Below are positions 1 to 64,000 of a DNA stretch of 64,000 bases, piece after piece (position 1 is the first letter of the stretch; every line of letters starts with the position of its first letter). This DNA comes from Pseudomonadota bacterium (GTDB lineage Bacteria > Pseudomonadota > Alphaproteobacteria > Acetobacterales > Acetobacteraceae). The position numbers and the translations under genes were made by a program. The stretch covers positions 1-64,000 of the forward strand of contig JAJZSY010000001.1 in assembly GCA_021849425.1 (NCBI GenBank). Reading direction: 5' to 3'. Below the pieces are notes generated by a model, which made no database searches, had not been told where the DNA came from, and saw nothing but the letters and a program-made list of their open reading frames with translations.

Positions 1-371
1 CTTTCTCGGCGTGCGTCAGAAGCGATAAATCAGGAAGCTCGGTCACGCCACCGTCGAATCGCATTCGACGTGGTCACGTCAATTCACAATCGATTCAACA
101 CGCCGCCCACCGGGGATGAGCAGCTACTCGGTTAGCGAACGATCTTAATAATTTCTGGGTAGACAAATAATATATAGCAACGGAATTGCAATGTTTTCAT
201 GTTTCAATATCTTGAGAATGAAGCGCGGCATCCACACTTGACCTTGGGTTATCCTGCTGGAAAGCTGGCGAATATGGAGGTGATCTTTCGTCACGAAAGT
301 TCAATCCAGATGTTGCAAAGCCAGTATCTTCTGGTGATCAGTATGCCGGGTGGCCGGAAGGAGATTGTGTC
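1..371. other. Intergenic region upstream of marR; no gene recognised
   Basis: No convincing coding sequence is visible here. A 76-codon open frame starting at 199 overlaps the MarR start out of frame and has no recognisable domain, so it is not called. The stretch around 140-190 is AT-rich and could hold the marR promoter, but no clear -35/-10 pair stands out. The Shine-Dalgarno sequence AAGGAG for marR lies at 358-363, eight bases before the ATG. Confidence 0.5.
53..69. repeat. Perfect 7-bp inverted repeat with 3-nt loop
   Basis: GTCGAAT and ATTCGAC are separated by CGC. The palindrome lies about 300 bp upstream of the MarR gene and has no T-run after it. It could be a terminator stem of a gene left of the window or a protein-binding site; the sequence alone does not decide. 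Confidence 0.35.
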
Positions 372-761
372 ATGGGACAACGCATGGATTCAGAGGGGCT
401 GGTGGAGATTTTCCGTGATACGATTGTAGCTCTCGTCAGGCGCGAAGGCGTTGATCTATCGGCCCGCCAGCTCGGCGTGTTTCTCACCTGCTATCTCGAT
501 GACGACGCGCACACCGTGCGCGGTCTCGCGAGCCAGTTGAATGTTTCAAAGCCGGCAATCACGCGTGCCCTGGACAGGCTGTCCGACCTTGACCTCGCCC
601 GCCGGAAGGTCGATCCAGCCGATCGCCGGAGCGTGCTGGTCCAGCGGACAACCAAGGGGTCAGCCTTTTTGCGGGATATCCGTGCCGTGATGAGTGAATT
701 GGCAATGGACGAAACAAGGCATTCAGAGCAAACCAATAGCTGTTCGGCGGCTCCCAACTGA
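372..761 (+). CDS. MarR-family transcriptional regulator
   Basis: This 129-residue protein has the MarR winged-helix layout. An N-terminal dimerisation helix precedes a helix-turn-helix region (about residues 53-76, including 'VRGLASQLNVSKPAITRALDRL'-type recognition-helix sequence), followed by a wing with 'RKVDPADRRSVLVQRT', the signature DxRxxxVxxT of MarR proteins. Such regulators are usually ligand-responsive dimeric repressors. ATG at 372 follows the strong Shine-Dalgarno AAGGAG. It lies 18 bp upstream of the lolA-like gene in the same direction and may be co-transcribed with it. The ligand and target cannot be read from the sequence. Confidence 0.82.
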   Translation: MGQRMDSEGLVEIFRDTIVALVRREGVDLSARQLGVFLTCYLDDDAHTVRGLASQLNVSKPAITRALDRLSDLDLARRKVDPADRRSVLVQRTTKGSAFLRDIRAVMSELAMDETRHSEQTNSCSAAPN

Positions 762-779
762 ATGGAAGAGTGGAATTAG

Positions 780-1400
780 ATGATCGATCGGCGCGGGCTA
801 TTAGGCTTTGCTGTCGCCTTTCTCGGTGCCTCCGGCGCTAAGGCGCGCGCAGCGGCAGCATTACCGGAACATACGCAAAAAATTCTTGCAGAAGTTCTGG
901 CCTATCTGAACGGACTGAAAACAGTAACCGCCCGCTTCATGCAGGTTGGCCCCGACGGGTCAGTTCGCACGGGAACGGCGATCGTCCAGCGGCCCGGCAA
1001 AATGCGTTTCCAGTACGACAAGCCAAATCCACAACTTTTGGTTGCTGGATTTGGTTTGCTCGTTTACCATGATCCAGAGTTAAACCAGACAAGCAACATC
1101 CCACTGGCATCGACGCCACTCGGGATTCTGCTCGCGAAACACATTCGCTTTGACGGCGACGTGAAGCTGCTGCGAGTGACGACCCCGCCCGGTGAAATCC
1201 AGGTCACCTTGGCCAGGGTCGGGAAGGAATCCCAAGGTCATATCACGCTCGTATTCTCCACCAATCCGATTGAACTGCGGCAATGGCGGATCACCGACGC
1301 TCAGGGTCGCATTACTCAGGTTAGCCTGTATGACCTTAAAAAAGCCGCCCCCTTCCCCGACAAAACATTCGAGTTCATCCCTGGCTTCAACTCGAACTGA
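780..1400 (+). CDS. lolA: Outer-membrane lipoprotein carrier protein LolA family
   Basis: The 206-residue precursor has a cleavable N-terminal signal (residues 1-24, 'MIDRRGLLGFAVAFLGASG', with a twin-arginine-like RR) and then a LolA-type half-barrel: 'LNGLKTVTARFMQVGPDGS', 'GTAIVQRPGKMRFQYDKPNP' and 'PNPIELRQWRITDAQG'-like segments in the usual order. LolA carries lipoproteins across the periplasm from LolCDE to LolB or the outer membrane. Length matches the family. It follows marR closely. A perfect hairpin at 1434-1449 lies just downstream. Family assignment is firm; whether it is the main carrier or a paralogue is inferred. Confidence 0.82.
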   Translation: MIDRRGLLGFAVAFLGASGAKARAAAALPEHTQKILAEVLAYLNGLKTVTARFMQVGPDGSVRTGTAIVQRPGKMRFQYDKPNPQLLVAGFGLLVYHDPELNQTSNIPLASTPLGILLAKHIRFDGDVKLLRVTTPPGEIQVTLARVGKESQGHITLVFSTNPIELRQWRITDAQGRITQVSLYDLKKAAPFPDKTFEFIPGFNSN

Positions 1401-1433
1401 TTTCCTGCAGTGCGGCTGACATTATGCCTGCAA

Positions 1434-1449
1434 CTCTGGCAGTCCAGAG
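1434..1449 (+). terminator. Hairpin after lolA (weak terminator candidate)
   Basis: CTCTGG and CCAGAG pair perfectly around a CAGT loop, 34 bp after the lolA stop. There is no U-run, so Rho-independent termination is doubtful. Confidence 0.3.
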
Positions 1450-1491
1450 ACCGGTGCTGACAGGGCGCGCCGGATTTGCGACAAACCAGTC

Positions 1492-2247
1492 ATGATCTCC
1501 CGTTCATCAAAACTGATCGGCATTTCCTGCTGCCGCAAGCTCTTTGGCGTCTTCGGCATGGTCAATCACGCCGCATCGGACACCTATATCCGCGCCGTTG
1601 ATCTCGTGGTCGGGGGAATGCCCCTGCTCATTCCAGCAAACGGCGATCGCGCCCATATCGATACGCTGCTGGAAAGGCTCGATGGACTTATCCTGACTGG
1701 CAGCCGCAGCAACGTTGCCGCCGTGTTCTATGGCGGACCGCCGCAACCGCCCGAAGACGCGCCCGAAGATCCCGAGCGGGATCTCGTAACACTACCCCTG
1801 GTGCGCGGCGCCATCGAACGGGGCCTGCCGGTTCTGGCGATTTGCCGAGGGCTGCAGGAACTGAACGTCGCTCTCGGTGGTACCCTGCATCAACGTCTGC
1901 AAGACCTGCCGGGCAAGATCGACCATTCGACGCCCATGCAACCGCATGCCCCGGTCAGGACCGGAAAAGCCCATCACGTCGTCTTGCGCTCCGGCGGCAG
2001 GCTGGCTCAGATCGTCAAAAGCGAGTCTCTTTCCGTCAATTCCCTTCATAATCAGGGAATTGACCGGTTGGCTCCAGGTCTTCTGGTCGAAGCGCGCGCA
2101 ACCGACGGCACCATCGAAGCGGTCACCGGAACAGCAGCCGGCTACCTCGTCGGTGTGCAATGGCACCCCGAATATGATTTCGAGCATGACGCTGCATCCC
2201 GGCGCATATTTGAAAGCTTCGGTGCGGCAGTGGATAAGACGAGCTAG
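1492..2247 (+). CDS. Gamma-glutamyl-GABA hydrolase / class I glutamine amidotransferase-like (peptidase C26)
   Basis: The 251-residue protein matches the PuuD/peptidase C26 family. The nucleophile elbow is 'LAICRGLQELNVALGG' with Cys118, and the His-Glu dyad is in 'VQWHPEY' (His225, Glu227). PuuD-type enzymes hydrolyse gamma-glutamyl amides such as gamma-glutamyl-GABA in polyamine breakdown; the actual substrate here is not known and no other put genes are nearby. The TAG stop at 2245-2247 overlaps the first bases of a dispersed palindromic repeat, so the repeat appears to have supplied the stop codon and may have altered the native C-terminus. Confidence 0.8.
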   Translation: MISRSSKLIGISCCRKLFGVFGMVNHAASDTYIRAVDLVVGGMPLLIPANGDRAHIDTLLERLDGLILTGSRSNVAAVFYGGPPQPPEDAPEDPERDLVTLPLVRGAIERGLPVLAICRGLQELNVALGGTLHQRLQDLPGKIDHSTPMQPHAPVRTGKAHHVVLRSGGRLAQIVKSESLSVNSLHNQGIDRLAPGLLVEARATDGTIEAVTGTAAGYLVGVQWHPEYDFEHDAASRRIFESFGAAVDKTS

Positions 2248-2284
2248 AGCATCATCCGATCCGGATGGATCGGAAAGTGCTCTA
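2246..2284 (+). repeat. Dispersed palindromic repeat, copy 1 (B-stem only)
   Basis: Nested inverted repeat: AGAGCA/TGCTCT outside and TCCGATCC/GGATCGGA inside. The same 39-base unit recurs at 8295-8335, at 44345-44383 and, inverted, at 32452 onward. It sits at the 3' end of the amidotransferase gene, whose TAG stop it contributes, and 30 bp before the next start. Confidence 0.75.
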
Positions 2285-2313
2285 ACCGCTCGCAGCACAA
2301 ATAGGAAACGGAA

Positions 2314-2997
2314 ATGCCCGACTTCGTGATCGCCCCACCCGCCACCCCGGCCGTGCCTGTGATTGGCGGAGGATTTTTTCCCATCCGACGGATTTTCTGC
2401 GTCGGGCGCAATTATGCCGCACACACCCGAGAAATGGGCGGAGACCCGAATCGCGAGCCGCCGTTCTTTTTCACGAAACCAGCCGACGCGATCATTGTGG
2501 GCGATGCCGTCCCTTTCCCCACCGCCACGAATAATCTTCATCACGAAATGGAACTGGTTGTCGCACTCGGCTCGGGCGGCAGGGATATCCCGTCCAGCGC
2601 GACCTTAAATACTGTCTATGGGTATGCCGCCGGCGTGGACCTGACCCGCCGGGATCTTCAGGACGAGGCAAAATCGCTTCGCCGCCCTTGGGACATGAGC
2701 AAAGGTTTCGACCATTCGGCACCGGTCGGCCCGATTGCCCCGGCAGCACGCATTGGGCACCCCGCCTCGGGCCGCATCTCGCTCACCGTCAACGGCGAGC
2801 AGCGCCAGAACGGGGATCTGTCGGACATGATATGGCCTGTCGCCGACATCATCGCCTACCTTTCCACCCTTGTGGAACTGAGGGCCGGCGACCTGATCTT
2901 CACGGGAACGCCAGACGGGGTCGGGCCGCTGAGCCACGGCGATCGTATCGCCGGCATCATCGACGGGGTTGGCCAGCTCGAATTCACGCTCTCATGA
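2314..2997 (+). CDS. Fumarylacetoacetate hydrolase (FAH) family protein
   Basis: A 227-residue protein of the compact FAH fold. It has 'IFCVGRNYAAH' near residue 27, 'FFFTKPADAI', the metal-binding segment 'HHEMELVVALG' (Glu78 and Glu80), Asp109 in 'AGVDLTRRD', and the C-terminal 'DLIFTGTPDGVGPL'. Members include fumarylpyruvate hydrolase, acylpyruvase and oxaloacetate decarboxylase; the substrate cannot be fixed here. Shine-Dalgarno AGGAAACGGA precedes the ATG. Its TGA overlaps the ATG of exonuclease III by four bases, implying translational coupling, though the two functions are not obviously related. Confidence 0.87.
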   Translation: MPDFVIAPPATPAVPVIGGGFFPIRRIFCVGRNYAAHTREMGGDPNREPPFFFTKPADAIIVGDAVPFPTATNNLHHEMELVVALGSGGRDIPSSATLNTVYGYAAGVDLTRRDLQDEAKSLRRPWDMSKGFDHSAPVGPIAPAARIGHPASGRISLTVNGEQRQNGDLSDMIWPVADIIAYLSTLVELRAGDLIFTGTPDGVGPLSHGDRIAGIIDGVGQLEFTLS

Positions 2998-3797
2998 CAG
3001 CCCTGACCATCGCGACCTGGAATATCAACTCGGTCAGGCTCCGCCGCGATCTGCTGCATCGGCTGAACGAGCTGGCGACACCCGACATCGTCTGTCTCCA
3101 GGAAACGAAAGTACCGGACGAGCTCTTCCCTGATGATCTGGGAGCCGCTCTCGGCCTGCCTCATGTGCTGAAGCGCGGCATGAAAGGCTACAACGGTGTC
3201 GCCATTCTCTCCCGACATCCGCTTGAACCGATCAACGATACGCCCGACTGGTGCATGAAATCCGACTGTCGGCACCTCGCGGCACGGGTCGACGCCGGGC
3301 CGGAACAACTTGTGGTGCACAATTTTTATGTTCCTGCCGGTGGCGACGTTCCTGACCGCGAGCAGAACCCGAAATATGGCCACAAGCTGGATTTCATCGC
3401 CGAAACCCGCAACCATTTCGCGGCCAACCGTCCACAGCGTACAGTGCTGGTCGGCGATCTGAACATCGCACCTCTGGAACACGATGTCTGGAGCCACAAG
3501 CAATTGCTTGGCGTCGTCAGTCATACCCCTCCGGAAACCGAGGGGCTGAACGCCTGGCGACGCGAAGGCTTCATCGATGCCATCCGGCATTTCGTGCCGG
3601 ATGATCAGAAGCTTTACACATGGTGGTCTTATCGGAACCGGGACTGGAGAGCCTCCAACCGCGGCCGCCGCCTCGATCACATCTGGGTCTCGGCAGACCT
3701 GTCCGGCTGCCTGACCCGGCACATCATTCTTCAGGACGCGCGGGATTGGGAACGTGGCTCCGATCACGTTCCGGTGGCGCTGACCCTCGATCTGTAG
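2994..3797 (+). CDS. xthA: Exodeoxyribonuclease III (AP endonuclease)
   Basis: The 267-residue protein belongs to the ExoIII/EEP nuclease family, cutting DNA at abasic sites and removing 3' blocks in base excision repair. Visible motifs in order: 'ATWNINSVR' (metal-binding Asn), 'CLQETK' (catalytic Glu), 'VVHNFYVPAGG', 'VLVGDLNIAP' (Asp/Asn pair), 'TWWSYRNRDWRASNRGRRLDHIW' in the DNA-binding region, and C-terminal 'GSDHVPV' with the catalytic His. The start is the ATG that overlaps the FAH-family stop (ATGA at 2994); a longer upstream frame only overlaps that gene. Its 3' end overlaps the convergent HpnG-like gene by 34 bp. Confidence 0.9.
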   Translation: MTALTIATWNINSVRLRRDLLHRLNELATPDIVCLQETKVPDELFPDDLGAALGLPHVLKRGMKGYNGVAILSRHPLEPINDTPDWCMKSDCRHLAARVDAGPEQLVVHNFYVPAGGDVPDREQNPKYGHKLDFIAETRNHFAANRPQRTVLVGDLNIAPLEHDVWSHKQLLGVVSHTPPETEGLNAWRREGFIDAIRHFVPDDQKLYTWWSYRNRDWRASNRGRRLDHIWVSADLSGCLTRHIILQDARDWERGSDHVPVALTLDL

Positions 3798-4420
3798 CCC
3801 TGCAATGCGCGTTGCAGGGTGCGCCGCGCAGCCGCGGCCTCGCGCGCGAGTGAGAGCAGATGCGGTATCTGTGCGGGTTGGCGCAACACGCTCTGCATGA
3901 CCCTACCGACGGCGATACGGCCATCCGCGCCAAGCGCAAGCAGAGCCGCCGGAGGCAGATGCCGCCCGGCCGGATCGGCAACAGCCCGCAAGACGGCAAA
4001 TTTCAAGCCATTTGCCAAAGCGACGCCCGCAACGGCCGCAGACTCAAGATCGATCGCGGAGGCCCCAGTCGACGCATAAAGCGTCATCTTGGCCTCAGGC
4101 GTCACAGCGACCTGCCCGCCACCGATCATGGCGCCGACAGTCACACCGCCGAACATCTCAGCGAGCTCATCGTCACAAGGAAAAATCGCGCCGTGCCCAT
4201 CCAGTATTCGTCCCGGGACGAGAAGATCCCCCGCCGCAAGGCCTGGATCCAGTCCGCCCGCCAGGCCGAAACTGATGACCGCCGAAACCCGCTTGTCCTG
4301 CACAAGAGATTGCGCGGCGTGAAGCGCGCCCTCCGGTGTTCCGCCACCAACAACGACCCGTACCCCCATATCGCGCAGGAGGCTGGCTTCCGCGGTGAGC
4401 CCCGTCACGAATGCCAGCAT
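3764..4420 (-). CDS. HpnG-like hopanoid-associated nucleoside phosphorylase
   Basis: The 218-residue protein looks like the PNP/MTAN-superfamily proteins annotated HpnG. It has 'FVTGLTAEASLL' at the N-terminus, 'VGGGTPEGA', 'AVISFGLAGGLDPGLAAGDLLVP' (phosphate/nucleoside-binding glycine segment) and 'SAIDLESAAVAGVA', where the Glu corresponds to the ribose-binding Glu of the superfamily. HpnG cleaves adenosylhopane toward ribosyl hopane. No other hpn gene is in the window, so the hopanoid link rests on resemblance; an MTA/SAH nucleosidase-like role is the alternative. It starts 16 bp after infC and is probably co-transcribed with it. Confidence 0.6.
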   Translation of the reverse strand: MLAFVTGLTAEASLLRDMGVRVVVGGGTPEGALHAAQSLVQDKRVSAVISFGLAGGLDPGLAAGDLLVPGRILDGHGAIFPCDDELAEMFGGVTVGAMIGGGQVAVTPEAKMTLYASTGASAIDLESAAVAGVALANGLKFAVLRAVADPAGRHLPPAALLALGADGRIAVGRVMQSVLRQPAQIPHLLSLAREAAAARRTLQRALQGYRSRVSATGT

Positions 4421-4436
4421 GATGTGGAACGGGTGC

Positions 4437-4976
4437 TCAGCGCGGGCTGAGCACCATGATCATCTGCCGGTTTTCCATCTTCGGCATCTGTTCGACCTTG
4501 GTGTCGGTCTCCATGTCAATACGGATACGTTCCAGCACTTTGACACCGAGTTCCTGATGGGCCATTTCACGTCCGCGAAAGCGTAGGGTGACCTTAACCT
4601 TATCGCCTTCGCCAATGAAGCTCTTCATGGCGCGCAGTTTCACCTGATAATCGTTTTCGTCGATATTTGGGCGGACCTTGATCTCTTTGATCTCGATCAC
4701 TTTCTGCTTCTTGCGCGCCTCATTTTTCTTCTTCTGCTGCTCGTATTTGAATTTGCCATAATCGAGCAGTTTACAGACTGGCGGATCGGCGTTCGGGCTG
4801 ATCTCGACAAGATCAAGCCCAACCTCGCCGGCGCGGCGCTGCGCCTCTCTCGTGCTCATGACACCGAGCATTTCGCCCTCCTGGTCGATGAGGCGAACCT
4901 GAGGGACACGAATATCTTCATTCACGCGCGGGCCTTCGCGGTTTGGCGGGCTCGGCGGAGCAGGTAGTCTGGCTAT
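4437..4976 (-). CDS. infC: Translation initiation factor IF-3, probable ATA start
   Basis: IF-3 ensures start-codon fidelity on the 30S subunit. Both domains are present: N-terminal '[20 protein letters not shown]', lysine-rich linker '[11 protein letters not shown]', and C-terminal '[18 protein letters not shown]'. The usual first codon candidate is GTG at 4925, but the frame continues upstream through 17 codons to ATA at 4976, which sits five bases after AGGAGA (4989-4984); an in-frame TGA lies five codons further up. The added peptide ([17 protein letters not shown]) resembles the N-termini of other alphaproteobacterial IF-3 proteins and brings the length to 179 residues. Rare AUU/AUC/AUA starts are known for infC, which autoregulates through them. 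thrS, rpmI and rplT are not adjacent. Confidence 0.88.
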
Positions 4977-5070
4977 GTCGGTCTCCTGTCATTGTGGACA
5001 AATATAACTGCAGCCTTATCGCTCTAGACGATATCGGGCCGCCAAAGCAACAGAACAAGCGCCCTGCCCG

Positions 5071-5838
5071 TCAGTTCGGCATGAATGGATCGGCCGCGTA
5101 GTGGACCGCGATGAGAGACAAACCATCTGCCGGCGCGGTCGGCCCGGCCGCGGCACGATCGCGCGCGGCAAGAGCCTCGGCCACGCGGGCGACCGGCCAG
5201 CGCCCATCGCCGACCAACTTGAGTGTGCCGACCATGTTCCGCACCTGGTGATGAAGAAAGCTGCGCGCATCCGCCTCGATCACCACCAAGTCACCATTCC
5301 GCACGACGTCGAGCCGATCGAGCGTACGCAGCGGCGACGTCGCCTGACAGGCGCTGGCCCGGAAACTGGTGAAATCATGGCGACCCAGGAGGGACTGGGC
5401 CGCTTGGTGCATCGCCGGCACATCGAGCGGCGCCTTCACATGCCAGACGAAGCCCTCCTGCAAGGCTGGGCGGGCGTATCGGTTGAGGATCAGGTAGCGA
5501 TACGAGCGCCCGGTCGCCGAAAAGCGCGGGCTCCAGTCCGCCGATGGAACCCGCGCGGCTGCAAGCACCACCACCGGATGCGGTTTCATGTGGAAATTCA
5601 ACGCCTCCCGAACCGCCCGCGCGTCGAACGGGTCCGGCAGTTCAAGAGCGGCGACCTGACCGGCGGCATGCACCCCCGCATCCGTGCGACCGGCGACAAC
5701 GCTTTCCGGCACAACACCACCACACAACCGAGACGCGGCCGTCTCCAGAACCTCCTGCACCGACAGCCCGTTCTCCTGGCGCTGCCAGCCAACAAAGTCC
5801 CTGCCGTCATATTCAAGCCGAAGCGCCCAGCGCGTCAC
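5071..5838 (-). CDS. truA: tRNA pseudouridine synthase A
   Basis: The 255-residue enzyme makes pseudouridine at tRNA positions 38-40. The N-terminus 'WALRLEYDGRDFVGWQRQ' is typical, the catalytic Asp lies in 'VVAGRTDAGVHAAGQV', and 'FTSFRASAC' and 'FLHHQVRNMVGTL' mark the C-terminal half. Length is normal. Its ATG overlaps the fmt stop (5835-5838), so def, fmt and truA form one tightly packed minus-strand unit. Confidence 0.93.
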   Translation of the reverse strand: MTRWALRLEYDGRDFVGWQRQENGLSVQEVLETAASRLCGGVVPESVVAGRTDAGVHAAGQVAALELPDPFDARAVREALNFHMKPHPVVVLAAARVPSADWSPRFSATGRSYRYLILNRYARPALQEGFVWHVKAPLDVPAMHQAAQSLLGRHDFTSFRASACQATSPLRTLDRLDVVRNGDLVVIEADARSFLHHQVRNMVGTLKLVGDGRWPVARVAEALAARDRAAAGPTAPADGLSLIAVHYAADPFMPN

Positions 5839-6740
5839 CCGAGACGCGTCCCGATGCCAACTGGATGACCACGCAGAAACGCCTCTGCGGGCATGGCGGC
5901 GCGTCCTGCGCGTTGCACCAGTGTCGGCCGGATCGCGGCCTCGCCGCAGGCAATGGTCAGGTGATCATCAAGCACCGTTCCCGGTTCGCCATGTCCCGCT
6001 GCCGCGTGCGCCCACATGATCTTGAGCGTCTCGCCGTCCAGGCGGGTCTCCGTACCCGGCCAGGGCTGGAAGGCCCGAATTCGCCGCAGAATCGCTTCCG
6101 CCGGCTCGGACCAGTCGATCACGGCATCCGCCTTCGACAGTTTGGGGGCATAGGTCGCCCCTGTTTCAGGCTGTGGGACCGGAATGCAATCCGCTTGCAG
6201 AGCCTTGAGAATCAGATTGGCGCCAAGGGCAGCGAGCCTGTCATGCAGATCCGCCGTTGTATCGTTCGGACCGATCGGCAGCGACTCGGCCAGAAGCATC
6301 GCACCGGTATCCAGCCCCTCGTCCATCTGCATGATGGTGACGCCGGTCTGTGCGTCACCCGCCAGCACTGCGGCATGGATCGGTGCAGCGCCACGCCAGC
6401 GCGGCAACAGGCTGGCGTGGATATTGATACAGCCGCGCCGGGGTGTCGCCAGCATGTCCGGAGGCAGCATCTGCCCATACGCGGCAACAACGGCAACATC
6501 GAGATCAAGGCTGCGGAAATAGGCTCTTTCGGCATCGTCGCGACGCAGACGTTCCGGCGTCCGAACCGACAGACCGAGCCCGTCGGCCGCCTCGTGAACG
6601 GGGCATTTGTGAATTCGATGCCCTCGCCCAACCGGGCGCGGCGGCTGGCAATAGACCGCAACCACGTCATGGCCTGCGCCATGCAGCGCCTTCAGCGCCG
6701 GAACCGCAAATCCCGGCGAGCCCATGAAGACCAGACGCAT
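5835..6740 (-). CDS. fmt: Methionyl-tRNA formyltransferase
   Basis: The 301-residue protein formylates Met-tRNA(fMet) using 10-formyl-THF. It carries 'LVFMGSPGFAVPALKAL', the catalytic Asn-His region 'CINIHASLLPRWRGAAPI', 'DEGLDTGAML' and a C-terminal OB-like domain with 'RIRAFQPWPGT'. Its ATG overlaps the def stop by one base and its own stop overlaps truA, consistent with coupled translation of the deformylase/formyltransferase pair. Confidence 0.94.
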   Translation of the reverse strand: MRLVFMGSPGFAVPALKALHGAGHDVVAVYCQPPRPVGRGHRIHKCPVHEAADGLGLSVRTPERLRRDDAERAYFRSLDLDVAVVAAYGQMLPPDMLATPRRGCINIHASLLPRWRGAAPIHAAVLAGDAQTGVTIMQMDEGLDTGAMLLAESLPIGPNDTTADLHDRLAALGANLILKALQADCIPVPQPETGATYAPKLSKADAVIDWSEPAEAILRRIRAFQPWPGTETRLDGETLKIMWAHAAAGHGEPGTVLDDHLTIACGEAAIRPTLVQRAGRAAMPAEAFLRGHPVGIGTRLG

Positions 6741-7306
6741 CAGCGCGCCGGCTTTCGGGCCGCCTTTTCGCGCAGATCCTTCGCCAGCTTGCGCAGGATC
6801 ATGTTCCGCTTGAGCGCCGAGAGATGGTCCACGAACAGGACACCATCCAGATGATCGATCTCATGCTGGATACAGGCGGCCAGAAGTCCATCAGCCTCCA
6901 TAATCCGCTTCCTGCCGCCCTCGTCCTCGAACGACACGCTGATCTGCCCCGGCCGGATCACCTCGGCGTATTGTCCCGGCAATGACAGGCAGCCTTCCTC
7001 GCGCGACACCAGCTCCTCGCTGCGCGCAGTGATTTCCGGGTTGATCATGACGATGGGCTGTCTCTGGTCATCCGGCGCCAGATCCATGACCACCAGGCGC
7101 AGCGACACACCGATTTGCGGAGCCGCAAGACCGATGCCCGGCGCGCGATACATGGCCGCGAACATCCGCGGAACCAACTCGGCGACCTCGTCGCGGTCGG
7201 CGCCGACAATCCGGCGCGCCTTCATGCGCAGCCGCTTGTCGGGCACGATCAGGATCTCGGGGATACCGGCATCGGCAATATCGGTCGTCACGCTCATCCG
7301 CGCCAT
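6740..7306 (-). CDS. def: Peptide deformylase
   Basis: Removes the N-formyl group from nascent proteins. The three PDF motifs are present: 'GIGLAAPQIG', 'EEGCLSLPG' (metal Cys) and 'QHEIDHLDG' (metal His pair plus Glu). The frame is open to 7345, but I prefer the ATG at 7306 (188 residues, after GGCAGGG) or the ATG at 7297, because the longer start would run into the probable promoter of the divergent Hsp20 gene and adds a non-homologous N-terminus. First gene of def-fmt-truA. Confidence 0.9.
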   Translation of the reverse strand: MARMSVTTDIADAGIPEILIVPDKRLRMKARRIVGADRDEVAELVPRMFAAMYRAPGIGLAAPQIGVSLRLVVMDLAPDDQRQPIVMINPEITARSEELVSREEGCLSLPGQYAEVIRPGQISVSFEDEGGRKRIMEADGLLAACIQHEIDHLDGVLFVDHLSALKRNMILRKLAKDLREKAARKPAR

Positions 7307-7338
7307 GTAGCCCTGCCGCTCCGCCCGATCAATCGGTA

Positions 7339-7367
7339 CTTGCATTGGCCGCGATTTATGCCCATTT
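7339..7367 (+). promoter_or_regulatory. Candidate RpoH (sigma-32) promoter for hsp20
   Basis: CTTG at 7339-7342 and CCCATTT at 7361-7367 are 18 bases apart, close to the sigma-32 pattern in alphaproteobacteria. Transcription would begin about 50 bases before the TTG start. The match is short, so this is tentative. Confidence 0.4.
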
Positions 7368-7422
7368 CGGGTGTGCGAAACGCCGTTCGGGTTTCGCTTG
7401 TCTCGCTCGAAAGGAGGAGGCT

Positions 7423-7926
7423 TTGACCACTCGCGTTTTTACTTCGCCCCTGTTTCTGGGCTTCGATCATCTTGAGCAGGTGATTGAACGTGCCGCAAAG
7501 GCTTCGTCGGAGGGATATCCGCCCTATAACATCGAACAACTGAGTTCGACGAGCCTGCGCATCACGATCGCTGTCGCCGGATTCACGATGGATGATCTCC
7601 AGATTACACAGGAAGACAATCAACTGGTGATCCGCGGCCGGCAGAATGACGACATGCAGGGACGGATCTTCCTGCATCGCGGGATCGCCGCACGGCAGTT
7701 CCAGCGGGCTTTCGTTCTCGCCGAAGGCATCGAGGTCAAGGGAGCATGGCTGGATAATGGGCTCCTGCATATCGACCTCGCACGGCCGTTGCCGGAAGCG
7801 AAAATCCGGACGATCGCCATCAAGAAAGGTGCTGGCGGCCAGAATGGCGCCAGCACGGCACGCACGCTCGATAGCGACGCGATTGCATCGCGTGTGGTCG
7901 GCCGTGAACTCCAGGAGGGTTCCTGA
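7423..7926 (+). CDS. Hsp20/alpha-crystallin family small heat-shock protein, TTG start
   Basis: A 167-residue IbpA-type small chaperone that holds unfolded proteins in soluble oligomers. The alpha-crystallin domain spans roughly residues 35-130 ('YNIEQLSSTSLRITIAVAGF', 'LVIRGRQ', 'FLHRGIAARQFQRAFVLAEG', 'GAWLDNGLLHIDLARP'). TTG at 7423 is chosen because AAGGAGG lies five bases before it; the ATG at 7345 lacks such a site and would add an unrelated 26-residue leader. A sigma-32-like promoter lies upstream and a DUF1150 gene follows, a pairing common in alphaproteobacteria. Confidence 0.88.
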   Translation: MTTRVFTSPLFLGFDHLEQVIERAAKASSEGYPPYNIEQLSSTSLRITIAVAGFTMDDLQITQEDNQLVIRGRQNDDMQGRIFLHRGIAARQFQRAFVLAEGIEVKGAWLDNGLLHIDLARPLPEAKIRTIAIKKGAGGQNGASTARTLDSDAIASRVVGRELQEGS

Positions 7927-7927
7927 C

Positions 7928-8185
7928 ATGAACATCAAGGCCCACGACGGCATCGCCGATGATGCGCCGTTCCAGGCGTTTCTTGACCCGCATCATATTA
8001 CCGAGTCGCAACTCGCCGATCTCGGGCTCCAGGAAATCGCGTATGTCCGCCCAATCATGACGCCGTCCGGCCCGGCATTTGGCGTATTCGCCGCCAACGG
8101 CGTGCCGATGGCCGTCGCGGCCGACAACAACGTCGCCCGAGCAGCGATCGTCCAGCACGAACTTGCTCCGGTCTCGGTCCACTGA
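7928..8185 (+). CDS. DUF1150 family protein
   Basis: An 85-residue protein with the DUF1150 pattern: 'LADLGLQEIAYVRPI', then 'FGVFAANGVPMAVAADNNVARAAIVQHELAPVSVH'-type C-terminus (family match by the LG..IAYV and ..A...N..AA..H.L.P.SVH spacing). The family has no established biochemical role; it is usually found directly after Hsp20 genes, as here (one-base gap), suggesting a stress-linked function. Confidence 0.8.
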   Translation: MNIKAHDGIADDAPFQAFLDPHHITESQLADLGLQEIAYVRPIMTPSGPAFGVFAANGVPMAVAADNNVARAAIVQHELAPVSVH

Positions 8186-8243
8186 GGCTTGAGAGTCAAC
8201 GCAAGTCGAATGCGGATATATCCTCAACCCTTGGAAAGCCGCT

Positions 8244-8269
8244 CCGGTCGGGTGGAAGCACCTGACCGG
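8244..8269 (+). terminator. Strong hairpin after DUF1150
   Basis: CCGGTCGGGTG pairs with CACCTGACCGG (11 bp including one G-U) around a GAAG loop. It has no T-run but lies between convergent genes, where a terminator is expected. Confidence 0.5.
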
Positions 8270-8271
8270 GT

Positions 8272-8335
8272 GATGCTCTAATTATCAATATCATAGAGCG
8301 CGATATCCGATCTGGATGGATCGGAAAGTGCTCTA
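8272..8335 (+). repeat. Dispersed palindromic repeat, copy 2 (linker plus B-stem)
   Basis: Contains the end of the A-stem (GATGCTCT), the AT-rich linker ATTATCAATATCAT and the complete B-stem (8295-8335). The terminal CTA is, on the minus strand, the TAG stop codon of msrA. The A-stem is truncated compared with the copies at 32452 and 44280. Confidence 0.75.
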
Positions 8336-8983
8336 GGCGGCGAACATTACGCCGACGGGGCAACCCACGCCCGTCCCGCCGAGCCCGCAATAGCCGTTCG
8401 GGTTCTTGGCCAGATATTGCTGGTGATACGCCTCCGCGAAAAAGAAGGTCGGCGCGGGAGCAATTTCCGTGGTGATCGAGCCGAAGCCAGCCGCGGAGAG
8501 CGCTGACTGGTACGAATCGCGGGATGCTTCGGCAACGCTCAACTGCGTATCCGACATTGCACAGATGATCGAACGATATTGCGTGCCGATATCACCGCCC
8601 TGGCGCATACCCTGCGTCGGGTCGTGGCTTTCCCAGAACACCCGCAACAGCGCCTGGAACGACGTCACTTTCGGGTCGAAGACAACCAGAACAACCTCGG
8701 CATGACCCGTGCGGCCGGAACACACCTCTTCATATGTCGGGTTCGGCGTGAACCCGCCCGCATACCCAACCGCCGTCACCACAACACCCGGGATCTGCCA
8801 GAATTTACGCTCGGCGCCCCAAAAACAGCCAAGGCCGAACAGCGCGACCTCCGTTCCCGGCGGATAAGGTGCAGCAAGCCGGGCACCGCTGACATGGTGA
8901 AATTCGGGAACCGGCATTGGCGTCGCGCGACCAGGCAGCGCCTCGCCCGGCGTCGGCATCCGTGTTTTCATCGACATCGTCAT
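8333..8983 (-). CDS. msrA: Peptide-methionine (S)-S-oxide reductase MsrA
   Basis: Reduces methionine-S-sulfoxide in proteins. The 216-residue form has '[16 protein letters not shown]', the catalytic '[15 protein letters not shown]', '[26 protein letters not shown]', '[22 protein letters not shown]' and a C-terminal '[16 protein letters not shown]' with resolving cysteines. It resembles the E. coli-type enzyme throughout. Start options are ATG at 8983 or 9010; anything longer enters purF. The stop codon is provided by a palindromic repeat, so the last residues may be repeat-derived. Confidence 0.92.
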
Positions 8984-9036
8984 GGCCCTGATCCTCTCCA
9001 GCATTTTCATGTCCGGAAACCCAAGCCCGACAACAA

Positions 9037-10518
9037 TCAGGCCAGCTCCGCCAATAGCGAGAATTGAGGGTCTCGCGGCTCGGCGTGGTCTGTCAACGGG
9101 ATCGGATAATCGCCGCTGAAGCAGGCATCGCAATAGGCTGGCGCCTCCGCGTCGCGCCCGCTATGGCCCAAGGCGCGATAAAGCCCGTCGATCGAGATGA
9201 AGGCGAGGCTGTCGACTCCGATCAGCGCGGCCATTTCCGCCTCGCTGTTGCGAGCGGCCAGCAGCTTGGCCCGCTCCGGCGTGTCGATTCCATAGAAGCA
9301 GGAATGCGTGGTCGGTGGCGAGGATATCCGCATGTGAACCTCGCGTGCGCCGGCCGCGCGCACCATCTCCACAATCTTCTTCGAGGTGGTACCACGCACG
9401 ATCGAATCATCGACCAGTACCACGCGTTTGCCCTCCAGCGCGGGCCGATTGGCCGAATGCTTCAGCCGCACGCCTAAATGGCGAATCTGATCCGTCGGCT
9501 CGATGAACGTCCGCCCGACATAGTGATTGCGGATAATGCCAAGTTCGAACGGAATGCCGCTGCGTTCGGCATACCCCATCGCGGCCGGCACGCCGGAATC
9601 GGGGACGGGAACGATCAGATCGGCTTCGACAGGCGATTCCTGGGCAAGCTCGTGGCCGATGCGCTTGCGCGCCTCATAGACCGACTTTCCATCGACAACC
9701 GAATCCGGCCGGGCGAAATAAATATATTCAAAAACGCAGAAGCGCGGCTTTTGCGGCACGAACGGCTTGAGGCTCCGCACGCCGCCGCGATCAATCGCCA
9801 CGATCTCACCAGGCTCGATATCGCGCACGAATTCGGCGCCGACCATCTCCAGCGCGCAACTTTCCGACGCCAGTACCCAGCCCGGGCCGCTCGCGTCAGC
9901 CCCATGTGTCCGCCCCAGGATCAGCGGGCGGACCCCCAAGGGATCGCGAACGCCGATCAGCATGTCGTTGGTCAGCGCAACCAGCGAATAGGCGCCCTGG
10001 ACCTGTTTGACCGCATCGATCAGACGGTCGAGCACGGTCGCATACAGGCTGATGGCGATCAGGTGAACGAAAACCTCGGAGTCGGTTGTCGACTGAAACA
10101 GGCAACCGCGACGGACCAGTGTCCGTTTCAGCGTATGCGCGTTGGTCAGATTGCCGTTATGGCCAACAGCGAGGCCTCCGAACTCGAATTCCGCAAACAG
10201 CGGCTGAACATTCCGCAGGAGCGTCGCACCCGTCGTCGCATAGCGATTGTGCCCGATCGCACGGGTCCCCGGCAAACCGGCCATGACCTTTGCGTCGCCG
10301 TAATTGTCACCGACAAGGCCGATCCCCTTATGCGCATGAAAGCGCACGCCGTCATGCGTGACGATCCCGGTCGCCTCCTGGCCGCGATGCTGGAGCGCAT
10401 GCAGGCCGAGCGCAGTGATTGCCGCGGCATCCGCGACATTCCAGACGCCTACGACACCACATTCCTCATGCAGCTTGTCGTCGTCGCCAACAGTCGTTGG
10501 AATTTTGGATTGTGTCAC
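9037..10518 (-). CDS. purF: Amidophosphoribosyltransferase
   Basis: First committed step of purine synthesis (PRPP + Gln to phosphoribosylamine). The 493-residue protein begins with a 19-residue propeptide before the Ntn nucleophile Cys20 in 'EECGVVGVW'. '[13 protein letters not shown]' and '[11 protein letters not shown]' mark the glutaminase domain, and '[16 protein letters not shown]' the PRPP loop. Cysteines in 'PRFCVF', 'HSCFYG' and 'YCDACF' fit the [4Fe-4S]-containing Bacillus-type enzyme. It follows cvpA, a classic cvpA-purF arrangement. Confidence 0.96.
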
Positions 10519-10598
10519 GCCGCCTGATCCCCTTGCGACCCAGGATTGTCACATAATGCCTCGGTTCGGCCCTGTCGAGGATCAAACCATTCCCACAC

Positions 10599-11162
10599 CT
10601 ATTGGCTGGGTCCTGCCCCGCCTGCGGCAGTACTCGAACGCGCTGGCGCCGCAACTCCGTCCGGCCCTAGATTGTCGATATGGGGCCTGTAGGCCGCCGG
10701 GAGAAATGCCACCAGAAACGCGGAGCCGCTCTCGGCGTAATTCAGAAACCGCGCATCCCGGATCGCCGCCGGCCATTCCGGTGGCTGCAGGAAAATCGAC
10801 ATACCGATATAGGCTAGGCACACGATCACGCCACCTCGGGCAAGGCCGAAAGCCAGGCCAAGCGTGCGATCGATGCCGGAAAGAGCCGAATCCCGCACGA
10901 GCGATCCGAGCCATGCACTCAGGATCGACAGCACGATGAGCACAACGATGAACACGACGCCGACCGAAACCGGCAGAACCAGCTTCGGATTGCCCACAAT
11001 GCCGGTAATCTGCGGCTCGATATCGGGATAGAGAAGGAAGGCAGCCGCACCGGCGCCGATCCAGGCACCGATACCCAGAACCTCGCGAACGAAGCCGCGG
11101 GCCAGAGCCAGCACGCCCGAAAGCAATATGACGGCAATCGCGACACCATCAGCCCAGGTCAT
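10599..11162 (-). CDS. cvpA: CvpA family membrane protein
   Basis: A 187-residue inner-membrane protein with four hydrophobic segments (around residues 5-23, 27-47, 64-86 and 102-122) and the family sequence 'WADGVAIAVILLSGVLALARGFVREVLG'. CvpA is needed for colicin V production and for resistance to bile or envelope stress in other bacteria; its biochemical role is not settled. It sits between radA (4-base overlap) and purF, as in many proteobacteria. Confidence 0.85.
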   Translation of the reverse strand: MTWADGVAIAVILLSGVLALARGFVREVLGIGAWIGAGAAAFLLYPDIEPQITGIVGNPKLVLPVSVGVVFIVVLIVLSILSAWLGSLVRDSALSGIDRTLGLAFGLARGGVIVCLAYIGMSIFLQPPEWPAAIRDARFLNYAESGSAFLVAFLPAAYRPHIDNLGPDGVAAPARSSTAAGGAGPSQ

Positions 11163-12562
11163 AATTCCTCCTCCCTGTTGCCGCCATTACCCCCCATGGC
11201 CGCAACAAGATCGCTCAAATGTCCGTATTCCATCAACGACATGCCCTCCGGCGACAAGAGGCGCCTTTGTCCTCCGGCCACACGGCGAGGCAGAACGGCC
11301 CTTGTGAAGCCAAGCTTCACCGCCTCCTTCAACCGCAGTTCCGCCTGAGCCACCTGACGCAGTTCGCCGGACAGACCGATCTCGCCAAAGAAAACGGTTT
11401 CCGGATCGGCCGGCACGCCGCTCGCTGCCGAAATGAGCGCTGCGGCGACAGCGAGATCCGCGGCGGGCTCGGAAACGCGCAATCCGCCGGCGATATTGAG
11501 ATACACATCCTGACCACCAAGTTTCAGGCCGCAGCGCGCGTCGAGAACAGCCAGCAGCATCGACAGCCGGCCCTGATCCCACCCGATCACCGAGCGCCGC
11601 GCCGATCCCGCCCCATTGGCCGAGAGCAGCGCCTGCACCTCCATCAAGACAGGCCGTGACCCCTCCAGGCCCGCAAGCACCGCACTGCCCGTGACGTTGC
11701 CGTGCCGTTCGGCGAGAAAGAGAGCCGACGGATTCGCGACCTCGGCCAGACCCTTTCCGGTCATTTCAAATACACCGATCTCATCGGTGGCGCCGAAGCG
11801 GTTTTTGGCCCCCCGCAAAATGCGGAACTGATGGCCGCGATCGCCCTCAAAATGCAGCACCACGTCGACCATGTGTTCGAGCACACGAGGCCCGGCGAGC
11901 GCGCCTTCCTTGGTCACATGCCCAACCAGCATGAGCGCGAATCCCTGCGTCTTTGCTGCCTGGATCAAGGCAAAGGCGTTGGCGCGCACCTGGCTCACCG
12001 TGCCGGGGGCCGATTCGATCGTCTCATCCCAGATCGTCTGGATGCTGTCGATCACGACGAGCGCGGCATGGCCCTCGGCGCGCAGCGAACCGAGAATGTC
12101 GGCAAGCACTGTCGCAGAGGCCAGATTGACGGGCGCGGACTTGAGGTCCAGCCGTTCGGCGCGCAGCCTGATCTGCGCGACCGATTCCTCGCCTGAAACA
12201 TAAAGCACCCGCTGACCGGAAGCGGCGAGCCGGGCCGCTGCCTGCAACAGCAATGTAGATTTACCGATCCCCGGATCGCCGCCCACCAGAATGACGGAGG
12301 CCGGCACCATCCCTCCCCCAAGGACACGATCAAACTCGTCGATGCCAAGCGGAATTCGTGGCGGCGGAGGCGTCTCCCCCGCCAGCCCGACGAAATCGAC
12401 ACCCCTTCCGGTCTGAACGGCTGCCTTGCGTCCCGTGCCGGTTGGCATGACCGTTTGCGGCTCGAGGGTGTTCCAGGCGCCGCAAGCCTCGCATCGGCCC
12501 GCCCATTTCGGGACCACGGCGCCGCATTCATTGCATACGAAACGGGTGGCGCTCTTCGCCAT
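11159..12562 (-). CDS. radA: DNA repair protein RadA (Sms)
   Basis: A RecA-like motor that promotes branch migration in recombinational repair. The 467-residue protein has an N-terminal C4 zinc finger ('CNECGAVVPKWAGRCEACG'), Walker A 'GGDPGIGKSTLL', the RadA-specific 'KNRFGATDEIGVF', and a C-terminal Lon-like domain ('ALLSANGAGSARRSVIGWD', 'DVYLNIAGGLRVSEPAADLAV'). The stop overlaps the cvpA start. Confidence 0.95.
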   Translation of the reverse strand: MAKSATRFVCNECGAVVPKWAGRCEACGAWNTLEPQTVMPTGTGRKAAVQTGRGVDFVGLAGETPPPPRIPLGIDEFDRVLGGGMVPASVILVGGDPGIGKSTLLLQAAARLAASGQRVLYVSGEESVAQIRLRAERLDLKSAPVNLASATVLADILGSLRAEGHAALVVIDSIQTIWDETIESAPGTVSQVRANAFALIQAAKTQGFALMLVGHVTKEGALAGPRVLEHMVDVVLHFEGDRGHQFRILRGAKNRFGATDEIGVFEMTGKGLAEVANPSALFLAERHGNVTGSAVLAGLEGSRPVLMEVQALLSANGAGSARRSVIGWDQGRLSMLLAVLDARCGLKLGGQDVYLNIAGGLRVSEPAADLAVAAALISAASGVPADPETVFFGEIGLSGELRQVAQAELRLKEAVKLGFTRAVLPRRVAGGQRRLLSPEGMSLMEYGHLSDLVAAMGGNGGNREEEL

Positions 12563-12591
12563 TCAGTCGCCGGTTCCCGATGAAATCAGCA

Positions 12592-13665
12592 TCAGTTCGG
12601 CCGCCAGCCGAACCGTGTGAACAGAAACTGCCGCAAAGCCAGAAGCGCATCGGGCGGCGCCGCGATCGGTGACAGGGCGAGGCCGGCGCTCTCCACCGTG
12701 AGGCTGATTGCACTCGCCGCCGCGGCGGATTGCAGGGCAGACTGGCCGGTCGCCCCCAACGCGGCCTGGCGCCAGAGCGCGACGGAAACCGCGGGCGTCA
12801 GCCGCGGCAGGATCAGGACGAAATCCAGCCGGCTCGCCGCCAGTACCGCCTGATAGGCACGTTCAAGCGGCGCTGGCAGCGTTGCCACGTTGCGGGACAA
12901 GGCGAGTTCTTCAACTGTCGGCAAGGCGGGAAAGTGCTGGTCCCGCTTCGTCCCGCCAGCCTGATCGGGACTACCGAGCGTGCAGATCGCGCTGCCGTCC
13001 GCCGCCTGCAGGGAGGCAAGATCCGCCGGAATATCCTCTCCGGCGAGCAACACGGCATCCGCCTCTCCAAGTCTGAAGGCTCGCGCCACGGCCGACACGT
13101 CGCGAAGCCCGAAAATTGGCGCAATCGGGACACCAAGCCGCTCGAATGCCAAAATCGCGGCAAGATCGGGGCTTTCCGGCGCCGCCGCGGCAAGGCGGAG
13201 AGGATTGGGCCGCGCAAGCCTGGCGATCCCGCCCCGCACCACAATCACGCCCGGATTGATTCCGGCAAGAATGGGAATCCACTCCCCCGGCCGAAAATGA
13301 ACACGCGGATCACCGGTCAGGTAAGCAATCGCCGCCGCGCCAGGCAGCAGCGCCCCGGTATGTCCATCCGCCGTGACAAGGGTCTGCAGCCGGTTGGCAC
13401 CCGTAACGCCATCCCGCCCCCCTGCCGTTTCAATACGCAACGCAGTGTTAGGCGAGAGTATGGTTTGAAGCCCGAGCGAAATCGCATGAGCCCAGCGATC
13501 GGTCCTCCCGCCGGGCAAGCCTCCCACCAGAATGCGATAGTCATGTTCGAGCGTATCAGCAAAGACCGTGTTGTTCGGCGTAACGCTGGTTGCGGCGGAG
13601 GATATCCCGGGAACCACCCACGCCAATGTCGCGCTAAACGCGCCGAGGACGAACCGGCGCCTCAC
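12592..13665 (-). CDS. TctC/Bug-like extracytoplasmic solute-binding protein (divergent)
   Basis: The 357-residue precursor begins with an RR-containing signal 'MRRRFVLGAFSATLAWVVPG' and a mature part resembling the Bug/TctC family: 'YRILVGGLPGGRTDRWAHAI' corresponds to the GG.TD.xxR ligand loop and 'RIETAGGRDGVTGANRL' to the family's GA.G..G...... segment. Bug proteins feed tripartite tricarboxylate transporters, but no tctAB genes are nearby and the match is loose. It lies between apt and radA on the same strand. The ligand is unknown; a stand-alone sensor role is possible. Confidence 0.55.
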   Translation of the reverse strand: MRRRFVLGAFSATLAWVVPGISSAATSVTPNNTVFADTLEHDYRILVGGLPGGRTDRWAHAISLGLQTILSPNTALRIETAGGRDGVTGANRLQTLVTADGHTGALLPGAAAIAYLTGDPRVHFRPGEWIPILAGINPGVIVVRGGIARLARPNPLRLAAAAPESPDLAAILAFERLGVPIAPIFGLRDVSAVARAFRLGEADAVLLAGEDIPADLASLQAADGSAICTLGSPDQAGGTKRDQHFPALPTVEELALSRNVATLPAPLERAYQAVLAASRLDFVLILPRLTPAVSVALWRQAALGATGQSALQSAAAASAISLTVESAGLALSPIAAPPDALLALRQFLFTRFGWRPN

Positions 13666-13689
13666 CCTGGTGAACCTCTCGAACCGGAC

Positions 13690-14205
13690 CTAGCGGTCGT
13701 AACTGACAAGAGCTTCGAACGGCACGTCAAGACGATCCCGTCCTTTCAGGAACTCCAGTTCTATGAGCGCGGCCGCCGCCGGCACTGTGGCGCCAACATT
13801 CCGCAGCAGGCTTATGCCGGCCGCCATCGTGCCGCCTGTCGCGAGCAGATCGTCAACCACAACGACACGCTGACCCGGTTGAACGGCATCGGCCTGGATC
13901 TCGATCCGGTCGGTGCCATATTCCAGATCATAGTCGTAGCCGACAGTCGCCCCCGGCAGTTTGCCGCGCTTGCGAAGCATGATGAACCCGCACCCAAGCT
14001 TGAGGGCGAGCGGCGCCGCGAGAATGAAGCCGCGGCTTTCCACACCCGCGAGCAGATCAGGGTGATATGCCCGCACCACATTGGCCAGACGTCCCATCGC
14101 CACCTGCCACGCATCGGCGTGTCGGATGAGGGTGGAGATGTCATAGAAGAGGATACCCGGTTTCGGAAAATCGGGGATGCCGCGGATGTGATCCTTCAAA
14201 TTCAT
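13690..14205 (-). CDS. apt: Adenine phosphoribosyltransferase
   Basis: Purine salvage enzyme making AMP from adenine and PRPP. The 171-residue protein has '[18 protein letters not shown]' at the N-terminus, '[14 protein letters not shown]', '[20 protein letters not shown]', and the PRPP loop '[15 protein letters not shown]'. Length is typical. It is the first gene of the minus-strand run leading to radA, cvpA and purF. Confidence 0.95.
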
Positions 14206-14403
14206 GCCGCCGGTATAGCGGAGGCGGCGGCCTTGGCAACGTCCTGAGGGCGATCGGGCGGGACAAAATCATTCTCGCACGAATTCACGCAGCCTTGCTC
14301 TCGTCACGATATGGGTGTTCCGCTATTCAGACGGCGGCTGGCGCGGTTTCCGCTCGACGATGTCGCGCGTTCCAGCTACACAACATATAGGGGATTTCTT
14401 GAT

Positions 14404-15033
14404 ATGGATCGTCGTTCGCTACTAGGTATGGTGGCTGGACTTGTGAGCGCCGGTGGCATCGGAACTTCGCTCCCGGCATTCGCCGCCGCGGCAGACACCG
14501 ATTCTCCCTATTCGGTTCGCAGCCTCGGCAATCCGGACGCCCCCGTCAAAATCTTCGAATATTTCTCCCTCAACTGTCCGCATTGCGCGGAATTCGCCAC
14601 CCACGCGCTGCCTAAGGTCATCGAAACCTATGTGAAGCCGGGCAAGGTATATTACGTGTTCAAGGACTTCCCGCTGAACGAGGATGCCCTCTGGGCCGCG
14701 CAGATCGCCCGCGCGCTGCCGGCGAAGGCATATTTCCCATTCATCTCGGAACTCTTCCGCACGCAGGATGAATGGGCCTACGCGCCAGAGCTGAAAACGC
14801 CCAAGGACTACCAGAACGCGCTGTTCCGCTACGCCGCCCTCGCCGGGATGGACCGGGCGACCTTCGACGCCGCCATCGCGAACAAGAAGCTGCGCGCCTT
14901 CGTCCTCAACGAGTTGAACGGCGCGGAGAAGACCTACAAGGTGAACTCGACCCCTACCTTCATCATCAATGGCCGCAAGCGGGAGGGCGCTGTGTCGTTC
15001 GACACCTTCTCCTCCTGGCTGAAGGCGGCGTAG
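14404..15033 (+). CDS. DsbA-family thiol:disulfide oxidoreductase
   Basis: The 209-residue exported protein starts with a Tat-like signal ('MDRRSLLGMVAGLVSAGG') ending near 'AFA'. The thioredoxin-fold active site is C58-P-H-C61 in 'SLNCPHCAEF', followed by a helical insert, the cis-Pro loop 'VNSTPTFIINGRK', and the C-terminal helix. DsbA-type proteins introduce disulfides in the periplasm. The ATG at 14404 is preferred over the frame opening at 14311, since it gives an immediate signal peptide. smc follows after seven bases. Confidence 0.88.
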   Translation: MDRRSLLGMVAGLVSAGGIGTSLPAFAAAADTDSPYSVRSLGNPDAPVKIFEYFSLNCPHCAEFATHALPKVIETYVKPGKVYYVFKDFPLNEDALWAAQIARALPAKAYFPFISELFRTQDEWAYAPELKTPKDYQNALFRYAALAGMDRATFDAAIANKKLRAFVLNELNGAEKTYKVNSTPTFIINGRKREGAVSFDTFSSWLKAA

Positions 15034-15040
15034 GTCCGGC

Positions 15041-18000
15041 TTGCCCGCGCGTTTCGCCCGCCTGCGGATCAGCGGGTTCAAGAGCTTCGCCGATCCGACC
15101 ACGATCGACATCCTGCCAGGGCTGACCGGCATCATCGGACCGAATGGCTGCGGCAAGTCGAACGTGGTCGACGCGCTCCGCTGGGCGATGGGCGAGGCCA
15201 GCGCGAAGTCGCTGCGCGGCGGCGAAATGGAGGACGTGATTTTCGCCGGCACGATGGCGCGCGCCGCGCGGAATCTTGCCGAAGTGTCGATTACCCTGAC
15301 CGACACGGCGGGTCTCGCCCCGGTGCCGTTCCAGAACGAGCCGGAACTACAGGTCTCCCGCAAGATCGAGCGCGGCAGCGGCAGCGCCTACAGAATCAAC
15401 GGGCGCGAGGTGCGGGCGCGCGATGTCGCGACCCTCTTCGCCGACCTCGCCTCCGGTGCCCGCAATTCCGCGATGATCAGCCAGGGCCGGGTTTCCGCCC
15501 TGGTGAATGCCCGTCCGGACGAACGGCGCGCCCTGCTCGAGGAAGCCGCCGGCATCACCGGCCTGCACGCCCGCCGGCACGAAGCCGAGCTTAAGCTGCG
15601 CGCGGCCGAGCAGAACCTGCTCCGGGCGGACGATCTGCGCACCCAGCAGGAGGCCCGCCTCGCCGAGTTGCGCAAGCAGGCGCGCCAGGCCAACCGCTAC
15701 CGGAACATCTCCGGGCTGATCCGCGATGCCGAGGCTGAATATCTGGCGATCGAACGCGAACTCGCCGAGCGCCGGCGCCGCGCGGCGCGCGCGGAATTCG
15801 CCAAGGCCGACGCCGAGGTCGGCCGCGCCGAGCAGATCCGCGACGATGTACTGGGCCGCGAGGCCTCGCAGAACGACGCGCTGCCCGCCTTGCGCGCGCG
15901 CGAGGCGGCAACGCGCACGCGCCTCGAGCGTGCGCGGATTCTCGCGGAGCAGATCGATGCCGAAATCGCGCGCCTCGAAGCCGCCCGGCACGAAGCCGAA
16001 GCGCGGGTGGCAACCCTGCGAAAGGACCATGCCGGCGCCGAACGCATCGCACAGGATGCCGAGGCCGCCGCAATACGTCTCGAGGCCGAGCGTTCGCGAC
16101 TTGCAGCCGATCATGCGCAGGCTCCCGCCCGGATCGAACAGGCGCGGCACGAGGCCGAGGCTGCGTCGGTCGCCCTCGCACAGTGTGAAACCGCAGCCCA
16201 GCAGGCCACCGAAGCCGCCGCCCGCGCCCAGGCCCAGCGCCAGGCGATGGAGAGCCGGCTGAGCCAGGCCCGCGGCGCCGCAAGCCAGGCGGATCGGCGG
16301 GCCAGGGACGCCGAGGCGACCCATGCCACAGCCCGGGCAGCCCTCGTTTCACCCCAGCGTCTCGCCGCGGCGGAAGCCTCTCGCGAAGCGGCTGAACAGG
16401 CCGTGGCCGCAACGGAAGCCGCCTATGCCGAGGCTCAAGGCCGGGTGGAGGAAGCGGAAGCACGGCGCGCGGAAACCCATGCCGCCGCCATCCACGCCCG
16501 CGCCGCCGCGACCGAAGCGGACGGCGCGGCAGCGCGGCTAAAGGCCGAAACCGATGCACTGAAAGCCCTGCTCGCCCAGAAATTCGGCCGCGACCCCGAC
16601 CCGGTGCTGGACCGGATCAAGGTTCCCGCTGGGCTGGAAACGGCACTTGGCGCAGCCCTGGGCGCCGAACTCTCGGCTGGCGAGCAGGCCAGCGCCGCCC
16701 GGCACTGGCGCCCCCTTCAGCCAATCGCGTCCGATGCCGTGCTCCCCCGGATCGGCGAGACGATCACCGCGCCAGACTCGCTCAGGCGCGCCCTCGATCA
16801 TATCCTCCTGCTGCCCAATGGCGCCGACGGCGATGCCTTGCAGGCAACGCTCCGTCCGGGTCAGATCCTCGTGTCGATAGAGGGTGGAGTCTGGCGTTGG
16901 GACGGGTTCGTGGTCCGCCCCGGCGCGCCGACCGAGGCGGCAGTCCGCCTCGCCCAGCGCAACCGGTTGGATGAGCTCGACGTCTCTTTCGCGGGCGCAC
17001 GGAAAACCGCCGAGGCCACCCGCGCCGCGCTGCAGAACGCCGAAGCCGCAGAGCGCGACGCGAGGCGGGCCGAAGAGGAGGCGCGCACCGCCCGCCGCGC
17101 CGCCGAATCGGCGATCGACCGGGCCCGCAAGGATCTGCGCACGACGGCGGAGACCGCGAGCCGGCTGGCGGCCGAAGCCGAACGGCTGGCCGCCCGCGAA
17201 GCCGCCGCCGCCGAGACGCGCGCCCGGATCGAGGCCGAGGCGGGCGAAGCGCGTGCCGCCCTTGCGGCCATCGAGGCCGAATTCACGACACTCGACGACG
17301 CCCAGGCCCTTCGCGACGCGCTCGATCGCGCGCGCGCAACCCTCGCGGAGAGCCGCCGGCGCGACAGCGAGACAACCCAGGCGCTGCAACGCCTGCAAAC
17401 GGAAATGGAAACCCGCGCGCGCCGTCTGGAGACGATCATCCGCGAACAGGCGGACTGGGCCGAGCGCGCACGTGACGCCGATGATCGCCGCACCGACCTC
17501 GCCGCCCGCTTGCGAGAGGCCGAAGCCGGCCTCGAATCCCTTGGGGCCGACAGCGGCCCGCGAGAACGGCGGGCCGAGGCGGGCGCCGAACTGGAAATGG
17601 CGGAGCGCGAACACCGCGCCGCCGCGCGGGACCTTGCCGGCGCCGAAGACGCGGCGCGGCTGAATTCGACCGCCGCGCGCGCCGCGGAACAGGATCTCGC
17701 CCGCGCCCGTGAAGCCCGCATCGGCGCCGAATCGGCTGTGCGCGAAGCCGACCACACCTGGGGCACCGTCGCAGAAAAGATGCTGGAACGTCTGGGGATT
17801 GATCCCGTTTTGCCCGCAGTGGACACTCCATCGCCCGACGCCGCCGACAAGGCGCGAAAGCGGTTCGAGCGCCTCACCCGCGAACGCGACGAGATGGGCC
17901 CCGTCAACCTGCGCGCTGATATCGAGGTCGGCGAGATCGAGACCCGCCTCGCCGCGATCGAGCGCGACCGCGACGAAATCACCAGCGCAATCGCCAAGCT

Positions 18001-18538
18001 GCGCGGTTCGATCGGCCATCTCAACCGGGAAGGGCGCGAGCGCCTCTCGGCCGTCTTCACCGAGATCGACCGACATTTTCAGGCGCTGTTCACCCGGATG
18101 TTCGGCGGCGGGCGCGCCCATCTCGCCCTCACCGGCTCCGACGACCCGCTCGAAGCCGGGCTCGAGATCTTCGCGGAACCGCCGGGCAAGAAACTCGCAA
18201 CGCTGTCTCTTCTCTCCGGCGGCGAGCAGGCCCTTACCGCCCTGTCGCTGATATTTGCGGTCTTCCGCTGCAATCCCGCGCCGCTCTCCGTCCTCGACGA
18301 GGTCGACGCCCCGCTCGACGATGCGAACGTCGAACGCTTCTGCCGCCTGCTGGAAGATATCTCCCAGGACACCGGCACGCGGTTCATCGTCGTGACCCAC
18401 CACCATCACACGATGGCGCGCATGGACCGCCTCTATGGCGTCACGATGCAGGAGCGCGGAATTTCGCGCGTCCTGTCGGTGGATCTCGGCACTGCGGCGG
18501 CAATGGTCGAGCCCGCCGGGGCGATTGCCGCGGAATAG
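15041..18538 (+). CDS. smc: Chromosome segregation protein SMC, TTG start
   Basis: The 1165-residue condensin subunit organises and segregates chromosomes. Walker A is 'IIGPNGCGKSNVVDALRW' (about residues 30-46); long Ala/Arg/Glu-rich coiled coils flank a central hinge (about 510-640); the ABC signature 'LSLLSGGEQALTALSLIF' and Walker B 'PLSVLDEVDAPLDDANVERF' are near the C-terminus. TTG at 15041 gives the canonical start 'ARLRISGFKSFADP'; no ATG is suitably placed. Long open frames antisense to the coiled coils are compositional artefacts. scpA/scpB are not in the window. Confidence 0.95.
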   Translation: MPARFARLRISGFKSFADPTTIDILPGLTGIIGPNGCGKSNVVDALRWAMGEASAKSLRGGEMEDVIFAGTMARAARNLAEVSITLTDTAGLAPVPFQNEPELQVSRKIERGSGSAYRINGREVRARDVATLFADLASGARNSAMISQGRVSALVNARPDERRALLEEAAGITGLHARRHEAELKLRAAEQNLLRADDLRTQQEARLAELRKQARQANRYRNISGLIRDAEAEYLAIERELAERRRRAARAEFAKADAEVGRAEQIRDDVLGREASQNDALPALRAREAATRTRLERARILAEQIDAEIARLEAARHEAEARVATLRKDHAGAERIAQDAEAAAIRLEAERSRLAADHAQAPARIEQARHEAEAASVALAQCETAAQQATEAAARAQAQRQAMESRLSQARGAASQADRRARDAEATHATARAALVSPQRLAAAEASREAAEQAVAATEAAYAEAQGRVEEAEARRAETHAAAIHARAAATEADGAAARLKAETDALKALLAQKFGRDPDPVLDRIKVPAGLETALGAALGAELSAGEQASAARHWRPLQPIASDAVLPRIGETITAPDSLRRALDHILLLPNGADGDALQATLRPGQILVSIEGGVWRWDGFVVRPGAPTEAAVRLAQRNRLDELDVSFAGARKTAEATRAALQNAEAAERDARRAEEEARTARRAAESAIDRARKDLRTTAETASRLAAEAERLAAREAAAAETRARIEAEAGEARAALAAIEAEFTTLDDAQALRDALDRARATLAESRRRDSETTQALQRLQTEMETRARRLETIIREQADWAERARDADDRRTDLAARLREAEAGLESLGADSGPRERRAEAGAELEMAEREHRAAARDLAGAEDAARLNSTAARAAEQDLARAREARIGAESAVREADHTWGTVAEKMLERLGIDPVLPAVDTPSPDAADKARKRFERLTRERDEMGPVNLRADIEVGEIETRLAAIERDRDEITSAIAKLRGSIGHLNREGRERLSAVFTEIDRHFQALFTRMFGGGRAHLALTGSDDPLEAGLEIFAEPPGKKLATLSLLSGGEQALTALSLIFAVFRCNPAPLSVLDEVDAPLDDANVERFCRLLEDISQDTGTRFIVVTHHHHTMARMDRLYGVTMQERGISRVLSVDLGTAAAMVEPAGAIAAE

Positions 18539-18622
18539 ATTTCACGCTCGCGATATGTTGACTTGGAACGGCAGCATCGGTAGCAACCGCTGCCGCCTGT
18601 CGGCGGGCGTAAGGGTGTGAAA

Positions 18623-18940
18623 ATGAGTGACGAACCGGCTCAGGGGCCAGATGATCGGAGCGATTTCGATCAGCGCCTTGCCGCCGCGCGCAGCCGTGCC
18701 GGGCTCGACAAGCCCGCCAATGGCGCCGCGCAGCAGGACAAGGGTCCCAATCCGTTCAGCGTCGCAACACGGCTGGGCGCCGAGATGGTGGCGTCACTGG
18801 TCGTGGCGGTTGCGATCGGCTATGGACTGGATCGGCTTTTTCATTCAGCACCCTGGTTCATGATTGGCTTCGTGCCCATTGGCGCGGCTGCGGGGCTTCG
18901 AAACGTGTTCCGGGCCATGGGGCCAGGCGACAAGGACTGA
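18623..18940 (+). CDS. atpI: ATP synthase protein I (AtpI) family
   Basis: A 105-residue protein with a polar N-terminal half and two transmembrane helices ('MVASLVVAVAIGYGLDRLF' and 'PWFMIGFVPIGAAAGLRNVF'), the AtpI/FliO-like arrangement of alphaproteobacterial ATP synthase operons. AtpI assists c-ring assembly. ATG at 18623 follows AAGGG; GTG at 18617 is a possible alternative. It precedes atpB by 13 bases. Confidence 0.85.
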   Translation: MSDEPAQGPDDRSDFDQRLAAARSRAGLDKPANGAAQQDKGPNPFSVATRLGAEMVASLVVAVAIGYGLDRLFHSAPWFMIGFVPIGAAAGLRNVFRAMGPGDKD

Positions 18941-18953
18941 CCGGAGGATACGG

Positions 18954-19709
18954 ATGGCGCAAGAATCGGGGATCAACGCTCTGGGGCAGTTCCAGCTGAC
19001 CACCGGATTCGGTGCGTTCGGCAAGGCGATCGAATTCACAAATTCGAACCAGATGATGCTGCTCGCCGCCGTGATCGTCACCTCGCTCTTCGTGATCGCC
19101 CTGCGCCAGCGCGCGCTGGTTCCCGGCCGCATGCAGGGGCTTGCCGAGATCAGCTATGAATTCGTTCACAACATGGTGCTGGACACGATCGGCGAGGAAG
19201 GCAAACGCTTCTTTCCCTTCGTCTTCACCCTGTTCGCATTCATCTTGATCGGCAACATCCTCGGCCTGTTCCCGTATTTCTTTGCCTTCACCAGCCACAT
19301 CGCGATCACCGGCGCTCTGGCGCTGTTCGTCTTCGCCCTCTCGACGCTGGTGGGGTTCTGGTATCACGGCATCGGCTTCCTGAAGTTCTTTTCGCCGCCG
19401 GGCGTCCCGGGCTGGCTGTTGCCGCTGCTGATCCCGATCGAAATCGTCTCCTTCCTCTCCCGCCCGATTTCGCTTTCGGTCCGACTGTTCGCGAACATCA
19501 CCGCTGGACACGTGATGTGGGAAGTGTTCGCCGGCTTCATGCTGATGCTGGTCTCGGGTCTCGGCGCCGTCGGCGTTGTCGCTGCGATCATCCCGCTCGG
19601 CCTCAACATCGCACTCACCGCGCTCGAATTTCTGGTCGCGTTCCTGCAGGCTTACGTGTTCGCGATCCTGACCTGCCTTTACCTGCACGATGCGATCCAT
19701 ATGCATTGA
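18954..19709 (+). CDS. atpB: F0F1 ATP synthase subunit a
   Basis: The proton channel subunit, 251 residues, several membrane helices. 'SRPISLSVRLFANITAGH' contains the essential Arg of subunit a, and 'PLGLNIALTALEFLVAFLQAYVFAILTCLYLHDA' is the usual C-terminal helix pair. ATG at 18954 has GGAGG nearby (GGAGGATACGG). Part of atpI-B-E-F'-F. Confidence 0.95.
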   Translation: MAQESGINALGQFQLTTGFGAFGKAIEFTNSNQMMLLAAVIVTSLFVIALRQRALVPGRMQGLAEISYEFVHNMVLDTIGEEGKRFFPFVFTLFAFILIGNILGLFPYFFAFTSHIAITGALALFVFALSTLVGFWYHGIGFLKFFSPPGVPGWLLPLLIPIEIVSFLSRPISLSVRLFANITAGHVMWEVFAGFMLMLVSGLGAVGVVAAIIPLGLNIALTALEFLVAFLQAYVFAILTCLYLHDAIHMH

Positions 19710-19784
19710 TCGCGTCGCGCATCCCTTCACCTCCACCGGCCTGACCGGCCTCAGCTACCGCTCGAACTGAAAGGAACCCTAGTT

Positions 19785-20018
19785 ATGGCCATTGACACCC
19801 TTCTGCTTGCTCGCGACGTCGGTGCGGGTCTGGCGACCATCGGCGTTGCCGGCGCGGGCGTCGGTATCGGCAACCTGTTCGGCGCTTTTGTCGGTGCGGT
19901 CGGCCGCAACCCGGCGGCGCGCGACAAGATGTTCCGCGACGTTCTGCTCGGCTTCGCGCTGACCGAAGCTGTTGCCCTCTACGCGCTGGTCATCGCGCTC
20001 ATCATCCTGTTCGCCTGA
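19785..20018 (+). CDS. atpE: F0F1 ATP synthase subunit c
   Basis: A 77-residue helical hairpin forming the rotor ring. The glycine-rich first helix '[21 protein letters not shown]', the polar loop '[11 protein letters not shown]' and the proton-binding Glu61 in '[14 protein letters not shown]' are all clear. The preceding 75-bp gap and AAGGAA-type ribosome site fit the high expression of subunit c. Confidence 0.96.
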
Positions 20019-20043
20019 ACCACCGGCAGGGACACTTCACGCG

Positions 20044-20613
20044 ATGCGCCGAACCACCATACTGCTCGCCGCCACCACCCTGGGCCTGACGCCGGCTATA
20101 GCCGTTGCTGAAGGCAAGATGCCACAGATGGATTTTGCCAATCCGCTGACCGGCGCGCAGGTCGTGTGGATGGCGGTCATCATGGTCGCGCTGTACTTCA
20201 TTCTGGCGCGCTGGGCCCTGCCCAGGATCGGCGGCGTGATCGAGAACCGCCACAACCGCATTGCAAGCGACCTTGAAACCGCCCGCCGCGCCAAGGCGGA
20301 GGCCGAACATGCCGTCCGGGAACTCAATCTCGCGATTCAGAATGCGCGGGAATCGAGCCAGGGTGCAATCGCCGAAGCGGTGAATGCCGCCAAGGAACGC
20401 GCCCGGGCACAATCCTCGACGCTGAACGAGCGGCTCGATGCGCAGATTTCCGCAGCCGAAACCGAAATCGAGGCAGCGCGCCGCGCCGCGGTGAACGCTT
20501 TGGGCCCAATCGCCCGCGATGTGGCGTCCAGCCTGTTGCACCGCCTGACGGGTGAGGCTGTGGAGCCTGGCCGGGTCGATCAGGCGATCGCGGCACTTTC
20601 AACCCAGGGGTGA
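20044..20613 (+). CDS. atpG (b'): F0F1 ATP synthase subunit b'
   Basis: A 189-residue peripheral-stalk protein: a signal-like start ('[20 protein letters not shown]'), one membrane helix ('[21 protein letters not shown]') and a long charged helix. Its position between subunit c and a second b-type gene marks it as the b' member of the b/b' heterodimer found in alphaproteobacteria and photosynthetic bacteria. ATG at 20044 is chosen because the open frame upstream overlaps atpE. Confidence 0.9.
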
Positions 20614-20619
20614 GCGACC

Positions 20620-21141
20620 ATGGAATATGAAGCCCTTACCGGTACGCTTTGGGACAAGGGAACTTTCTGGGTCACCGTTGCGGTCCTGATTTTCCTCTTC
20701 TTCTTCGGCAAGAAAATCGTCGGCGCGATCACCACGATGCTCGATCAGAGAAGCTCCGAAATTCAGCGTGAGCTTGACGAGGCCTCGCGTCTGCGAGCTG
20801 AAGCCGAAGCAATGCTGAAGGATGCCGAAACCCGTCGCGAGGCGGCGCTCGCCCAAGCGAAGGACATGCTCGCCATGGCCGGTCGCGAGGCGGAACGTCT
20901 TGCCGCCGACTTGCTGGCTGAAGCAGAAGCGTCCGCCCGCCGTCGTGAACAGATGGCCAGGGAGCGGATCGCGGCGGCCGAATCGGCAGCTGTTGCAGAA
21001 GTTCGTGAAGCCGCCGCATCACTCGCCGCCCTTGCGGCGGAACGGGTCCTCAAGGAAACCATCGATGCGGCCCACGATCAGGGCCTGATCGATCAGGCGA
21101 TCAGCGGTCTGCCCGCAGCGCTGAGACAGAAAGCCGCCTGA
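20620..21141 (+). CDS. atpF: F0F1 ATP synthase subunit b
   Basis: The 173-residue stalk subunit has a short N-terminal membrane helix ('[20 protein letters not shown]') followed by a long alanine/glutamate/arginine helix. It is six bases after b'. The delta, alpha, gamma, beta and epsilon genes are not here, so F0 and F1 genes are split between loci, as is common in alphaproteobacteria. Confidence 0.94.
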
Positions 21142-21149
21142 GGCTAAAT

Positions 21150-21175
21150 GGAAGCTGCCCTCACGGGCAGCTTCC
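21150..21175 (+). terminator. Strong hairpin ending the F0 operon
   Basis: GGAAGCTGCCC and GGGCAGCTTCC pair over 11 bp with a TCAC loop, nine bases after the atpF stop. No U-run follows, so it may act as an mRNA 3' stabiliser or a Rho-assisted terminator. Confidence 0.55.
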
Positions 21176-21271
21176 GGCTCCGGGCATGGCGCAAACCGCC
21201 GCCGGTTGATATACCCGGTCGCGTGCGGCACCCTTCATTTCCTTTTCGCCGCCGAGATACGAGGTTTACCC

Positions 21272-22036
21272 ATGGCGCGTCGCCGGCAACTCTACGAAGG
21301 CAAGGCAAAAATTCTGTTCGAAGGGCCGGAACCCGGTACTCTCGTGCAGTATTTCAAGGACGACGCCACCGCGTTCAACGCGCAGAAGAAAGGCGTGATC
21401 ACCGGCAAGGGTGTGTTGAACAATCGCATCAGCGAATTTCTGATGCAGCGGCTCGGCGAGATTGGCATTCCAACCCATTTCGTCCGCCGGCTCAACATGC
21501 GGGAACAACTCGTGCGCGAGGTTGAGATCATCCCGATCGAGGTGGTTATCCGCAATGTTGCCGCCGGCAGCATGAGCACCCGGCTGGGCATCCCCGAGGG
21601 CACGCGGCTTCCCCGGTCGATCATCGAGTATTACTACAAGAACGATGCGTTGAACGATCCGATGGTGTCGGAGGACCATATCACCGCATTCGGGTGGGCC
21701 AGCACGCAGGATATGGACGACATCGTCCATCTCAGCCTGCGCATCAACGATTTTCTTACAGGCCTGTTCCTTGGGGTCGGTATCGTACTGGTCGATTTCA
21801 AGATCGAATTTGGCCGGCTTTGGGAGAACGAGGATATGCGAATCGTTCTCGCTGATGAAATCAGCCCTGATAACTGCCGGCTCTGGGACGCCAAGACCAA
21901 CGAAAAGATGGATAAGGACCGTTTCCGCCGCGACCTCGGCCGGGTCGAGGAAGCGTATCAGGAGGTCGCAAAGCGGCTCGGCATACTGCCCGAGGCCGGA
22001 ACCCGCGACATGAAGGGCCCGGAGACGATGCAATGA
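21272..22036 (+). CDS. purC: Phosphoribosylaminoimidazole-succinocarboxamide synthase
   Basis: SAICAR synthetase of purine synthesis, 254 residues. '[13 protein letters not shown]' binds ATP; '[25 protein letters not shown]', '[23 protein letters not shown]' and '[10 protein letters not shown]' and '[14 protein letters not shown]' are diagnostic. ATG at 21272 follows GAGG; an upstream in-frame ATG at 21206 adds a non-homologous leader. Its stop overlaps purS by four bases. Confidence 0.95.
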
Positions 22037-22272
22037 AGGTTGTGGTCGCTGTGAAGCTGAAATCCGGCGTGCTGGATCCCCAGGGCAAGGCCATTGGCCA
22101 CGCTCTTGAGGGGCTGGGGTATGATGGCGTCACCGATGTCCGTGTCGGCAAGCTGATCGAGCTCGACATTGCCGAGACAGACCGCGAAAAAGCTCGGTCC
22201 GCCGCCGAATCAATGGCGAAGCGCCTGCTTGCCAATACCGTCGTCGAAAGCTTCGAGATTTCCGTTCCCTGA
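22033..22272 (+). CDS. purS: Phosphoribosylformylglycinamidine synthase subunit PurS
   Basis: The 79-residue small subunit of the three-part FGAM synthase (PurS-PurQ-PurL). It has '[23 protein letters not shown]' and the typical C-terminal '[10 protein letters not shown]'. The presence of purS implies separate purQ and short purL genes, but neither follows here; a potassium-channel gene does. Confidence 0.93.
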
Positions 22273-22377
22273 CGAACGGGCGTTGCGGCCCCGACCATTT
22301 GCGCCCATCTCGGGAGCAGATGAATGGTGAGATGACAGACGCCGGCGGCTCCGGTGGCCGCCTCGCAGGGCGCCGTG

Positions 22378-23622
22378 ATGATTAGCGTGTTTTCACTGAT
22401 CATGCGGCAGCCGCGGTTGCTTGGGCACCGCTGGTATCGGCGCCTGCGGATGGATCTTTGGTTTCCGCATGTTCCACTCGCGCTCGCGGTGGGCGTTGCG
22501 GGTGCACTCGCGATCCTGCCCACGATCCAGAAATTCGCCGCGGAATACCTGCATCTCGACCTCGCCAATCTGGTCAGTGCCATTCACCCGATATCGGGGA
22601 ACATCCCAGGCCTGATCCTCAACGGCGTTCCGACCGTTGTCGTCGGCGTACTGCAGCTTCTGATCGCCCTGGGGTTGCTGGGCCGCTCGCGCATCGCCTG
22701 GCTCTCGGCCATCGGGATCACGCTTGCCCAGCTTCTGCTGACCGTCCATGTCCAGTCGGCCGCCCGGCTCGACGGCGAATCCATCTACATCCTCGCCCTG
22801 CTGGCTTCGCTCCTGCTTGCGCGCAATCACTTCTCCCGCTCGTCACTTGCCGCCGGCACGCTGTTCGCGGTGGCCTCGGTCCTTGTCTTGATGGTGTATG
22901 GCGTGCTCGGGTCACTGCTCCTCGGCGCAGGCTTCAGCCCGCCGATCACCAACCTGCCCTCGGCGCTTTATTTCGTTATCGTTACAATGTCGACCGTGGG
23001 CTATGGCGATATCCTGCCCAAGAGCGAGAACGCGCGGCTTTTCGTTGTCTCGCTCATCGTGCTTGGCCTGACGGTTTTCGCGACCGCGCTGACAGCCGTG
23101 ATAGGCCCGGTTCTCCAGAATCGTATCAACCGGACGATCGGTCCCCGGAGACAGAAGATGAAACGCGTGAACCACTTCATCATTTCCGGCCATGGCGTCC
23201 TTGCCCGGAATACAGCCCGCGAACTGCGCAATCGTGGTGAATCGGTGATCGTCATTACGGAATTCGAGGATGCGAGTTTCGGCGATGCCGAGACGGTGAT
23301 CGGCGATCCAACCGACCTCGATACGCTCCGCAAGGCTGGCGGTGAGCATGCGCGAGCGATTCTCGCCCTTTCGGATGACGACTCGGAGAATGCCTTTGTT
23401 GTTCTTGCGGTCCGGGAACTTGGCACGGATGCCAAGAAGGTTGCCGCAGTCAGCACACGAAAAAACCTCGAGCGCGTCCGGCGGGTTCACCCCGACATGG
23501 TTCTCGCCGCGCCGGTATTCGGCAGCGAAGTGCTGGCAATGGCACTGACGGAAGAGAAGATCGATGGGGACTGGCTTCTCAGCCGGTTCCTCGATGTCCG
23601 CCCCCATGAGGAAAATGCCTGA
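22378..23622 (+). CDS. Voltage-gated-type potassium channel with RCK (TrkA-N) domain
   Basis: The 414-residue protein resembles Kch-like channels. Hydrophobic segments occupy about residues 25-170; the pore region has the selectivity filter 'VTMSTVGYGDILP', followed by an inner helix and a cytoplasmic RCK Rossmann domain beginning 'NHFIISGHGVLARNTARELRNRG' with 'VIGDPTDLDTLRKAG' and 'ILALSDDDSENAFVVLAVR'. It would conduct K+ under ligand or redox gating. ATG at 22378 is taken; GTG at 22354 is possible. It does not look functionally tied to purS upstream. Confidence 0.85.
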   Translation: MISVFSLIMRQPRLLGHRWYRRLRMDLWFPHVPLALAVGVAGALAILPTIQKFAAEYLHLDLANLVSAIHPISGNIPGLILNGVPTVVVGVLQLLIALGLLGRSRIAWLSAIGITLAQLLLTVHVQSAARLDGESIYILALLASLLLARNHFSRSSLAAGTLFAVASVLVLMVYGVLGSLLLGAGFSPPITNLPSALYFVIVTMSTVGYGDILPKSENARLFVVSLIVLGLTVFATALTAVIGPVLQNRINRTIGPRRQKMKRVNHFIISGHGVLARNTARELRNRGESVIVITEFEDASFGDAETVIGDPTDLDTLRKAGGEHARAILALSDDDSENAFVVLAVRELGTDAKKVAAVSTRKNLERVRRVHPDMVLAAPVFGSEVLAMALTEEKIDGDWLLSRFLDVRPHEENA

Positions 23623-23646
23623 TTTTCCAGACTTTTGACGAAAGGA

Positions 23647-24684
23647 TCAGGAAATCTCCGACTGCCATATCCGCACGGCGGGCCGCCCGGTCGTCGCGGC
23701 GGTCAACCGGGCCTGCTCGAGACCAGAGCGGGCGTTGGCGAGAACCGCCGCCGGATCATCGCCCGAACGCGACCATCGGGACGCGATCCCGATGGCAACA
23801 TGGCGCCCGGTTCCAGCAAGCATCGCATCAAGCCGTGCAACGATACGGTCTCCCCGTTCGGCAGCCACCAGATGATCCACTCCATCGCACCAGGCGGCAA
23901 GGCGGGTCGGGCCGATCCGCCCGATCAGATCGCTCGGGCGCAACATATCGCGCAGGGTTTCGGCGGATTCGCGAATCACGGCCGACGATGCTTCAGATCC
24001 TTGTGTTCCGCTCGATCTGACCCAGCCTATGGCGAACATGGTGCCAACACGCTCTTCGATGTCGAGCCGATCAAATCGGCGGTCCGCCTGCGCAAGGAAG
24101 CTTGGCAGCGGCCACAATCCGGTTTCCGGATCGAGCGCATTCCGCTTCTTGGAAGCACCGGCCGCAAGCAAGCGAATGACAAGACGCCGCAGATGCGGCC
24201 CGATCGCGGTCAGCAGATCGGTTTCCGAGGCGGTGAACCGCCTGTCTCCACGGCTGCGCCAAGCCACCAGCGAAGCCGCAAGCGAACGCCCGGCGGTTGC
24301 ATTCTCCAGATCGACCGGAATGGTGAGAATTTCGCCGCCGTTACAGTCGGTCAGGCCAATGCCGTACGGATAATCGGCGAGAATTGTTTCGCCCCCGTGC
24401 TGCACCGCCGCCGGACGCACCACGAAACACATGCCGGAGTCAGGAAATTCAGCCGCCAGCAGGGCGCAGGCGGCGGGGCCCGCCGTACTCGGGTCAGGCA
24501 GTCCTGCCAGACTCTCGATCATGCGTGCCATGCGGTCGAGACGTTCCGAATTTTCTCGACCGTCACGGGCGCCGTCGGATGCTTCCATGGAAAAGCCTGC
24601 CTTATCCGTCATCAACAGGCTTTTCGCAGGATCGGGTAAATAACGTATTACCGCCCGATTGACAGGCAGGACCCGCCTCCGCAT
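23647..24684 (-). CDS. GAF-like plus degenerate GGDEF domain protein
   Basis: About residues 45-185 look like a GAF-type sensor ('[22 protein letters not shown]' is a typical GAF end). The rest is laid out like a diguanylate cyclase ('[13 protein letters not shown]', '[17 protein letters not shown]', '[31 protein letters not shown]'), but the GGDEF motif is replaced by 'IGPTRLA' and the I-site is not evident. It is therefore probably catalytically dead and may bind or sense instead. Start could be ATG at 24684 or 24612. It lies divergently from dapD, sharing a short intergenic region. Confidence 0.65.
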
Positions 24685-24717
24685 GGTCTCGCCGGAACAA
24701 ATACGGAAAGGTTACCG

Positions 24718-25557
24718 ATGGATCACACACCTCTCGCTGCGACGATTACCGCTGCCTGGGATCGCCGGGATCAACTTGATCCAGCATACCAGGGACCAGT
24801 GCGCGAGGCGGTGAACCAGGCCCTCACCCTGTTGGACGATGGCGTATTACGGGTGGCGGAACCCGGCCCGGATGGCTGGACCGTGCATCAATGGGTCAAG
24901 CAGGCCATTCTCATGTCGTTCCGCCTGTTGCCGAACCGGACCATGGCTGGCGCCGGCGGCGCGCCGGTATTCGACAAGGTGCCGATGAAATTCGGCGACT
25001 GGGACGATGCCCGCTTCGCGGCCGCGGGCATTCGGGCCGTGCCGGGAGCCGTTGTACGACACTCGGCCCATGTCGGGCGGAATACGGTCCTGATGCCGAG
25101 CTTCGTCAATGTCGGCGCCCGTGTTGGCGAGGATACGATGATCGATACATGGGCGACGGTGGGCTCATGCGCGCAGGTCGGCCGCAACTGCCACATCAGC
25201 GGCGGCGTCGGAATCGGCGGGGTGCTTGAGCCGCTGCAGGCCAATCCGGTGATCATCGAGGATGATTGCTTCATCGGCGCGCGGTCGGAAGTCGCTGAGG
25301 GCGTGATCGTGGAGCGCGGCGCCGTACTCTCGATGGGGGTGTTTCTCGGCGCCTCGACCAAGATCGTCGATCGTGCGACCGGTGAAATCTTCTACGGCCG
25401 GGTGCCGGCCTACTCGGTTGTCGTGCCCGGCGCACTGCCCGGCAAGCCGCTGCCCGACGGCAGCCCTGGGCCGTCGCTCGCCTGCGCCGTGATTGTGAAG
25501 CGGGTCGATGCCCAGACCCGCTCGAAAACCGCGATCAACGAGCTGCTGCGGGCGTGA
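24718..25557 (+). CDS. dapD: Tetrahydrodipicolinate N-succinyltransferase
   Basis: Succinylase step of the lysine/meso-DAP pathway. The 279-residue protein has a helical N-terminal domain ('[17 protein letters not shown]') and a left-handed beta-helix of hexapeptide repeats ('[20 protein letters not shown]', '[21 protein letters not shown]'). The C-terminus '[20 protein letters not shown]' is typical. The stop overlaps the GTG of dapE. Confidence 0.96.
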
Positions 25558-26669
25558 CAGGAACGGACCCCGTTGCGATAGCGCAGCTTTTGCTGCGTCA
25601 CCGCTCGGTCACGCCGGCGGATGACGGCGCTCAGGCCACACTCGCAGGCCTGCTTGAGCCGCTCGGCTTCAAGATCGAGAGGCTGCAATGCGGCGAGGTG
25701 TCCAACCTTGTCGCCCGACGCGGAACCGGCAGCCCGCACTTCGCCTTTGCCGGTCACACCGATGTCGTTCCCCCTGGCGAGGGCTGGCGCCACCCGCCAT
25801 TCGGCGGCATCATCGAGGACGGTCTGCTTTATGGCCGCGGCGCCGTCGACATGAAGGGCGCGATCGCAGCCTTCATCGCCGCACTGGCATCCCGCCCGGG
25901 ATCGCAGGCGGGAACCGTTTCCCTGCTGATCACTGGCGATGAGGAAGGCGAAGCCCTCGATGGGACCCGGCGCATTCTCGAACATCTGGCCGACAAGCGG
26001 GCCCTGCCGGAATTCTGCCTCGTCGGCGAGCCGACATGCCGCGCCACGCTTGGCGACACGATCAAGATCGGCCGGCGCGGATCGATTTCGGCCCGCATCA
26101 CTGTCCCCGGCGTCCAGGGCCATGTCGCCTATCCCCATCTCGCGGACAATCCCCTCCACCGGCTGATCCCTGCACTCGAAGCGCTTCGCACGCGTCAACT
26201 CGATGCCGGCACGCTTTGGTTCGAGCCATCCTCGCTGCAAATCACCAGCGTCGATACCGGAAATGGGGCGGGCAATGTGATTCCGGCCAGCGCATCGGCG
26301 CGGCTGAACATCCGGTTCAACGACCAACACAAGGGCTCCGACCTCGCCGCATGGATACGCGATACGATCCTGGCCTGCGCACCCGGCGCAAAATGCGAGA
26401 CCAGCATCAGCGGCGAGGCATTCCTGACCCAACCTGGCAAGGAGATCGACCTGATCAGCGATGCCATCGCCACGGTCACCGGGGTCACACCAAAACTGGA
26501 TACCGGCGGCGGCACGTCGGACGCCCGGTTCATCGCGTCCTGTTGCCCTGTCGCCGAATTCGGCCTGGTTGGAACCTCGATGCACCGGGTCGATGAGGCG
26601 GTTCCGATCGGCGAGTTGAGACATTTGTCGGAAATCTATGCCCAAATCCTGGATCGTGTGTTCGCATGA
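25554..26669 (+). CDS. dapE: Succinyl-diaminopimelate desuccinylase, GTG start
   Basis: A 371-residue M20 metallopeptidase-family enzyme that removes succinate from N-succinyl-L,L-DAP. Metal ligands are in '[14 protein letters not shown]', '[12 protein letters not shown]' and 'ITGDEEGEA'; '[30 protein letters not shown]' is the dimerisation-domain signature; '[11 protein letters not shown]' and the final His region close the site. GTG at 25554 overlaps dapD (GTGA), and dapE overlaps the next gene by four bases. Confidence 0.95.
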
Positions 26670-27271
26670 ACGGTGAGGATCGTTTTGCCGGTGCGTTTTT
26701 CAGCACCCTGCGCGGGATCTTCCGAGTGGCCCTCGGCAGGGTCGATGCGCTGCGCGAGTTCGGGAACACACCCTCCGCATTCTCCGCGTCGATCGCACCG
26801 CTGATCGCCTTTCCGATGGTTGGCGCCTCCCTCCTGGCTTTGCGCGGCGACTGGGTCTACGCGGCGGGGCTCATGCTGTCCCGCTTGTGCGGTGTCCTGG
26901 TTCAACCCGTCATCATCGAACGGGCAGCACACTGGCTTGGGCGGCGCGACCGATGGTTGAATACCGCCACGGCGCTGAACTGGTCGATCTGGATTGTCTT
27001 CGTTCTCATTCCTTTAGGAATGTTCGCCAACGACGTGCTGCTTGCGCTCGGCGCCGGGCAGGTCGGCGCGCTCAGCCTCTCGGCCGGGCTGATCGCCTTC
27101 TACATGCTTTGGTTGCAGGGATTCATTCTGCGGGCCGGGCTGTCAACCAGCTGGTGGAAGGCTCTCGGGCTGCTGTTCGTCGTCAATCTGAGCACGGCAG
27201 CGCTTTATGCCGTGCCGTATGTTTTCCATCCCGGCCTGCTCAGCCTGACTCTGCGTCCTGCTTCAGGCTGA
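26666..27271 (+). CDS. Integral membrane protein of unknown function
   Basis: The 201-residue protein has about four to five hydrophobic segments (roughly residues 43-62, 63-80, 103-120, 130-155 and 165-185). No family motif is recognised. Its ATG overlaps the dapE stop by four bases, so it is translated with the lysine/DAP genes; that linkage may be positional only. Its 3' end overlaps the convergent rsmI by 32 bp. Confidence 0.7.
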   Translation: MNGEDRFAGAFFSTLRGIFRVALGRVDALREFGNTPSAFSASIAPLIAFPMVGASLLALRGDWVYAAGLMLSRLCGVLVQPVIIERAAHWLGRRDRWLNTATALNWSIWIVFVLIPLGMFANDVLLALGAGQVGALSLSAGLIAFYMLWLQGFILRAGLSTSWWKALGLLFVVNLSTAALYAVPYVFHPGLLSLTLRPASG

Positions 27272-28145
27272 GCGCGCGCGCGTAGACCAACTTGCGCGGC
27301 AATTCCAGTTCCCGGGCGACGGCGGAAACCGCATCCTTGATCGACATGGCCGCCAATGCCGTTTCGAGCGCCTCGTCCAGCGCCTCCGCCGACGCGTTCG
27401 TCCGGGTCGCGGGGCCGATCACCAGAGTGATCTCGCCGCGCGGGGCTGTCGTCGCGTAATGCCCGGCAAGCGCGGAAAGCGCGCCTCGCCTGGTCTCCTC
27501 GAAGCGCTTGGTCAACTCCCGCCCCACCGCAGCAGGCCGGTCTCCGAGGATGGCAAGACAATCATCAAGACACGCCGCCAACCGATGGGGCGCTTCGTAA
27601 AATACCAGTGTCGCGGCGAGCCCGACCTGCTCGGCGGCGACGATTCGCTGCAAGGCGCTGCGGCGAGCGGCCGAGCGTGGCGGCAGAAATCCGCCGAAGA
27701 GAAAGGGATGCGGCGGCAGACCGGACAGCGCGAGCGCCATGATGGCCGCATTCGGCCCTGGCACGGCGCTGACAACGAGCCCTTCGTCAATCGCCGCGCG
27801 CACCAGCCGGTAACCGGGATCGGCGATGAGAGGCGCTCCCGCATCGCTTACCAGGGCGAGCCGCTGTCCCTCGCGCATCATGCCGATCAACGCAGGAGTC
27901 CGCGCCTGTTCGTTATGATCATGGAATGATTGTAATTTTGTTAAGATTTGATATTGAGCCAGCAGGGTCGCGCTAACACGCGTATCTTCGCATAAGATCA
28001 TGTCTGCTTCGCGCAGCGCGCTGACCGCGCGCGGCGACAAATCGCCCAGGTTGCCGATTGGCGTGGAAACCAGCACAAGGTCGGGTTGCCGACGAGAGGC
28101 CGTTTCGGATGCAAGTGGAGAAGTCTCGGATGTCACGAACGACAT
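27240..28145 (-). CDS. rsmI: 16S rRNA (cytidine1402-2'-O)-methyltransferase
   Basis: The 301-residue tetrapyrrole-methylase-fold enzyme methylates C1402 of 16S rRNA in the P site. Diagnostic segments: 'LVLVSTPIGNLGDLSPRAVSAL', 'MILCEDTRVSATLL', 'ALVSDAGAPLIADPGYRLVRAA', 'VSAVPGPNAAIMALALSGLP', 'FYEAPHRL' and 'VGRELTKRFEE'. ATG at 28145 is preferred; the frame is open further but becomes non-homologous. The chosen start overlaps the divergent lpoA-like start by 16 bp. GTG inside the 'DLVLVS' segment is an alternative. Confidence 0.92.
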   Translation of the reverse strand: MSFVTSETSPLASETASRRQPDLVLVSTPIGNLGDLSPRAVSALREADMILCEDTRVSATLLAQYQILTKLQSFHDHNEQARTPALIGMMREGQRLALVSDAGAPLIADPGYRLVRAAIDEGLVVSAVPGPNAAIMALALSGLPPHPFLFGGFLPPRSAARRSALQRIVAAEQVGLAATLVFYEAPHRLAACLDDCLAILGDRPAAVGRELTKRFEETRRGALSALAGHYATTAPRGEITLVIGPATRTNASAEALDEALETALAAMSIKDAVSAVARELELPRKLVYARALSLKQDAESG

Positions 28146-29413
28146 TAACGCCTGTGGCTCTGGTTTTGGCAACCTTGGCGGCACTCGCGCTTGCGGGATG
28201 CAGCACCGCGCCACGTTCCGCCGCCAGTGGCGGCGCCGTTCCGTCGGCGCCCCTCGCGGCGCGCGCCACACGAACTCATGGCCCGGTGGCATTGCTCGTG
28301 CCGCTGACCGGACCCTATGGGGGAATCGGACATTCGATCGAGCAGGCCGTCAAACTCGCATTTTCAGCGCCTGGCGCGCCGAGGCTGGATGTCGAAAACA
28401 CCGGCGGCACGGCAACGGGCGCCGCCAGTGCCGCGCAGAACGCCATCGGCAAGGGGGCCGGCCTCATCCTCGGTCCGCTTACAATGGTTGAAACGCGCGC
28501 GGTCACGCCCATCGCCCAGTCAGCGGGCGTGAATGTCCTCGCCTTCACCAACGACGACAGCATGGCGCGCCCCGGCGTATGGCCGCTGGGCATCTCGCCG
28601 GACCAGCAGGTGGGTAGAGTCGTCTCCTACGCCATCGAGAGCGGCCGTACCCGTACCGCCGCGATTCTTCCCGATGACCAGTTCGGCCGGCTCATGGCCA
28701 CCGCCCTGCGCCGTACCACAACCCGCCTCGGCGCGCCGCCACCGCGAATCGGATACTACTCCTCGTCATTCTCAAGCCTGAACGCAACAACCCGGAACAT
28801 CTCGCAATTCGACAGCCGGGGTGCGGGGCTGATGGCGCGGATTCGTGCCGCGCGAGATCAGGACAGCGCCGCAGGACGCCGCCTCGCGGCCAAGCTGCGG
28901 AGCGAACCGGTTCCCCCGCCGCCCTTCGATTCGCTGCTGCTCGGCGCGACGGGCGAAGACCTCGCGGAGCTGCAAACCTTCCTCCCGTATTACGAGGCAG
29001 GCCCGCCGCAGGTGCAGCTGATGGGTCCCGCGCTCTGGTCCAGCCGGGCCAAGGCGATGGCCACGCATGAGGTCCTGCGGGGCGCCATCTACGCGGCGCC
29101 CGATCCTGCGGCAGGTCTGCCATTTGACCAGAAGTTCCAGGCAACCTATGCCGGCGCGATGCCGCCATCGATCGACAAGGTTGCCTTCGACGCCGCCGCG
29201 ATCAGCGTGCTCGCCGCGCATGAGGGCGGATTCAAGACCACCGTGCTGACGGAGTCCCGCGGGTTCTCGGGCACCGACGGCCCGCTCCGATTGCTACCGA
29301 ACGGTCATGTGGAACGCGGGCTCGCAGTGTTCCGGATCGAACCGGACGGGCCGAAAGTGGTTTCGCCCGCACCCCAGACATTGCCGTCGCCGGCACCATC
29401 GCCGAACACATGA
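28130..29413 (+). CDS. Penicillin-binding protein activator, LpoA-like lipoprotein
   Basis: A 427-residue lipoprotein: hydrophobic signal with lipobox 'ALALAGC' and a type I periplasmic-binding fold beginning 'HGPVALLVPLTGPYGGIGHSIEQAVKLAF', continuing with 'GLILGPLTMVETRAVTPIAQS' and 'TRTAAILPDDQFGRLMATAL'. This is the LpoA/YraM C-domain arrangement; LpoA activates PBP1A from the outer membrane. Pairing with rsmI in divergent or tandem order is conserved in proteobacteria. The N-terminal TPR domain of the E. coli protein is missing. ATG at 28130 is favoured by the immediate lipoprotein signal. Confidence 0.82.
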   Translation: MSRTTLTPVALVLATLAALALAGCSTAPRSAASGGAVPSAPLAARATRTHGPVALLVPLTGPYGGIGHSIEQAVKLAFSAPGAPRLDVENTGGTATGAASAAQNAIGKGAGLILGPLTMVETRAVTPIAQSAGVNVLAFTNDDSMARPGVWPLGISPDQQVGRVVSYAIESGRTRTAAILPDDQFGRLMATALRRTTTRLGAPPPRIGYYSSSFSSLNATTRNISQFDSRGAGLMARIRAARDQDSAAGRRLAAKLRSEPVPPPPFDSLLLGATGEDLAELQTFLPYYEAGPPQVQLMGPALWSSRAKAMATHEVLRGAIYAAPDPAAGLPFDQKFQATYAGAMPPSIDKVAFDAAAISVLAAHEGGFKTTVLTESRGFSGTDGPLRLLPNGHVERGLAVFRIEPDGPKVVSPAPQTLPSPAPSPNT

Positions 29414-29422
29414 CCTGACCGG

Positions 29423-30805
29423 ATGCGCCGACCGATCGCAACGATAGCGGCCTGGCTCGGCGGTCCGCCAGCCATCGTCCTGTCTGGGCTGATCCTTGCC
29501 CGCGCGATCCCTCTCTGGGAGGGGATCGGCTGGCTTGCCGGCTGCGCGGCCTGGTCGGTGGCAGCGGGCATGGTTCTGGCGCGCGATCTGCGGCGCTTCA
29601 GTGCAGCGCTCACCGCGTCGTCATCGCCCGCGGCGTTGCAGCTCGTAACGCCGGGGCTGACCAACCTCGCCCAGCGCATCATTCAGACCATCGCGACCGA
29701 ACGCGAAACCCGCGAGGCCGCCGCGACCAACGCGAATTACAGCCAGTCTCTTCTCAACCGCCTGCCGGACGCGCTGTTCCAGCTCGATGGTCTGCCAGGA
29801 TCGCGGCGGATCGTCTGGAGAAACCCCGCCGCGGTCAGGATCTACGGCGCCGAGGAATCGGCACTTCTGCGCCATCCGCAGCTGCGCGCCGCCCTCGCGG
29901 AAGCGGAGCTGGCCGATCAGCCGGTGCGGACCACCCTCTCGCTCGCCACACCGGTCACCCGGGATCTGGATGCCACGGTGATCCGCAGCGGCGATCTCGG
30001 CCGCGCGGCGCCCGTCTATATCCTGCTGACCGACCGCACCCGCGAACGCGAACTGAACCAGATGCGCGCCGATTTCGTTGCCAATGCAAGCCACGAATTG
30101 CGCACACCGCTGACCAGCCTGATCGGCTTCATCGAAACCCTGCGCGGCCCGGCCCGCGGCGACATCGAGGCCGTGCCGCGCTTCCTTGCGATCATGGCCG
30201 AACAGGCCGAACGCATGCAGAGAATCATTGCCGATCTGCTCAGCCTGTCGCGAATCGAGATGTCGGAGCATCAGCCCCCTTCCGAGCAGATCGATATCGG
30301 GCCCGTGATCCGCCAGGTCGCAAGCTTCATGGATCCGATCCTTGCGAAGGCCTCGACCAGGCTGACCCTGGATATCGCCGAAAGTCTTCCCGTGGTGCAT
30401 GGCGATTCCGGCCAGCTCACCCAGGTCATCGGCAATCTTGTCGACAACGCCGTCAAATACAGCGCGCTGAAGCACGGCGGCTCGGGCGGCACCATCACGG
30501 TATCCGTGCATGCGACGCCGGATGCCGACTTTCCCCAACCCGGCATTCTGCTTGAGGTGATCGATGACGGCCCTGGAATCGCCCGCGAACACCTGCCAAG
30601 GCTGACGGAGCGCTTCTATCGGGCGGACAAGGGACGCGCGCGCGCCGTCGGTGGCACCGGGCTTGGCCTCGCCATCGTCAAGCATGTGGTCATGCGGCAC
30701 CGCGGTCGGCTGGTGATCGACAGTGTCGAGGGAGCCGGCACGACATGCCGCGTATGGCTGCCCGCGGCAGCACCCGCAGTTCCGGCCGCACGACGCTCTG
30801 CCTGA
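29423..30805 (+). CDS. PhoR-type sensor histidine kinase
   Basis: The 460-residue kinase has two N-terminal membrane segments, a PAS-like region (about residues 105-205), the HisKA box 'ANASHELRTPLTSLIGFIETL' with phospho-acceptor His224, and HATPase motifs 'QVIGNLVDNAVKYS', 'VIDDGPGIA' and 'GGTGLGLAIVKHVVMRHRG'. The layout matches PhoR of the phosphate regulon, but there is no response regulator or pst gene adjacent, so its partner is unknown. Confidence 0.85.
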   Translation: MRRPIATIAAWLGGPPAIVLSGLILARAIPLWEGIGWLAGCAAWSVAAGMVLARDLRRFSAALTASSSPAALQLVTPGLTNLAQRIIQTIATERETREAAATNANYSQSLLNRLPDALFQLDGLPGSRRIVWRNPAAVRIYGAEESALLRHPQLRAALAEAELADQPVRTTLSLATPVTRDLDATVIRSGDLGRAAPVYILLTDRTRERELNQMRADFVANASHELRTPLTSLIGFIETLRGPARGDIEAVPRFLAIMAEQAERMQRIIADLLSLSRIEMSEHQPPSEQIDIGPVIRQVASFMDPILAKASTRLTLDIAESLPVVHGDSGQLTQVIGNLVDNAVKYSALKHGGSGGTITVSVHATPDADFPQPGILLEVIDDGPGIAREHLPRLTERFYRADKGRARAVGGTGLGLAIVKHVVMRHRGRLVIDSVEGAGTTCRVWLPAAAPAVPAARRSA

Positions 30806-30982
30806 TCTGCGATGCCGGCGGTTTCATCGGTTTCACGGTTCGGCTAAACCGCGAAACGCGGCACTGGCCTCGCCCGGATGCCCAGCCTTGCGTCCATGGC
30901 CATGGTCAGGACACAAAGACCCGTTGGCCATCCCGGTCGACAATGCACCAATGACGTTCAGAAAGATCGACCTGACAGCACG

Positions 30983-31870
30983 ATGGTCATCCCGCTTCGC
31001 CTTGCCGCCCTGAGTGTCGTCGTCAGCCTGCTCTCGCTTGGGCTTAAGGTGACGGCGTGGCGTGTCAGCCACTCCGCGGCGCTCTATTCCGACGCTCTGG
31101 AATCCCTCGTGAACGTCTTTGCCGCCGTGATGGTGATGGTGGCGCTCAAGGCGGCCGCCAAGCCCGCCGACCGGGAACACCCCTACGGCCACGCGAAGGC
31201 CGAACTGCTGAGTGCCGTCGCCGAGGGCGGCATGATCCTCTTCGCCGCCGTGCTCATCATCGAGCGCGCCGCAAGCACGATATTCGCGCCGCACCTGCCT
31301 TCGGCGCCTGAACTGGGTCTCGGTCTGAACGCGGCGGGCGGCCTGGTGAATGCCCTCTGGGCGCTGGCTCTCGGCCGGTCCGGCGTAACCCGGAAGTTTC
31401 CGGCGCTGGCGGCCGACCAGGCCCACCTCATGGCCGATGCCATCACCACAATCGGGATCATCGCGGGCCTGTCCATTGCCCTGCTCACCGACCTGCCGAT
31501 CATCGATCCGCTGATCGCCATGGCCGTCGCGGCGCAGATCGCGTTCATGGGCGGGCGGACAGTGCTCCGCGCCCTCAGCGCGCTGCTCGACCGGGCACCG
31601 CCGCCAGAGATGGTGAAACGAATCCATCGGCTGGTCGCCACCCACGCCGCCGGCGCGATCGAGGCGCACGACATGCGGGTCCGTGAAGCCGGGCAGTCGC
31701 GCTTCCTCGAATTCCACCTTGTCGTGCCGGGGACCATGACGGTCGCCGAATCCCACACCATATGCGATCGGATCGAGGGGGCCTTGAAGCGGGAGATGGC
31801 GGGCGTGATCATCACGATCCATGTCGAACCCGACCACAAGGCCAAGAACGAAGGAATATTGGTGAAATGA
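30983..31870 (+). CDS. Cation diffusion facilitator (CDF) family transporter
   Basis: The 295-residue protein has six predicted membrane helices and a cytoplasmic C-terminal domain. 'HSAALYSDALESLVNVFAAV' holds the metal-binding SDALE motif, 'REHPYGHAKAELLSAV' the signature HPYGH, and 'ADQAHLMADAITTIGIIAGL' the second HxxxD site. CDF proteins export Zn2+, Fe2+, Co2+ or Mn2+. ATG at 30983 is chosen over earlier in-frame codons because homology begins there. It precedes the cobalamin adenosyltransferase by ten bases. Confidence 0.88.
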   Translation: MVIPLRLAALSVVVSLLSLGLKVTAWRVSHSAALYSDALESLVNVFAAVMVMVALKAAAKPADREHPYGHAKAELLSAVAEGGMILFAAVLIIERAASTIFAPHLPSAPELGLGLNAAGGLVNALWALALGRSGVTRKFPALAADQAHLMADAITTIGIIAGLSIALLTDLPIIDPLIAMAVAAQIAFMGGRTVLRALSALLDRAPPPEMVKRIHRLVATHAAGAIEAHDMRVREAGQSRFLEFHLVVPGTMTVAESHTICDRIEGALKREMAGVIITIHVEPDHKAKNEGILVK

Positions 31871-31880
31871 GACCTGCAAG

Positions 31881-32438
31881 ATGGTGAAGCTGGATACGAT
31901 CGTCACCCGCGGCGGCGATGGCGGCGAAACGTCCCTTGCCGACGGGTCGCGCGTTGCCAAGAGCCACACCCGCATCGCCGTGTTCGGCGCGCTGGATGAA
32001 ACCAACGCCGCCGTTGGCCTGCTCCGCGTGATCTGCGCGCAGTCTCCCGAGATCGACCGGGTCCTCGCCGCGATCCAGAACGACCTGTTCGATATCGGCG
32101 CCGACCTCGCCGCACCCTCCGATCCCGCCCGTCCGTCGAGGCTGACCAGCGCCTATGTCGCACGGCTCGACGCTGCCGCCGCCGTGTGGAATGCGGATCT
32201 TGCCCCGCTGACCAGCTTCATCCTGCCGGGCGGAACCGAAGCGGCGGCCCGCGCGCACATCGCCCGCACCATTGCCCGCCGGGCCGAACGCGAGCTGGTC
32301 CGCCTTGCCGGCGAGGCGGAAATTTCAGAAATACCGATCCCCTATCTGAACCGCCTGTCCGACGCGATGTTCATCCTGGCCCGCCGGCTCAACGATGAAG
32401 GCCGCGCCGACACGCTCTGGCAACCCGGCGGCGCCTGA
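31881..32438 (+). CDS. cobO/pduO: PduO-type ATP:cob(I)alamin adenosyltransferase
   Basis: A 185-residue enzyme that attaches the 5'-deoxyadenosyl group to cob(I)alamin. The N-terminal ATP loop 'IVTRGGDGGETSLADGSRVAK', 'FGALDETNAAVGLLR', 'FILPGGTEAAARAHIARTIARRAERELV' and 'PYLNRLSDAMFILARRLN' are the MMAB/PduO signature. Salvage of cobamides is implied. The repeat element at 32452 starts 13 bp after the stop. Confidence 0.93.
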   Translation: MVKLDTIVTRGGDGGETSLADGSRVAKSHTRIAVFGALDETNAAVGLLRVICAQSPEIDRVLAAIQNDLFDIGADLAAPSDPARPSRLTSAYVARLDAAAAVWNADLAPLTSFILPGGTEAAARAHIARTIARRAERELVRLAGEAEISEIPIPYLNRLSDAMFILARRLNDEGRADTLWQPGGA

Positions 32439-32451
32439 GCGCAGGGTCGCC

Positions 32452-32554
32452 AGAGCAGTTTCCGATCCATCCGGATCGGATGCGGTGCTGTATGGTATTG
32501 ATAAACACAGCATCTTTATCCGATCAGACGGAACCATCTGATCGGATGATGCTC
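32452..32554 (-). repeat. Dispersed palindromic repeat, copy 3 (full-length, inverted)
   Basis: Full-length element in the minus orientation: A-stem (TCCGATCAGAT/ATCTGATCGGA-type, with AGCATC and GATGCT outer arms), linker TTTATCAATACCAT, and B-stem (TCCGATCC/GGATCGGA). It has several mismatches against the copy at 44280, so the two are not recent duplicates. It lies between two convergent genes. Confidence 0.75.
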
Positions 32555-32563
32555 GCGCCGGGA

Positions 32564-32959
32564 TCAGAGAAGATGGAAGCTCGAAACCTTGGTGCCGTTC
32601 AGGGTCAGGTCCGTGAGAACCTGATTGCCGCCCTGTAGCGTTACCTCGAAAATATAGCCGATCGTCGACCCGACCCGCTGCGTCGTCAGGTATTTGACGG
32701 CAAAAGGCTGGGATAGCGGGATCTTCGCGTCGATGGCGGCCGCCTGGGCCGGGAATTTCTTGCTGCCGACATGCGCCCGAAACGTCGGCGTCGTCGGCGC
32801 CACGAAGGATTTGTAGTCGGAATGGCCGATGGCCGAGAGCATCTGGGTCATGTCCCGCGTCGCCAGTTGCACCTGCGCGGGCTGGGCCCGCGCCACCGCA
32901 CATTGCGCCGCCATCGCGGCCAACAGCAATCCGGCCGCTACAATCGAAAACTTCATCAC
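32564..32959 (-). CDS. Small secreted protein of unknown function
   Basis: A 131-residue protein with a clear signal peptide ('FSIVAAGLLLAAMAAQCAVARAQ'), leaving a mature part of about 106 residues. No family is recognised. The mature part has a pattern of amphipathic helix and beta strands ('FAVKYLTTQRVGSTIGYIFEV', 'NQVLTDLTLNGTKVSSFHLL') reminiscent of small NTF2/DUF3887-type periplasmic domains, but this is not firm. It is monocistronic and convergent with the upstream gene. Confidence 0.6.
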   Translation of the reverse strand: MMKFSIVAAGLLLAAMAAQCAVARAQPAQVQLATRDMTQMLSAIGHSDYKSFVAPTTPTFRAHVGSKKFPAQAAAIDAKIPLSQPFAVKYLTTQRVGSTIGYIFEVTLQGGNQVLTDLTLNGTKVSSFHLL

Positions 32960-33096
32960 GCGTCCCTTCCCTGTGCGTTTTCCCCCCCATTATGAACGGA
33001 ATGCCCGCGTCCTCAAAGGGCCGACCACCTTCCCGGGCCGACCAAATTGCGTCCACACTGTCGCCTGCACCCTGACCGACCGAAGGAGACGGATCA

Positions 33097-33870
33097 ATGA
33101 CCGACGCTTTCCGTGGCCGCCGCGCCCTCGTCACCGGCGCTTCCAGCGGCATCGGCGCCGATCTTGCCCGCCAGCTCGCCCAGCGCGGCGCCGACCTCGT
33201 GCTCACCGCGCGGCGGCAGGACCGGCTCGAGGCTCTGGCCGCCGAATGCCGCCTGTTCGGCGTCACCGCCGAAACCGCCACCGCCGACCTTGCCGATGAA
33301 GCAGCCCGCCTCGCCCTGGCCGAGCGCTTCCCGACCATCGACCTTCTGGTGAACAATGCCGGGCTCGGCGTCTTCGGCCCCTTCGCCGAGGCCGAATGGG
33401 CGCGGACCGAGGCCATGCTCGCGGTGAACATCACCGCCCTCACGCATCTCACCCGGCTGTTCGCCGCCCCCATGGCGGCGCGTGGGTGGGGCCGGATCAT
33501 GATGGTGGCTTCGACCGCCGCCTTCCAGCCGGTGCCGCTCTACGCCGCCTATGCCGCGACCAAATCCTACGTCCTCTCGCTCGGCGAATCGCTGAATGTC
33601 GAGCTGTCAGGGCGCGGCGTGCGCACCACCGTGCTTTGCCCCGGCGTCACCGAAACCGAATTCTTCGACGCCGCCGGGCAGACCCGCTCCGCCTTCACCA
33701 GGCGCAGCGCGATGACCAGCGCCGAGGTCGCGCGGATCGGCGTCGCCGCATTGCTCGCCGGGCGCTCCAGCGTCGTGGCCGGGCGGAGCAACGCGGCGAT
33801 GGCCTTCGGCACCCGCTTCGCGCCGCGCGGCCTCGCCGCCCGCCTCGCCTTCCGGATGATGAAGCCGTGA
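33097..33870 (+). CDS. Short-chain dehydrogenase/reductase (SDR)
   Basis: The 257-residue classical SDR has the NAD(P)-binding 'RALVTGASSGIGADLARQLA', 'VNNAGLGVFGPF', catalytic Ser in 'MMVASTAAF' and 'YAAYAATKSYV' (Tyr-x3-Lys). The Arg in 'TARRQDRLE' after the second strand suggests NADP preference. Substrate is unknown. Its stop overlaps the GTG start of nrtR, so the two are translationally coupled. Confidence 0.88.
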   Translation: MTDAFRGRRALVTGASSGIGADLARQLAQRGADLVLTARRQDRLEALAAECRLFGVTAETATADLADEAARLALAERFPTIDLLVNNAGLGVFGPFAEAEWARTEAMLAVNITALTHLTRLFAAPMAARGWGRIMMVASTAAFQPVPLYAAYAATKSYVLSLGESLNVELSGRGVRTTVLCPGVTETEFFDAAGQTRSAFTRRSAMTSAEVARIGVAALLAGRSSVVAGRSNAAMAFGTRFAPRGLAARLAFRMMKP

Positions 33871-34763
33871 GCGGTAGCGCCGACCCGATCCATGCCGAGC
33901 TGATCGCCGTCGTCGTCGCCGTCACCGACGCAACACCGCGCGTCCTCACCCTGCTCGACGGCAGCGCCCTGCCCGCCGGCCCGCTCGAATCGGCCCATCG
34001 CTCGCTGCAGGCTGGGCTGCGCGACCGGGTGGAACGCCAAACCGGTCATCCGCTCGGCCATGTCGAACAGCTCTACACCTTCGCCGATGCCGGCCGCAGC
34101 CGCGCCGGGCGCAGCATCTCGATCTCCTACCTCGCCCTCAGCAGCGAAACACGGGCGCGGCTCGGCGGCCAGGTCTCCTGGCAGGACTGGTACCGCTACT
34201 TTCCCTGGGAAGACCGCCGCACCACGCACGATACCCCGGCGCGGATCGAACCCGGCCTGCGAAGCTGGGCGGGCGCGGAGCCGACGCGGCGCGCCCGCAT
34301 CGCCCGCTGCTTCGGACTCGACGGCGCGCCCTGGCAGGAGGAGCTGGCGCTCGACCGTTACGAACTGCTCTACGAGGCCGGGCTGGTGCGCGAGGCCGCG
34401 CGCGACGGCCGGCCGGCGCATGGCGATTTCGCCCCGGGTGACACGCTCGCCGCCGATCACCGCCGCATCCTCGCCACCGCGATCAGCCGGCTACGCGCCC
34501 GGCTACGCGCCCGGCCCGCCGTTTTCGAGCTGATGCCGGAGCGATTTTCCCTGCTCGATCTGCAACGCTGCATTGAAGCAATCGGCGGCCAGCCCGTGCA
34601 CAAGCAGAATTTCCGGCGCCTGATCGAAAGCCAGAACCTGCTGGAAGAAACCGGAGATTTCGCCAACGGCCCCGGCCGCCCGGCCAAGCTGTTCCGCTTC
34701 CGCAGCGCCATCCGCGACGAACGGGCCATGACCGGCAGCCGCCCGCCGCTCGCCCGGCCTTGA
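33867..34763 (+). CDS. nrtR: NrtR-type NAD regulator (Nudix-related, winged helix), GTG start
   Basis: The 298-residue protein has an N-terminal Nudix-like domain (about residues 10-150; 'ELIAVVVAVTDATPRVLTL', 'LYTFADAGR', 'ISISYLALSSE') and a C-terminal winged helix with the NrtR signature 'RFSLLDLQRCIEAIGGQPVHKQNFRRLIES' and 'GPGRPAKLFRF'. The Nudix catalytic box is degraded (LRDRVERQTG instead of REUxEExGU), so it should bind an NAD-derived ligand (ADP-ribose in known NrtR) rather than hydrolyse it. GTG at 33867 overlaps the SDR stop. It lies directly upstream of nadABC and two palindromes matching each other at 14 of 19 positions separate them. Confidence 0.9.
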   Translation: MSGSADPIHAELIAVVVAVTDATPRVLTLLDGSALPAGPLESAHRSLQAGLRDRVERQTGHPLGHVEQLYTFADAGRSRAGRSISISYLALSSETRARLGGQVSWQDWYRYFPWEDRRTTHDTPARIEPGLRSWAGAEPTRRARIARCFGLDGAPWQEELALDRYELLYEAGLVREAARDGRPAHGDFAPGDTLAADHRRILATAISRLRARLRARPAVFELMPERFSLLDLQRCIEAIGGQPVHKQNFRRLIESQNLLEETGDFANGPGRPAKLFRFRSAIRDERAMTGSRPPLARP

Positions 34764-34769
34764 CCCTAT

Positions 34770-34788
34770 TATACTCACATCCACTATA
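34770..34788 (+). promoter_or_regulatory. Probable NrtR operator, box 1
   Basis: TATACTCACATCCACTATA, an imperfect palindrome with TATA arms (TTATA/TATAA if extended by one base). It overlaps a candidate promoter (TTGACC at 34760, TATAAA at 34785), so a bound repressor would block transcription. It matches box 2 at 14 of 19 positions. Confidence 0.65.
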
Positions 34789-34833
34789 AAGATCATCGAT
34801 ACGGCTAAATTTCGGCCGTAAAACTGCTTATGA

Positions 34834-34852
34834 TATGCTCATATCGAGCATA
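34834..34852 (+). promoter_or_regulatory. Probable NrtR operator, box 2
   Basis: TATGCTCATATCGAGCATA has 7-bp perfect arms around a 5-base centre. It touches the nadA Shine-Dalgarno sequence AAGGA (34852-34856). Size and arm sequence fit the TAT..TC..GA..ATA type of NrtR sites described in Proteobacteria. Confidence 0.7.
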
Positions 34853-34863
34853 AGGATGTGGCC

Positions 34864-35841
34864 ATGACCCTCGCCGTCGCCTCCGTTCCCGCATCGCTCG
34901 CAGCACATGTGCCGCCCGCCGAATGGGCGCTGATGCAGGAGGACATCGCGGCGATCCGCGACCTCAAGCAGGCGCGCGACGCGATCATCCTCGCCCACAA
35001 CTACCAGACGCCCGACATCTATCATGGCGTCGCCGACATCATGGGCGACAGCCTCGCCCTCGCCCGCGAGGCGATGTCGGCGCGCGCTTCGGTGATCGTC
35101 GTCGCCGGCGTGCATTTCATGGCCGAGACGGCGAAGCTGCTGAACCCGGACAAGACGGTTCTGATCCCCGATTCCCGCGCCGGCTGCTCTCTCGCCGAAA
35201 GCATCACCGCCGCCGATGTCCGCAGCCTGCGCGCCCGCCATCCGGGCCTGCCGGTGATCGCCTATGTCAACACCTCCGCCGCGGTGAAGGCCGAGGTGGA
35301 TTACTGCTGCACCTCGGCCAATGCCCGCGAGGTAGTCGAGCACGCCGCCCGCGCCGCCGGGACCGACGCGGTGATCATGCTGCCGGACCGCTTCCTCGCC
35401 GCCAACACTGCGCGCGAGACCGCCATCCGCATCATCGCCTGGGACGGCGCCTGCGAGGTGCACGAGCGCTTCACCGCCGCCGACATCGCGCAGGTGCGCC
35501 GGCAACATGACGGGGTCGCCGTCCTCGCCCACCCGGAATGCCCGGAGGAAGTGGTCGCCGCCGCCGATTTCGCCGGGTCCACCGCCGCGATCGCCGACTA
35601 TATCGCGCGCCACCGCCCGGCCCGCGCCGCGCTGATCACCGAGTGCTCGATGGCCGACAACATCGCCGCTGCCAGCCCGTCCACCACCTTCGTCAAGCCC
35701 TGCAATCTCTGCCCGCACATGAAGCGGATCACGCTCGCCGGCATTCGCCGGGCGCTGGAGACCATGACCGAACCGGTGACGATCGACCCCGCCCTCGCCG
35801 CCCCGGCCCGCGCGGCGGTCGAGCGGATGCTCGCGATCTGA
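34864..35841 (+). CDS. nadA: Quinolinate synthase
   Basis: Condenses iminoaspartate with DHAP to quinolinate, first committed step of NAD synthesis. The 325-residue protein has 'ILAHNYQTPDIYHGVADIMGDSLALAR', and the three [4Fe-4S] cysteines appear in 'VDYCCTSANA', 'LITECSMADN' and 'KPCNLCPHMK'. ATG at 34864 is seven bases from AAGGA; GTG at 34858 is an alternative. The final residues RMLAI are part of a short duplicated segment that continues into the nadA-nadB junction. Confidence 0.95.
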   Translation: MTLAVASVPASLAAHVPPAEWALMQEDIAAIRDLKQARDAIILAHNYQTPDIYHGVADIMGDSLALAREAMSARASVIVVAGVHFMAETAKLLNPDKTVLIPDSRAGCSLAESITAADVRSLRARHPGLPVIAYVNTSAAVKAEVDYCCTSANAREVVEHAARAAGTDAVIMLPDRFLAANTARETAIRIIAWDGACEVHERFTAADIAQVRRQHDGVAVLAHPECPEEVVAAADFAGSTAAIADYIARHRPARAALITECSMADNIAAASPSTTFVKPCNLCPHMKRITLAGIRRALETMTEPVTIDPALAAPARAAVERMLAI

Positions 35842-35895
35842 TGAACGCGGATGCTCGCGATACCTTGATGCGAATGCTCGCGATCCCATGAACGC
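35827..35895 (+). repeat. Tandem repeats at the nadA/nadB junction
   Basis: ATGCTCGCGAT occurs three times (35827-35837, 35851-35861, 35874-35884), spaced 24 and 23 bases, and ATGAACGC twice (35841, 35888). The first unit holds the end of nadA; the last runs into the nadB start. The pattern suggests two tandem duplications of an ancestral overlapping stop/start. Confidence 0.8.
35841..35891 (+). CDS. Possible 16-codon minicistron between nadA and nadB
   Basis: ATG at 35841 overlaps the nadA TGA by one base and encodes [16 protein letters not shown] before a TGA that overlaps the nadB ATG by four. The peptide's tail repeats the nadA C-terminus (RMLAI). nadB has no Shine-Dalgarno sequence of its own, so ribosomes ending nadA could pass through this frame to reach nadB. 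Inference only: it may be a translation relay with no role for the peptide. Confidence 0.45.
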
Positions 35896-37348
35896 CCCGA
35901 TCATCATCGGCGCCGGCCTCGCCGGCCTTGCCGCCGCCCTGGCCGCCGCGCCGCGCCCGGTGCGGCTGCTTACCGCCGGCACGCTCGATGCCGGCGCCGC
36001 CAGCCTCTGGGCCCAGGGCGGCATCGCCGCGGCGATCGGCGCCGACGATTCGATCGACCTGCACATCGCCGACACGCTCGCCGCCGGCGACGGGCTGTGC
36101 GACGCCGCCGCGGTCTCCCGCATCATCACCAGGGGGCCGCTCGTGATCGATGCCCTGCGCGCCCATGGCGTGCGCTTCGATGCCGGGCTGGGCCTCGAAG
36201 CCGCCCATGCGCGGCGCCGGATCAGCCATGTGAAGGATGCCACCGGCCACGCCGTGACCACCGCCCTCGCCGCCGCCGTGCGCGCCGCCCCGCATGTCAC
36301 GATCATCGAACACGCCCGCGCCGTGGCGCTCGATGTCGTGGAGAACCGGGTGCGCGGCCTCTGGGCCGAGACCGCAGGCGGCATGGTCCATCTCCCCGCC
36401 GCCGCCGTGCTGATCGCGACCGGCGGCGTGGGCGCGCTGTGGCGGCACAGCAGCACCCCGCCGGGCGCCGACGGCTCCGGCCTCGCCCTCGCCGCGCGCG
36501 CCGGCGCCGTGCTGCGCGACATCGAATTCGTCCAGTTTCACCCGACCGGCCTCGATTCCGGCGCAACGCCGATGCCGCTGATCTCCGAGGCGGTGCGCGG
36601 CGAGGGCGCCATCCTGACCGACGAGACCGGCCAGCGCTTCACCGACGAACTCGCCCCGCGCGACGAAGTCGCCCGCGCCATTGTCCGGCATCTCGCCGCG
36701 GGCCATCGCGTCACGCTCGATGCCACACATCTCGGCGCCGGCTTCGCGACCCGCTTCCCGACGATCGACGCCGCCTGCCGCGCCGCCGGGCTCGATCCCG
36801 CGCGCCAGCCGATCCCGGTGCGCCCGGTCGCGCATTACCACATGGGCGGCATCGCCGTGGACGCACGGGGCCGGACGAGCGTGGACGGGCTTTACGCCGC
36901 CGGCGAGGCCGCCTGCACCGGGCTGCACGGCGCGAACCGCCTGGCCAGCAACTCGCTGCTCGAAGCCTTCGTCACCGGCGCCGATGCCGGAACCGCGCTC
37001 GCCGGCGAACCCGATGCCACCGCGACAACCGCGCCCGCCGCCCCACCGCACCGCGCGGCGCCGCCGGCGCTGGTGCGCGACCTCGTCAGCCGTCATCTCG
37101 GCGTGCTGCGCGATGCCGCCGGCCTGTCGCACCTGATCGAGCGCCTCGCCCCGCTGGCGCCGGCGCACGATGCCGCGCTGATCGGCCTGATGATCGGCGT
37201 CGCGGCACTCGACCGCGCCGAAAGCCGTGGCGCCCATGCGCGGACCGACGCGCCCTGCAGCACCGCGCAGCCGCGCCATGCCAATCTCACCCAGGCGGCC
37301 GCCCTCGCCCGCGCCGCCGCCCTCGCGCAAAGGCCCCACGCCGCATGA
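35888..37348 (+). CDS. nadB: L-aspartate oxidase
   Basis: FAD enzyme producing iminoaspartate for NadA. The 486-residue protein has the dinucleotide fold '[16 protein letters not shown]', '[14 protein letters not shown]', '[13 protein letters not shown]', '[14 protein letters not shown]' and '[18 protein letters not shown]', all diagnostic of the SdhA/NadB family. Its stop overlaps nadC (ATGA). Confidence 0.96.
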
Positions 37349-38190
37349 CCCCGTTGCCCCGCATCATGATCGAACCCGCGGTGCGCGCCGCCCTGCTCGA
37401 GGATCTCGGCCGCGCCGGCGACATCACCGCCGAGGCGGTGATCCCGGACGACACGCGCGCCGCCGTCGCCTTCGTCGCCCGCGAGCCGGGGACGATCGCG
37501 GGACTCGGCTGCGCCGCCATCGCCTTCGACCTGCTCGATCCGTCGCTCGGGCTCGACATCGTTATCCCCGATGGCGGTACCGTCGCGCCCGGCGACGTGA
37601 TCGCGCGGATCGAGGGAAAGGCGCGCGCCATTCTCTCGGCCGAGCGCACGGCGCTGAACTTTCTCGGCCAGCTTTCCGGCGTTGCCACCGCCACCGCCGG
37701 CATCGCCGCCGCCATCGCCCATACCCGGGCGCGGATCACCTGCACGCGCAAGACCATCCCCGGCCTGCGGGCCTTGCAGAAATACGCGGTGCGCTGCGGC
37801 GGCGGCGCCAATCACCGCTTCGGCCTCGACGACGCGGTGCTGATCAAGGACAACCACATCGCCATCGCCGGCGGGGCCGGCCTCGCGGTGCGCCGCGCCC
37901 GCGCCGCGGTGGGCCATCTGGTGAAGATCGAATGCGAGGTCGACCGGCTCGACCAGCTCGCGGAAGCACTCGAAGCCGGGGCCGATGCGGTGCTGCTCGA
38001 CAACATGGACCCCGACACGCTGCGCCGCGCCGTCGCGATGGCGCAAGGCCGCGCGATCACCGAGGCCTCCGGCCGGATTACCCCGGAGAGCGCCGCCGCC
38101 ATCGCCGAAACCGGGGTCGACCTGATTTCGGCCGGGTGGCTCACCCACAGCGCGCGGGTGCTGGATATCGGGCTCGATTTCATGACATAA
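37345..38190 (+). CDS. nadC: Nicotinate-nucleotide pyrophosphorylase (carboxylating)
   Basis: Quinolinate phosphoribosyltransferase, 281 residues, producing nicotinate mononucleotide. '[18 protein letters not shown]', '[13 protein letters not shown]', '[20 protein letters not shown]', '[17 protein letters not shown]' and '[17 protein letters not shown]' are characteristic. It completes nadABC. The start is the ATG overlapping the nadB stop; the much longer frame upstream is antisense-like overlap with nadB. Confidence 0.96.
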
Positions 38191-38196
38191 ACGCGC

Positions 38197-38679
38197 ATGA
38201 ACCGCGCCCCCTTCACCATCGCCATTCTGCTCGGAATCGCCGGGCTGATCCCCTTTCTCGGCGGCCTCGCCGTCATCATCACCGATCCCACGCGCGCCCC
38301 GCTCGCGACCACGGTGATGATCGATTACGGCGCCTGCATCCTCGCCTTTCTCGGCGCGGTGCACTGGGGCTTCGCGCTGGAGCCGGGCGGCATCGTGCCC
38401 GAGGCGCGGCTGAACAACCAGCGCCTCCTGTTCGGCGTGCTGCCGGCGCTGGTCGGCTGGGTCGCACTGCTCGCTCTTTCGCTGGCGCAGGCCCCGCGCC
38501 TCGCCATCGCGATCCTGATCGCCGGCTTCTTCGCCACCATCGTGGCCGAGACGGTCGGCCGCGGGCGCGACATCGTGCCAGGAAACTACCTCGTCCTGCG
38601 CTGGGCGATCTCGATCGTCGTGCTCGCCGTGCTGATCGTCGCGCTGTTCATCGAGGCGGTGGGCATGCGCCAGGGCTGA
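38197..38679 (+). CDS. DUF3429 family membrane protein
   Basis: A 160-residue protein with about five membrane helices. 'IAGLIPFLGGL', 'YGACILAFLGAVHWGFAL' and 'NNQRLLFGVLPALVGWVALL' match the DUF3429 pattern of alphaproteobacterial inner-membrane proteins of unknown function. It starts six bases after nadC and may be read through from it. Confidence 0.75.
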   Translation: MNRAPFTIAILLGIAGLIPFLGGLAVIITDPTRAPLATTVMIDYGACILAFLGAVHWGFALEPGGIVPEARLNNQRLLFGVLPALVGWVALLALSLAQAPRLAIAILIAGFFATIVAETVGRGRDIVPGNYLVLRWAISIVVLAVLIVALFIEAVGMRQG

Positions 38680-38780
38680 GCCCGGCGGATGAACGAAATT
38701 TCACCAGGCAGTAAAGCAGCATCGCCGAATTCCGCCGCATTTCCCTGACAGTTTACGAGCATCGATCAGGAGATGCCCAC

Positions 38781-39086
38781 ATGAAGCGAACCAGCATCAT
38801 CGTCGGCGGCGCGATGGCCGCCTGTGTCGCCTTTGCCGCGACCGGCGTCGCCCGTGCGGACTGGGATGGCGGCCCGAGCTTTTCGATCGGCTTCGCCGGC
38901 CCACCGGCTTATTACGCGCCACCGCCGCCGCCGGTCTATTACGCGCCGCCGCCGCCACCCGGCTATTACGCGCCGCCCCCGCCCGCCTATTATGCTCCGC
39001 CGCCTCCGGCCTATGTTGCGCCGGCTTTCCCGGCAGGCCTGTCCTTCGGCTTCACCCTGCCGCTCGGCGGCGACCACGATCACTGA
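38781..39086 (+). CDS. Secreted proline/tyrosine-rich repeat protein
   Basis: A 101-residue protein with a signal peptide (about residues 1-26, ending 'GVARA') and a mature part built of repeats of YYAPPPPP type (five to six copies, about residues 43-77), then a short tail 'FGFTLPLGGDHDH'. Such low-complexity extended proteins are common in the periplasm or cell surface of Acetobacteraceae; function unknown. A terminator hairpin follows at once. Confidence 0.7.
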   Translation: MKRTSIIVGGAMAACVAFAATGVARADWDGGPSFSIGFAGPPAYYAPPPPPVYYAPPPPPGYYAPPPPAYYAPPPPAYVAPAFPAGLSFGFTLPLGGDHDH

Positions 39087-39088
39087 AG

Positions 39089-39123
39089 CCGCATCCGATC
39101 CGGGAGGGGCGGATGCGGGTTTC
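39089..39123 (+). terminator. Rho-independent-like terminator between convergent genes
   Basis: CCGCATCCG and CGGATGCGG form a 9-bp stem around a 12-base loop, followed by GTTTCC. It starts two bases after the proline-rich gene. Confidence 0.6.
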
Positions 39124-39137
39124 CAACCACGCCAGCA

Positions 39138-39896
39138 TCACACCGGCGGCTCACCCCGAACCGGCGTGATCCCCTCGGCCGCGATCAGCGCCTCGGCCGC
39201 GCCGATCGCGGCCTCCAGCGCCTCGACATCCGTGCCCTTGACGACAACGGCGACCCCGCTGCCCGATTCACGGTAGAACGGATAGCTGCCGACATCGACC
39301 TGCGGATACCGCGCCTGGATCGCCGATAGCCCGGCGGCGATGCTGCCTTCCTTCACCCCAAGCCCGTGAACAGCCCGCATCGCGATCGGCGTGCCACGCG
39401 CCAGCACCGTTTCCAGCCCCGCGAACATCGCCTGCATGATCCGCGGCACGCCGGCCATCACATGCACATTGCCGATGGAGAACCCCGGCGCGATCGAGAC
39501 CGAATTCGGGATCGGCACGGCGCCGCGCGGCAGCATCGCCATGCGCTGCCGCGCCTCGTTGAACTGCTCACGTCCGAGATGCCGCTCCAGCGCATCCCAG
39601 CTCTCCTGGTGCTTTTCCCAGGGCACGCCGAAAGCGGCGGCGATGCATTCGCTGGTGATGTCGTCATGCGTCGGCCCGATACCGCCGGTGGTAAACACGT
39701 TGTCATAGGCGGCGCGCAGTTCATTGACCGCGCGGACGATCCGCTCGGCGACATCCGGCACCACCCGTACCTCTTCCAGCCGGTGGCCGAGCGCGGCCAG
39801 CCTGCCGGCGATGAATTTCGTGTTCACGTCCTGCGTGCGACCGGAGAGGATCTCGTTGCCGATGATCAGGATGGCGGCGGTGGGGTTGCTGGACAT
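39138..39896 (-). CDS. CinA/MoaB-type molybdopterin-binding domain protein
   Basis: A 252-residue protein with the CinA N-terminal (MoCF) domain: 'AAILIIGNEILSGRTQDVNTKFIAGRLAALGHRLEEVRVVPD', 'VFTTGGIGPTHDDITSECIAAAFG' and 'PNSVSIAPGFSIGNVHVMAGVPRIM'. The CinA C-terminal deamidase domain is absent. In CinA this domain acts on NMN-related or ADP-ribose substrates; a role in pyridine nucleotide turnover is possible but unproven. ATG at 39896 follows GGGAG. It lies just after the GNAT-MutT gene. Confidence 0.85.
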   Translation of the reverse strand: MSSNPTAAILIIGNEILSGRTQDVNTKFIAGRLAALGHRLEEVRVVPDVAERIVRAVNELRAAYDNVFTTGGIGPTHDDITSECIAAAFGVPWEKHQESWDALERHLGREQFNEARQRMAMLPRGAVPIPNSVSIAPGFSIGNVHVMAGVPRIMQAMFAGLETVLARGTPIAMRAVHGLGVKEGSIAAGLSAIQARYPQVDVGSYPFYRESGSGVAVVVKGTDVEALEAAIGAAEALIAAEGITPVRGEPPV

Positions 39897-39910
39897 ACAG
39901 GTCTCCCGGA

Positions 39911-40918
39911 TCACAGAAAATCGCGCAGCAGTGGGAGCAGCGGGCGGTCGGCCGGCGGCATCGGATATTCGTCGAGGCGGTCCGGCGGCACCCAGGCCAG
40001 CGCCTGGCCCTCGCGCGGCTCGGGCGTGCCGCTCCAGCGGCGGGCGAGATAGAGCGGCATCAGCAGATGGAACTGGTCATAGGCGTGCGAGGCGAAGGCG
40101 AACGGCGCGACATCCTCCTCGCGGAGCCGAATGCCGAGTTCCTCCTCCATCTCGCGCACCAGCGCCTGTTCCGGGGTTTCGCCGGGGGCGAGCTTGCCGC
40201 CCGGAAACTCCCACAACCCCGCCATCTTCTTCCCCGGCGGGCGACGGGCGAGCAGGATTCGTCCCTCGATGTCGACCAGCGCGCAGGCGGCCACGAGCAC
40301 CAGCGGCTTCGCCGCGGCGGCGACGACAGCCACCGGCTCGGGGGCGGCAAGATGGCGCAGCGCCAGCGCCTCCCGCGTGATCGCATAATGCACCACCGGC
40401 AGGCTCGCGCCGGGCTGGCCGATGAATTTCGCATGGCCCCGGCCCGTCGCGCTGAACCCGGCGCCTTCGAGCAGCGCGATCGAAGCTGCGTTGTCGGCGG
40501 CCACCGTCGCCTCGATCGTGGAGATCGGCAGCTCGGCGAACCCCCAGTGCAGCAGCTCGGCGACGGCCACCCCGGCATGACCGCGGCGCCAGAAACGGCG
40601 GCCGATCCAGTAGCCCAGCGCGGCGCTGCCCCGCGCGGCATCGAGCCGTAGCCCGGCGCTGCCGATCATGCCGCCATCCGCGTCGACAATTGCGAACTCA
40701 TGGGCGCGTCCGGCCGCACGGTCGGCCACCGCGGCGGCCACCCACGCCTCGGCCGTCTCCAGCGGATAGGGAAACGGCGCCTCCGGTAGCCGGCGGCAGA
40801 TGTCCCAGTCGTTGATGAGCTGGTGGAAGCGGGCGGCATCCTCCTGCGCGAGCGGCCGCAGCACGGCCGTTCCAACGGCGTCCCTGGTGGCGATGTCCGG
40901 CACGAAAAACCCCCGCAC
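39911..40918 (-). CDS. GNAT acetyltransferase fused to MutT/Nudix hydrolase, GTG start
   Basis: One 335-residue protein with two domains. The N-terminal half is RimJ/L-like GNAT ('RPLAQEDAARFHQLINDWDICR', 'ALGYWIGRRFWRRGHAGVAVAELL', 'NAASIALLEGAGFSATG'). The C-terminal half is MutT-type with the Nudix box 'GGKLAPGETPEQALVREMEEELGI' (G-x5-E-x7-REUxEExGU intact) preceded by 'ILLARRPPGKKMAGLWEFPG'. MutT cleans oxidised dGTP. GTG at 40918 follows AGGAG; GTG at 40903 is possible. The frame continues further upstream but as antisense of proA, which is not credible. Confidence 0.85.
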   Translation of the reverse strand: MRGFFVPDIATRDAVGTAVLRPLAQEDAARFHQLINDWDICRRLPEAPFPYPLETAEAWVAAAVADRAAGRAHEFAIVDADGGMIGSAGLRLDAARGSAALGYWIGRRFWRRGHAGVAVAELLHWGFAELPISTIEATVAADNAASIALLEGAGFSATGRGHAKFIGQPGASLPVVHYAITREALALRHLAAPEPVAVVAAAAKPLVLVAACALVDIEGRILLARRPPGKKMAGLWEFPGGKLAPGETPEQALVREMEEELGIRLREEDVAPFAFASHAYDQFHLLMPLYLARRWSGTPEPREGQALAWVPPDRLDEYPMPPADRPLLPLLRDFL

Positions 40919-41021
40919 TGTCTCCTGACCGCTTCGGGATAGCTTGTCCGGCGCGCGGCCGAAAGGGCGATCCACGGTTTGACGGTTGATTTGCCGGCCG
41001 CGGACGCGCAATTCTTCCAGC

Positions 41022-42284
41022 ATGGACACCGCGACCCATAAAGCCGAAGAAATCCTCAGCGCCGCCGCCGGCCGGGCGCGCGCCGCGATTCGCAGCCTTG
41101 CGGCGATGCCGGCGACCCGGCGCGATGGCGCGCTGCGCGCCGCCGCGGCCGAGCTGCGAATCCACGCCGTGAACATCCTCGCCGCCAATGCCCGCGACCT
41201 CGACAGTTTCGCGGGATCGCCGGCGATGCGTGACCGGCTGCTGCTGAACGAGGCGCGCATCGAGTCGATCGCCGCCGGCATCGAGGCGATCGCCGACCTG
41301 CCCGACCCGCTCGCAGGCAGCCTCGCCGAATGGACGCGGCCCAACGGCCTCGTGATTCGCCGCGTGCCGCAGCCACTCGGCGTGATCGGCATGATTTATG
41401 AAAGCCGCCCCAATGTCGGCGCCGATGCGGCGGCGATCTGCATCAAGTCGGGCAATGCGGTGATCCTGCGCGGCGGCTCGGAAAGCTATCATTCGAACAC
41501 CGCGATCTATCTCGCGATGACCAAGGGGCTGCGCCAGGCCGGGTTTCCCGATGGCTCCGTGCAGATCGCCCCGAATATCGACCGCGCCTTCGTCGCGGCG
41601 ATGCTGGGCGCGTCCGGGCAGATCGACCTCATCATCCCGCGCGGCGGCAAGTCGCTGGTCGAGCGGGTGCAGCGCGAAGCCCGGGTGCCCGTGCTTGCCC
41701 ATGCCGAGGGACTCAACCACACCTACATCCACGCCGAGGCCGATCTCGAAATGGCCCGATCCGTTCTCGCCAACGCGAAAATGCGGCGGACCGGCATCTG
41801 CGGCGCCACTGAAACCCTGCTGATCGACGCAGCCATCGCCTCTGCCGTGCTGCCGCATCTCATCGAGGATCTCGCAGCACTGGGCTGCACTTTCCGCGCC
41901 GATGACCGCGCGCGGGCGATCGTGCCGCACCTTCCGGCCGCCGGACCCGACGATTTCAACACCGAGTGGCTCGATTCGGTGCTCTCGGTCAGCGTCGTCG
42001 ACGACATTGACGCCGCGCTCGACCATATCGCCCGGCACGGCTCGTCGCATACCGAGGCGATCATTACCGAAAACGCCGATGCCGCCGCCCGCTTCCTCGC
42101 CGGCACCGACAGCGCGGTGGCGATGTGGAACGCCTCGACCCAGTTCTGCGACGGCGGCGAATTCGGCTTCGGCGCCGAGATCGGCATCGCCACCGGGCGA
42201 ATCCATGCCCGCGGCCCGATCGGCCCGGCGCAGCTGACGACATTCCGCTATCACGTCGTCGGCACCGGCCAGGTGCGTCCCTGA
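41022..42284 (+). CDS. proA: Glutamate-5-semialdehyde dehydrogenase (gamma-glutamyl phosphate reductase)
   Basis: Second step of proline synthesis, 420 residues. 'VRRVPQPLGVIGMIYESRPNVGADAAAICIKSGNAVILRGG' contains the NADPH-binding part (substring motif 'GMIYESRPNV'), catalytic Cys in 'RRTGICGATETLL', and C-terminal 'MWNASTQFCDGGEFGFGAEIGI'. ATG at 41022 is chosen. Its stop overlaps the CTG start proposed for nadD. Confidence 0.95.
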   Translation: MDTATHKAEEILSAAAGRARAAIRSLAAMPATRRDGALRAAAAELRIHAVNILAANARDLDSFAGSPAMRDRLLLNEARIESIAAGIEAIADLPDPLAGSLAEWTRPNGLVIRRVPQPLGVIGMIYESRPNVGADAAAICIKSGNAVILRGGSESYHSNTAIYLAMTKGLRQAGFPDGSVQIAPNIDRAFVAAMLGASGQIDLIIPRGGKSLVERVQREARVPVLAHAEGLNHTYIHAEADLEMARSVLANAKMRRTGICGATETLLIDAAIASAVLPHLIEDLAALGCTFRADDRARAIVPHLPAAGPDDFNTEWLDSVLSVSVVDDIDAALDHIARHGSSHTEAIITENADAAARFLAGTDSAVAMWNASTQFCDGGEFGFGAEIGIATGRIHARGPIGPAQLTTFRYHVVGTGQVRP

Positions 42285-42925
42285 GCAAAGACCGGCTGCC
42301 GCGCTTCGGCGACCGCAGGCCGCTGCGCATCGGCCTGCTCGGCGGCAGCTTCAACCCCGCGCATGAAGGCCATCGTCACGTCGCGACAGCAGCGCGGCGC
42401 GCCCTGCGGCTCGATCAGGTCTGGCTCATGGTCTCGCCCGGCAACCCACTGAAAAGCCGCGCCGATATGGCCCCCTTCGCCGAACGCCTCGCCTCCGCGG
42501 CGCGCCTCGCCGATGGACGACGGCTGGTGGCGACCGGGATCGAAGCCGCGCTCGGCACCCGCCGGACGGCCGACACCCTGACCCAGCTCCGCCGCCGCTT
42601 TCCCCGCGCAAACTTCGTCTGGATCATGGGAGCCGACAACCTCGCCCAGCTCCCCCGCTGGCACCGTTGGCGGGACATCGCCGCCGGCGTGCCGATCGCC
42701 GTGCTGCCGCGGCCGGGCGAAACGCGCGCCGCGCTGGCCGGGCGGGCCGCCGATGTGCTACGGCATGCGCGGATCGCCGCACGTTCGGCGGCAGCCCTCG
42801 CCGGCAGCCCGCCGCCGGCCTGGACCTGGCTGCCCGCGCGCGAAAATCCGTTATCAGCCACCGCGCTGCGCGCCCGTGCCCGCAAGGCCCGCGCGTCGCA
42901 CGGCATTCAAGGAGACCGGCCATAG
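42281..42925 (+). CDS. nadD: Nicotinate-nucleotide adenylyltransferase, probable CTG start
   Basis: Adenylates NaMN to deamido-NAD. The 214-residue protein has the nucleotidyltransferase motif 'IGLLGGSFNPAHEGH', 'WLMVSPGNPLK', 'FVWIMGADNLAQLPRWHRW' and C-terminal ISxTxIR-like 'NPLSATALRAR'. Between the proA stop and the conserved core no ATG, GTG or TTG lies in frame. CTG at 42281 overlaps the TGA of proA (CTGA) and follows AGGTG by five bases. An ATG at 42125 would overlap proA by 160 bp with no matching protein. It ends in an ATAG overlap with rsfS. Confidence 0.87.
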   Translation: MSKDRLPRFGDRRPLRIGLLGGSFNPAHEGHRHVATAARRALRLDQVWLMVSPGNPLKSRADMAPFAERLASAARLADGRRLVATGIEAALGTRRTADTLTQLRRRFPRANFVWIMGADNLAQLPRWHRWRDIAAGVPIAVLPRPGETRAALAGRAADVLRHARIAARSAAALAGSPPPAWTWLPARENPLSATALRARARKARASHGIQGDRP

Positions 42926-43446
42926 CCCGCCCGCCGACCCGCCCGACCCCGCCCGCCACCGCATCGCGCAAGCCGGCGCCGAAGCGCAAACCGCCGCTTC
43001 CCGCCGAGGTTGCGCCCAAAGCCCCCGGAACCCCGCGCAAGAAGGCCGCCATCGCCGGCCCCGCGCCGCAAGCCGCCCGCATCCGCCGCAGCGCGGACAA
43101 GGCGGCCGAACGGCTCGCGCAGATGGAACAGGTCATCACCGAGAGCCTCGCCGACGACAAGGCCGAGGATATCGTGACGATCGACCTTGCCAGCCGCGCC
43201 AGCTTCGCCGACCGCATGGTGGTCGCCACCGGGCTTGCAGACCGGCAGATCGCCGCGATGGCGACCCATTTGCTCGAGAAGCTCGCCGCGATCGGCGTCA
43301 AGCGTGTGCAAGTCGAAGGCGCCGGCGGATCGGACTGGGTGCTGGTCGATGCCGGCGACATCGTCGTCCATCTCTTCAAGCCGGAAGCCCGCGAGCTCTA
43401 CGCGCTCGAAAAGATGTGGAGTGCGGATCTGGACGAACCGGCTTGA
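42922..43446 (+). CDS. rsfS: Ribosome silencing factor RsfS, probable ATA start
   Basis: RsfS (Iojap) binds uL14 and blocks subunit joining when nutrients are scarce. The domain starts near residue 68: 'MEQVITESLADDKAEDIVTIDL', then 'MVVATGLADRQIAAMATHLLEKL' and 'WVLVDAGDIVVHLFKPEARELYALEKMW'. Strong AAGGAG lies seven bases before ATA at 42922, which overlaps the nadD stop (ATAG); no ATG, GTG or TTG lies in frame before 43123. The resulting Pro/Ala/Lys-rich extension of 67 residues is unusual. ATG at 43123 would give a family-typical 107-residue protein but has no ribosome site. Confidence 0.85.
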   Translation: MARPPTRPTPPATASRKPAPKRKPPLPAEVAPKAPGTPRKKAAIAGPAPQAARIRRSADKAAERLAQMEQVITESLADDKAEDIVTIDLASRASFADRMVVATGLADRQIAAMATHLLEKLAAIGVKRVQVEGAGGSDWVLVDAGDIVVHLFKPEARELYALEKMWSADLDEPA

Positions 43447-43919
43447 CGGTTGCGGGCGCCCGGTTGCGCATCGTCGCGATCGGGCGCGACACCAGGGGGC
43501 CGGAGGCAGACCTCGTCGCCCGCTACGCCGAACGGCTTCAGCCACGGCCGGAAATCGTTTCCCTGCCGGACGGCACCGGCAGCCCGGCCGAGATCAAGCG
43601 GCGCGAGGCCGATGCCATCCTCCGCCGCCTTACCTCCGACGATCTGGTCATCGCCCTCGATCTCGATGGCAAGACGCCTGACAGCGCCGCCTTCGCCGCG
43701 ATGCTCGCCTCCTGGCGCGAATCCGGCCGGCCGCTGGCCTTCGTGATTGGCGGCGCCGAGGGGCTGGAGCGGCGCATCATCGAACGCGCGGATGCTGTGC
43801 TGTCACTTGGCCGGCTGACCCTGCCCCATCTTCTCGCCCGCGCAGTTCTCGCAGAACAGCTCTACCGGGCACAATGCATCCTCACCGGGCACCCCTATCA
43901 CCGGGCGGGGCGGCCATGA
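43443..43919 (+). CDS. rlmH: 23S rRNA (pseudouridine1915-N3)-methyltransferase RlmH, TTG start
   Basis: A 158-residue SPOUT methyltransferase. 'LRIVAIGRDTRGPEADLVARYAERL', 'VIALDLDGKTPDS' and the knot loop 'FVIGGAEGLERRI', with 'AVLAEQLYRAQCILTGHPYHR' at the end. TTG at 43443 overlaps the rsfS stop (TTGA). rsfS-rlmH pairing is widely conserved. Confidence 0.93.
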   Translation: MTVAGARLRIVAIGRDTRGPEADLVARYAERLQPRPEIVSLPDGTGSPAEIKRREADAILRRLTSDDLVIALDLDGKTPDSAAFAAMLASWRESGRPLAFVIGGAEGLERRIIERADAVLSLGRLTLPHLLARAVLAEQLYRAQCILTGHPYHRAGRP

Positions 43920-43973
43920 AGACAACATGATTGACTTGCCTCTCCGGTGAGGCTACCTCAGCGCCAGCCATGG

Positions 43974-44048
43974 GGCGGCGTAGCTCAGCGGTAGAGCAGG
44001 GGAATCATAATCCCTTGGTCGGTGGTTCAAATCCGCCCGCCGCTACCA
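43974..44048 (+). tRNA. tRNA-Met (CAT), elongator type
   Basis: A 75-nt cloverleaf including encoded CCA. The acceptor stem GGCGGCG pairs with CGCCGCT (G1-U72 wobble). The D-arm has GCTC/GAGC, the anticodon arm GGGGA/TCCCT with loop ATCATAA giving anticodon CAT, and the T-arm has GGTTCAAATCC. The body resembles elongator tRNA-Met of alphaproteobacteria rather than initiator or Ile2 forms. A T-rich run (TTTTTGTTTT) begins about 20 bases after CCA. Confidence 0.9.
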
Positions 44049-44279
44049 CGGCTTTCAATTCCATTTTTGTTTTGGCTTGTGAGCAGATCCCGGTTTAGCC
44101 GCGTCTGTGTCAATTGTATTCGACTGTTTGTGGATCGTGTAACTGTCGCACAGCGCAGAACTTGACCTGCCGTCCACGATGATGACTGTGAATCGCTGTC
44201 GATATTGACATCAATCGGTAAAACCCGAGCCGTATGACAGATTGACGAGGCTTGCCCGCCGACAGGAGCGGCTTCGCCT
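44049..44279. other. Intergenic region after tRNA-Met; no gene recognised
   Basis: No coding sequence, conserved RNA or mobile gene is visible. A consensus TTGACA is present at 44205-44210, but no -10 element lies at a suitable distance. The region is less GC-rich than its neighbours. tRNA genes are frequent integration sites, but no integrase or duplicated tRNA end is seen. Confidence 0.4.
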
Positions 44280-44383
44280 AGAGCATCATCCGATCAGATG
44301 GAGTCATCTGATCGGATAAAGATGCTCTGATTATCAATATCATAGAGCACTACATCCGATCCGGATGGATCGGAAAGTGCTCT
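44280..44383 (+). repeat. Dispersed palindromic repeat, copy 4 (full-length)
   Basis: Complete element: A-stem with AGAGCA/TGCTCT and TCCGATCAGAT/ATCTGATCGGA arms; linker GATTATCAATATCAT; B-stem with TCCGATCC/GGATCGGA and AGAGCA/TGCTCT arms. Both ends lie in CTAG, giving terminal inverted repeats CTAGAGCA/TGCTCTAG. It is placed downstream of flgH. Confidence 0.8.
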
Positions 44384-44426
44384 AGATGACGAGCCCGCCC
44401 TTGCGGTCAGCGCCTCTACCGCAAAA

Positions 44427-45206
44427 TCAGAACGGGACGATATCGTCGAGAATCTGCTGACCGTAGCGAGGCGATTGCTGTCCGCTGACAATGCCGCGGC
44501 CGCCATAGGATATCCGCGCTTCGGCCAGTTGGTTCGACTGGATGGTGTTGCTGCTCGAAATATCCTGCGGCCGGCAAATGCCGGAGACGGTCAAAACCCG
44601 CAATTCATGATTGACCCGCATTTCCTGCTTGGCCATCACCACGAAATTTCCATCCGGCAGTACCTGGGTGATCTCGCCCGCAAGCGAGAGCGAAACCGCT
44701 TCGTTGCGCTGGATCTGCCCGGTGCCGGTCGAATTGCCGGCGCTGGACACCGACACAAGGCTCGACGGGCTGACAGCCTTGCCGATCACCCGTGGGATCA
44801 GGCTCTCCAGACCGAACAGGTTCGGCACGCCGAGGGATTCCGACCCGGTTCGACCAAGTGTCGTCTGGTCTTTCAGATTGGCATTGTCATTGATGTTGAT
44901 CAGGATGGTGATGATATCGCCAACCTGTGAAGCCCGCTGATCCTTGAAGAATGCGCGCGCGCCCCGCCGCCAGAGACTGTCGGGCTCGGTCGGCGCCTTC
45001 CGAAGCGGCGGCATCGGCATGCTCACAGGACGCCACGATGGCTCCTTGGTCGGATTGACGATGGGCGACATCGGCGGCGGCCGGCCGACATAGGCGAGGT
45101 TCGAAAACGTGCCGCAGCCCTGCAATAGCGATACGGCGGCAAAAACGGAGATCCTCAGCCCGCGTCGACGCTGTTTCGACAGGAAGACGAGAAAGGGTTC
45201 AGCCAT
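44427..45206 (-). CDS. flgH: Flagellar L-ring protein FlgH
   Basis: Outer-membrane lipoprotein forming the L-ring around the flagellar rod, 259 residues. Lipobox 'AVSLLQGC', then 'GDIITILININDNANLKDQTT', 'LAGEITQVLPDGNFVVMAKQEMRVNHELRVLTVSGI', 'SNQLAEARISYGGRG'. ATG at 45206 overlaps the flgA stop by eight bases (ATGGCTGA). Last gene of flgF-G-A-H in this window; flgI is not present. Confidence 0.94.
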   Translation of the reverse strand: MAEPFLVFLSKQRRRGLRISVFAAVSLLQGCGTFSNLAYVGRPPPMSPIVNPTKEPSWRPVSMPMPPLRKAPTEPDSLWRRGARAFFKDQRASQVGDIITILININDNANLKDQTTLGRTGSESLGVPNLFGLESLIPRVIGKAVSPSSLVSVSSAGNSTGTGQIQRNEAVSLSLAGEITQVLPDGNFVVMAKQEMRVNHELRVLTVSGICRPQDISSSNTIQSNQLAEARISYGGRGIVSGQQSPRYGQQILDDIVPF

Positions 45207-46197
45207 TCTGTCCGACCATGCGGTTGTAATATGGCACCGTTCCGTTCTGCGGCGTGGGATGGCTGCCGGGGATGACGTGGGCATGATTCTGGCCATCCAC
45301 CACGGCCTGCACCACCTCGCGCGAGCTGGGGTTCAAAACCGGGATCACCGCACCTTCCGGGCCAGAAGCCAGCGCGACACCCTCGGCGGTCACTTCAAGA
45401 CCGGGCGTCTCGACCGCGAGGCTGACCGTCGCCCCACGGGTAACCATCATGACCCGGGCGATGGTTTGCCGGCTCAGCGGGGTGCCCGCAGCAAGGCGGC
45501 GGCTGATCTGCATGCCGAGAACCTCGGATGCGCTGGTCAGCATGCCCTGTGGCAATGCCGCCCTCGCGACCCATGCCATCTTGACGTCATTGATGGTGAC
45601 GACATCGCCGGGTTGTAGCGTATGACGGGCGACAATCACCCGCTCGGCGGGTGCCGCGATTCCGGAAATATCGAAGCTTTCTGGCTTCATGCCCGTGGCG
45701 CTGATCAGGACGGAGGCGGCGAACTGACCATTGACCTGATCGTAGCGAATATTGTTGACCACGATATCAGGCAGCGCGCCGGGCGGGATCATCGGCAGGC
45801 GATCGGAGCCCAGCTGAACCACGAAATGATCAGGCGCCCCCGCGCCGAGCAGGGCGGGCCGCAACGCGCGCGTGATCGAAGCAGCCCGGACCGGCACGCC
45901 CGGGCGCTCGATGACCACGACATTGTCGGGGCCACCGCCCGTCCAGCCGACGCCATAGGCACGGGCAATGGCCGAGAGCTGCGCTCCGCCCACCTCGATA
46001 CGCTGACCCGGCGCAGGGGCTGGGCCCAGCACATCCTTGGCCTTCGGCCCCGCATCGCTGAACAGATCCTGGAGCTGAACGACGGAGCGGTTGATCGTGA
46101 CGATCCCGCGCGGCGCCGGCGCCGCGACCGCGACACCGGCGGCAAGGCCGATCATGACGGTCAGAACCGCAATCGTGCGTCCGGTCGATCGGGGCAT
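45199..46197 (-). CDS. flgA: Flagellar basal body P-ring formation chaperone FlgA
   Basis: Periplasmic chaperone for P-ring assembly, 332 residues. A signal peptide (to about residue 26) precedes a SAF-type C-terminal domain ('ERVIVARHTLQPGDVVTINDVKMAWV', 'LGMQISRRLAAGTPLSRQTI', 'MVTRGATVSLAVETPGLEVTAEGVAL'). It is ten bases downstream of flgG. Confidence 0.92.
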   Translation of the reverse strand: MPRSTGRTIAVLTVMIGLAAGVAVAAPAPRGIVTINRSVVQLQDLFSDAGPKAKDVLGPAPAPGQRIEVGGAQLSAIARAYGVGWTGGGPDNVVVIERPGVPVRAASITRALRPALLGAGAPDHFVVQLGSDRLPMIPPGALPDIVVNNIRYDQVNGQFAASVLISATGMKPESFDISGIAAPAERVIVARHTLQPGDVVTINDVKMAWVARAALPQGMLTSASEVLGMQISRRLAAGTPLSRQTIARVMMVTRGATVSLAVETPGLEVTAEGVALASGPEGAVIPVLNPSSREVVQAVVDGQNHAHVIPGSHPTPQNGTVPYYNRMVGQNG

Positions 46198-46207
46198 GTC
46201 GCAATCC

Positions 46208-46990
46208 TCAGAGTTGCGTCAGGGTCTGAAGCATCTGGTTGGTTGCGGTGACGACCTGGCTGTTCATGTCGTAGGCGCGCTGGGCAGTGATGAGATCGGT
46301 CACTTCACTGACAACGTTGACATTCGAGTTCTCGACGAAGCCCTGCATCACCGTTCCGAAACCAGGGGCGCTGGGCGCGCCGGTCACCGGGTTGCCGGAG
46401 GCGGCGGTCTGGAGGAAGAGGTTCCCCCCCTGCGCGGCAAGACCGGCATCGTTGGGAAAGACTGCGAGCTGCAACTGACCAACCGTTTGCGGCGCGGTCT
46501 GCCCAGGCAGCGAGACCTGAACCTGGCCGGAGGCGTTGATCGTGACATTCGTGGCGTTTGTCGGAACCTGGATGCCCGGCTGCACGATATACCCATCCGC
46601 CGTCACGATCGTGCCATTCGGCGACAGCCCGAACGTGCCATCGCGCGTGTAGGCGAGCTGGCCGGAGGGCAGGGTCACCTGGAACCATCCGTTCCCGGAA
46701 ATCGCCATGTCGAGCGTGTTGTTCGTCTGCTGAAGATTGCCCTGCTGATCGATCCTGTAGATCGCGGCGGTCTTCACGCCGAGGCCGATCTGGGTGCCGG
46801 AGGGCACGATCGTGCCGGCATCCGAACTGTTCGACCCCGCACGCCGCAGATCCTGATACAGCAGGTCCTGGAAGGCGACCCGCTGGGCCTTGTAGCCCGT
46901 GGTCGTCATGTTCGCGATATTGTTGGAAATGACTTCCACATTGGTCTGCTGGGCCTGCATACCGGTGGCGGCGATGTCGAGTGCGCGCAT
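46208..46990 (-). CDS. flgG: Flagellar distal rod protein FlgG
   Basis: A 260-residue rod protein. The N-terminal 'MRALDIAATGMQAQQTNVEVISNNIANMTTTGYKAQR' pattern and C-terminal 'GFVENSNVNVVSEVTDLITAQRAYDMNSQVVTATNQMLQTL' are the paired helices of the rod-hook family; length and 'ISGNGWFQVTLPSG' identify FlgG. It follows flgF by 27 bases. Confidence 0.95.
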   Translation of the reverse strand: MRALDIAATGMQAQQTNVEVISNNIANMTTTGYKAQRVAFQDLLYQDLRRAGSNSSDAGTIVPSGTQIGLGVKTAAIYRIDQQGNLQQTNNTLDMAISGNGWFQVTLPSGQLAYTRDGTFGLSPNGTIVTADGYIVQPGIQVPTNATNVTINASGQVQVSLPGQTAPQTVGQLQLAVFPNDAGLAAQGGNLFLQTAASGNPVTGAPSAPGFGTVMQGFVENSNVNVVSEVTDLITAQRAYDMNSQVVTATNQMLQTLTQL

Positions 46991-47017
46991 TCTTGCTTTC
47001 CTGTCAGGACAGTGGCG

Positions 47018-47761
47018 TCAGCTGGTCGTGCCGCCGAGGATCTGGGAGATGGCGGTCTGGCTGCGGCTCTTCTCGGAGGTCAGGAACTGGGCGAGCATCT
47101 CGTAGTTCCGGCTGGCCTGGATCATGTTGGTGATTTCCGTGACCGGCTGGACATTCGATTCCTCGATCGCCCCCTGCACGATCTGCGGGTTGGGCGATGG
47201 AATCGGCGGAGTTGTCGTCTGGAAGAGATTGGCGCCCTGGGCAGTCAGGGTTTGCGGGTTCGCAACGGTGACAACGCCGACCTGCCCGATAATGCCCTGC
47301 TGGGTGCTGACCGTCCCATCGGCCGCGATGGTCAGCGCGCCGCTCTGCGGCGGCACCGTGATGGGCTGACCGTTCGTGCTGAGAAGACTGTAGCCATCGG
47401 CATTGGCGATCGTGCCGTCGGGCATCAGGTTGAACTGCCCGTCCCGCGTCAGGCGGGGACCGTTCGGGGTCTGGACGGTGAAATAGCCGCCGGCCGGAAG
47501 TGCGAGATCGAGCGGATTGCCGGTGTTGCGGATGGTCCCCGGCTGCGCGTCGCGCCACGTGCCGTTGGCCTGGGTATAGGCTTGGGTGGACCCGCCGGGC
47601 GGCGCGGTAACGCCGCGCATGTGATCGAGCCAGGATGTCGAGGCGAGGTGCAGCGACTGATAGCCGGGCGTGGACGCATTGGCGATGTTGTTCGCGATCA
47701 CGTCGACATCGCGGGATGCCGTCAGCATGCGCGAAAGAATGATCGTGCTGGTATTCTGCAT
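47018..47761 (-). CDS. flgF: Flagellar proximal rod protein FlgF
   Basis: A 247-residue rod protein, shorter than FlgG and lacking its central insert. 'SRMLTASRDVDVIANNIANASTPGYQSLHL' and 'GAIEESNVQPVTEITNMIQASRNYEMLAQFL' are the family termini. It heads the flgF-G-A-H run. The 168-bp divergent region to imuA contains the SOS box; no clear sigma-28 or sigma-54 promoter for flgF is visible. Confidence 0.93.
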   Translation of the reverse strand: MQNTSTIILSRMLTASRDVDVIANNIANASTPGYQSLHLASTSWLDHMRGVTAPPGGSTQAYTQANGTWRDAQPGTIRNTGNPLDLALPAGGYFTVQTPNGPRLTRDGQFNLMPDGTIANADGYSLLSTNGQPITVPPQSGALTIAADGTVSTQQGIIGQVGVVTVANPQTLTAQGANLFQTTTPPIPSPNPQIVQGAIEESNVQPVTEITNMIQASRNYEMLAQFLTSEKSRSQTAISQILGGTTS

Positions 47762-47901
47762 CCTGACCTGTCACCCTTTTGGGACGTCACACCGGAACGT
47801 GCAGGGAAACAATGGCGGTTAAAGCTTAATGTTCGGCTAAGCAGGCGAATAAATTTGCCCCGCCACCATCGCGATATCGGGATTGACGCCCGCCCGAAAA
47901 A

Positions 47902-47916
47902 GAACAAAATAAGAAC
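47902..47916 (+). promoter_or_regulatory. LexA/SOS box (GAAC-N7-GAAC)
   Basis: GAAC, seven bases (AAAATAA), GAAC: the direct-repeat LexA operator of alphaproteobacteria. It lies 13 bases before the imuA start, just upstream of its ribosome site. Confidence 0.8.
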
Positions 47917-47929
47917 AAAGGACAGGATC

Positions 47930-48526
47930 ATGACCAATGTGGCGCTATTTTCCGGCCTGCCATGCCCGGAGATCCAGCCGGGGACGGTGCATGAAATCGC
48001 CGGCGATCAATCCATCATGAGTTTCGCGGCGTTACTGCTTGGCCGCACGCGAGGCGCGCCGGTCTGCTGGGTCGGCACCTCGGTCGATCTCTATCCGCCG
48101 GGGCTCGCCGGGCTGGCGCTCGATCCCGGCCGGCTCGTGCTTGCCGAGGCGGAGCGGGAGCAAGACCGACTGGCGCTGCTCGAAACCGCCCTGGCCGGTG
48201 GCCTGCACGCGGCTGGGCCGGTGGAGCGGATCTCCCGTCTCGCGGTGCGCCGCCTCGCACTGGCGGCACGGCGGGGCCAGGCTGTCGGGCTGGTGCTGAA
48301 CATGGGAAAGGCAAGTGATTCCAATGCGTTCTCGACGAGATGGCGAATTGGCGCAGAACCTTCCGGGCCGGATGGCGCGCGGCGCTGGCGGGCCGAGTTG
48401 CTGCATGCGCGCGGCGTGCCGCCGGGCGCCTTCGGCCTAGAGCTGGGCCATGACGGAGCGACGCATGCTTTCGATCTGGCTGGCGGCGGGATTGCCCGCC
48501 AGCAACCCCTCAGACGCGCCAGCTGA
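47930..48526 (+). CDS. imuA: ImuA-like SOS mutagenesis protein (short form)
   Basis: First gene of the imuA-imuB-dnaE2 cassette and directly behind an SOS box. The 198-residue protein resembles the RecA-related ImuA ('PGTVHEIAGD', 'FAALLLGRTRGAPVCWVG', 'LLHARGVPPGAFGLELGHDGATHAFDL') but is shorter than the roughly 250 residues usual in the family, lacking N-terminal sequence and an obvious Walker A. ImuA helps assemble the translesion polymerase complex. It overlaps imuB by about 60 bp. Confidence 0.8.
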   Translation: MTNVALFSGLPCPEIQPGTVHEIAGDQSIMSFAALLLGRTRGAPVCWVGTSVDLYPPGLAGLALDPGRLVLAEAEREQDRLALLETALAGGLHAAGPVERISRLAVRRLALAARRGQAVGLVLNMGKASDSNAFSTRWRIGAEPSGPDGARRWRAELLHARGVPPGAFGLELGHDGATHAFDLAGGGIARQQPLRRAS

Positions 48527-49751
48527 GCGCGCCCTCGATCAGCTCGCCCTGCGCTGCCAGGGCTTCACGCCGCTGGTGGCGCCGGACCCGCCGGATGGTC
48601 TCCTGCTCGACATCACCGGCTGCGCCCATCTGTTTGGCGGCGAGGCCAGGCTGTGCGCGCGGATCGGAGCCATGCTGCCCGGCGCCCGGATCGCGATCGG
48701 CGGCACCGCGATGGCGGCGCGGGCGCTGGCCCGGCACGGCATAACGTCGGACGCCAGACTCGACACTCTGCCGGTGACGGCTCTTGGGCTGGAAGCACCG
48801 GTTGCGCGGCGGCTGCACCGGCTTGGAATCAGACGGATCGGCGCGCTGACGCGCCTCTCGCGCAGCGAGATCCGGGCCGGTTTCAGCGAAGACCTGCTGC
48901 TCAGACTCGACCGCCTGCACGGAAGGGTCGCCGAGCCGCTGCATTTCCTGCCGCCGCCGGCCGCATGGCGCGAGGCGGAATCGCATCACGAGCCACTGCT
49001 GACGGCCGAACAACTGCGGGCGGCGCTGGCCCGGCTTGTCATCCGCCTCTGCGACAGGCTGGAGGCGGCCGAATGCGGCCTGACGATTTTGCAGGTCCGG
49101 TTCCGGCGGGTCGATGCGCGCGTGGTCGGGGAGACGATCGGCTTCGCAGCCCCCGCGCGCGATGCGCCGCATATCTGCCGCCTGCTGGCCGAGCGTCTGA
49201 ACCGGGTCGATCCGGGATTCGGCGTGGAAGGCCTGGAGATCGAGGGAGAGGTGGCAGCACTGCCAGCGGGACAGCCGGAGCTGGGCGGCGCTTTTCGGCC
49301 GGAACACACCCAAACCTTCGACCTTCTGGCCACCCGGGCCCGGCTGTCGCGGCTGGCGCCAGTGGCGAGCCATGTGCCGGAGCGCGCGATGCGCCGGATT
49401 CCGGTAACGGAACCGCCGCCAGGCTGGCCACCCGCCGGCCATCCACGGCCGGTCCGGCTGTTCGTCCGCCCCGAGCGGATCGAGGTGATCGCGCCGGTGC
49501 CCGACGATCCGCCGCTGCTGATGCGATGGCGCGGAGCCAGCCATCGCATCACCCGCGCCACCGGGCCGGAGCGGATCGCACGCGAATGGTGGCGTCACGA
49601 ATCCCCTGAGGCAGCCGGCCGCGCCGAGGTGGAGATGCTGCGCGACTATTACGCGATCGAGGATGAGGCGGGGCAACGTTTCTGGGTGTTTCGCACCGGG
49701 CTGCACGGCGGCGCGCGGCCGCCCCGATGGTTCATCCACGGGGTATTCTGA
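48465..49751 (+). CDS. imuB: ImuB, catalytically inactive Y-family polymerase homologue
   Basis: A 428-residue DinP/UmuC-like protein that recruits DnaE2 to the beta clamp. 'DGLLLDITGCAHLFGGE', 'ALARHGITSDARLDTLPV', 'LHRLGIRRIGALTRLSRSEI' and C-terminal 'FWVFRTGLHGGARPPRWFIHG' are typical ImuB; the acidic catalytic residues of active Y-polymerases are not evident. It seems to lack part of the usual N-terminal region. 'QTFDLL' around residue 282 could be a clamp-binding motif. ATG at 48465 is preferred; 48450 is an alternative. The stop overlaps the dnaE2 start. Confidence 0.88.
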   Translation: MLSIWLAAGLPASNPSDAPAERALDQLALRCQGFTPLVAPDPPDGLLLDITGCAHLFGGEARLCARIGAMLPGARIAIGGTAMAARALARHGITSDARLDTLPVTALGLEAPVARRLHRLGIRRIGALTRLSRSEIRAGFSEDLLLRLDRLHGRVAEPLHFLPPPAAWREAESHHEPLLTAEQLRAALARLVIRLCDRLEAAECGLTILQVRFRRVDARVVGETIGFAAPARDAPHICRLLAERLNRVDPGFGVEGLEIEGEVAALPAGQPELGGAFRPEHTQTFDLLATRARLSRLAPVASHVPERAMRRIPVTEPPPGWPPAGHPRPVRLFVRPERIEVIAPVPDDPPLLMRWRGASHRITRATGPERIAREWWRHESPEAAGRAEVEMLRDYYAIEDEAGQRFWVFRTGLHGGARPPRWFIHGVF

Positions 49752-49773
49752 TGACACGGGGTATTCTGATGAC
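49738..49773 (+). repeat. Perfect 18-bp tandem duplication at imuB/dnaE2 junction
   Basis: ACGGGGTATTCTGATGAC occurs twice back to back (49738-49755 and 49756-49773). Each copy has a TGATGAC stop/start overlap. The first closes imuB and opens dnaE2; the second repeats the start in frame, adding six codons. Confidence 0.9.
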
Positions 49774-52700
49774 AGAATATGCCGAGCTTGCCGCCGCCAG
49801 CGCGTTCAGCTTCCTCGAAGGCGCGTCGCACCCGCAGGAACTGGTCGACCAGGCCCTGTTCCTCGGCCATGCGGCGCTGGGCATCGCGGACCGGAACACC
49901 GTCGCCGGCGTGGTGCGCGCGCATGTCGCGGCGAAGCGGCGCGGTCTGCGCCTGCTGGTCGGCAGCCGGCTAGGCTTCGAGGATGGACCGGACGTCATCG
50001 CCTATCCGCGCGACCGCGAGGGCTGGGGTCGGCTCTGCCGGCTGCTCAGCCTCGGCAAGGGGCGGGCAGCGAAAAGCGGCTGCCGGCTTCGCCTCGACGA
50101 TCTGGAGGACCAGGCGGCCGGGATGGCGCTGATCGTGATGCCGCCGCCCTGGCCCGATGCCGCCTTCGCCGCCAGCCTCGACCGGATCGCCGGCTTCGGC
50201 GCCCTGGTCTGGCTCGGGGCGGCGCGCCGCTATGCGCCGGACGACGCCGCGCGGCTGGAGGCGCTCGCCGCCCTGGCCGGACGGCGGCGGCTGGTGGCGG
50301 TGAACGACGTGCTGTATCACGCGCCCTCGCGCCGGCCGTTGCAGGACGTGATGCGCTGCATCCGCCATGGCTGCACGATCGCCGAGGCCGGTCTGCGCCT
50401 CGAGCCGCATGGCGAGCGCCACCTCAAGCCGGCCGCCGAGATGGCCCGGCTGTTCCGCGGATATGAAGGGGCGATCGCGGCTCAGGCCGAGATTCTGGAA
50501 GCTGTAGGCTTCACCCTTGGCGACATACACTATGAATATCCCGACGAGCCGGTGCCGCCGGGCAAAACCCCCGACGGCCATCTCGCCGACCTCGCCTGGG
50601 CGGGAGCGGCGATCCGCTATCCCGGCGGCGCGCCGGCGGCGATCACCGCGACGATCCGCCGCGAGCTCGACCTGATCGCCCAGCTCGGCTACGCGCGCTA
50701 TTTCCTGACCGTGAACGATATCGTCGGCTTCGCCCGGCGGCAGGGGATTCTCTGCCAGGGGCGCGGCTCGGCGGCGAATTCGGCGGTCTGCTACGCGCTC
50801 GGCATCACCGCGGTCGATCCCGCCGAGATCGACCTGCTGTTCGAGCGCTTCGTCTCGGCCGAGCGGGGCGAGCCGCCGGATATCGACGTCGATTTCGAGC
50901 ATGAGCGGCGCGAGGAGGTGATTCAGTATATCTATGGCCGCTACGGCCGCGCGCGGGCGGCGATCGCGGCGGCGGTGATTCACTATCGGCCGCGCAGCGC
51001 GATCCGCGATGTCGGCAAGGCGCTCGGCCTGGAAGCGGCGACGATCGAGACGCTGGCGGCGCAAAGCTGGAATCCGGGCGATGCGCTGTGGTCGGACGAG
51101 CGGCTGCGCGAGGCCGGGCTCGATCCGGCCTCGCCGGACCTGCGGCGGGCCATCGGCCTCGCGCGCGAGCTGGTCGACCTGCCGCGGCATCTGTCCCAGC
51201 ATGTCGGCGGGTTCGTGCTGACGCGCACCCGGCTCGACGAGATCGTGCCGGTCGGCCCGGCCGCCATGGCGGAGCGCAGCTTCATCGAATGGGACAAGGA
51301 CGATATCGACGCGCTGGGGCTGATGAAGGTCGACGTGCTGGCGCTGGGCATGCTCACCTGCATCCGCAAATGCTTCGCCCTGCTGGGGATCGCCGATCTG
51401 GCCGACGTGCCGCGCGAGGACCCGCGCGTTTACGACATGCTGTGCCGGGGAGATGCGCTCGGCGTGTTCCAGGTGGAAAGCCGGGCGCAGATGAACATGC
51501 TGCCGCGGCTGCGGCCGCGCACCTTCTACGACCTGGTGATCGAGGTCGCGATCGTCCGGCCGGGGCCGATCCAGGGGGATATGGTGCATCCGTATCTGCG
51601 GCGGCGGAACGGGCTGGAGGCGACGAACATGCCCTCGCCCGCCCTGCGCGCCGTCCTCGGCAAGACGCTCGGCGTGCCGCTGTTCCAGGAGCAGGCGATG
51701 CGGATCGCCATCGAGGCGGCCGGCTTCACGCCCGGCGAGGCCAACGAACTGCGCCGCGCCATGGCGACCTTCCGCAGCCCCGGCGCGATCGAGCGATTCT
51801 TCACCCGGATGGTCGAGGGCATGGTCGCGCGCGGCCATGAGCGCGATTTCGCGGAGCGCTGCTTCCGCCAGATCGAGGGTTTCGGCACTTACGGGTTTCC
51901 CGAAAGCCATGCCGCGAGCTTCGCGCATCTGGTCTATGTCTCGGCCTGGCTGAAATGCCACCACCCGGCGGAATTCGCCGCCGCTTTGCTGAACTCGCAG
52001 CCGATGGGGTTCTACCAGCCGGCGCAGATCGTGCGCGATGCGCGCGAGCACGGCATCGCCGTCCGCGCCGCCGATGTGGCGGCGAGTGCGTGGGACTGCA
52101 CGGTGGAAAACGGGGCGCTGCGGCTCGGCCTGCGGATGATCAGGGGCTTCAGGGCCGACTGGGCGGCACGGATCGACGCCCTGCGGGCCGAGAGGCGAAT
52201 CGGCCTGCCCGAACTTGCGTCGCTGCCAAAAGCCGCACTCGAAGCGCTGGCCGAGGCCGGCGCCCTGCGGTCTCTGGGCATGGGGCGGCGCACCGCGCTC
52301 TGGCAGGCCGGCCTGGTGGACAATGCGCCCCCTTCCCCGCTCGGGCCGCTTTCCTGCCCTGCCGCCGCCCCCGAACTGCCCCTGATGCAGCACGGCGAGC
52401 ACGTGGCCGCCGACTATCGCGCCACCGGCCTGTCCCTGCGCGCGCATCCACTAGGCTTGCTGCGAAGCCATCCCCGGCTGCGCGGCACCATCACCTGCAA
52501 GGACATGGACGAACGCGTCCAAGACGGCGGCCAGGTCCGCCTTGCCGGCCTGGTCACGGTGCGCCAGCGCCCCGGCAGCGCCAAGGGGACCGTATTCATC
52601 ACGATCGAGGATGAAACCGGCATCGCCAACCTGATTGTCTGGCCCGCCCGCGTCGAGGCACTGCGACAGGAGATCGTCTCCGCCCGGCTCCTCGGCGTGC

Positions 52701-52894
52701 GAGGCCGGGTGCAACGCGGCGTCGAGAGGGATGTCACGATCGTGCATGTTCTGGTCGATACGCTTGCCGATTTATCGCCCCTGCTCGACCGGCTCGACCG
52801 GCTCGACCCGCCAGAGGCAGCGAGCGAGGCGGGCGGTCAAGGGAAATCGAGGCCGGAACGGCGAACAGCGCCACGAAGCCGTGATTTTCACTGA
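49751..52894 (+). CDS. dnaE2: Error-prone DNA polymerase III alpha subunit DnaE2 (ImuC)
   Basis: The 1047-residue C-family polymerase is the synthetic engine of SOS mutagenesis. The PHP domain begins 'EYAELAAASAFSFLEGASHPQELVDQA', without the histidines of active PHP sites, as in other DnaE2. 'QGRGSAANSAVCYALGIT', 'ERGEPPDIDVDFEHERREEV' (catalytic Asp) and 'FGTYGFPESHAASFAHLVYVSAWLKCHHP' are clear, and an OB domain lies near residue 900-1000. Starts are ATG at 49751 (overlapping imuB) or ATG at 49769 from the duplicated unit. Confidence 0.95.
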   Translation: MTRGILMTEYAELAAASAFSFLEGASHPQELVDQALFLGHAALGIADRNTVAGVVRAHVAAKRRGLRLLVGSRLGFEDGPDVIAYPRDREGWGRLCRLLSLGKGRAAKSGCRLRLDDLEDQAAGMALIVMPPPWPDAAFAASLDRIAGFGALVWLGAARRYAPDDAARLEALAALAGRRRLVAVNDVLYHAPSRRPLQDVMRCIRHGCTIAEAGLRLEPHGERHLKPAAEMARLFRGYEGAIAAQAEILEAVGFTLGDIHYEYPDEPVPPGKTPDGHLADLAWAGAAIRYPGGAPAAITATIRRELDLIAQLGYARYFLTVNDIVGFARRQGILCQGRGSAANSAVCYALGITAVDPAEIDLLFERFVSAERGEPPDIDVDFEHERREEVIQYIYGRYGRARAAIAAAVIHYRPRSAIRDVGKALGLEAATIETLAAQSWNPGDALWSDERLREAGLDPASPDLRRAIGLARELVDLPRHLSQHVGGFVLTRTRLDEIVPVGPAAMAERSFIEWDKDDIDALGLMKVDVLALGMLTCIRKCFALLGIADLADVPREDPRVYDMLCRGDALGVFQVESRAQMNMLPRLRPRTFYDLVIEVAIVRPGPIQGDMVHPYLRRRNGLEATNMPSPALRAVLGKTLGVPLFQEQAMRIAIEAAGFTPGEANELRRAMATFRSPGAIERFFTRMVEGMVARGHERDFAERCFRQIEGFGTYGFPESHAASFAHLVYVSAWLKCHHPAEFAAALLNSQPMGFYQPAQIVRDAREHGIAVRAADVAASAWDCTVENGALRLGLRMIRGFRADWAARIDALRAERRIGLPELASLPKAALEALAEAGALRSLGMGRRTALWQAGLVDNAPPSPLGPLSCPAAAPELPLMQHGEHVAADYRATGLSLRAHPLGLLRSHPRLRGTITCKDMDERVQDGGQVRLAGLVTVRQRPGSAKGTVFITIEDETGIANLIVWPARVEALRQEIVSARLLGVRGRVQRGVERDVTIVHVLVDTLADLSPLLDRLDRLDPPEAASEAGGQGKSRPERRTAPRSRDFH

Positions 52895-52942
52895 TGCCCA
52901 AACGGAACATAACCATCCATTAATATTCATCCAAGATAATCG

Positions 52943-52959
52943 CCTCTGAGGATCAGAGG
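52943..52959 (+). promoter_or_regulatory. Hairpin covering the fliL ribosome binding site
   Basis: CCTCTGA and TCAGAGG pair over seven bases with a GGA loop. The 3' arm contains most of the fliL Shine-Dalgarno AGAGGA, seven to eight bases before the ATG. Folding would hide the ribosome site. Confidence 0.5.
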
Positions 52960-52966
52960 ACAATCT

Positions 52967-53479
52967 ATGGCCAAGCCACCGACAGCCGCAAAAAATGCAG
53001 CCGACGAAACCTTGCCCGAAGCCGAGGGCGAGGCGGTGCCGGCAAAGCCGTCAAAGCGCAAGCTGATCTTCATCGGCGGTGCGGTCGCCGCGTTTCTGCT
53101 GCTGATCGGCGGCCTGTGGATCACCGGTATCCTGCCGCGCATGCTCGGGGAGAGACCACCGCCGAAAGTAACCGGGCCGGTTTACGTCAAAATCCCGGAA
53201 ATCGTCGCGAATCTCGACGTCCCCAATGGCCAGGACTCCTATGTGAAACTTGAAGCCACCATCGAACTTGCGGATCAGAAATCCGCAAAAATCGCGACGG
53301 CCGACATGCCCCGCATCGTCGATGTGTTCCAGACCTATCTCCGTGCCATGCGTCCAGGCGAACTGCGCGGCGCATCCGGCACCTACCGCCTGCGGGAAGC
53401 CCTGATCGATCGCGTCGAGGTGGCGACGGCGCCTGCCGTGGTGAAAGACATCCTGTTTCAGGAACTGATCGTTCAATAA
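52967..53479 (+). CDS. fliL: Flagellar basal body-associated protein FliL
   Basis: A 170-residue single-pass membrane protein that supports the stator. A Lys/Ala/Glu-rich cytoplasmic tail, membrane helix 'LIFIGGAVAAFLLLIGGLWI' (about residues 25-45) and a stomatin-like periplasmic domain ('VYVKIPEIVANLD', 'YVKLEATIEL', 'LREALIDRV'). fliM, which often follows fliL, is missing here. Confidence 0.9.
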   Translation: MAKPPTAAKNAADETLPEAEGEAVPAKPSKRKLIFIGGAVAAFLLLIGGLWITGILPRMLGERPPPKVTGPVYVKIPEIVANLDVPNGQDSYVKLEATIELADQKSAKIATADMPRIVDVFQTYLRAMRPGELRGASGTYRLREALIDRVEVATAPAVVKDILFQELIVQ

Positions 53480-53528
53480 TACTGATATCTACCAGCGTCG
53501 AAGCAAAAATTGTCGAAATGGTGAAAAA

Positions 53529-54053
53529 ATGCTGACCTATATCCTGACTTATGGCGCATGGGGATTTCAGAGCGTATTATTTGGAGTTCTTGTTTTCACG
53601 CTGGTTTATGCACGCCGCCTGGACAAATCCATTCTCCAGATGCGCGCCGATCGCCATGCCCTGCAGGAACTGGTCGACCAGATCGGCACATCGGTCAGCT
53701 CCGCCATATCCGCCACCGAACGTCTGAAGGAGCAGGCCGGCCAGAGTTTCACCGCCCTGGAGGAGGCGTGCAAGGCCGCCGCCGCCTCCACCACCCGTCT
53801 CGACGAACTGATCAGCCAGGCCAATATCGCCGCGGACACCCAAAAGCGCGCCGAGAGCAAGGAGGGCTTCGATATGTCCGATACGTCTGCGGCCGTGATC
53901 GACCTGAAGCCTCAAGACGCCGTAGCTTCGCCGCGCGGGGTGCTGATGGCAAAACCAAACCCCCTGCACCGTTCGAACCAATCCCGGCGCCCCGCGAAGC
54001 TGCAAAGCAGAGCCGAGCGCGACCTTGCCCGGATGCTGCTAGATGCCACCTGA
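53529..54053 (+). CDS. DUF6468 family flagellar-locus protein
   Basis: A 174-residue protein with one N-terminal membrane helix ('YGAWGFQSVLFGVLVFTLVYARRL'), a coiled-coil segment ('LQMRADRHALQELVDQIGTS' through 'LEEACKAAAASTTRLDELI') and a basic tail. Members of this family sit between FliL/FliM and MotE-like genes in Rhodospirillales; function unknown, probably motor-associated. It overlaps the next gene by 11 bases. Confidence 0.7.
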   Translation: MLTYILTYGAWGFQSVLFGVLVFTLVYARRLDKSILQMRADRHALQELVDQIGTSVSSAISATERLKEQAGQSFTALEEACKAAAASTTRLDELISQANIAADTQKRAESKEGFDMSDTSAAVIDLKPQDAVASPRGVLMAKPNPLHRSNQSRRPAKLQSRAERDLARMLLDAT

Positions 54054-54768
54054 TGAGCTGCAATCCCGCGGACTGCCACGCCTACTGCCGATCGTGACGT
54101 TTTGTCTGTGCGGAACCATTCTCTTCAAGTCGGCCGGGCTTGTGGATGCTGCTTTCGCGGGCGCCTCAACGTCCGAAAAGGCGTCCACAAGCCTTCACCA
54201 GGCCCAGGACAAGCATTCCGGAACAAAGAGCGGGAATTCCGCTCCCTCGGCCTACGAACCCGTGGCCAACTGGAAAGACAAGCCCCCGCCTCCTCCTCTC
54301 TGCAAGCCAGACCCTCTGGACCAGACCGGCGAACGCAAGCTTTTGCTTCAACTCAAGCAACGGGCCGAGCAGCTTGATTCGCGCGCCGCGGCACTGAACC
54401 GCCAAGAGGCGGAACTGGCCGTGGAAAAGGAAGCCATCGCCAAGCAAATAGCGGCAATCAAGCCGCTGGCGCAGAAGCTTGAGCAGATCAATGCCGCTCA
54501 CAAAGCCGCAGATCAAAAGAAATGGACCGCTTTGGTTTCAACCTACGAAACGATGGATCCCCGGAGCGCTGCACGCATATTTGACGGTCTCGATCCCAAA
54601 ATCGTCCTGAATGTGATCCAGCGCATGAGCAGCCGAAAATCGGCGCCCATTCTGGCCGACATGAGCCCAGAAAAGGCACAAATCGTTACAGAGAAGCTCG
54701 CCGGCATGACGGCCATGACGCCCAAGCCTCAACCAGTCGCATCCCTTCTGCCTGATGGTGCGCCATGA
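54043..54768 (+). CDS. MotE-like (MgtE N-terminal domain) motor protein
   Basis: A 241-residue protein: N-terminal membrane anchor ('LLPIVTFCLCGTILFKSAGL'), coiled coil (about residues 105-155) and a C-terminal MgtE_N/MotE domain ('YETMDPRSAARIFDGLDPKIVLNVIQRMSSRKSAPILADM'). MotE is a periplasmic chaperone of MotC in rhizobia. Order fliL-DUF6468-motE is typical of the alphaproteobacterial flagellar cluster. It overlaps the large downstream gene by four bases. Confidence 0.8.
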   Translation: MPPDELQSRGLPRLLPIVTFCLCGTILFKSAGLVDAAFAGASTSEKASTSLHQAQDKHSGTKSGNSAPSAYEPVANWKDKPPPPPLCKPDPLDQTGERKLLLQLKQRAEQLDSRAAALNRQEAELAVEKEAIAKQIAAIKPLAQKLEQINAAHKAADQKKWTALVSTYETMDPRSAARIFDGLDPKIVLNVIQRMSSRKSAPILADMSPEKAQIVTEKLAGMTAMTPKPQPVASLLPDGAP

Positions 54769-57086
54769 CCCGCTCCCGCATGGCCGCTGCCAGCAGGAAA
54801 AAATTCAGATATGTCGCCTATATATCGCTTGCGCTCGGCGGAGGTATTCCGCACGCAGCCTTCGGCAATTCATCGTCATACTGGTTTCGTATCCTGGTGC
54901 CGGATAACCTGGTGCCCGCCAATGTCGGACAATCCATTTTCGAAGAGGGAGGCAATTCTTATCTTGTATTGGCTGGCAGCTTTCCAATAAAAGCATATGC
55001 GCTCAAAAAAATAACTGGCAATCAGAAAGCCGCCGTCATTCATCTTCAGAATTCCACAGTTCTCAAGATACCGACACCTGCAGGGCAATCATTATCGACG
55101 CAGGCCGGCAACAGCTCAATCCATGTCAACCTGACCCAATCGGCGCCCCAAAACAACGTCAAGATTTCTTTCGACAAGGGCTTTATAAACCTCGGTTGCA
55201 CCGATGCCGGGCCCATCGTCACAATGGCCGATCCACAAACCGGAAGACCCTTGTTGATCGGTACCGTGACCGGGACAACGGCCTTGAGCGACGCGCCAAG
55301 CGGGCCAGGATATAGGTTTTTGCCAACATCCCGAGGCATTGCCGTCATCGCATCGTCCGATGAGGTCGCGCTGTCCCGTCAAGCTGGCGGGTTCAGCCTG
55401 GGCTCCCTGAAAGCCGGCACCGGTCTGCCAATCGGTAATCCGCTTCTGGTTCCTCCCCTTACTGCGGCTTCAAGAACACCCGATGGCCTTGATCTTCCAC
55501 GTTACAATCTGATCGGCCTACGGCAGCGACTAGGGCTGCAACGCATCGCCGTGACCCAGGCGCCGGCTCTCGATAAAGAAGAAGCAACATTCAAGCTGGT
55601 TCGGGTGATGCTCGCACTCGATATGGGCCCCGAAGCCATCGGCGCACTTGACCGGCTTGCGCAAACTCAACCACTGATTACAGAAGGCGAGCAATGGAAC
55701 CTTTTGCACTCCGTCGCGAATATCATTTCCAATAACCCCGCGGGGGCACTAGATAATCTCGGAAAAATCAAAAATAATTCAAAAATAAAAGACACACTAA
55801 GCGCCTTGGCATACGCCAAGAAAGGCAAATATAAAAAGTCCATCAATGGAATAAAGTCTGGAATAAATTATATATTATCTCTTCCGACACTAATAAGAAA
55901 TGGTATTCTTCCAACCGTTGCAAAATCACTTATAAATACAAGTAATTTTGATACATTCAAGAAATATATGAATTTTTTTCCAAAAAACTCAATATTTAAT
56001 TTTTATATTGGGAACTATTATGAAAAAAATGGCAATCTCAATAAGGCAATTTCTATCTACAACAATATCCTTCACACGCGAAATAATAAAGCATTTGGAC
56101 TTGCCAATTCACATAAGATATATCTCGAATACAAAACACATAAATTAAGCGCGCATTCCGCAGCCGATCAGCTATTGCGTCATGTTTATGACTGGAGAGC
56201 GGCGAAGCACGAATTAAATCTTCGCATGGAGGTGGCAAAATTGTATGCAAAAGCCAATGATTGGCCCTCCGCGATGTCAGAACTCAAGCATGATTTTATG
56301 CTATTTCCCAGCAAATCCAACAAAATCAATCGCCTTCGACAAAAATTATTTTCAGATCTAACGAGTTCCAACCAGTTATCCAAGCTCGGGCCATTAGGGT
56401 CAGCATCGATCCTCCAAGATAATATTGACCTTATTCCAAAAAATAATAATGAGTTAAAATATGTGAAATATATGATAAATAATTTTAATCAATTAGGGCT
56501 TCCAGAAAACTCAATTCCTGCGCTTGAATATCTCATACAAAAAAATGAAAAACCAGAAAATCTGCCTTCACTTGGACTAATGTTGGCAAATGAACAATTC
56601 AAGAATAATCAATTCAATTTTGCAAAGAAAACACTAGATAAAACGAACGGATTATCCAATAACGTCGACATAATTCAGAAAAGACGCACGTTATACAAGC
56701 TCATTTCAGAAAAACTGAATCCAACTGTAACGAACCACCCTTCCAGCAAAAAGAGTCACCTGATTGCTGAAGCAGATCACTCGCACACGCAAAAAAACTG
56801 GCAAACTGAAGAAGAAAGACTCTCTAACTATGCATCAAAATATCTCAAAAATATAAATAAATTGAACAAGAAACAGTCAGATATTATAAACCAGCTCGCG
56901 ACAGCGGCTTATAAAAACAATGACAAAAAAACAATTGATAATTTGCGCCAAACCTATCTCAATCGGATACTTCCTGGACCAGAATCAGCACTATTTCAAA
57001 TAATAACTAGCGAGCCTATTTCTAAAAATTCAGATCTTCAGGATGCAATAAGGAAGATTAAATCCCTTGAAGATGTCACAAAGTGA
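54765..57086 (+). CDS. Large exported TPR-like protein of unknown function, AT-rich second half
   Basis: A 773-residue protein translationally coupled to the MotE-like gene (ATGA overlap). A probable signal segment at residues 13-35 ('FRYVAYISLALGGGIPHAAF') precedes a beta-rich region (about 40-230) and then helical repeats resembling TPR ('FNFYIGNYYEKNGNLNKAISIYNNIL', 'MEVAKLYAKANDWPSAMSELKHDF'). From about residue 325 the DNA switches to AT-rich codons (AAA, AAT, ATA), giving a Lys/Asn/Ile-heavy protein unlike its neighbours, yet the frame stays open. No catalytic domain is recognised. It may be a periplasmic scaffold of the flagellar motor. A recombined foreign segment or relaxed selection could explain the composition. 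Confidence 0.75.
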   Translation: MTRSRMAAASRKKFRYVAYISLALGGGIPHAAFGNSSSYWFRILVPDNLVPANVGQSIFEEGGNSYLVLAGSFPIKAYALKKITGNQKAAVIHLQNSTVLKIPTPAGQSLSTQAGNSSIHVNLTQSAPQNNVKISFDKGFINLGCTDAGPIVTMADPQTGRPLLIGTVTGTTALSDAPSGPGYRFLPTSRGIAVIASSDEVALSRQAGGFSLGSLKAGTGLPIGNPLLVPPLTAASRTPDGLDLPRYNLIGLRQRLGLQRIAVTQAPALDKEEATFKLVRVMLALDMGPEAIGALDRLAQTQPLITEGEQWNLLHSVANIISNNPAGALDNLGKIKNNSKIKDTLSALAYAKKGKYKKSINGIKSGINYILSLPTLIRNGILPTVAKSLINTSNFDTFKKYMNFFPKNSIFNFYIGNYYEKNGNLNKAISIYNNILHTRNNKAFGLANSHKIYLEYKTHKLSAHSAADQLLRHVYDWRAAKHELNLRMEVAKLYAKANDWPSAMSELKHDFMLFPSKSNKINRLRQKLFSDLTSSNQLSKLGPLGSASILQDNIDLIPKNNNELKYVKYMINNFNQLGLPENSIPALEYLIQKNEKPENLPSLGLMLANEQFKNNQFNFAKKTLDKTNGLSNNVDIIQKRRTLYKLISEKLNPTVTNHPSSKKSHLIAEADHSHTQKNWQTEEERLSNYASKYLKNINKLNKKQSDIINQLATAAYKNNDKKTIDNLRQTYLNRILPGPESALFQIITSEPISKNSDLQDAIRKIKSLEDVTK

Positions 57087-57144
57087 TTCTTATTTATATG
57101 ACGCGATTCCCGTCCGATTTTCAATATGAAAATTTTTGCAGTTT

Positions 57145-57627
57145 TTAAGGTCGCGAACCGAAACCCAACATCTCTATCCCAGGATGATGCTCTGGACGGG
57201 CGCCCAAAGGCCACAAAAACCGTCTTTCAGCGGCGTCAATTGGTTTGTCGTTGATACTAGCTTCGCGGCGTCTCATCAGGCCATTTTCATCAAATTCCCA
57301 CTGTTCGTTGCCATAGGCCCGAAACCACTGGCCATCTGCACACCGGTATTCATACTGAAACCGCACAGCGATACGATTATCGGTAAATGCCCAAAGCGCC
57401 TTGGCAAGCCTATATTCCAGCTCCCTTTCCCACTTTCGTTGGAGAAACGCGATAATCGAAGTGCGCCCCACGAAAAATTCATCTCTGTTGCGCCAGGCGC
57501 TGTCTTCAGTATACGCGCCAGCCACGCGCACAGGATCTCGGGAGTTCCAAGCATCTTCCGCAAGACGAACTTTCAACGCCGCACTTTGCGAATCAAAAGG
57601 TGGAAAAGGGGGCTTCTGGACGGTCAC
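57145..57627 (-). CDS. NTF2-like / DUF1348 family protein, GTG start
   Basis: The 160-residue protein matches the DUF1348 (nuclear transport factor 2-like) family: '[32 protein letters not shown]', '[34 protein letters not shown]', '[22 protein letters not shown]'. Function is unknown for the family. GTG at 57627 follows GAGGTG; the frame opens further but overlaps the aminotransferase. It is the last gene of the minus-strand flagellin/glycosylation run. Confidence 0.8.
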
Positions 57628-57655
57628 GGCAATCACCTCAAGTGTTTTACTTGAA

Positions 57656-58855
57656 TTAGACCAAAGCTTTGCAGAACTCCACGATGCGGGAACACGCGAT
57701 GTCGAGGTCCATGTCAGCCGCGGCCGTCGATAGTCGAATATGACCCGACATGGCAAAAGCTGTCCCCGGAACAGTCGCCACAAGAGCTTCCTCAAGCAGT
57801 GCGCCGGCAAAGTCCTCGTCGTTTACCAGCAGACGGCCTCTTGGAGTACGGCGCCCAAGGAGGCCTTTTACTGACGGAAACGCATAAAATGCGCCTTGGG
57901 GAGGAGAGCAGGAAAGACCAGGTGCCCGAGCGAGCGCGTCAACAACCCTGATGCTTCGCTGGTGATAGACAGCTCGGCGCTCCTCCAGAATGTCCTGGGG
58001 ACCATCGAGTGCAGCCACCGCCGCAGCCTGACTGATCGTTGACACACCAGCTGTCGAGCTGCCCTGCACAACCAGCATCCCATCGAGCCAATCGCGTGGC
58101 CCCGTGCAAAACCCCAGCCGCCAGCCAGTCATCGCATAGGACTTCGATACACCAGACATCGTCAGAATGCGGTCTGACAGGTCTGGCGCTTCGGCAGCCA
58201 GAGTTTTGCACAACCCATCGAAAACCAGGTGCTCATAGATATCGTCCGAGACCACCCGTAATTGAGGGTGTTTTCGCAACACCTCTGCAATGTCACGCAG
58301 CATGGCCGCATCAGCAACAGCCCCGGACGGATTGTTGGGGAAATTCAAGAGAAGTAACTTACTGCGCGGTCCAATCACCGCGGAAAGGTCCGACGCAGAA
58401 AGCCGAAAGCCGTTTTCCGCCGGGCACGGGACAAAAATAGGGCTCCCGCCCGCGAACTCAACGACCTGAATATACCCGGCCCAGCACGGCGCGGGGATAA
58501 TCACCTCGTCACCTTGTTCAACAACAGCCATAACGGCATCGAAAATTGCCTGCTTGCCGCCGTTTGTTACCAAAACATCCGTCGGCGCCACCTTGAGCCC
58601 TTGATCTCGTCCAAACTTTCGAGCGACAGCACAGCGCAGGGCCTCAGTGCCCGCAATCGGCGGATATCGTGTCTGCCCGTCAAGTGCAGCTTTGTGAGCG
58701 GCTTCAATGACGTGATTGGGCGTCGGAAAATCAGGCTCGCCGATGGCCAGCGAAATAACATCACGACCCGCAGCTCGGAGAGAGCGTGCAAGCGCAGCAG
58801 TTGCAAATGTAGCGGCAGGTCGGGTCCGGGTGACACGTAAAGAAAGCGGGTTCAT
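57656..58855 (-). CDS. Pyridoxal-phosphate aspartate/aromatic aminotransferase (class I)
   Basis: A 399-residue fold-type I aminotransferase of the AspC/AatA group. '[20 protein letters not shown]', '[33 protein letters not shown]', '[10 protein letters not shown]', '[15 protein letters not shown]', PLP lysine in '[16 protein letters not shown]', and '[13 protein letters not shown]'. It likely transaminates aspartate with 2-oxoglutarate. Its place behind a flagellin glycosyltransferase may mean amino-sugar supply or be incidental. Confidence 0.88.
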
Positions 58856-58886
58856 CCCGCCTCAGCACCACACCCGACCAAAATAT

Positions 58887-61076
58887 TCAAGTGCATGCGC
58901 CGAGTTGGCAGCATTCCTTCCAAGCGCTCCTTAGCGCGTTCCCAAGATTTCGTCCGAAGCGCGGGGCATCACAAAGTGGGCTTTCCAAAACCCGCTGCCG
59001 GAGACCCGCACGAAGGCTCGCTAGGGCTTCCAGATCCGACGCCATCGCAACGGCCTTATCAACATAGGAATCCGTACTATCGGTCACGCAATCACAAAGA
59101 CCGACATTGGAAAGATGGCTGACTGAGTGCCGCGCAGCAAAAAAGTCTCCAGCTAGTGTGATGACAGGAACCCCCATGAACAAAGCTTCGCACGTCGTCA
59201 ATCCGCCAGAATAAGGTATCGGATCTAGAGCAACATCAACATCTTGATATCCACTTATAAATTGATGGTGCCCAGCACGCCCCCGCAATTCAAGTCGGTC
59301 AAGATTTATGCCAATTTCAGCTGCCCGCTTTAGAAACCTATCCGGAACACCAACTTCAGAAAATTGTGGGCATCGCAAAATTAGCCGTGAATTTGGAAGG
59401 TGAGACAAAACTCTTCCCCACAGAGAGAGAGATTCGTCAGTAATTTTTGAAAGATTATTAAAGCAACCGAAAGTAACATATCCATTTGCACGGGCAGGAA
59501 GCGCCGTAACTGAAGGCGGGTCAGGTGGCGGCGAGTAACAAACATAGCCATCAGGGAGCCGCAACAAACGTTCTGTGTAAAACTGCTCATAACCCACAGG
59601 CGTTTCCCACCGGTCCGTGAGTATCCAGTCCACACGCTTCATACCCGTTGTAGATGCTTGTGTGCCAACCCACTTTATTTGAACCGGCGAAGGCCGGTAA
59701 GCCAAAGCACCCAATAAACCACCGTCACCGATACCGCTTAGGTCAATAAGGATATCAATCATATTCTCGGCGATCAACTCTGCAATCTCTCTGACCCCCA
59801 TGCCAGTGCATTCGTGCCATGACGCACAGAAGCCAGAAAGTCTTTTTGCAAACCGATCGTGGTCAGTATAGTGCCCGAAGCAATGCAGCTCGAACATTGA
59901 CCAATCCAAATTTTCTAGCCCAGCGAAAGTAAGCCAACCAACAGGATGCTGCCTCAATGTATGTGAGAGAACTCCCACCCGCAGAACCTTGTCGGGTCGG
60001 AAATCAGTTATCTTTGCGAGGGGAGGACATTCTTCGGGTAGCGTGGAAGCTAATCTCCGCATAGCGGCAAAGAGATCACCAGCTGTTGTACCGTATTTAT
60101 AAGGAAGCAAAGTACTTTCCGTTTGATACAACAAACCTTTTTCTGCGTAAGGAGCCGCAGTTTCAATATCATCAATTGAACCTGAAATATTACCAGAAGA
60201 TGCACGAATAGTAGCACGATTAAGCAGAACAGTTGAAGCACTTTCAGGTGGAATTATTAATGAGTCTAATAGATCAGCCGCCTCTCCATATCGATATTGC
60301 CGACCAAGAGAAACGGCCAAATCATTTGTTATATCGATATCCCCCGGCCGGTGCTTGAGTGCATCTCGGAGAAAAAGTTCTGCCCGCTCAGGCTCTTGGC
60401 AAGATAATTCGAAATCCGCATGAAGTTGGAGTAAGTCAGGATCCCCGGGCTGAAGCTTTAACGCCGCTTCTGAAAATGCAATCGCCTCCTGAAGATAGCC
60501 CAGGCGACGCGATTTCCGCGCCTCAAGGGCAAGCTGTACGGCGGGTGTCCATTGGGGTACCTCAACCGAGATATCAGAACTACCGGACACTACCGCAAGG
60601 ACGTCACTGTGCATCATTGCATACCGAAAACAATGTGGGGCTAATACGCCTGCTCGAGTGACAGCCTCAAGGGATAATCCAACAACTCCAAGTGCAAGAC
60701 ACGCAATCGAAAATGCATGCCATGCCTCATCATTATCTGGCGCCCGCCTGGTAGCTTCCTCAAGATATGAAAATGCTTCAAGAGGATCATTGTTTCGCAG
60801 CGCCAAAACACCCGCAGCAATGAACGGTTCATTACGACATATAGGCAAAGATGTCGCCCTGCGATAATATTCCCGGGCCTCTACAATCTTGTTTTGCCCA
60901 CGCATATATTGCGCAAGCCTAATCCATGGCTCATCCCAACTGGGAGCAACGTAAGCTGCCATTTCAAGTAAACACAGCGGAGATTTATCAGAGCAATCTA
61001 CCTCAGCAGCTAACGCCATCGCTATAAAATCGGCCGCCCGCCGTCTATCTTCCGCCACCACGGCACGCCCGTTCAT
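58887..61076 (-). CDS. SPINDLY/OGT-type O-GlcNAc transferase with TPRs (probable flagellin glycosyltransferase)
   Basis: The 729-residue protein has N-terminal TPR-type repeats (about residues 30-330, e.g. 'SWDEPWIRLAQYMRGQNKIVEAREYYRRA', 'PDNDEAWHAFSIACLALG') and a C-terminal GT41 domain (about 355-715): 'RVGVLSHTLRQHPVGWL', 'FGCFNNLSKITDESLSLWGRVLSHLPNSRLIL' and 'DPIPYSGGLTTCEALFMGVPVITLAGDFFAARHSVSHLSNVGL'. Such enzymes glycosylate flagellin in several bacteria, and flagellin lies nearby on the same strand. ATG at 61076 begins five bases after the preceding TPR gene; the open frame upstream is overlap. Confidence 0.88.
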   Translation of the reverse strand: MNGRAVVAEDRRRAADFIAMALAAEVDCSDKSPLCLLEMAAYVAPSWDEPWIRLAQYMRGQNKIVEAREYYRRATSLPICRNEPFIAAGVLALRNNDPLEAFSYLEEATRRAPDNDEAWHAFSIACLALGVVGLSLEAVTRAGVLAPHCFRYAMMHSDVLAVVSGSSDISVEVPQWTPAVQLALEARKSRRLGYLQEAIAFSEAALKLQPGDPDLLQLHADFELSCQEPERAELFLRDALKHRPGDIDITNDLAVSLGRQYRYGEAADLLDSLIIPPESASTVLLNRATIRASSGNISGSIDDIETAAPYAEKGLLYQTESTLLPYKYGTTAGDLFAAMRRLASTLPEECPPLAKITDFRPDKVLRVGVLSHTLRQHPVGWLTFAGLENLDWSMFELHCFGHYTDHDRFAKRLSGFCASWHECTGMGVREIAELIAENMIDILIDLSGIGDGGLLGALAYRPSPVQIKWVGTQASTTGMKRVDWILTDRWETPVGYEQFYTERLLRLPDGYVCYSPPPDPPSVTALPARANGYVTFGCFNNLSKITDESLSLWGRVLSHLPNSRLILRCPQFSEVGVPDRFLKRAAEIGINLDRLELRGRAGHHQFISGYQDVDVALDPIPYSGGLTTCEALFMGVPVITLAGDFFAARHSVSHLSNVGLCDCVTDSTDSYVDKAVAMASDLEALASLRAGLRQRVLESPLCDAPRFGRNLGNALRSAWKECCQLGACT

Positions 61077-61080
61077 AGAA

Positions 61081-61866
61081 TCAAACAGTCCGCGGTAAAG
61101 AGCGCGTCGCGGCGTTAAATAATGTTGTCGCCTCCTCCCAATTACCTGTATTTGTGGCCACCTGTACGGCAAGAAGGCAAGTATCAAGATTGGCAATGCC
61201 GTCAATAATAAGATCGCTGATAAGAGATGAGGCTTCCTCAAAGGCACCACGCGCAAGGAGTGAAGAAATCAAGACATGCGTGAGTTCCAATTTCTGTGTT
61301 TGATCTCCATCAGCACGAGACCCAAATCGATCAAGGGCCGCCTTCGTAGCGATTTCCGCCTCACCAGGAGCCGACCGCGCTAAAGCACGTAAAATTTGTA
61401 GATTATCTGGCATATCGACCAAAGCCTCACGCAAGCAAACAACTCCTTCGTCTTCCTGCCCGAGTTCTAGCAATGCTCGACCAAGCATAGATTTCGAAGT
61501 CGCATCTCGTGGATTAAAGGTAATTGCTTCCGCTGACGCTTTTGCGGCCTCGATCCAATCATGTTCATCGAGGCTGATCTCAGCGGTCATGCGTAGCAAA
61601 AGCGGATGACCAGGATGCTCAATAAGCGCATCCGCCACGATCTGTTTGGCGCGACCGCGATCACCCAGGCTAAATTGAATCATGGCTTCAAGCACCGCAA
61701 TCATACCAAAATCTTCGCCAAGGCGCCTCAACGACGGCAATAGAAGCGCGGCGGCATTCAACTGTCCGCGCTCAATCAACTGCCGCACTCGATTTCGAAT
61801 TATTTCATGCGTACTCGGTCTTACAGATATAAATTCGAACGGAATATTGCTTTCTACTTCATTCAT
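61081..61866 (-). CDS. TPR-repeat protein next to flagellin glycosyltransferase
   Basis: A 261-residue protein with no signal peptide, made of helical repeats ('NRVRQLIERGQLNAAALLLPSLRRLG', 'HPLLLRMTAEISLDEHDWIEAAKASAEAI', 'DATSKSMLGRALLELGQEDEGVVCLREAL'). It starts after AAGGAAC and ends four bases before the OGT gene, so the two are surely co-translated and may form a complex that presents the substrate. No enzymatic domain is seen. Confidence 0.75.
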   Translation of the reverse strand: MNEVESNIPFEFISVRPSTHEIIRNRVRQLIERGQLNAAALLLPSLRRLGEDFGMIAVLEAMIQFSLGDRGRAKQIVADALIEHPGHPLLLRMTAEISLDEHDWIEAAKASAEAITFNPRDATSKSMLGRALLELGQEDEGVVCLREALVDMPDNLQILRALARSAPGEAEIATKAALDRFGSRADGDQTQKLELTHVLISSLLARGAFEEASSLISDLIIDGIANLDTCLLAVQVATNTGNWEEATTLFNAATRSLPRTV

Positions 61867-61916
61867 TTTATGTTCCTTTTGAACATCTTTATTTTTCCTC
61901 GACGTACTCGATTATA

Positions 61917-62789
61917 CTATGCAGTAAGAGAACTGGCTTGAACAGCAAGAGAGATCAGGTTAGCCGATGCACCATTACCACCCATTTGACTCGCTTGGGT
62001 CACGGCTAGGAAACGGTCTGTAAAAGACTGCACAAAATTCTTGTCCTGAAATTTCGTTACGTCCAGGCGACTATTTATCGCTTGCTCTTGTGCATTTAGA
62101 GGCTGAAACGCTATTTGCTGGGGTAATCCGAGCGCTGTTGTGACAACCGATCGCATGACAGCGTCACCTAGAATTTGCGTGGCGTTCGTAAATTTTGAGG
62201 CATTTTGAATAAAATAAAGGGCATTAGATAAACCAGGCGTTTGCTTATCAAGAGACTGACGCCATAATACCTCTGCATAAGCATTTGTCAAAGTTGAGAT
62301 TGTTGACTGCTTTTTAATTACTGACAGCCCCTGCGAGTAAAATTGATATAGCTGTGCTGTTGCCAGCCATTGCGTGTTCGTTGAGGCTAATTGATTTGCG
62401 AGACCGTTGGGGTCTTTTGGATTCGATAGCAACGCCTTTTGCGCAAGCGCCGGAAATCCTGCCTCTGCACCCAGTCCATTTGCAGTCAGAAGTACCTTTA
62501 GAACTGTTGGATTTGATAATAGTTCTTTAGGTGATTTTGCTTTGTTAACCGCCTTTGTAAAAGCGGCGATATCCCTCTGAACTTGAGGAGTTTTAGCCTG
62601 CGCTTGGATATCTTTGGTCTCATTCCGCTGCGCGATGTCGAGGGCAAGGATGGGATTTTGTGAGCTAAATGTTGTTGCGCCTACTGTTCCACCGTAACTC
62701 GCCTGAAGCAGAGATACTGTGTTGGATGATGAACCAACGCCGGATGCCGCAAATAGCGAATTTATGTTGGACGAAAACGAAACAGACAC
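61917..62789 (-). CDS. DUF1217 flagellar protein
   Basis: A 290-residue protein of the DUF1217 type found near alphaproteobacterial flagellin genes ('QNPILALDIAQRNETKDIQAQAKTPQVQRDIAAFTKAVNKAKSPKELLSNPTVLKVLL'-like helical core; 'AEVLWRQSLDKQTPGLSNALYF'). The pattern suggests an export-linked helical protein. Its precise role is unknown. It follows flaF by 21 bases. Confidence 0.78.
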   Translation of the reverse strand: MSVSFSSNINSLFAASGVGSSSNTVSLLQASYGGTVGATTFSSQNPILALDIAQRNETKDIQAQAKTPQVQRDIAAFTKAVNKAKSPKELLSNPTVLKVLLTANGLGAEAGFPALAQKALLSNPKDPNGLANQLASTNTQWLATAQLYQFYSQGLSVIKKQSTISTLTNAYAEVLWRQSLDKQTPGLSNALYFIQNASKFTNATQILGDAVMRSVVTTALGLPQQIAFQPLNAQEQAINSRLDVTKFQDKNFVQSFTDRFLAVTQASQMGGNGASANLISLAVQASSLTA

Positions 62790-62810
62790 AGATTGCTCCG
62801 TAGCTTTATG

Positions 62811-63152
62811 TTACGCCCTACCACTCAAGCCATTTGCAAAATTATCGCAAATTGTTGCAATGAAATCAACGTCTATGGTTTCTAAATTCATCTGTCTAAG
62901 AACAGTGTTTGCAACAGATACAATTTGAACTCGCAATGATTCTGGTAATGGATTTAGTGGGTCTAGATTTGTAGCTAAAACTGTTTGCCAAACTCTTCTT
63001 GCTGTAGCCAGCGCCTTGACACGTTCAAGTTCATTATCTGCCGACCGTAATAACACACTGACGCTACGAAAGACCTCTGCGTCCTGCTGCCGCTGATCAC
63101 GGAGGCTATTGGCGGACTCGTAAGCTTTAAGAGCTTTTGCTTGATAAGACAT
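62811..63152 (-). CDS. flaF: Flagellar biosynthesis regulator FlaF
   Basis: A 113-residue protein ('SYQAKALKAYESANSLRDQRQQDAEVFRSVSVLL', 'ARRVWQTVLATNLDPLNPLPESLR', 'RQMNLETIDVDFIATICDNFANGL'). In Caulobacter FlaF is needed for flagellin synthesis and works with FlbT. ATG at 63152 follows AAAGGGATC. Located between flbT and the DUF1217 gene. Confidence 0.9.
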   Translation of the reverse strand: MSYQAKALKAYESANSLRDQRQQDAEVFRSVSVLLRSADNELERVKALATARRVWQTVLATNLDPLNPLPESLRVQIVSVANTVLRQMNLETIDVDFIATICDNFANGLSGRA

Positions 63153-63185
63153 CGATGATCCCTTTTGGTGACCCACATTTCGTTA

Positions 63186-63584
63186 TCACTGACATGACCC
63201 CAGGACCGCTGCCTCGTGCCGCATGATCCTCCGTGACAATTTTAGAGCTTCGTAACAATCATCTGCCTTCGCACATTCAAGCGCCCGGTCTAGAATTTCC
63301 CGGGCTAGGGGGGAGGTGGTTGCCTGCTTGAACTGCTCGATAAGCTCACGCGCCCTTAAAAGGGCAGATTCACGTTCTTCAGTTGTTCCAATATATGCAG
63401 TTTGTAGAGCAAAATATATCTGCTTCGCTGGCGTATTTACTTCATCCGGACGTAGTATTTGCTTTCCGAACATGAAGCGAGCCTTCGCGGTTAGCTCTAT
63501 CCGCGATTTTGTGCGGAAGCGGATCGGTGCGCCATTCAAAACCATGATATCGCCTTGGCGAAGCTCCAGCACCAGAACCGACAT
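63186..63584 (-). CDS. flbT: Flagellin mRNA regulator FlbT
   Basis: A 132-residue post-transcriptional regulator that binds the flagellin mRNA leader. 'VLELRQGDIMVLNGAPIRFRTKSRIELTAKARFMFGKQI', 'PAKQIYFALQTAYIGTTEERESALLRARELI' and 'ALKLSRRIMRHEAAVLG' are typical. AAAGGATACTCGA precedes the ATG. It comes 71 bases after the flagellin stop. Confidence 0.92.
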   Translation of the reverse strand: MSVLVLELRQGDIMVLNGAPIRFRTKSRIELTAKARFMFGKQILRPDEVNTPAKQIYFALQTAYIGTTEERESALLRARELIEQFKQATTSPLAREILDRALECAKADDCYEALKLSRRIMRHEAAVLGSCQ

Positions 63585-63614
63585 TCGAGTATCCTTTTTA
63601 AGGCGGGAGACGGA

Positions 63615-63641
63615 GCCGGCCTGCCTAGTCTCCAGGCCGGC
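63615..63641 (-). terminator. Hairpin between flagellin and flbT
   Basis: GCCGGCCTG and CAGGCCGGC pair perfectly (9 bp) around a nine-base loop, just after the flagellin stop on the minus strand. No T-run follows, so it may be an attenuator or an mRNA-stabilising element that lowers read-through into flbT. Confidence 0.5.
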
Positions 63642-63654
63642 CCCTGGCTGATGG

Positions 63655-64000
63655 CTAGATCAGCTTCGTGAGAATTGACGGCTGCTGATTCGCGATGGAG
63701 AGAGCCGATGTCGCAAGCTGCTGCTGGATCTGGAGGGACTGAAGCTTGGCAGACTCAGCCGCCATGTTAGCGTCAACAAGCGCTCCAAGACCGTTGCTCA
63801 GAGCATCCATTTTGTTTTGATTATATGTAATTTGGGCGTCGATTTGGTTAGTTAAATTACCATATGTATTTAGGTAAGAACCGACACTGGAGACCTGTTT
63901 GCTGAATGAGCCAGTGGCGGTCAAAAAGTTCGCAACTGTTGCGTAGCTGTATGTGCCGGAAGCAACTTTTGCGAGCGACGCTCCGATTGTAGACAACGCA
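63655..64000 (-). CDS. fliC/flaA: Flagellin, C-terminal part (cut by window end)
   Basis: Only the last 113 or so codons are inside the window. The sequence 'LNTYGNLTNQIDAQITYNQNKMDALSNGLGALVDANMAAESAKLQSLQIQQQLATSALSIANQQPSILTKLI'-type end shows the C-terminal D0/D1 coiled coil of flagellin (LGA..D.DMA.ESA.L..LQ.QQQLA..ALSIANQ). The gene starts to the right of 64000. It is followed by flbT and flaF, the usual alphaproteobacterial order. Confidence 0.9.
   Translation of the reverse strand, partial: ALSTIGASLAKVASGTYSYATVANFLTATGSFSKQVSSVGSYLNTYGNLTNQIDAQITYNQNKMDALSNGLGALVDANMAAESAKLQSLQIQQQLATSALSIANQQPSILTKLI

Follow-up and report, generated by a model that had tools for sequence, protein, structure and literature searches.

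A flagellar operon in a 64,000-nucleotide stretch of an Acetobacteraceae genome, here called the window, contains a 773-residue reading frame that turns sharply AT-rich partway along, which raises the questions of what the protein is and where its second half came from. The window is part of contig C23 (289,652 bp, GC 0.681) of genome G000 (2.9 Mb, 65 contigs), whose genus was read as Acidiphilium. Pfam searches gave the operon order, on the + strand like all features described below unless noted, as fliL (52967..53479; FliL family, stator-associated, E 6.9e-18), a DUF6468 gene (53529..54053; E 1.9e-6, above the cut-off), a MotE-like gene (54043..54768), and the 773-aa gene (54765..57086). The MotE-like protein is a candidate E-ring protein with an MgtE_N-type C-terminus, matching MgtE_N at E 3.2e-5, just below the cut-off, and the FlbB collar model at E 1.4e-7, far below the cut-off. 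The DUF6468 gene is likely the counterpart of pflI, judging by its position. In NCBIfam, none of the four proteins searched had a match over a cut-off. The coupling of the 773-aa gene to the MotE-like gene that the original prediction described is borne out by their shared operon and by a 4-bp overlap of the two frames (54765-54768).

The AT-rich turn itself, first placed at residue 325 (position 55740) of an uninterrupted frame, is real and could be refined. A maximum-likelihood GC change point falls at nucleotide 984, which corresponds to residue 329 and position 55749 (log-likelihood gain 50.7), with GC of 0.551 upstream and 0.342 downstream, so that the AT-rich, fast-evolving part of the protein occupies residues 329-773 (55749..57083). 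Between residues 1-324 and 325-773, GC at the three codon positions drops from 0.58/0.49/0.57 to 0.40/0.30/0.34, and F, Y, M, I, N and K together make up 42% of residues 330-773 vs 18% of residues 120-329. The GC minimum of the contig (0.341) lies in this second half, as found with 5,768 overlapping 1,300-bp windows on the one contig of 65 that was profiled. The first part of the protein had been thought GC-rich like the rest of the window, which is wrong: GC3 is below background already across the operon (DnaE2 0.86, FliL 0.72, DUF6468 0.73, MotE 0.65, and residues 1-324 0.57). Overall background GC was measured in two genomes, G000 (0.68, contig) and its sister genome G004 (0.68, sample). 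A further low-GC segment with a minimum of 0.44, containing an ORF at 71943-72767, lies outside the window at 71251-73101 of the contig. The FlaF locus (window 61917-64000 and L140-L147) has a GC of 0.48-0.62 in all eight genus genomes examined.

The predicted structure has no domain border at the step, which sits within a long superhelix. The protein begins with a basic and then hydrophobic stretch (residues 1-36, 54765..54872) that looks like a signal peptide by eye and has low model confidence. It is followed by a beta-rich region (residues ~37-214, 54873..55406), a low-confidence linker (residues 225-239, 55437..55481, pLDDT <50) and a TPR-type alpha superhelix (residues 249-772, 55509..57080), seen as model helices and matched by TPR_19 at the cut-off and TPR_17 below it. 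In the whole-protein model (m77db6363d262; mean pLDDT 84.4, pTM 0.52) the beta-rich region spans residues 40-214 and most blocks of the superhelix have pLDDT >80. The TPR-like scaffold originally proposed is supported by the modeled TPR superhelix, and it is probably exported. The first part of the beta-rich region is weakly AMIN-like. When the N-domain was modeled in isolation, one of the five models was confident (mean pLDDT 86.9 vs 58-60), and its best match with a second aligner was chain Qa of 3jc8, a type IVa pilus machine (Z 7.0, rmsd 3.2, 85 residues aligned; next match 5.1), a modest match to which Foldseek gives E 1.2. We read chain Qa as PilQ from its label, and the AMIN domain of PflA is compared with PilQ of PDB 3jc8 in PMC11870540. 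AmiC, which is named in PMC10954123, was absent from the 50 N-domain matches listed.

Searches with the whole model returned mainly generic TPR superhelices. The top PDB chain in Foldseek was 9hmf_K, from the Campylobacter jejuni flagellar periplasmic scaffold (E 2.2e-8; the chain is unnamed in the output), with a poor overall superposition (TM-score 0.19) and generic TPR superhelices close behind. TPR structures filled the 50 matches listed by the second aligner, with no bacterial flagellar chain among them. When the genus profile was run against the sequences of solved structures, the single match was a TPR protein at chance level (E 0.24).

Most likely the gene encodes, in Acidiphilium, a PflA-like motor scaffold of the MotK/CC_2058 kind known from Alphaproteobacteria, with an AT-rich TPR region that is native to it. 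Homology at the family and class level, operon position, predicted domain order and co-occurrence with DUF6468 are most simply read in this way, so the new motor component that had been suggested is not new but belongs, by operon place and predicted domain order, to a published kind. In the fliL2-pflI-motE-motA2-motK operon of Cereibacter sphaeroides, MotE and MotK are periplasmic, both are required for rotation, and they bind each other and MotB2 (PMC10954123). MotK of the C. sphaeroides Fla2 system is large and exported with a beta N-domain followed by a TPR-like region, as is predicted for the window protein, and its gene also comes after motE in the operon; the likeness is by description and not by sequence, MotK has 652 aa vs 773, and motA2 lies between the two C. 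sphaeroides genes whereas no motA does so here (PMC10954123). Caulobacter crescentus CC_2058 directly follows a motE-type gene (CC_2059), as the window gene does, and is PflA-like by predicted structure, again compared by description only (PMC13023049, PMC10954123). PflA of C. jejuni has an AMIN-like beta domain, a loop and a long TPR spoke, an order like that predicted for the window protein with its weakly AMIN-like beta region, and binds the MotE-type E-ring protein FlgY (PMC11870540). A review assigns MotE, FlgY and FlbB to the E-ring and describes MotC, MotK and CC_2058 as PflA-like TPR partners (PMC13023049). MotC of Sinorhizobium meliloti is a TPR-type periplasmic partner of MotE, as the window protein would be, but it is described there without the AMIN domain that MotK has (PMC13023049), and motE of S. 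meliloti is located between flgI and flgH, unlike the fliL operon of the window (PMC10954123). Adjacency to a MotE-type gene within a fliL operon and a long TPR-type superhelix, both expected of a MotK/CC_2058/PflA-like spoke, are present in the window gene. By analogy with these published relatives, the window protein would be periplasmic, would bind MotE and MotB, and would be needed for rotation.

Relatives of the protein are widespread. A single-protein scan of genome contigs gave no relatives, and an alignment-based scan gave 15 loci. Among genomes of the same family, 153 of 200 had a profile match, and among those of the same class 126 of 240 did, representing 107 of 203 genera; all matches listed in an order-level search were from the same family, which limits that search to the family level. 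DUF6468 was present in 123 of the 240 same-class genomes: 113 had both, 13 had the MotK-like family only, and 10 had DUF6468 only. In 84 of the 113, a count uncorrected for genome kinship, the TPR gene lay 1.1-9.1 kb downstream of DUF6468 on the same strand, and in the rest the two were otherwise placed on the same contig (4) or on different contigs (25). Homologues occurred in eight of 13 genus genomes, the same eight that have the MotE-like gene. FlhA was found in 12 of the 13, as was MotB. Four genomes with both FlhA and MotB (G006, G007, G008 and G011; completeness 88-96%) had no MotK-like match with either the single query or the wider profile and no MotE-like match with a single-protein query, which suggests that some Acidiphilium have flagella without requiring the MotK-like protein.

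Three plasmid cases were examined out of the matched records, in which the genes are annotated as TPR or hypothetical proteins. The profile-found gene lies directly before motA-motB in Azospirillum brasilense (L156:5269-9571), 1.4 kb after a DUF6468 gene in Erythrobacter, and among flg genes in Sulfitobacter. The profile recovers all three proteins, which a profile of the beta domain alone did not find, and on contig C23 it matches the 773-aa gene alone among 1,389 ORF stretches, leaving two other TPR proteins of the window unmatched. One of the three plasmid proteins, encoded in a flagellar cluster, is from Roseobacteraceae, which links the profile indirectly to MotK, as relatives of MotK are reported from that family (PMC10954123).

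Whether the second half is foreign or fast-evolving had been left as an alternative, of which the second part stands. The eight genus sequences align lengthwise (that of G004 being a post-insertion piece only), and the AT-rich half can be matched over its whole length, position for position, to step-less orthologues. No comparable step occurs in six of the eight: the change-point test, applied to five of them, gave gains of 1.5-5.3, compared to 25.6 in the downstream piece of G004, where the step lies ~23 codons further on (by eye in alignment A1). The window protein is also recovered, at E 2.1e-77, by a profile of the second half built with the AT-rich pair left out. For residues 37-329 and 330-773, trees were made from a 26-row alignment (A2) comprising seven of the eight genus sequences (without G002, which is close to G001), L045, and 18 of the 25 loci L046-L070; two further alignments had 15 rows (A3, L039 left out) and 13 rows (A4, L034 and L040 also left out). 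Both trees paired G000 with G004 (100/100) and grouped the pair with Acidiphilium vs 19 other-genus rows (100/99 and 99/96). The position of the pair among the Acidiphilium rows of the second-half tree is weakly supported (69/27), a first branch being possible, and both rows drew a composition warning from the tree program, which leaves inner order and branch lengths approximate. In the second half, the identity of G000 is 23-26% with five genus relatives and averages 21% with the 19 other-genus rows, and the corresponding values for G004 are 29-31% and 24%. Neither in the 26-row trees nor in these identities was a sampled lineage outside the genus closer to the second half than the genus itself. 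The alignment to step-less orthologues, the identities, the trees and the profile match all speak against a foreign domain, and nothing in these comparisons points to a foreign origin of the second half; it looks like a very rapidly changing stretch inherited within the genus.

A subtler exchange, in which homologous recombination with an unsampled, AT-rich relative from within or close to the genus replaced the second half and left a mosaic gene, either before or after G000 and G004 split, would account for the sharpness of the step and for its nearly identical place in G004. It would also fit the fall in G000-G004 identity across the step from 56% to 33%, a ratio of 0.59, whereas pairs of the five other Acidiphilium sequences share 42-84% identity in the second part, or 0.81-1.04 times that in the first part, and it would fit a first-branch position of the pair. 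However, the second-half tree itself unites G000 and G004 on the Acidiphilium side, both genomes are more similar there to genus relatives than to other genera, no AT-rich homologue occurs among the 26 best-scoring other-genus loci (GC 0.62-0.78 over the last three fifths), and the AT shift is present already in the upstream genes. We consider such a swap unlikely.

On the preferred reading, inheritance within the genus, the second half evolves very fast. Between G000 and G004, identity is 88% in DnaE2, 79% in FliL, 67% in MotE and 56% in DUF6468; within the 773-aa gene, two first-part pieces give 42% and 56% and the second part 34.5%. The approximate terminal branches of G000 and G004 are 1.25 and 0.95 for the second part vs 0.47 and 0.29 for the first. 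On this reading the AT-rich part is most of the TPR spoke rather than an acquired domain, and it evolves very fast and drifts to AT in the G000/G004 lineage, with selection retaining the frame and about two thirds of the most conserved positions. The second part has 57 columns that are conserved in 22 or more of the remaining 24 rows, of which G000 retains 36 and G004 41; residues 120-329 have 25 such columns, of which they retain 20 and 21. It is also conceivable, though quite unlikely, that the TPR arm of the spoke in this lineage is under continuing and possibly adaptive remodelling, or repeatedly swaps alleles with unsampled AT-rich relatives, which leaves the spokes of two close species just one third identical. 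Were this so, the partners of the spoke in the periplasmic motor ring would seem to be changing, and this might be connected with the flagellated genus members in which MotE and MotK went undetected.

The long branches, and the retention of just 36 of the 57 near-invariant columns, could instead reflect a gene in decay, in which motility is no longer selected in the lineage and the AT-rich half shows early pseudogene drift. The G004 copy (L011:7404-8488) is indeed split near residue 118 by an inserted element with an IS1595-type transposase. The AT-rich half lies downstream of the insertion and is open in G004 as well, so the frame breaks in sister strains that had been proposed as a refutation occur in the gene but not in the half in question. 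Against decay, the 445 codons of the second half contain no stop codon where 21 are expected on average (minimum 9 in 2,000 shuffles preserving codon-position content), this half is predicted to fold with high confidence, and other flagellar genes are better conserved between G000 and G004 (FlbT 94%, FlhA 91%, MotB 82%, flagellin 81% and FlaF 70% identity), making decay very unlikely.

Lower identity between the two genomes tracks lower GC3 across 28 gene segments (Spearman 0.70; 0.65 without the 773-aa gene, n 26), in a comparison of one genome pair and hand-picked, mostly flagellar genes. Of 30 segments, DUF1348 had no match and one gene matched over less than half, so both were left out; the labels FleN, FlhF, FlbD, FliN, FliG, FliF, MotA, FlgL, FlgE and others were assigned by eye or position, and those of FlhA and MotB rest on searches for them across the genus genomes. 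Noncoding gaps on the contig have a GC of about 0.65 by rough estimate, so mutation pressure alone is not obviously enough to reach 0.34, and our preferred explanation is that weak constraint combined with AT-biased mutation would have driven the drift. That AT content is itself selected, for example through silencing by nucleoid proteins, mRNA folding or slippage-based switching, is highly improbable: GC3 is also low in FlaF (0.34), DUF1217 (0.40) and the GT41 gene (0.42), but homopolymer runs are no more frequent than codon content predicts, with none longer than 7, and GC3 drops with protein divergence as under drift, with the scope of that comparison as given. The A/T runs noted originally are present in the second half, but their number (7 of at least 6 nucleotides, the longest 7, vs 5.7 expected from codon shuffling) matches codon content, which speaks against phase variation via homopolymers. 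A purely regional GC dip was likewise rejected, since the AT shift goes with the genes rather than with a location: in G004 it affects both the flagellin cluster (~143-154 kb) and the distant motE operon (~2,150 kb).

Between motK and the flagellin cluster, the window also contains an aminotransferase, a GT41-type glycosyltransferase with TPRs and a second TPR gene (57656-61866, - strand), a set that possibly serves flagellin modification. In G004 the same set is likewise beside the flagellin cluster, ~2.0 Mb from the motE operon.

In this case an abrupt change of composition within one reading frame is better accounted for by fast evolution within a genus than by foreign DNA. The profile ties TPR proteins that carry a hypothetical annotation beside alphaproteobacterial flagellar genes to the MotK/PflA kind of spoke. 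The pair G000 and G004, and the flagellated genus members without detected MotE or MotK, lend themselves to testing which spoke parts are truly required by a motor.
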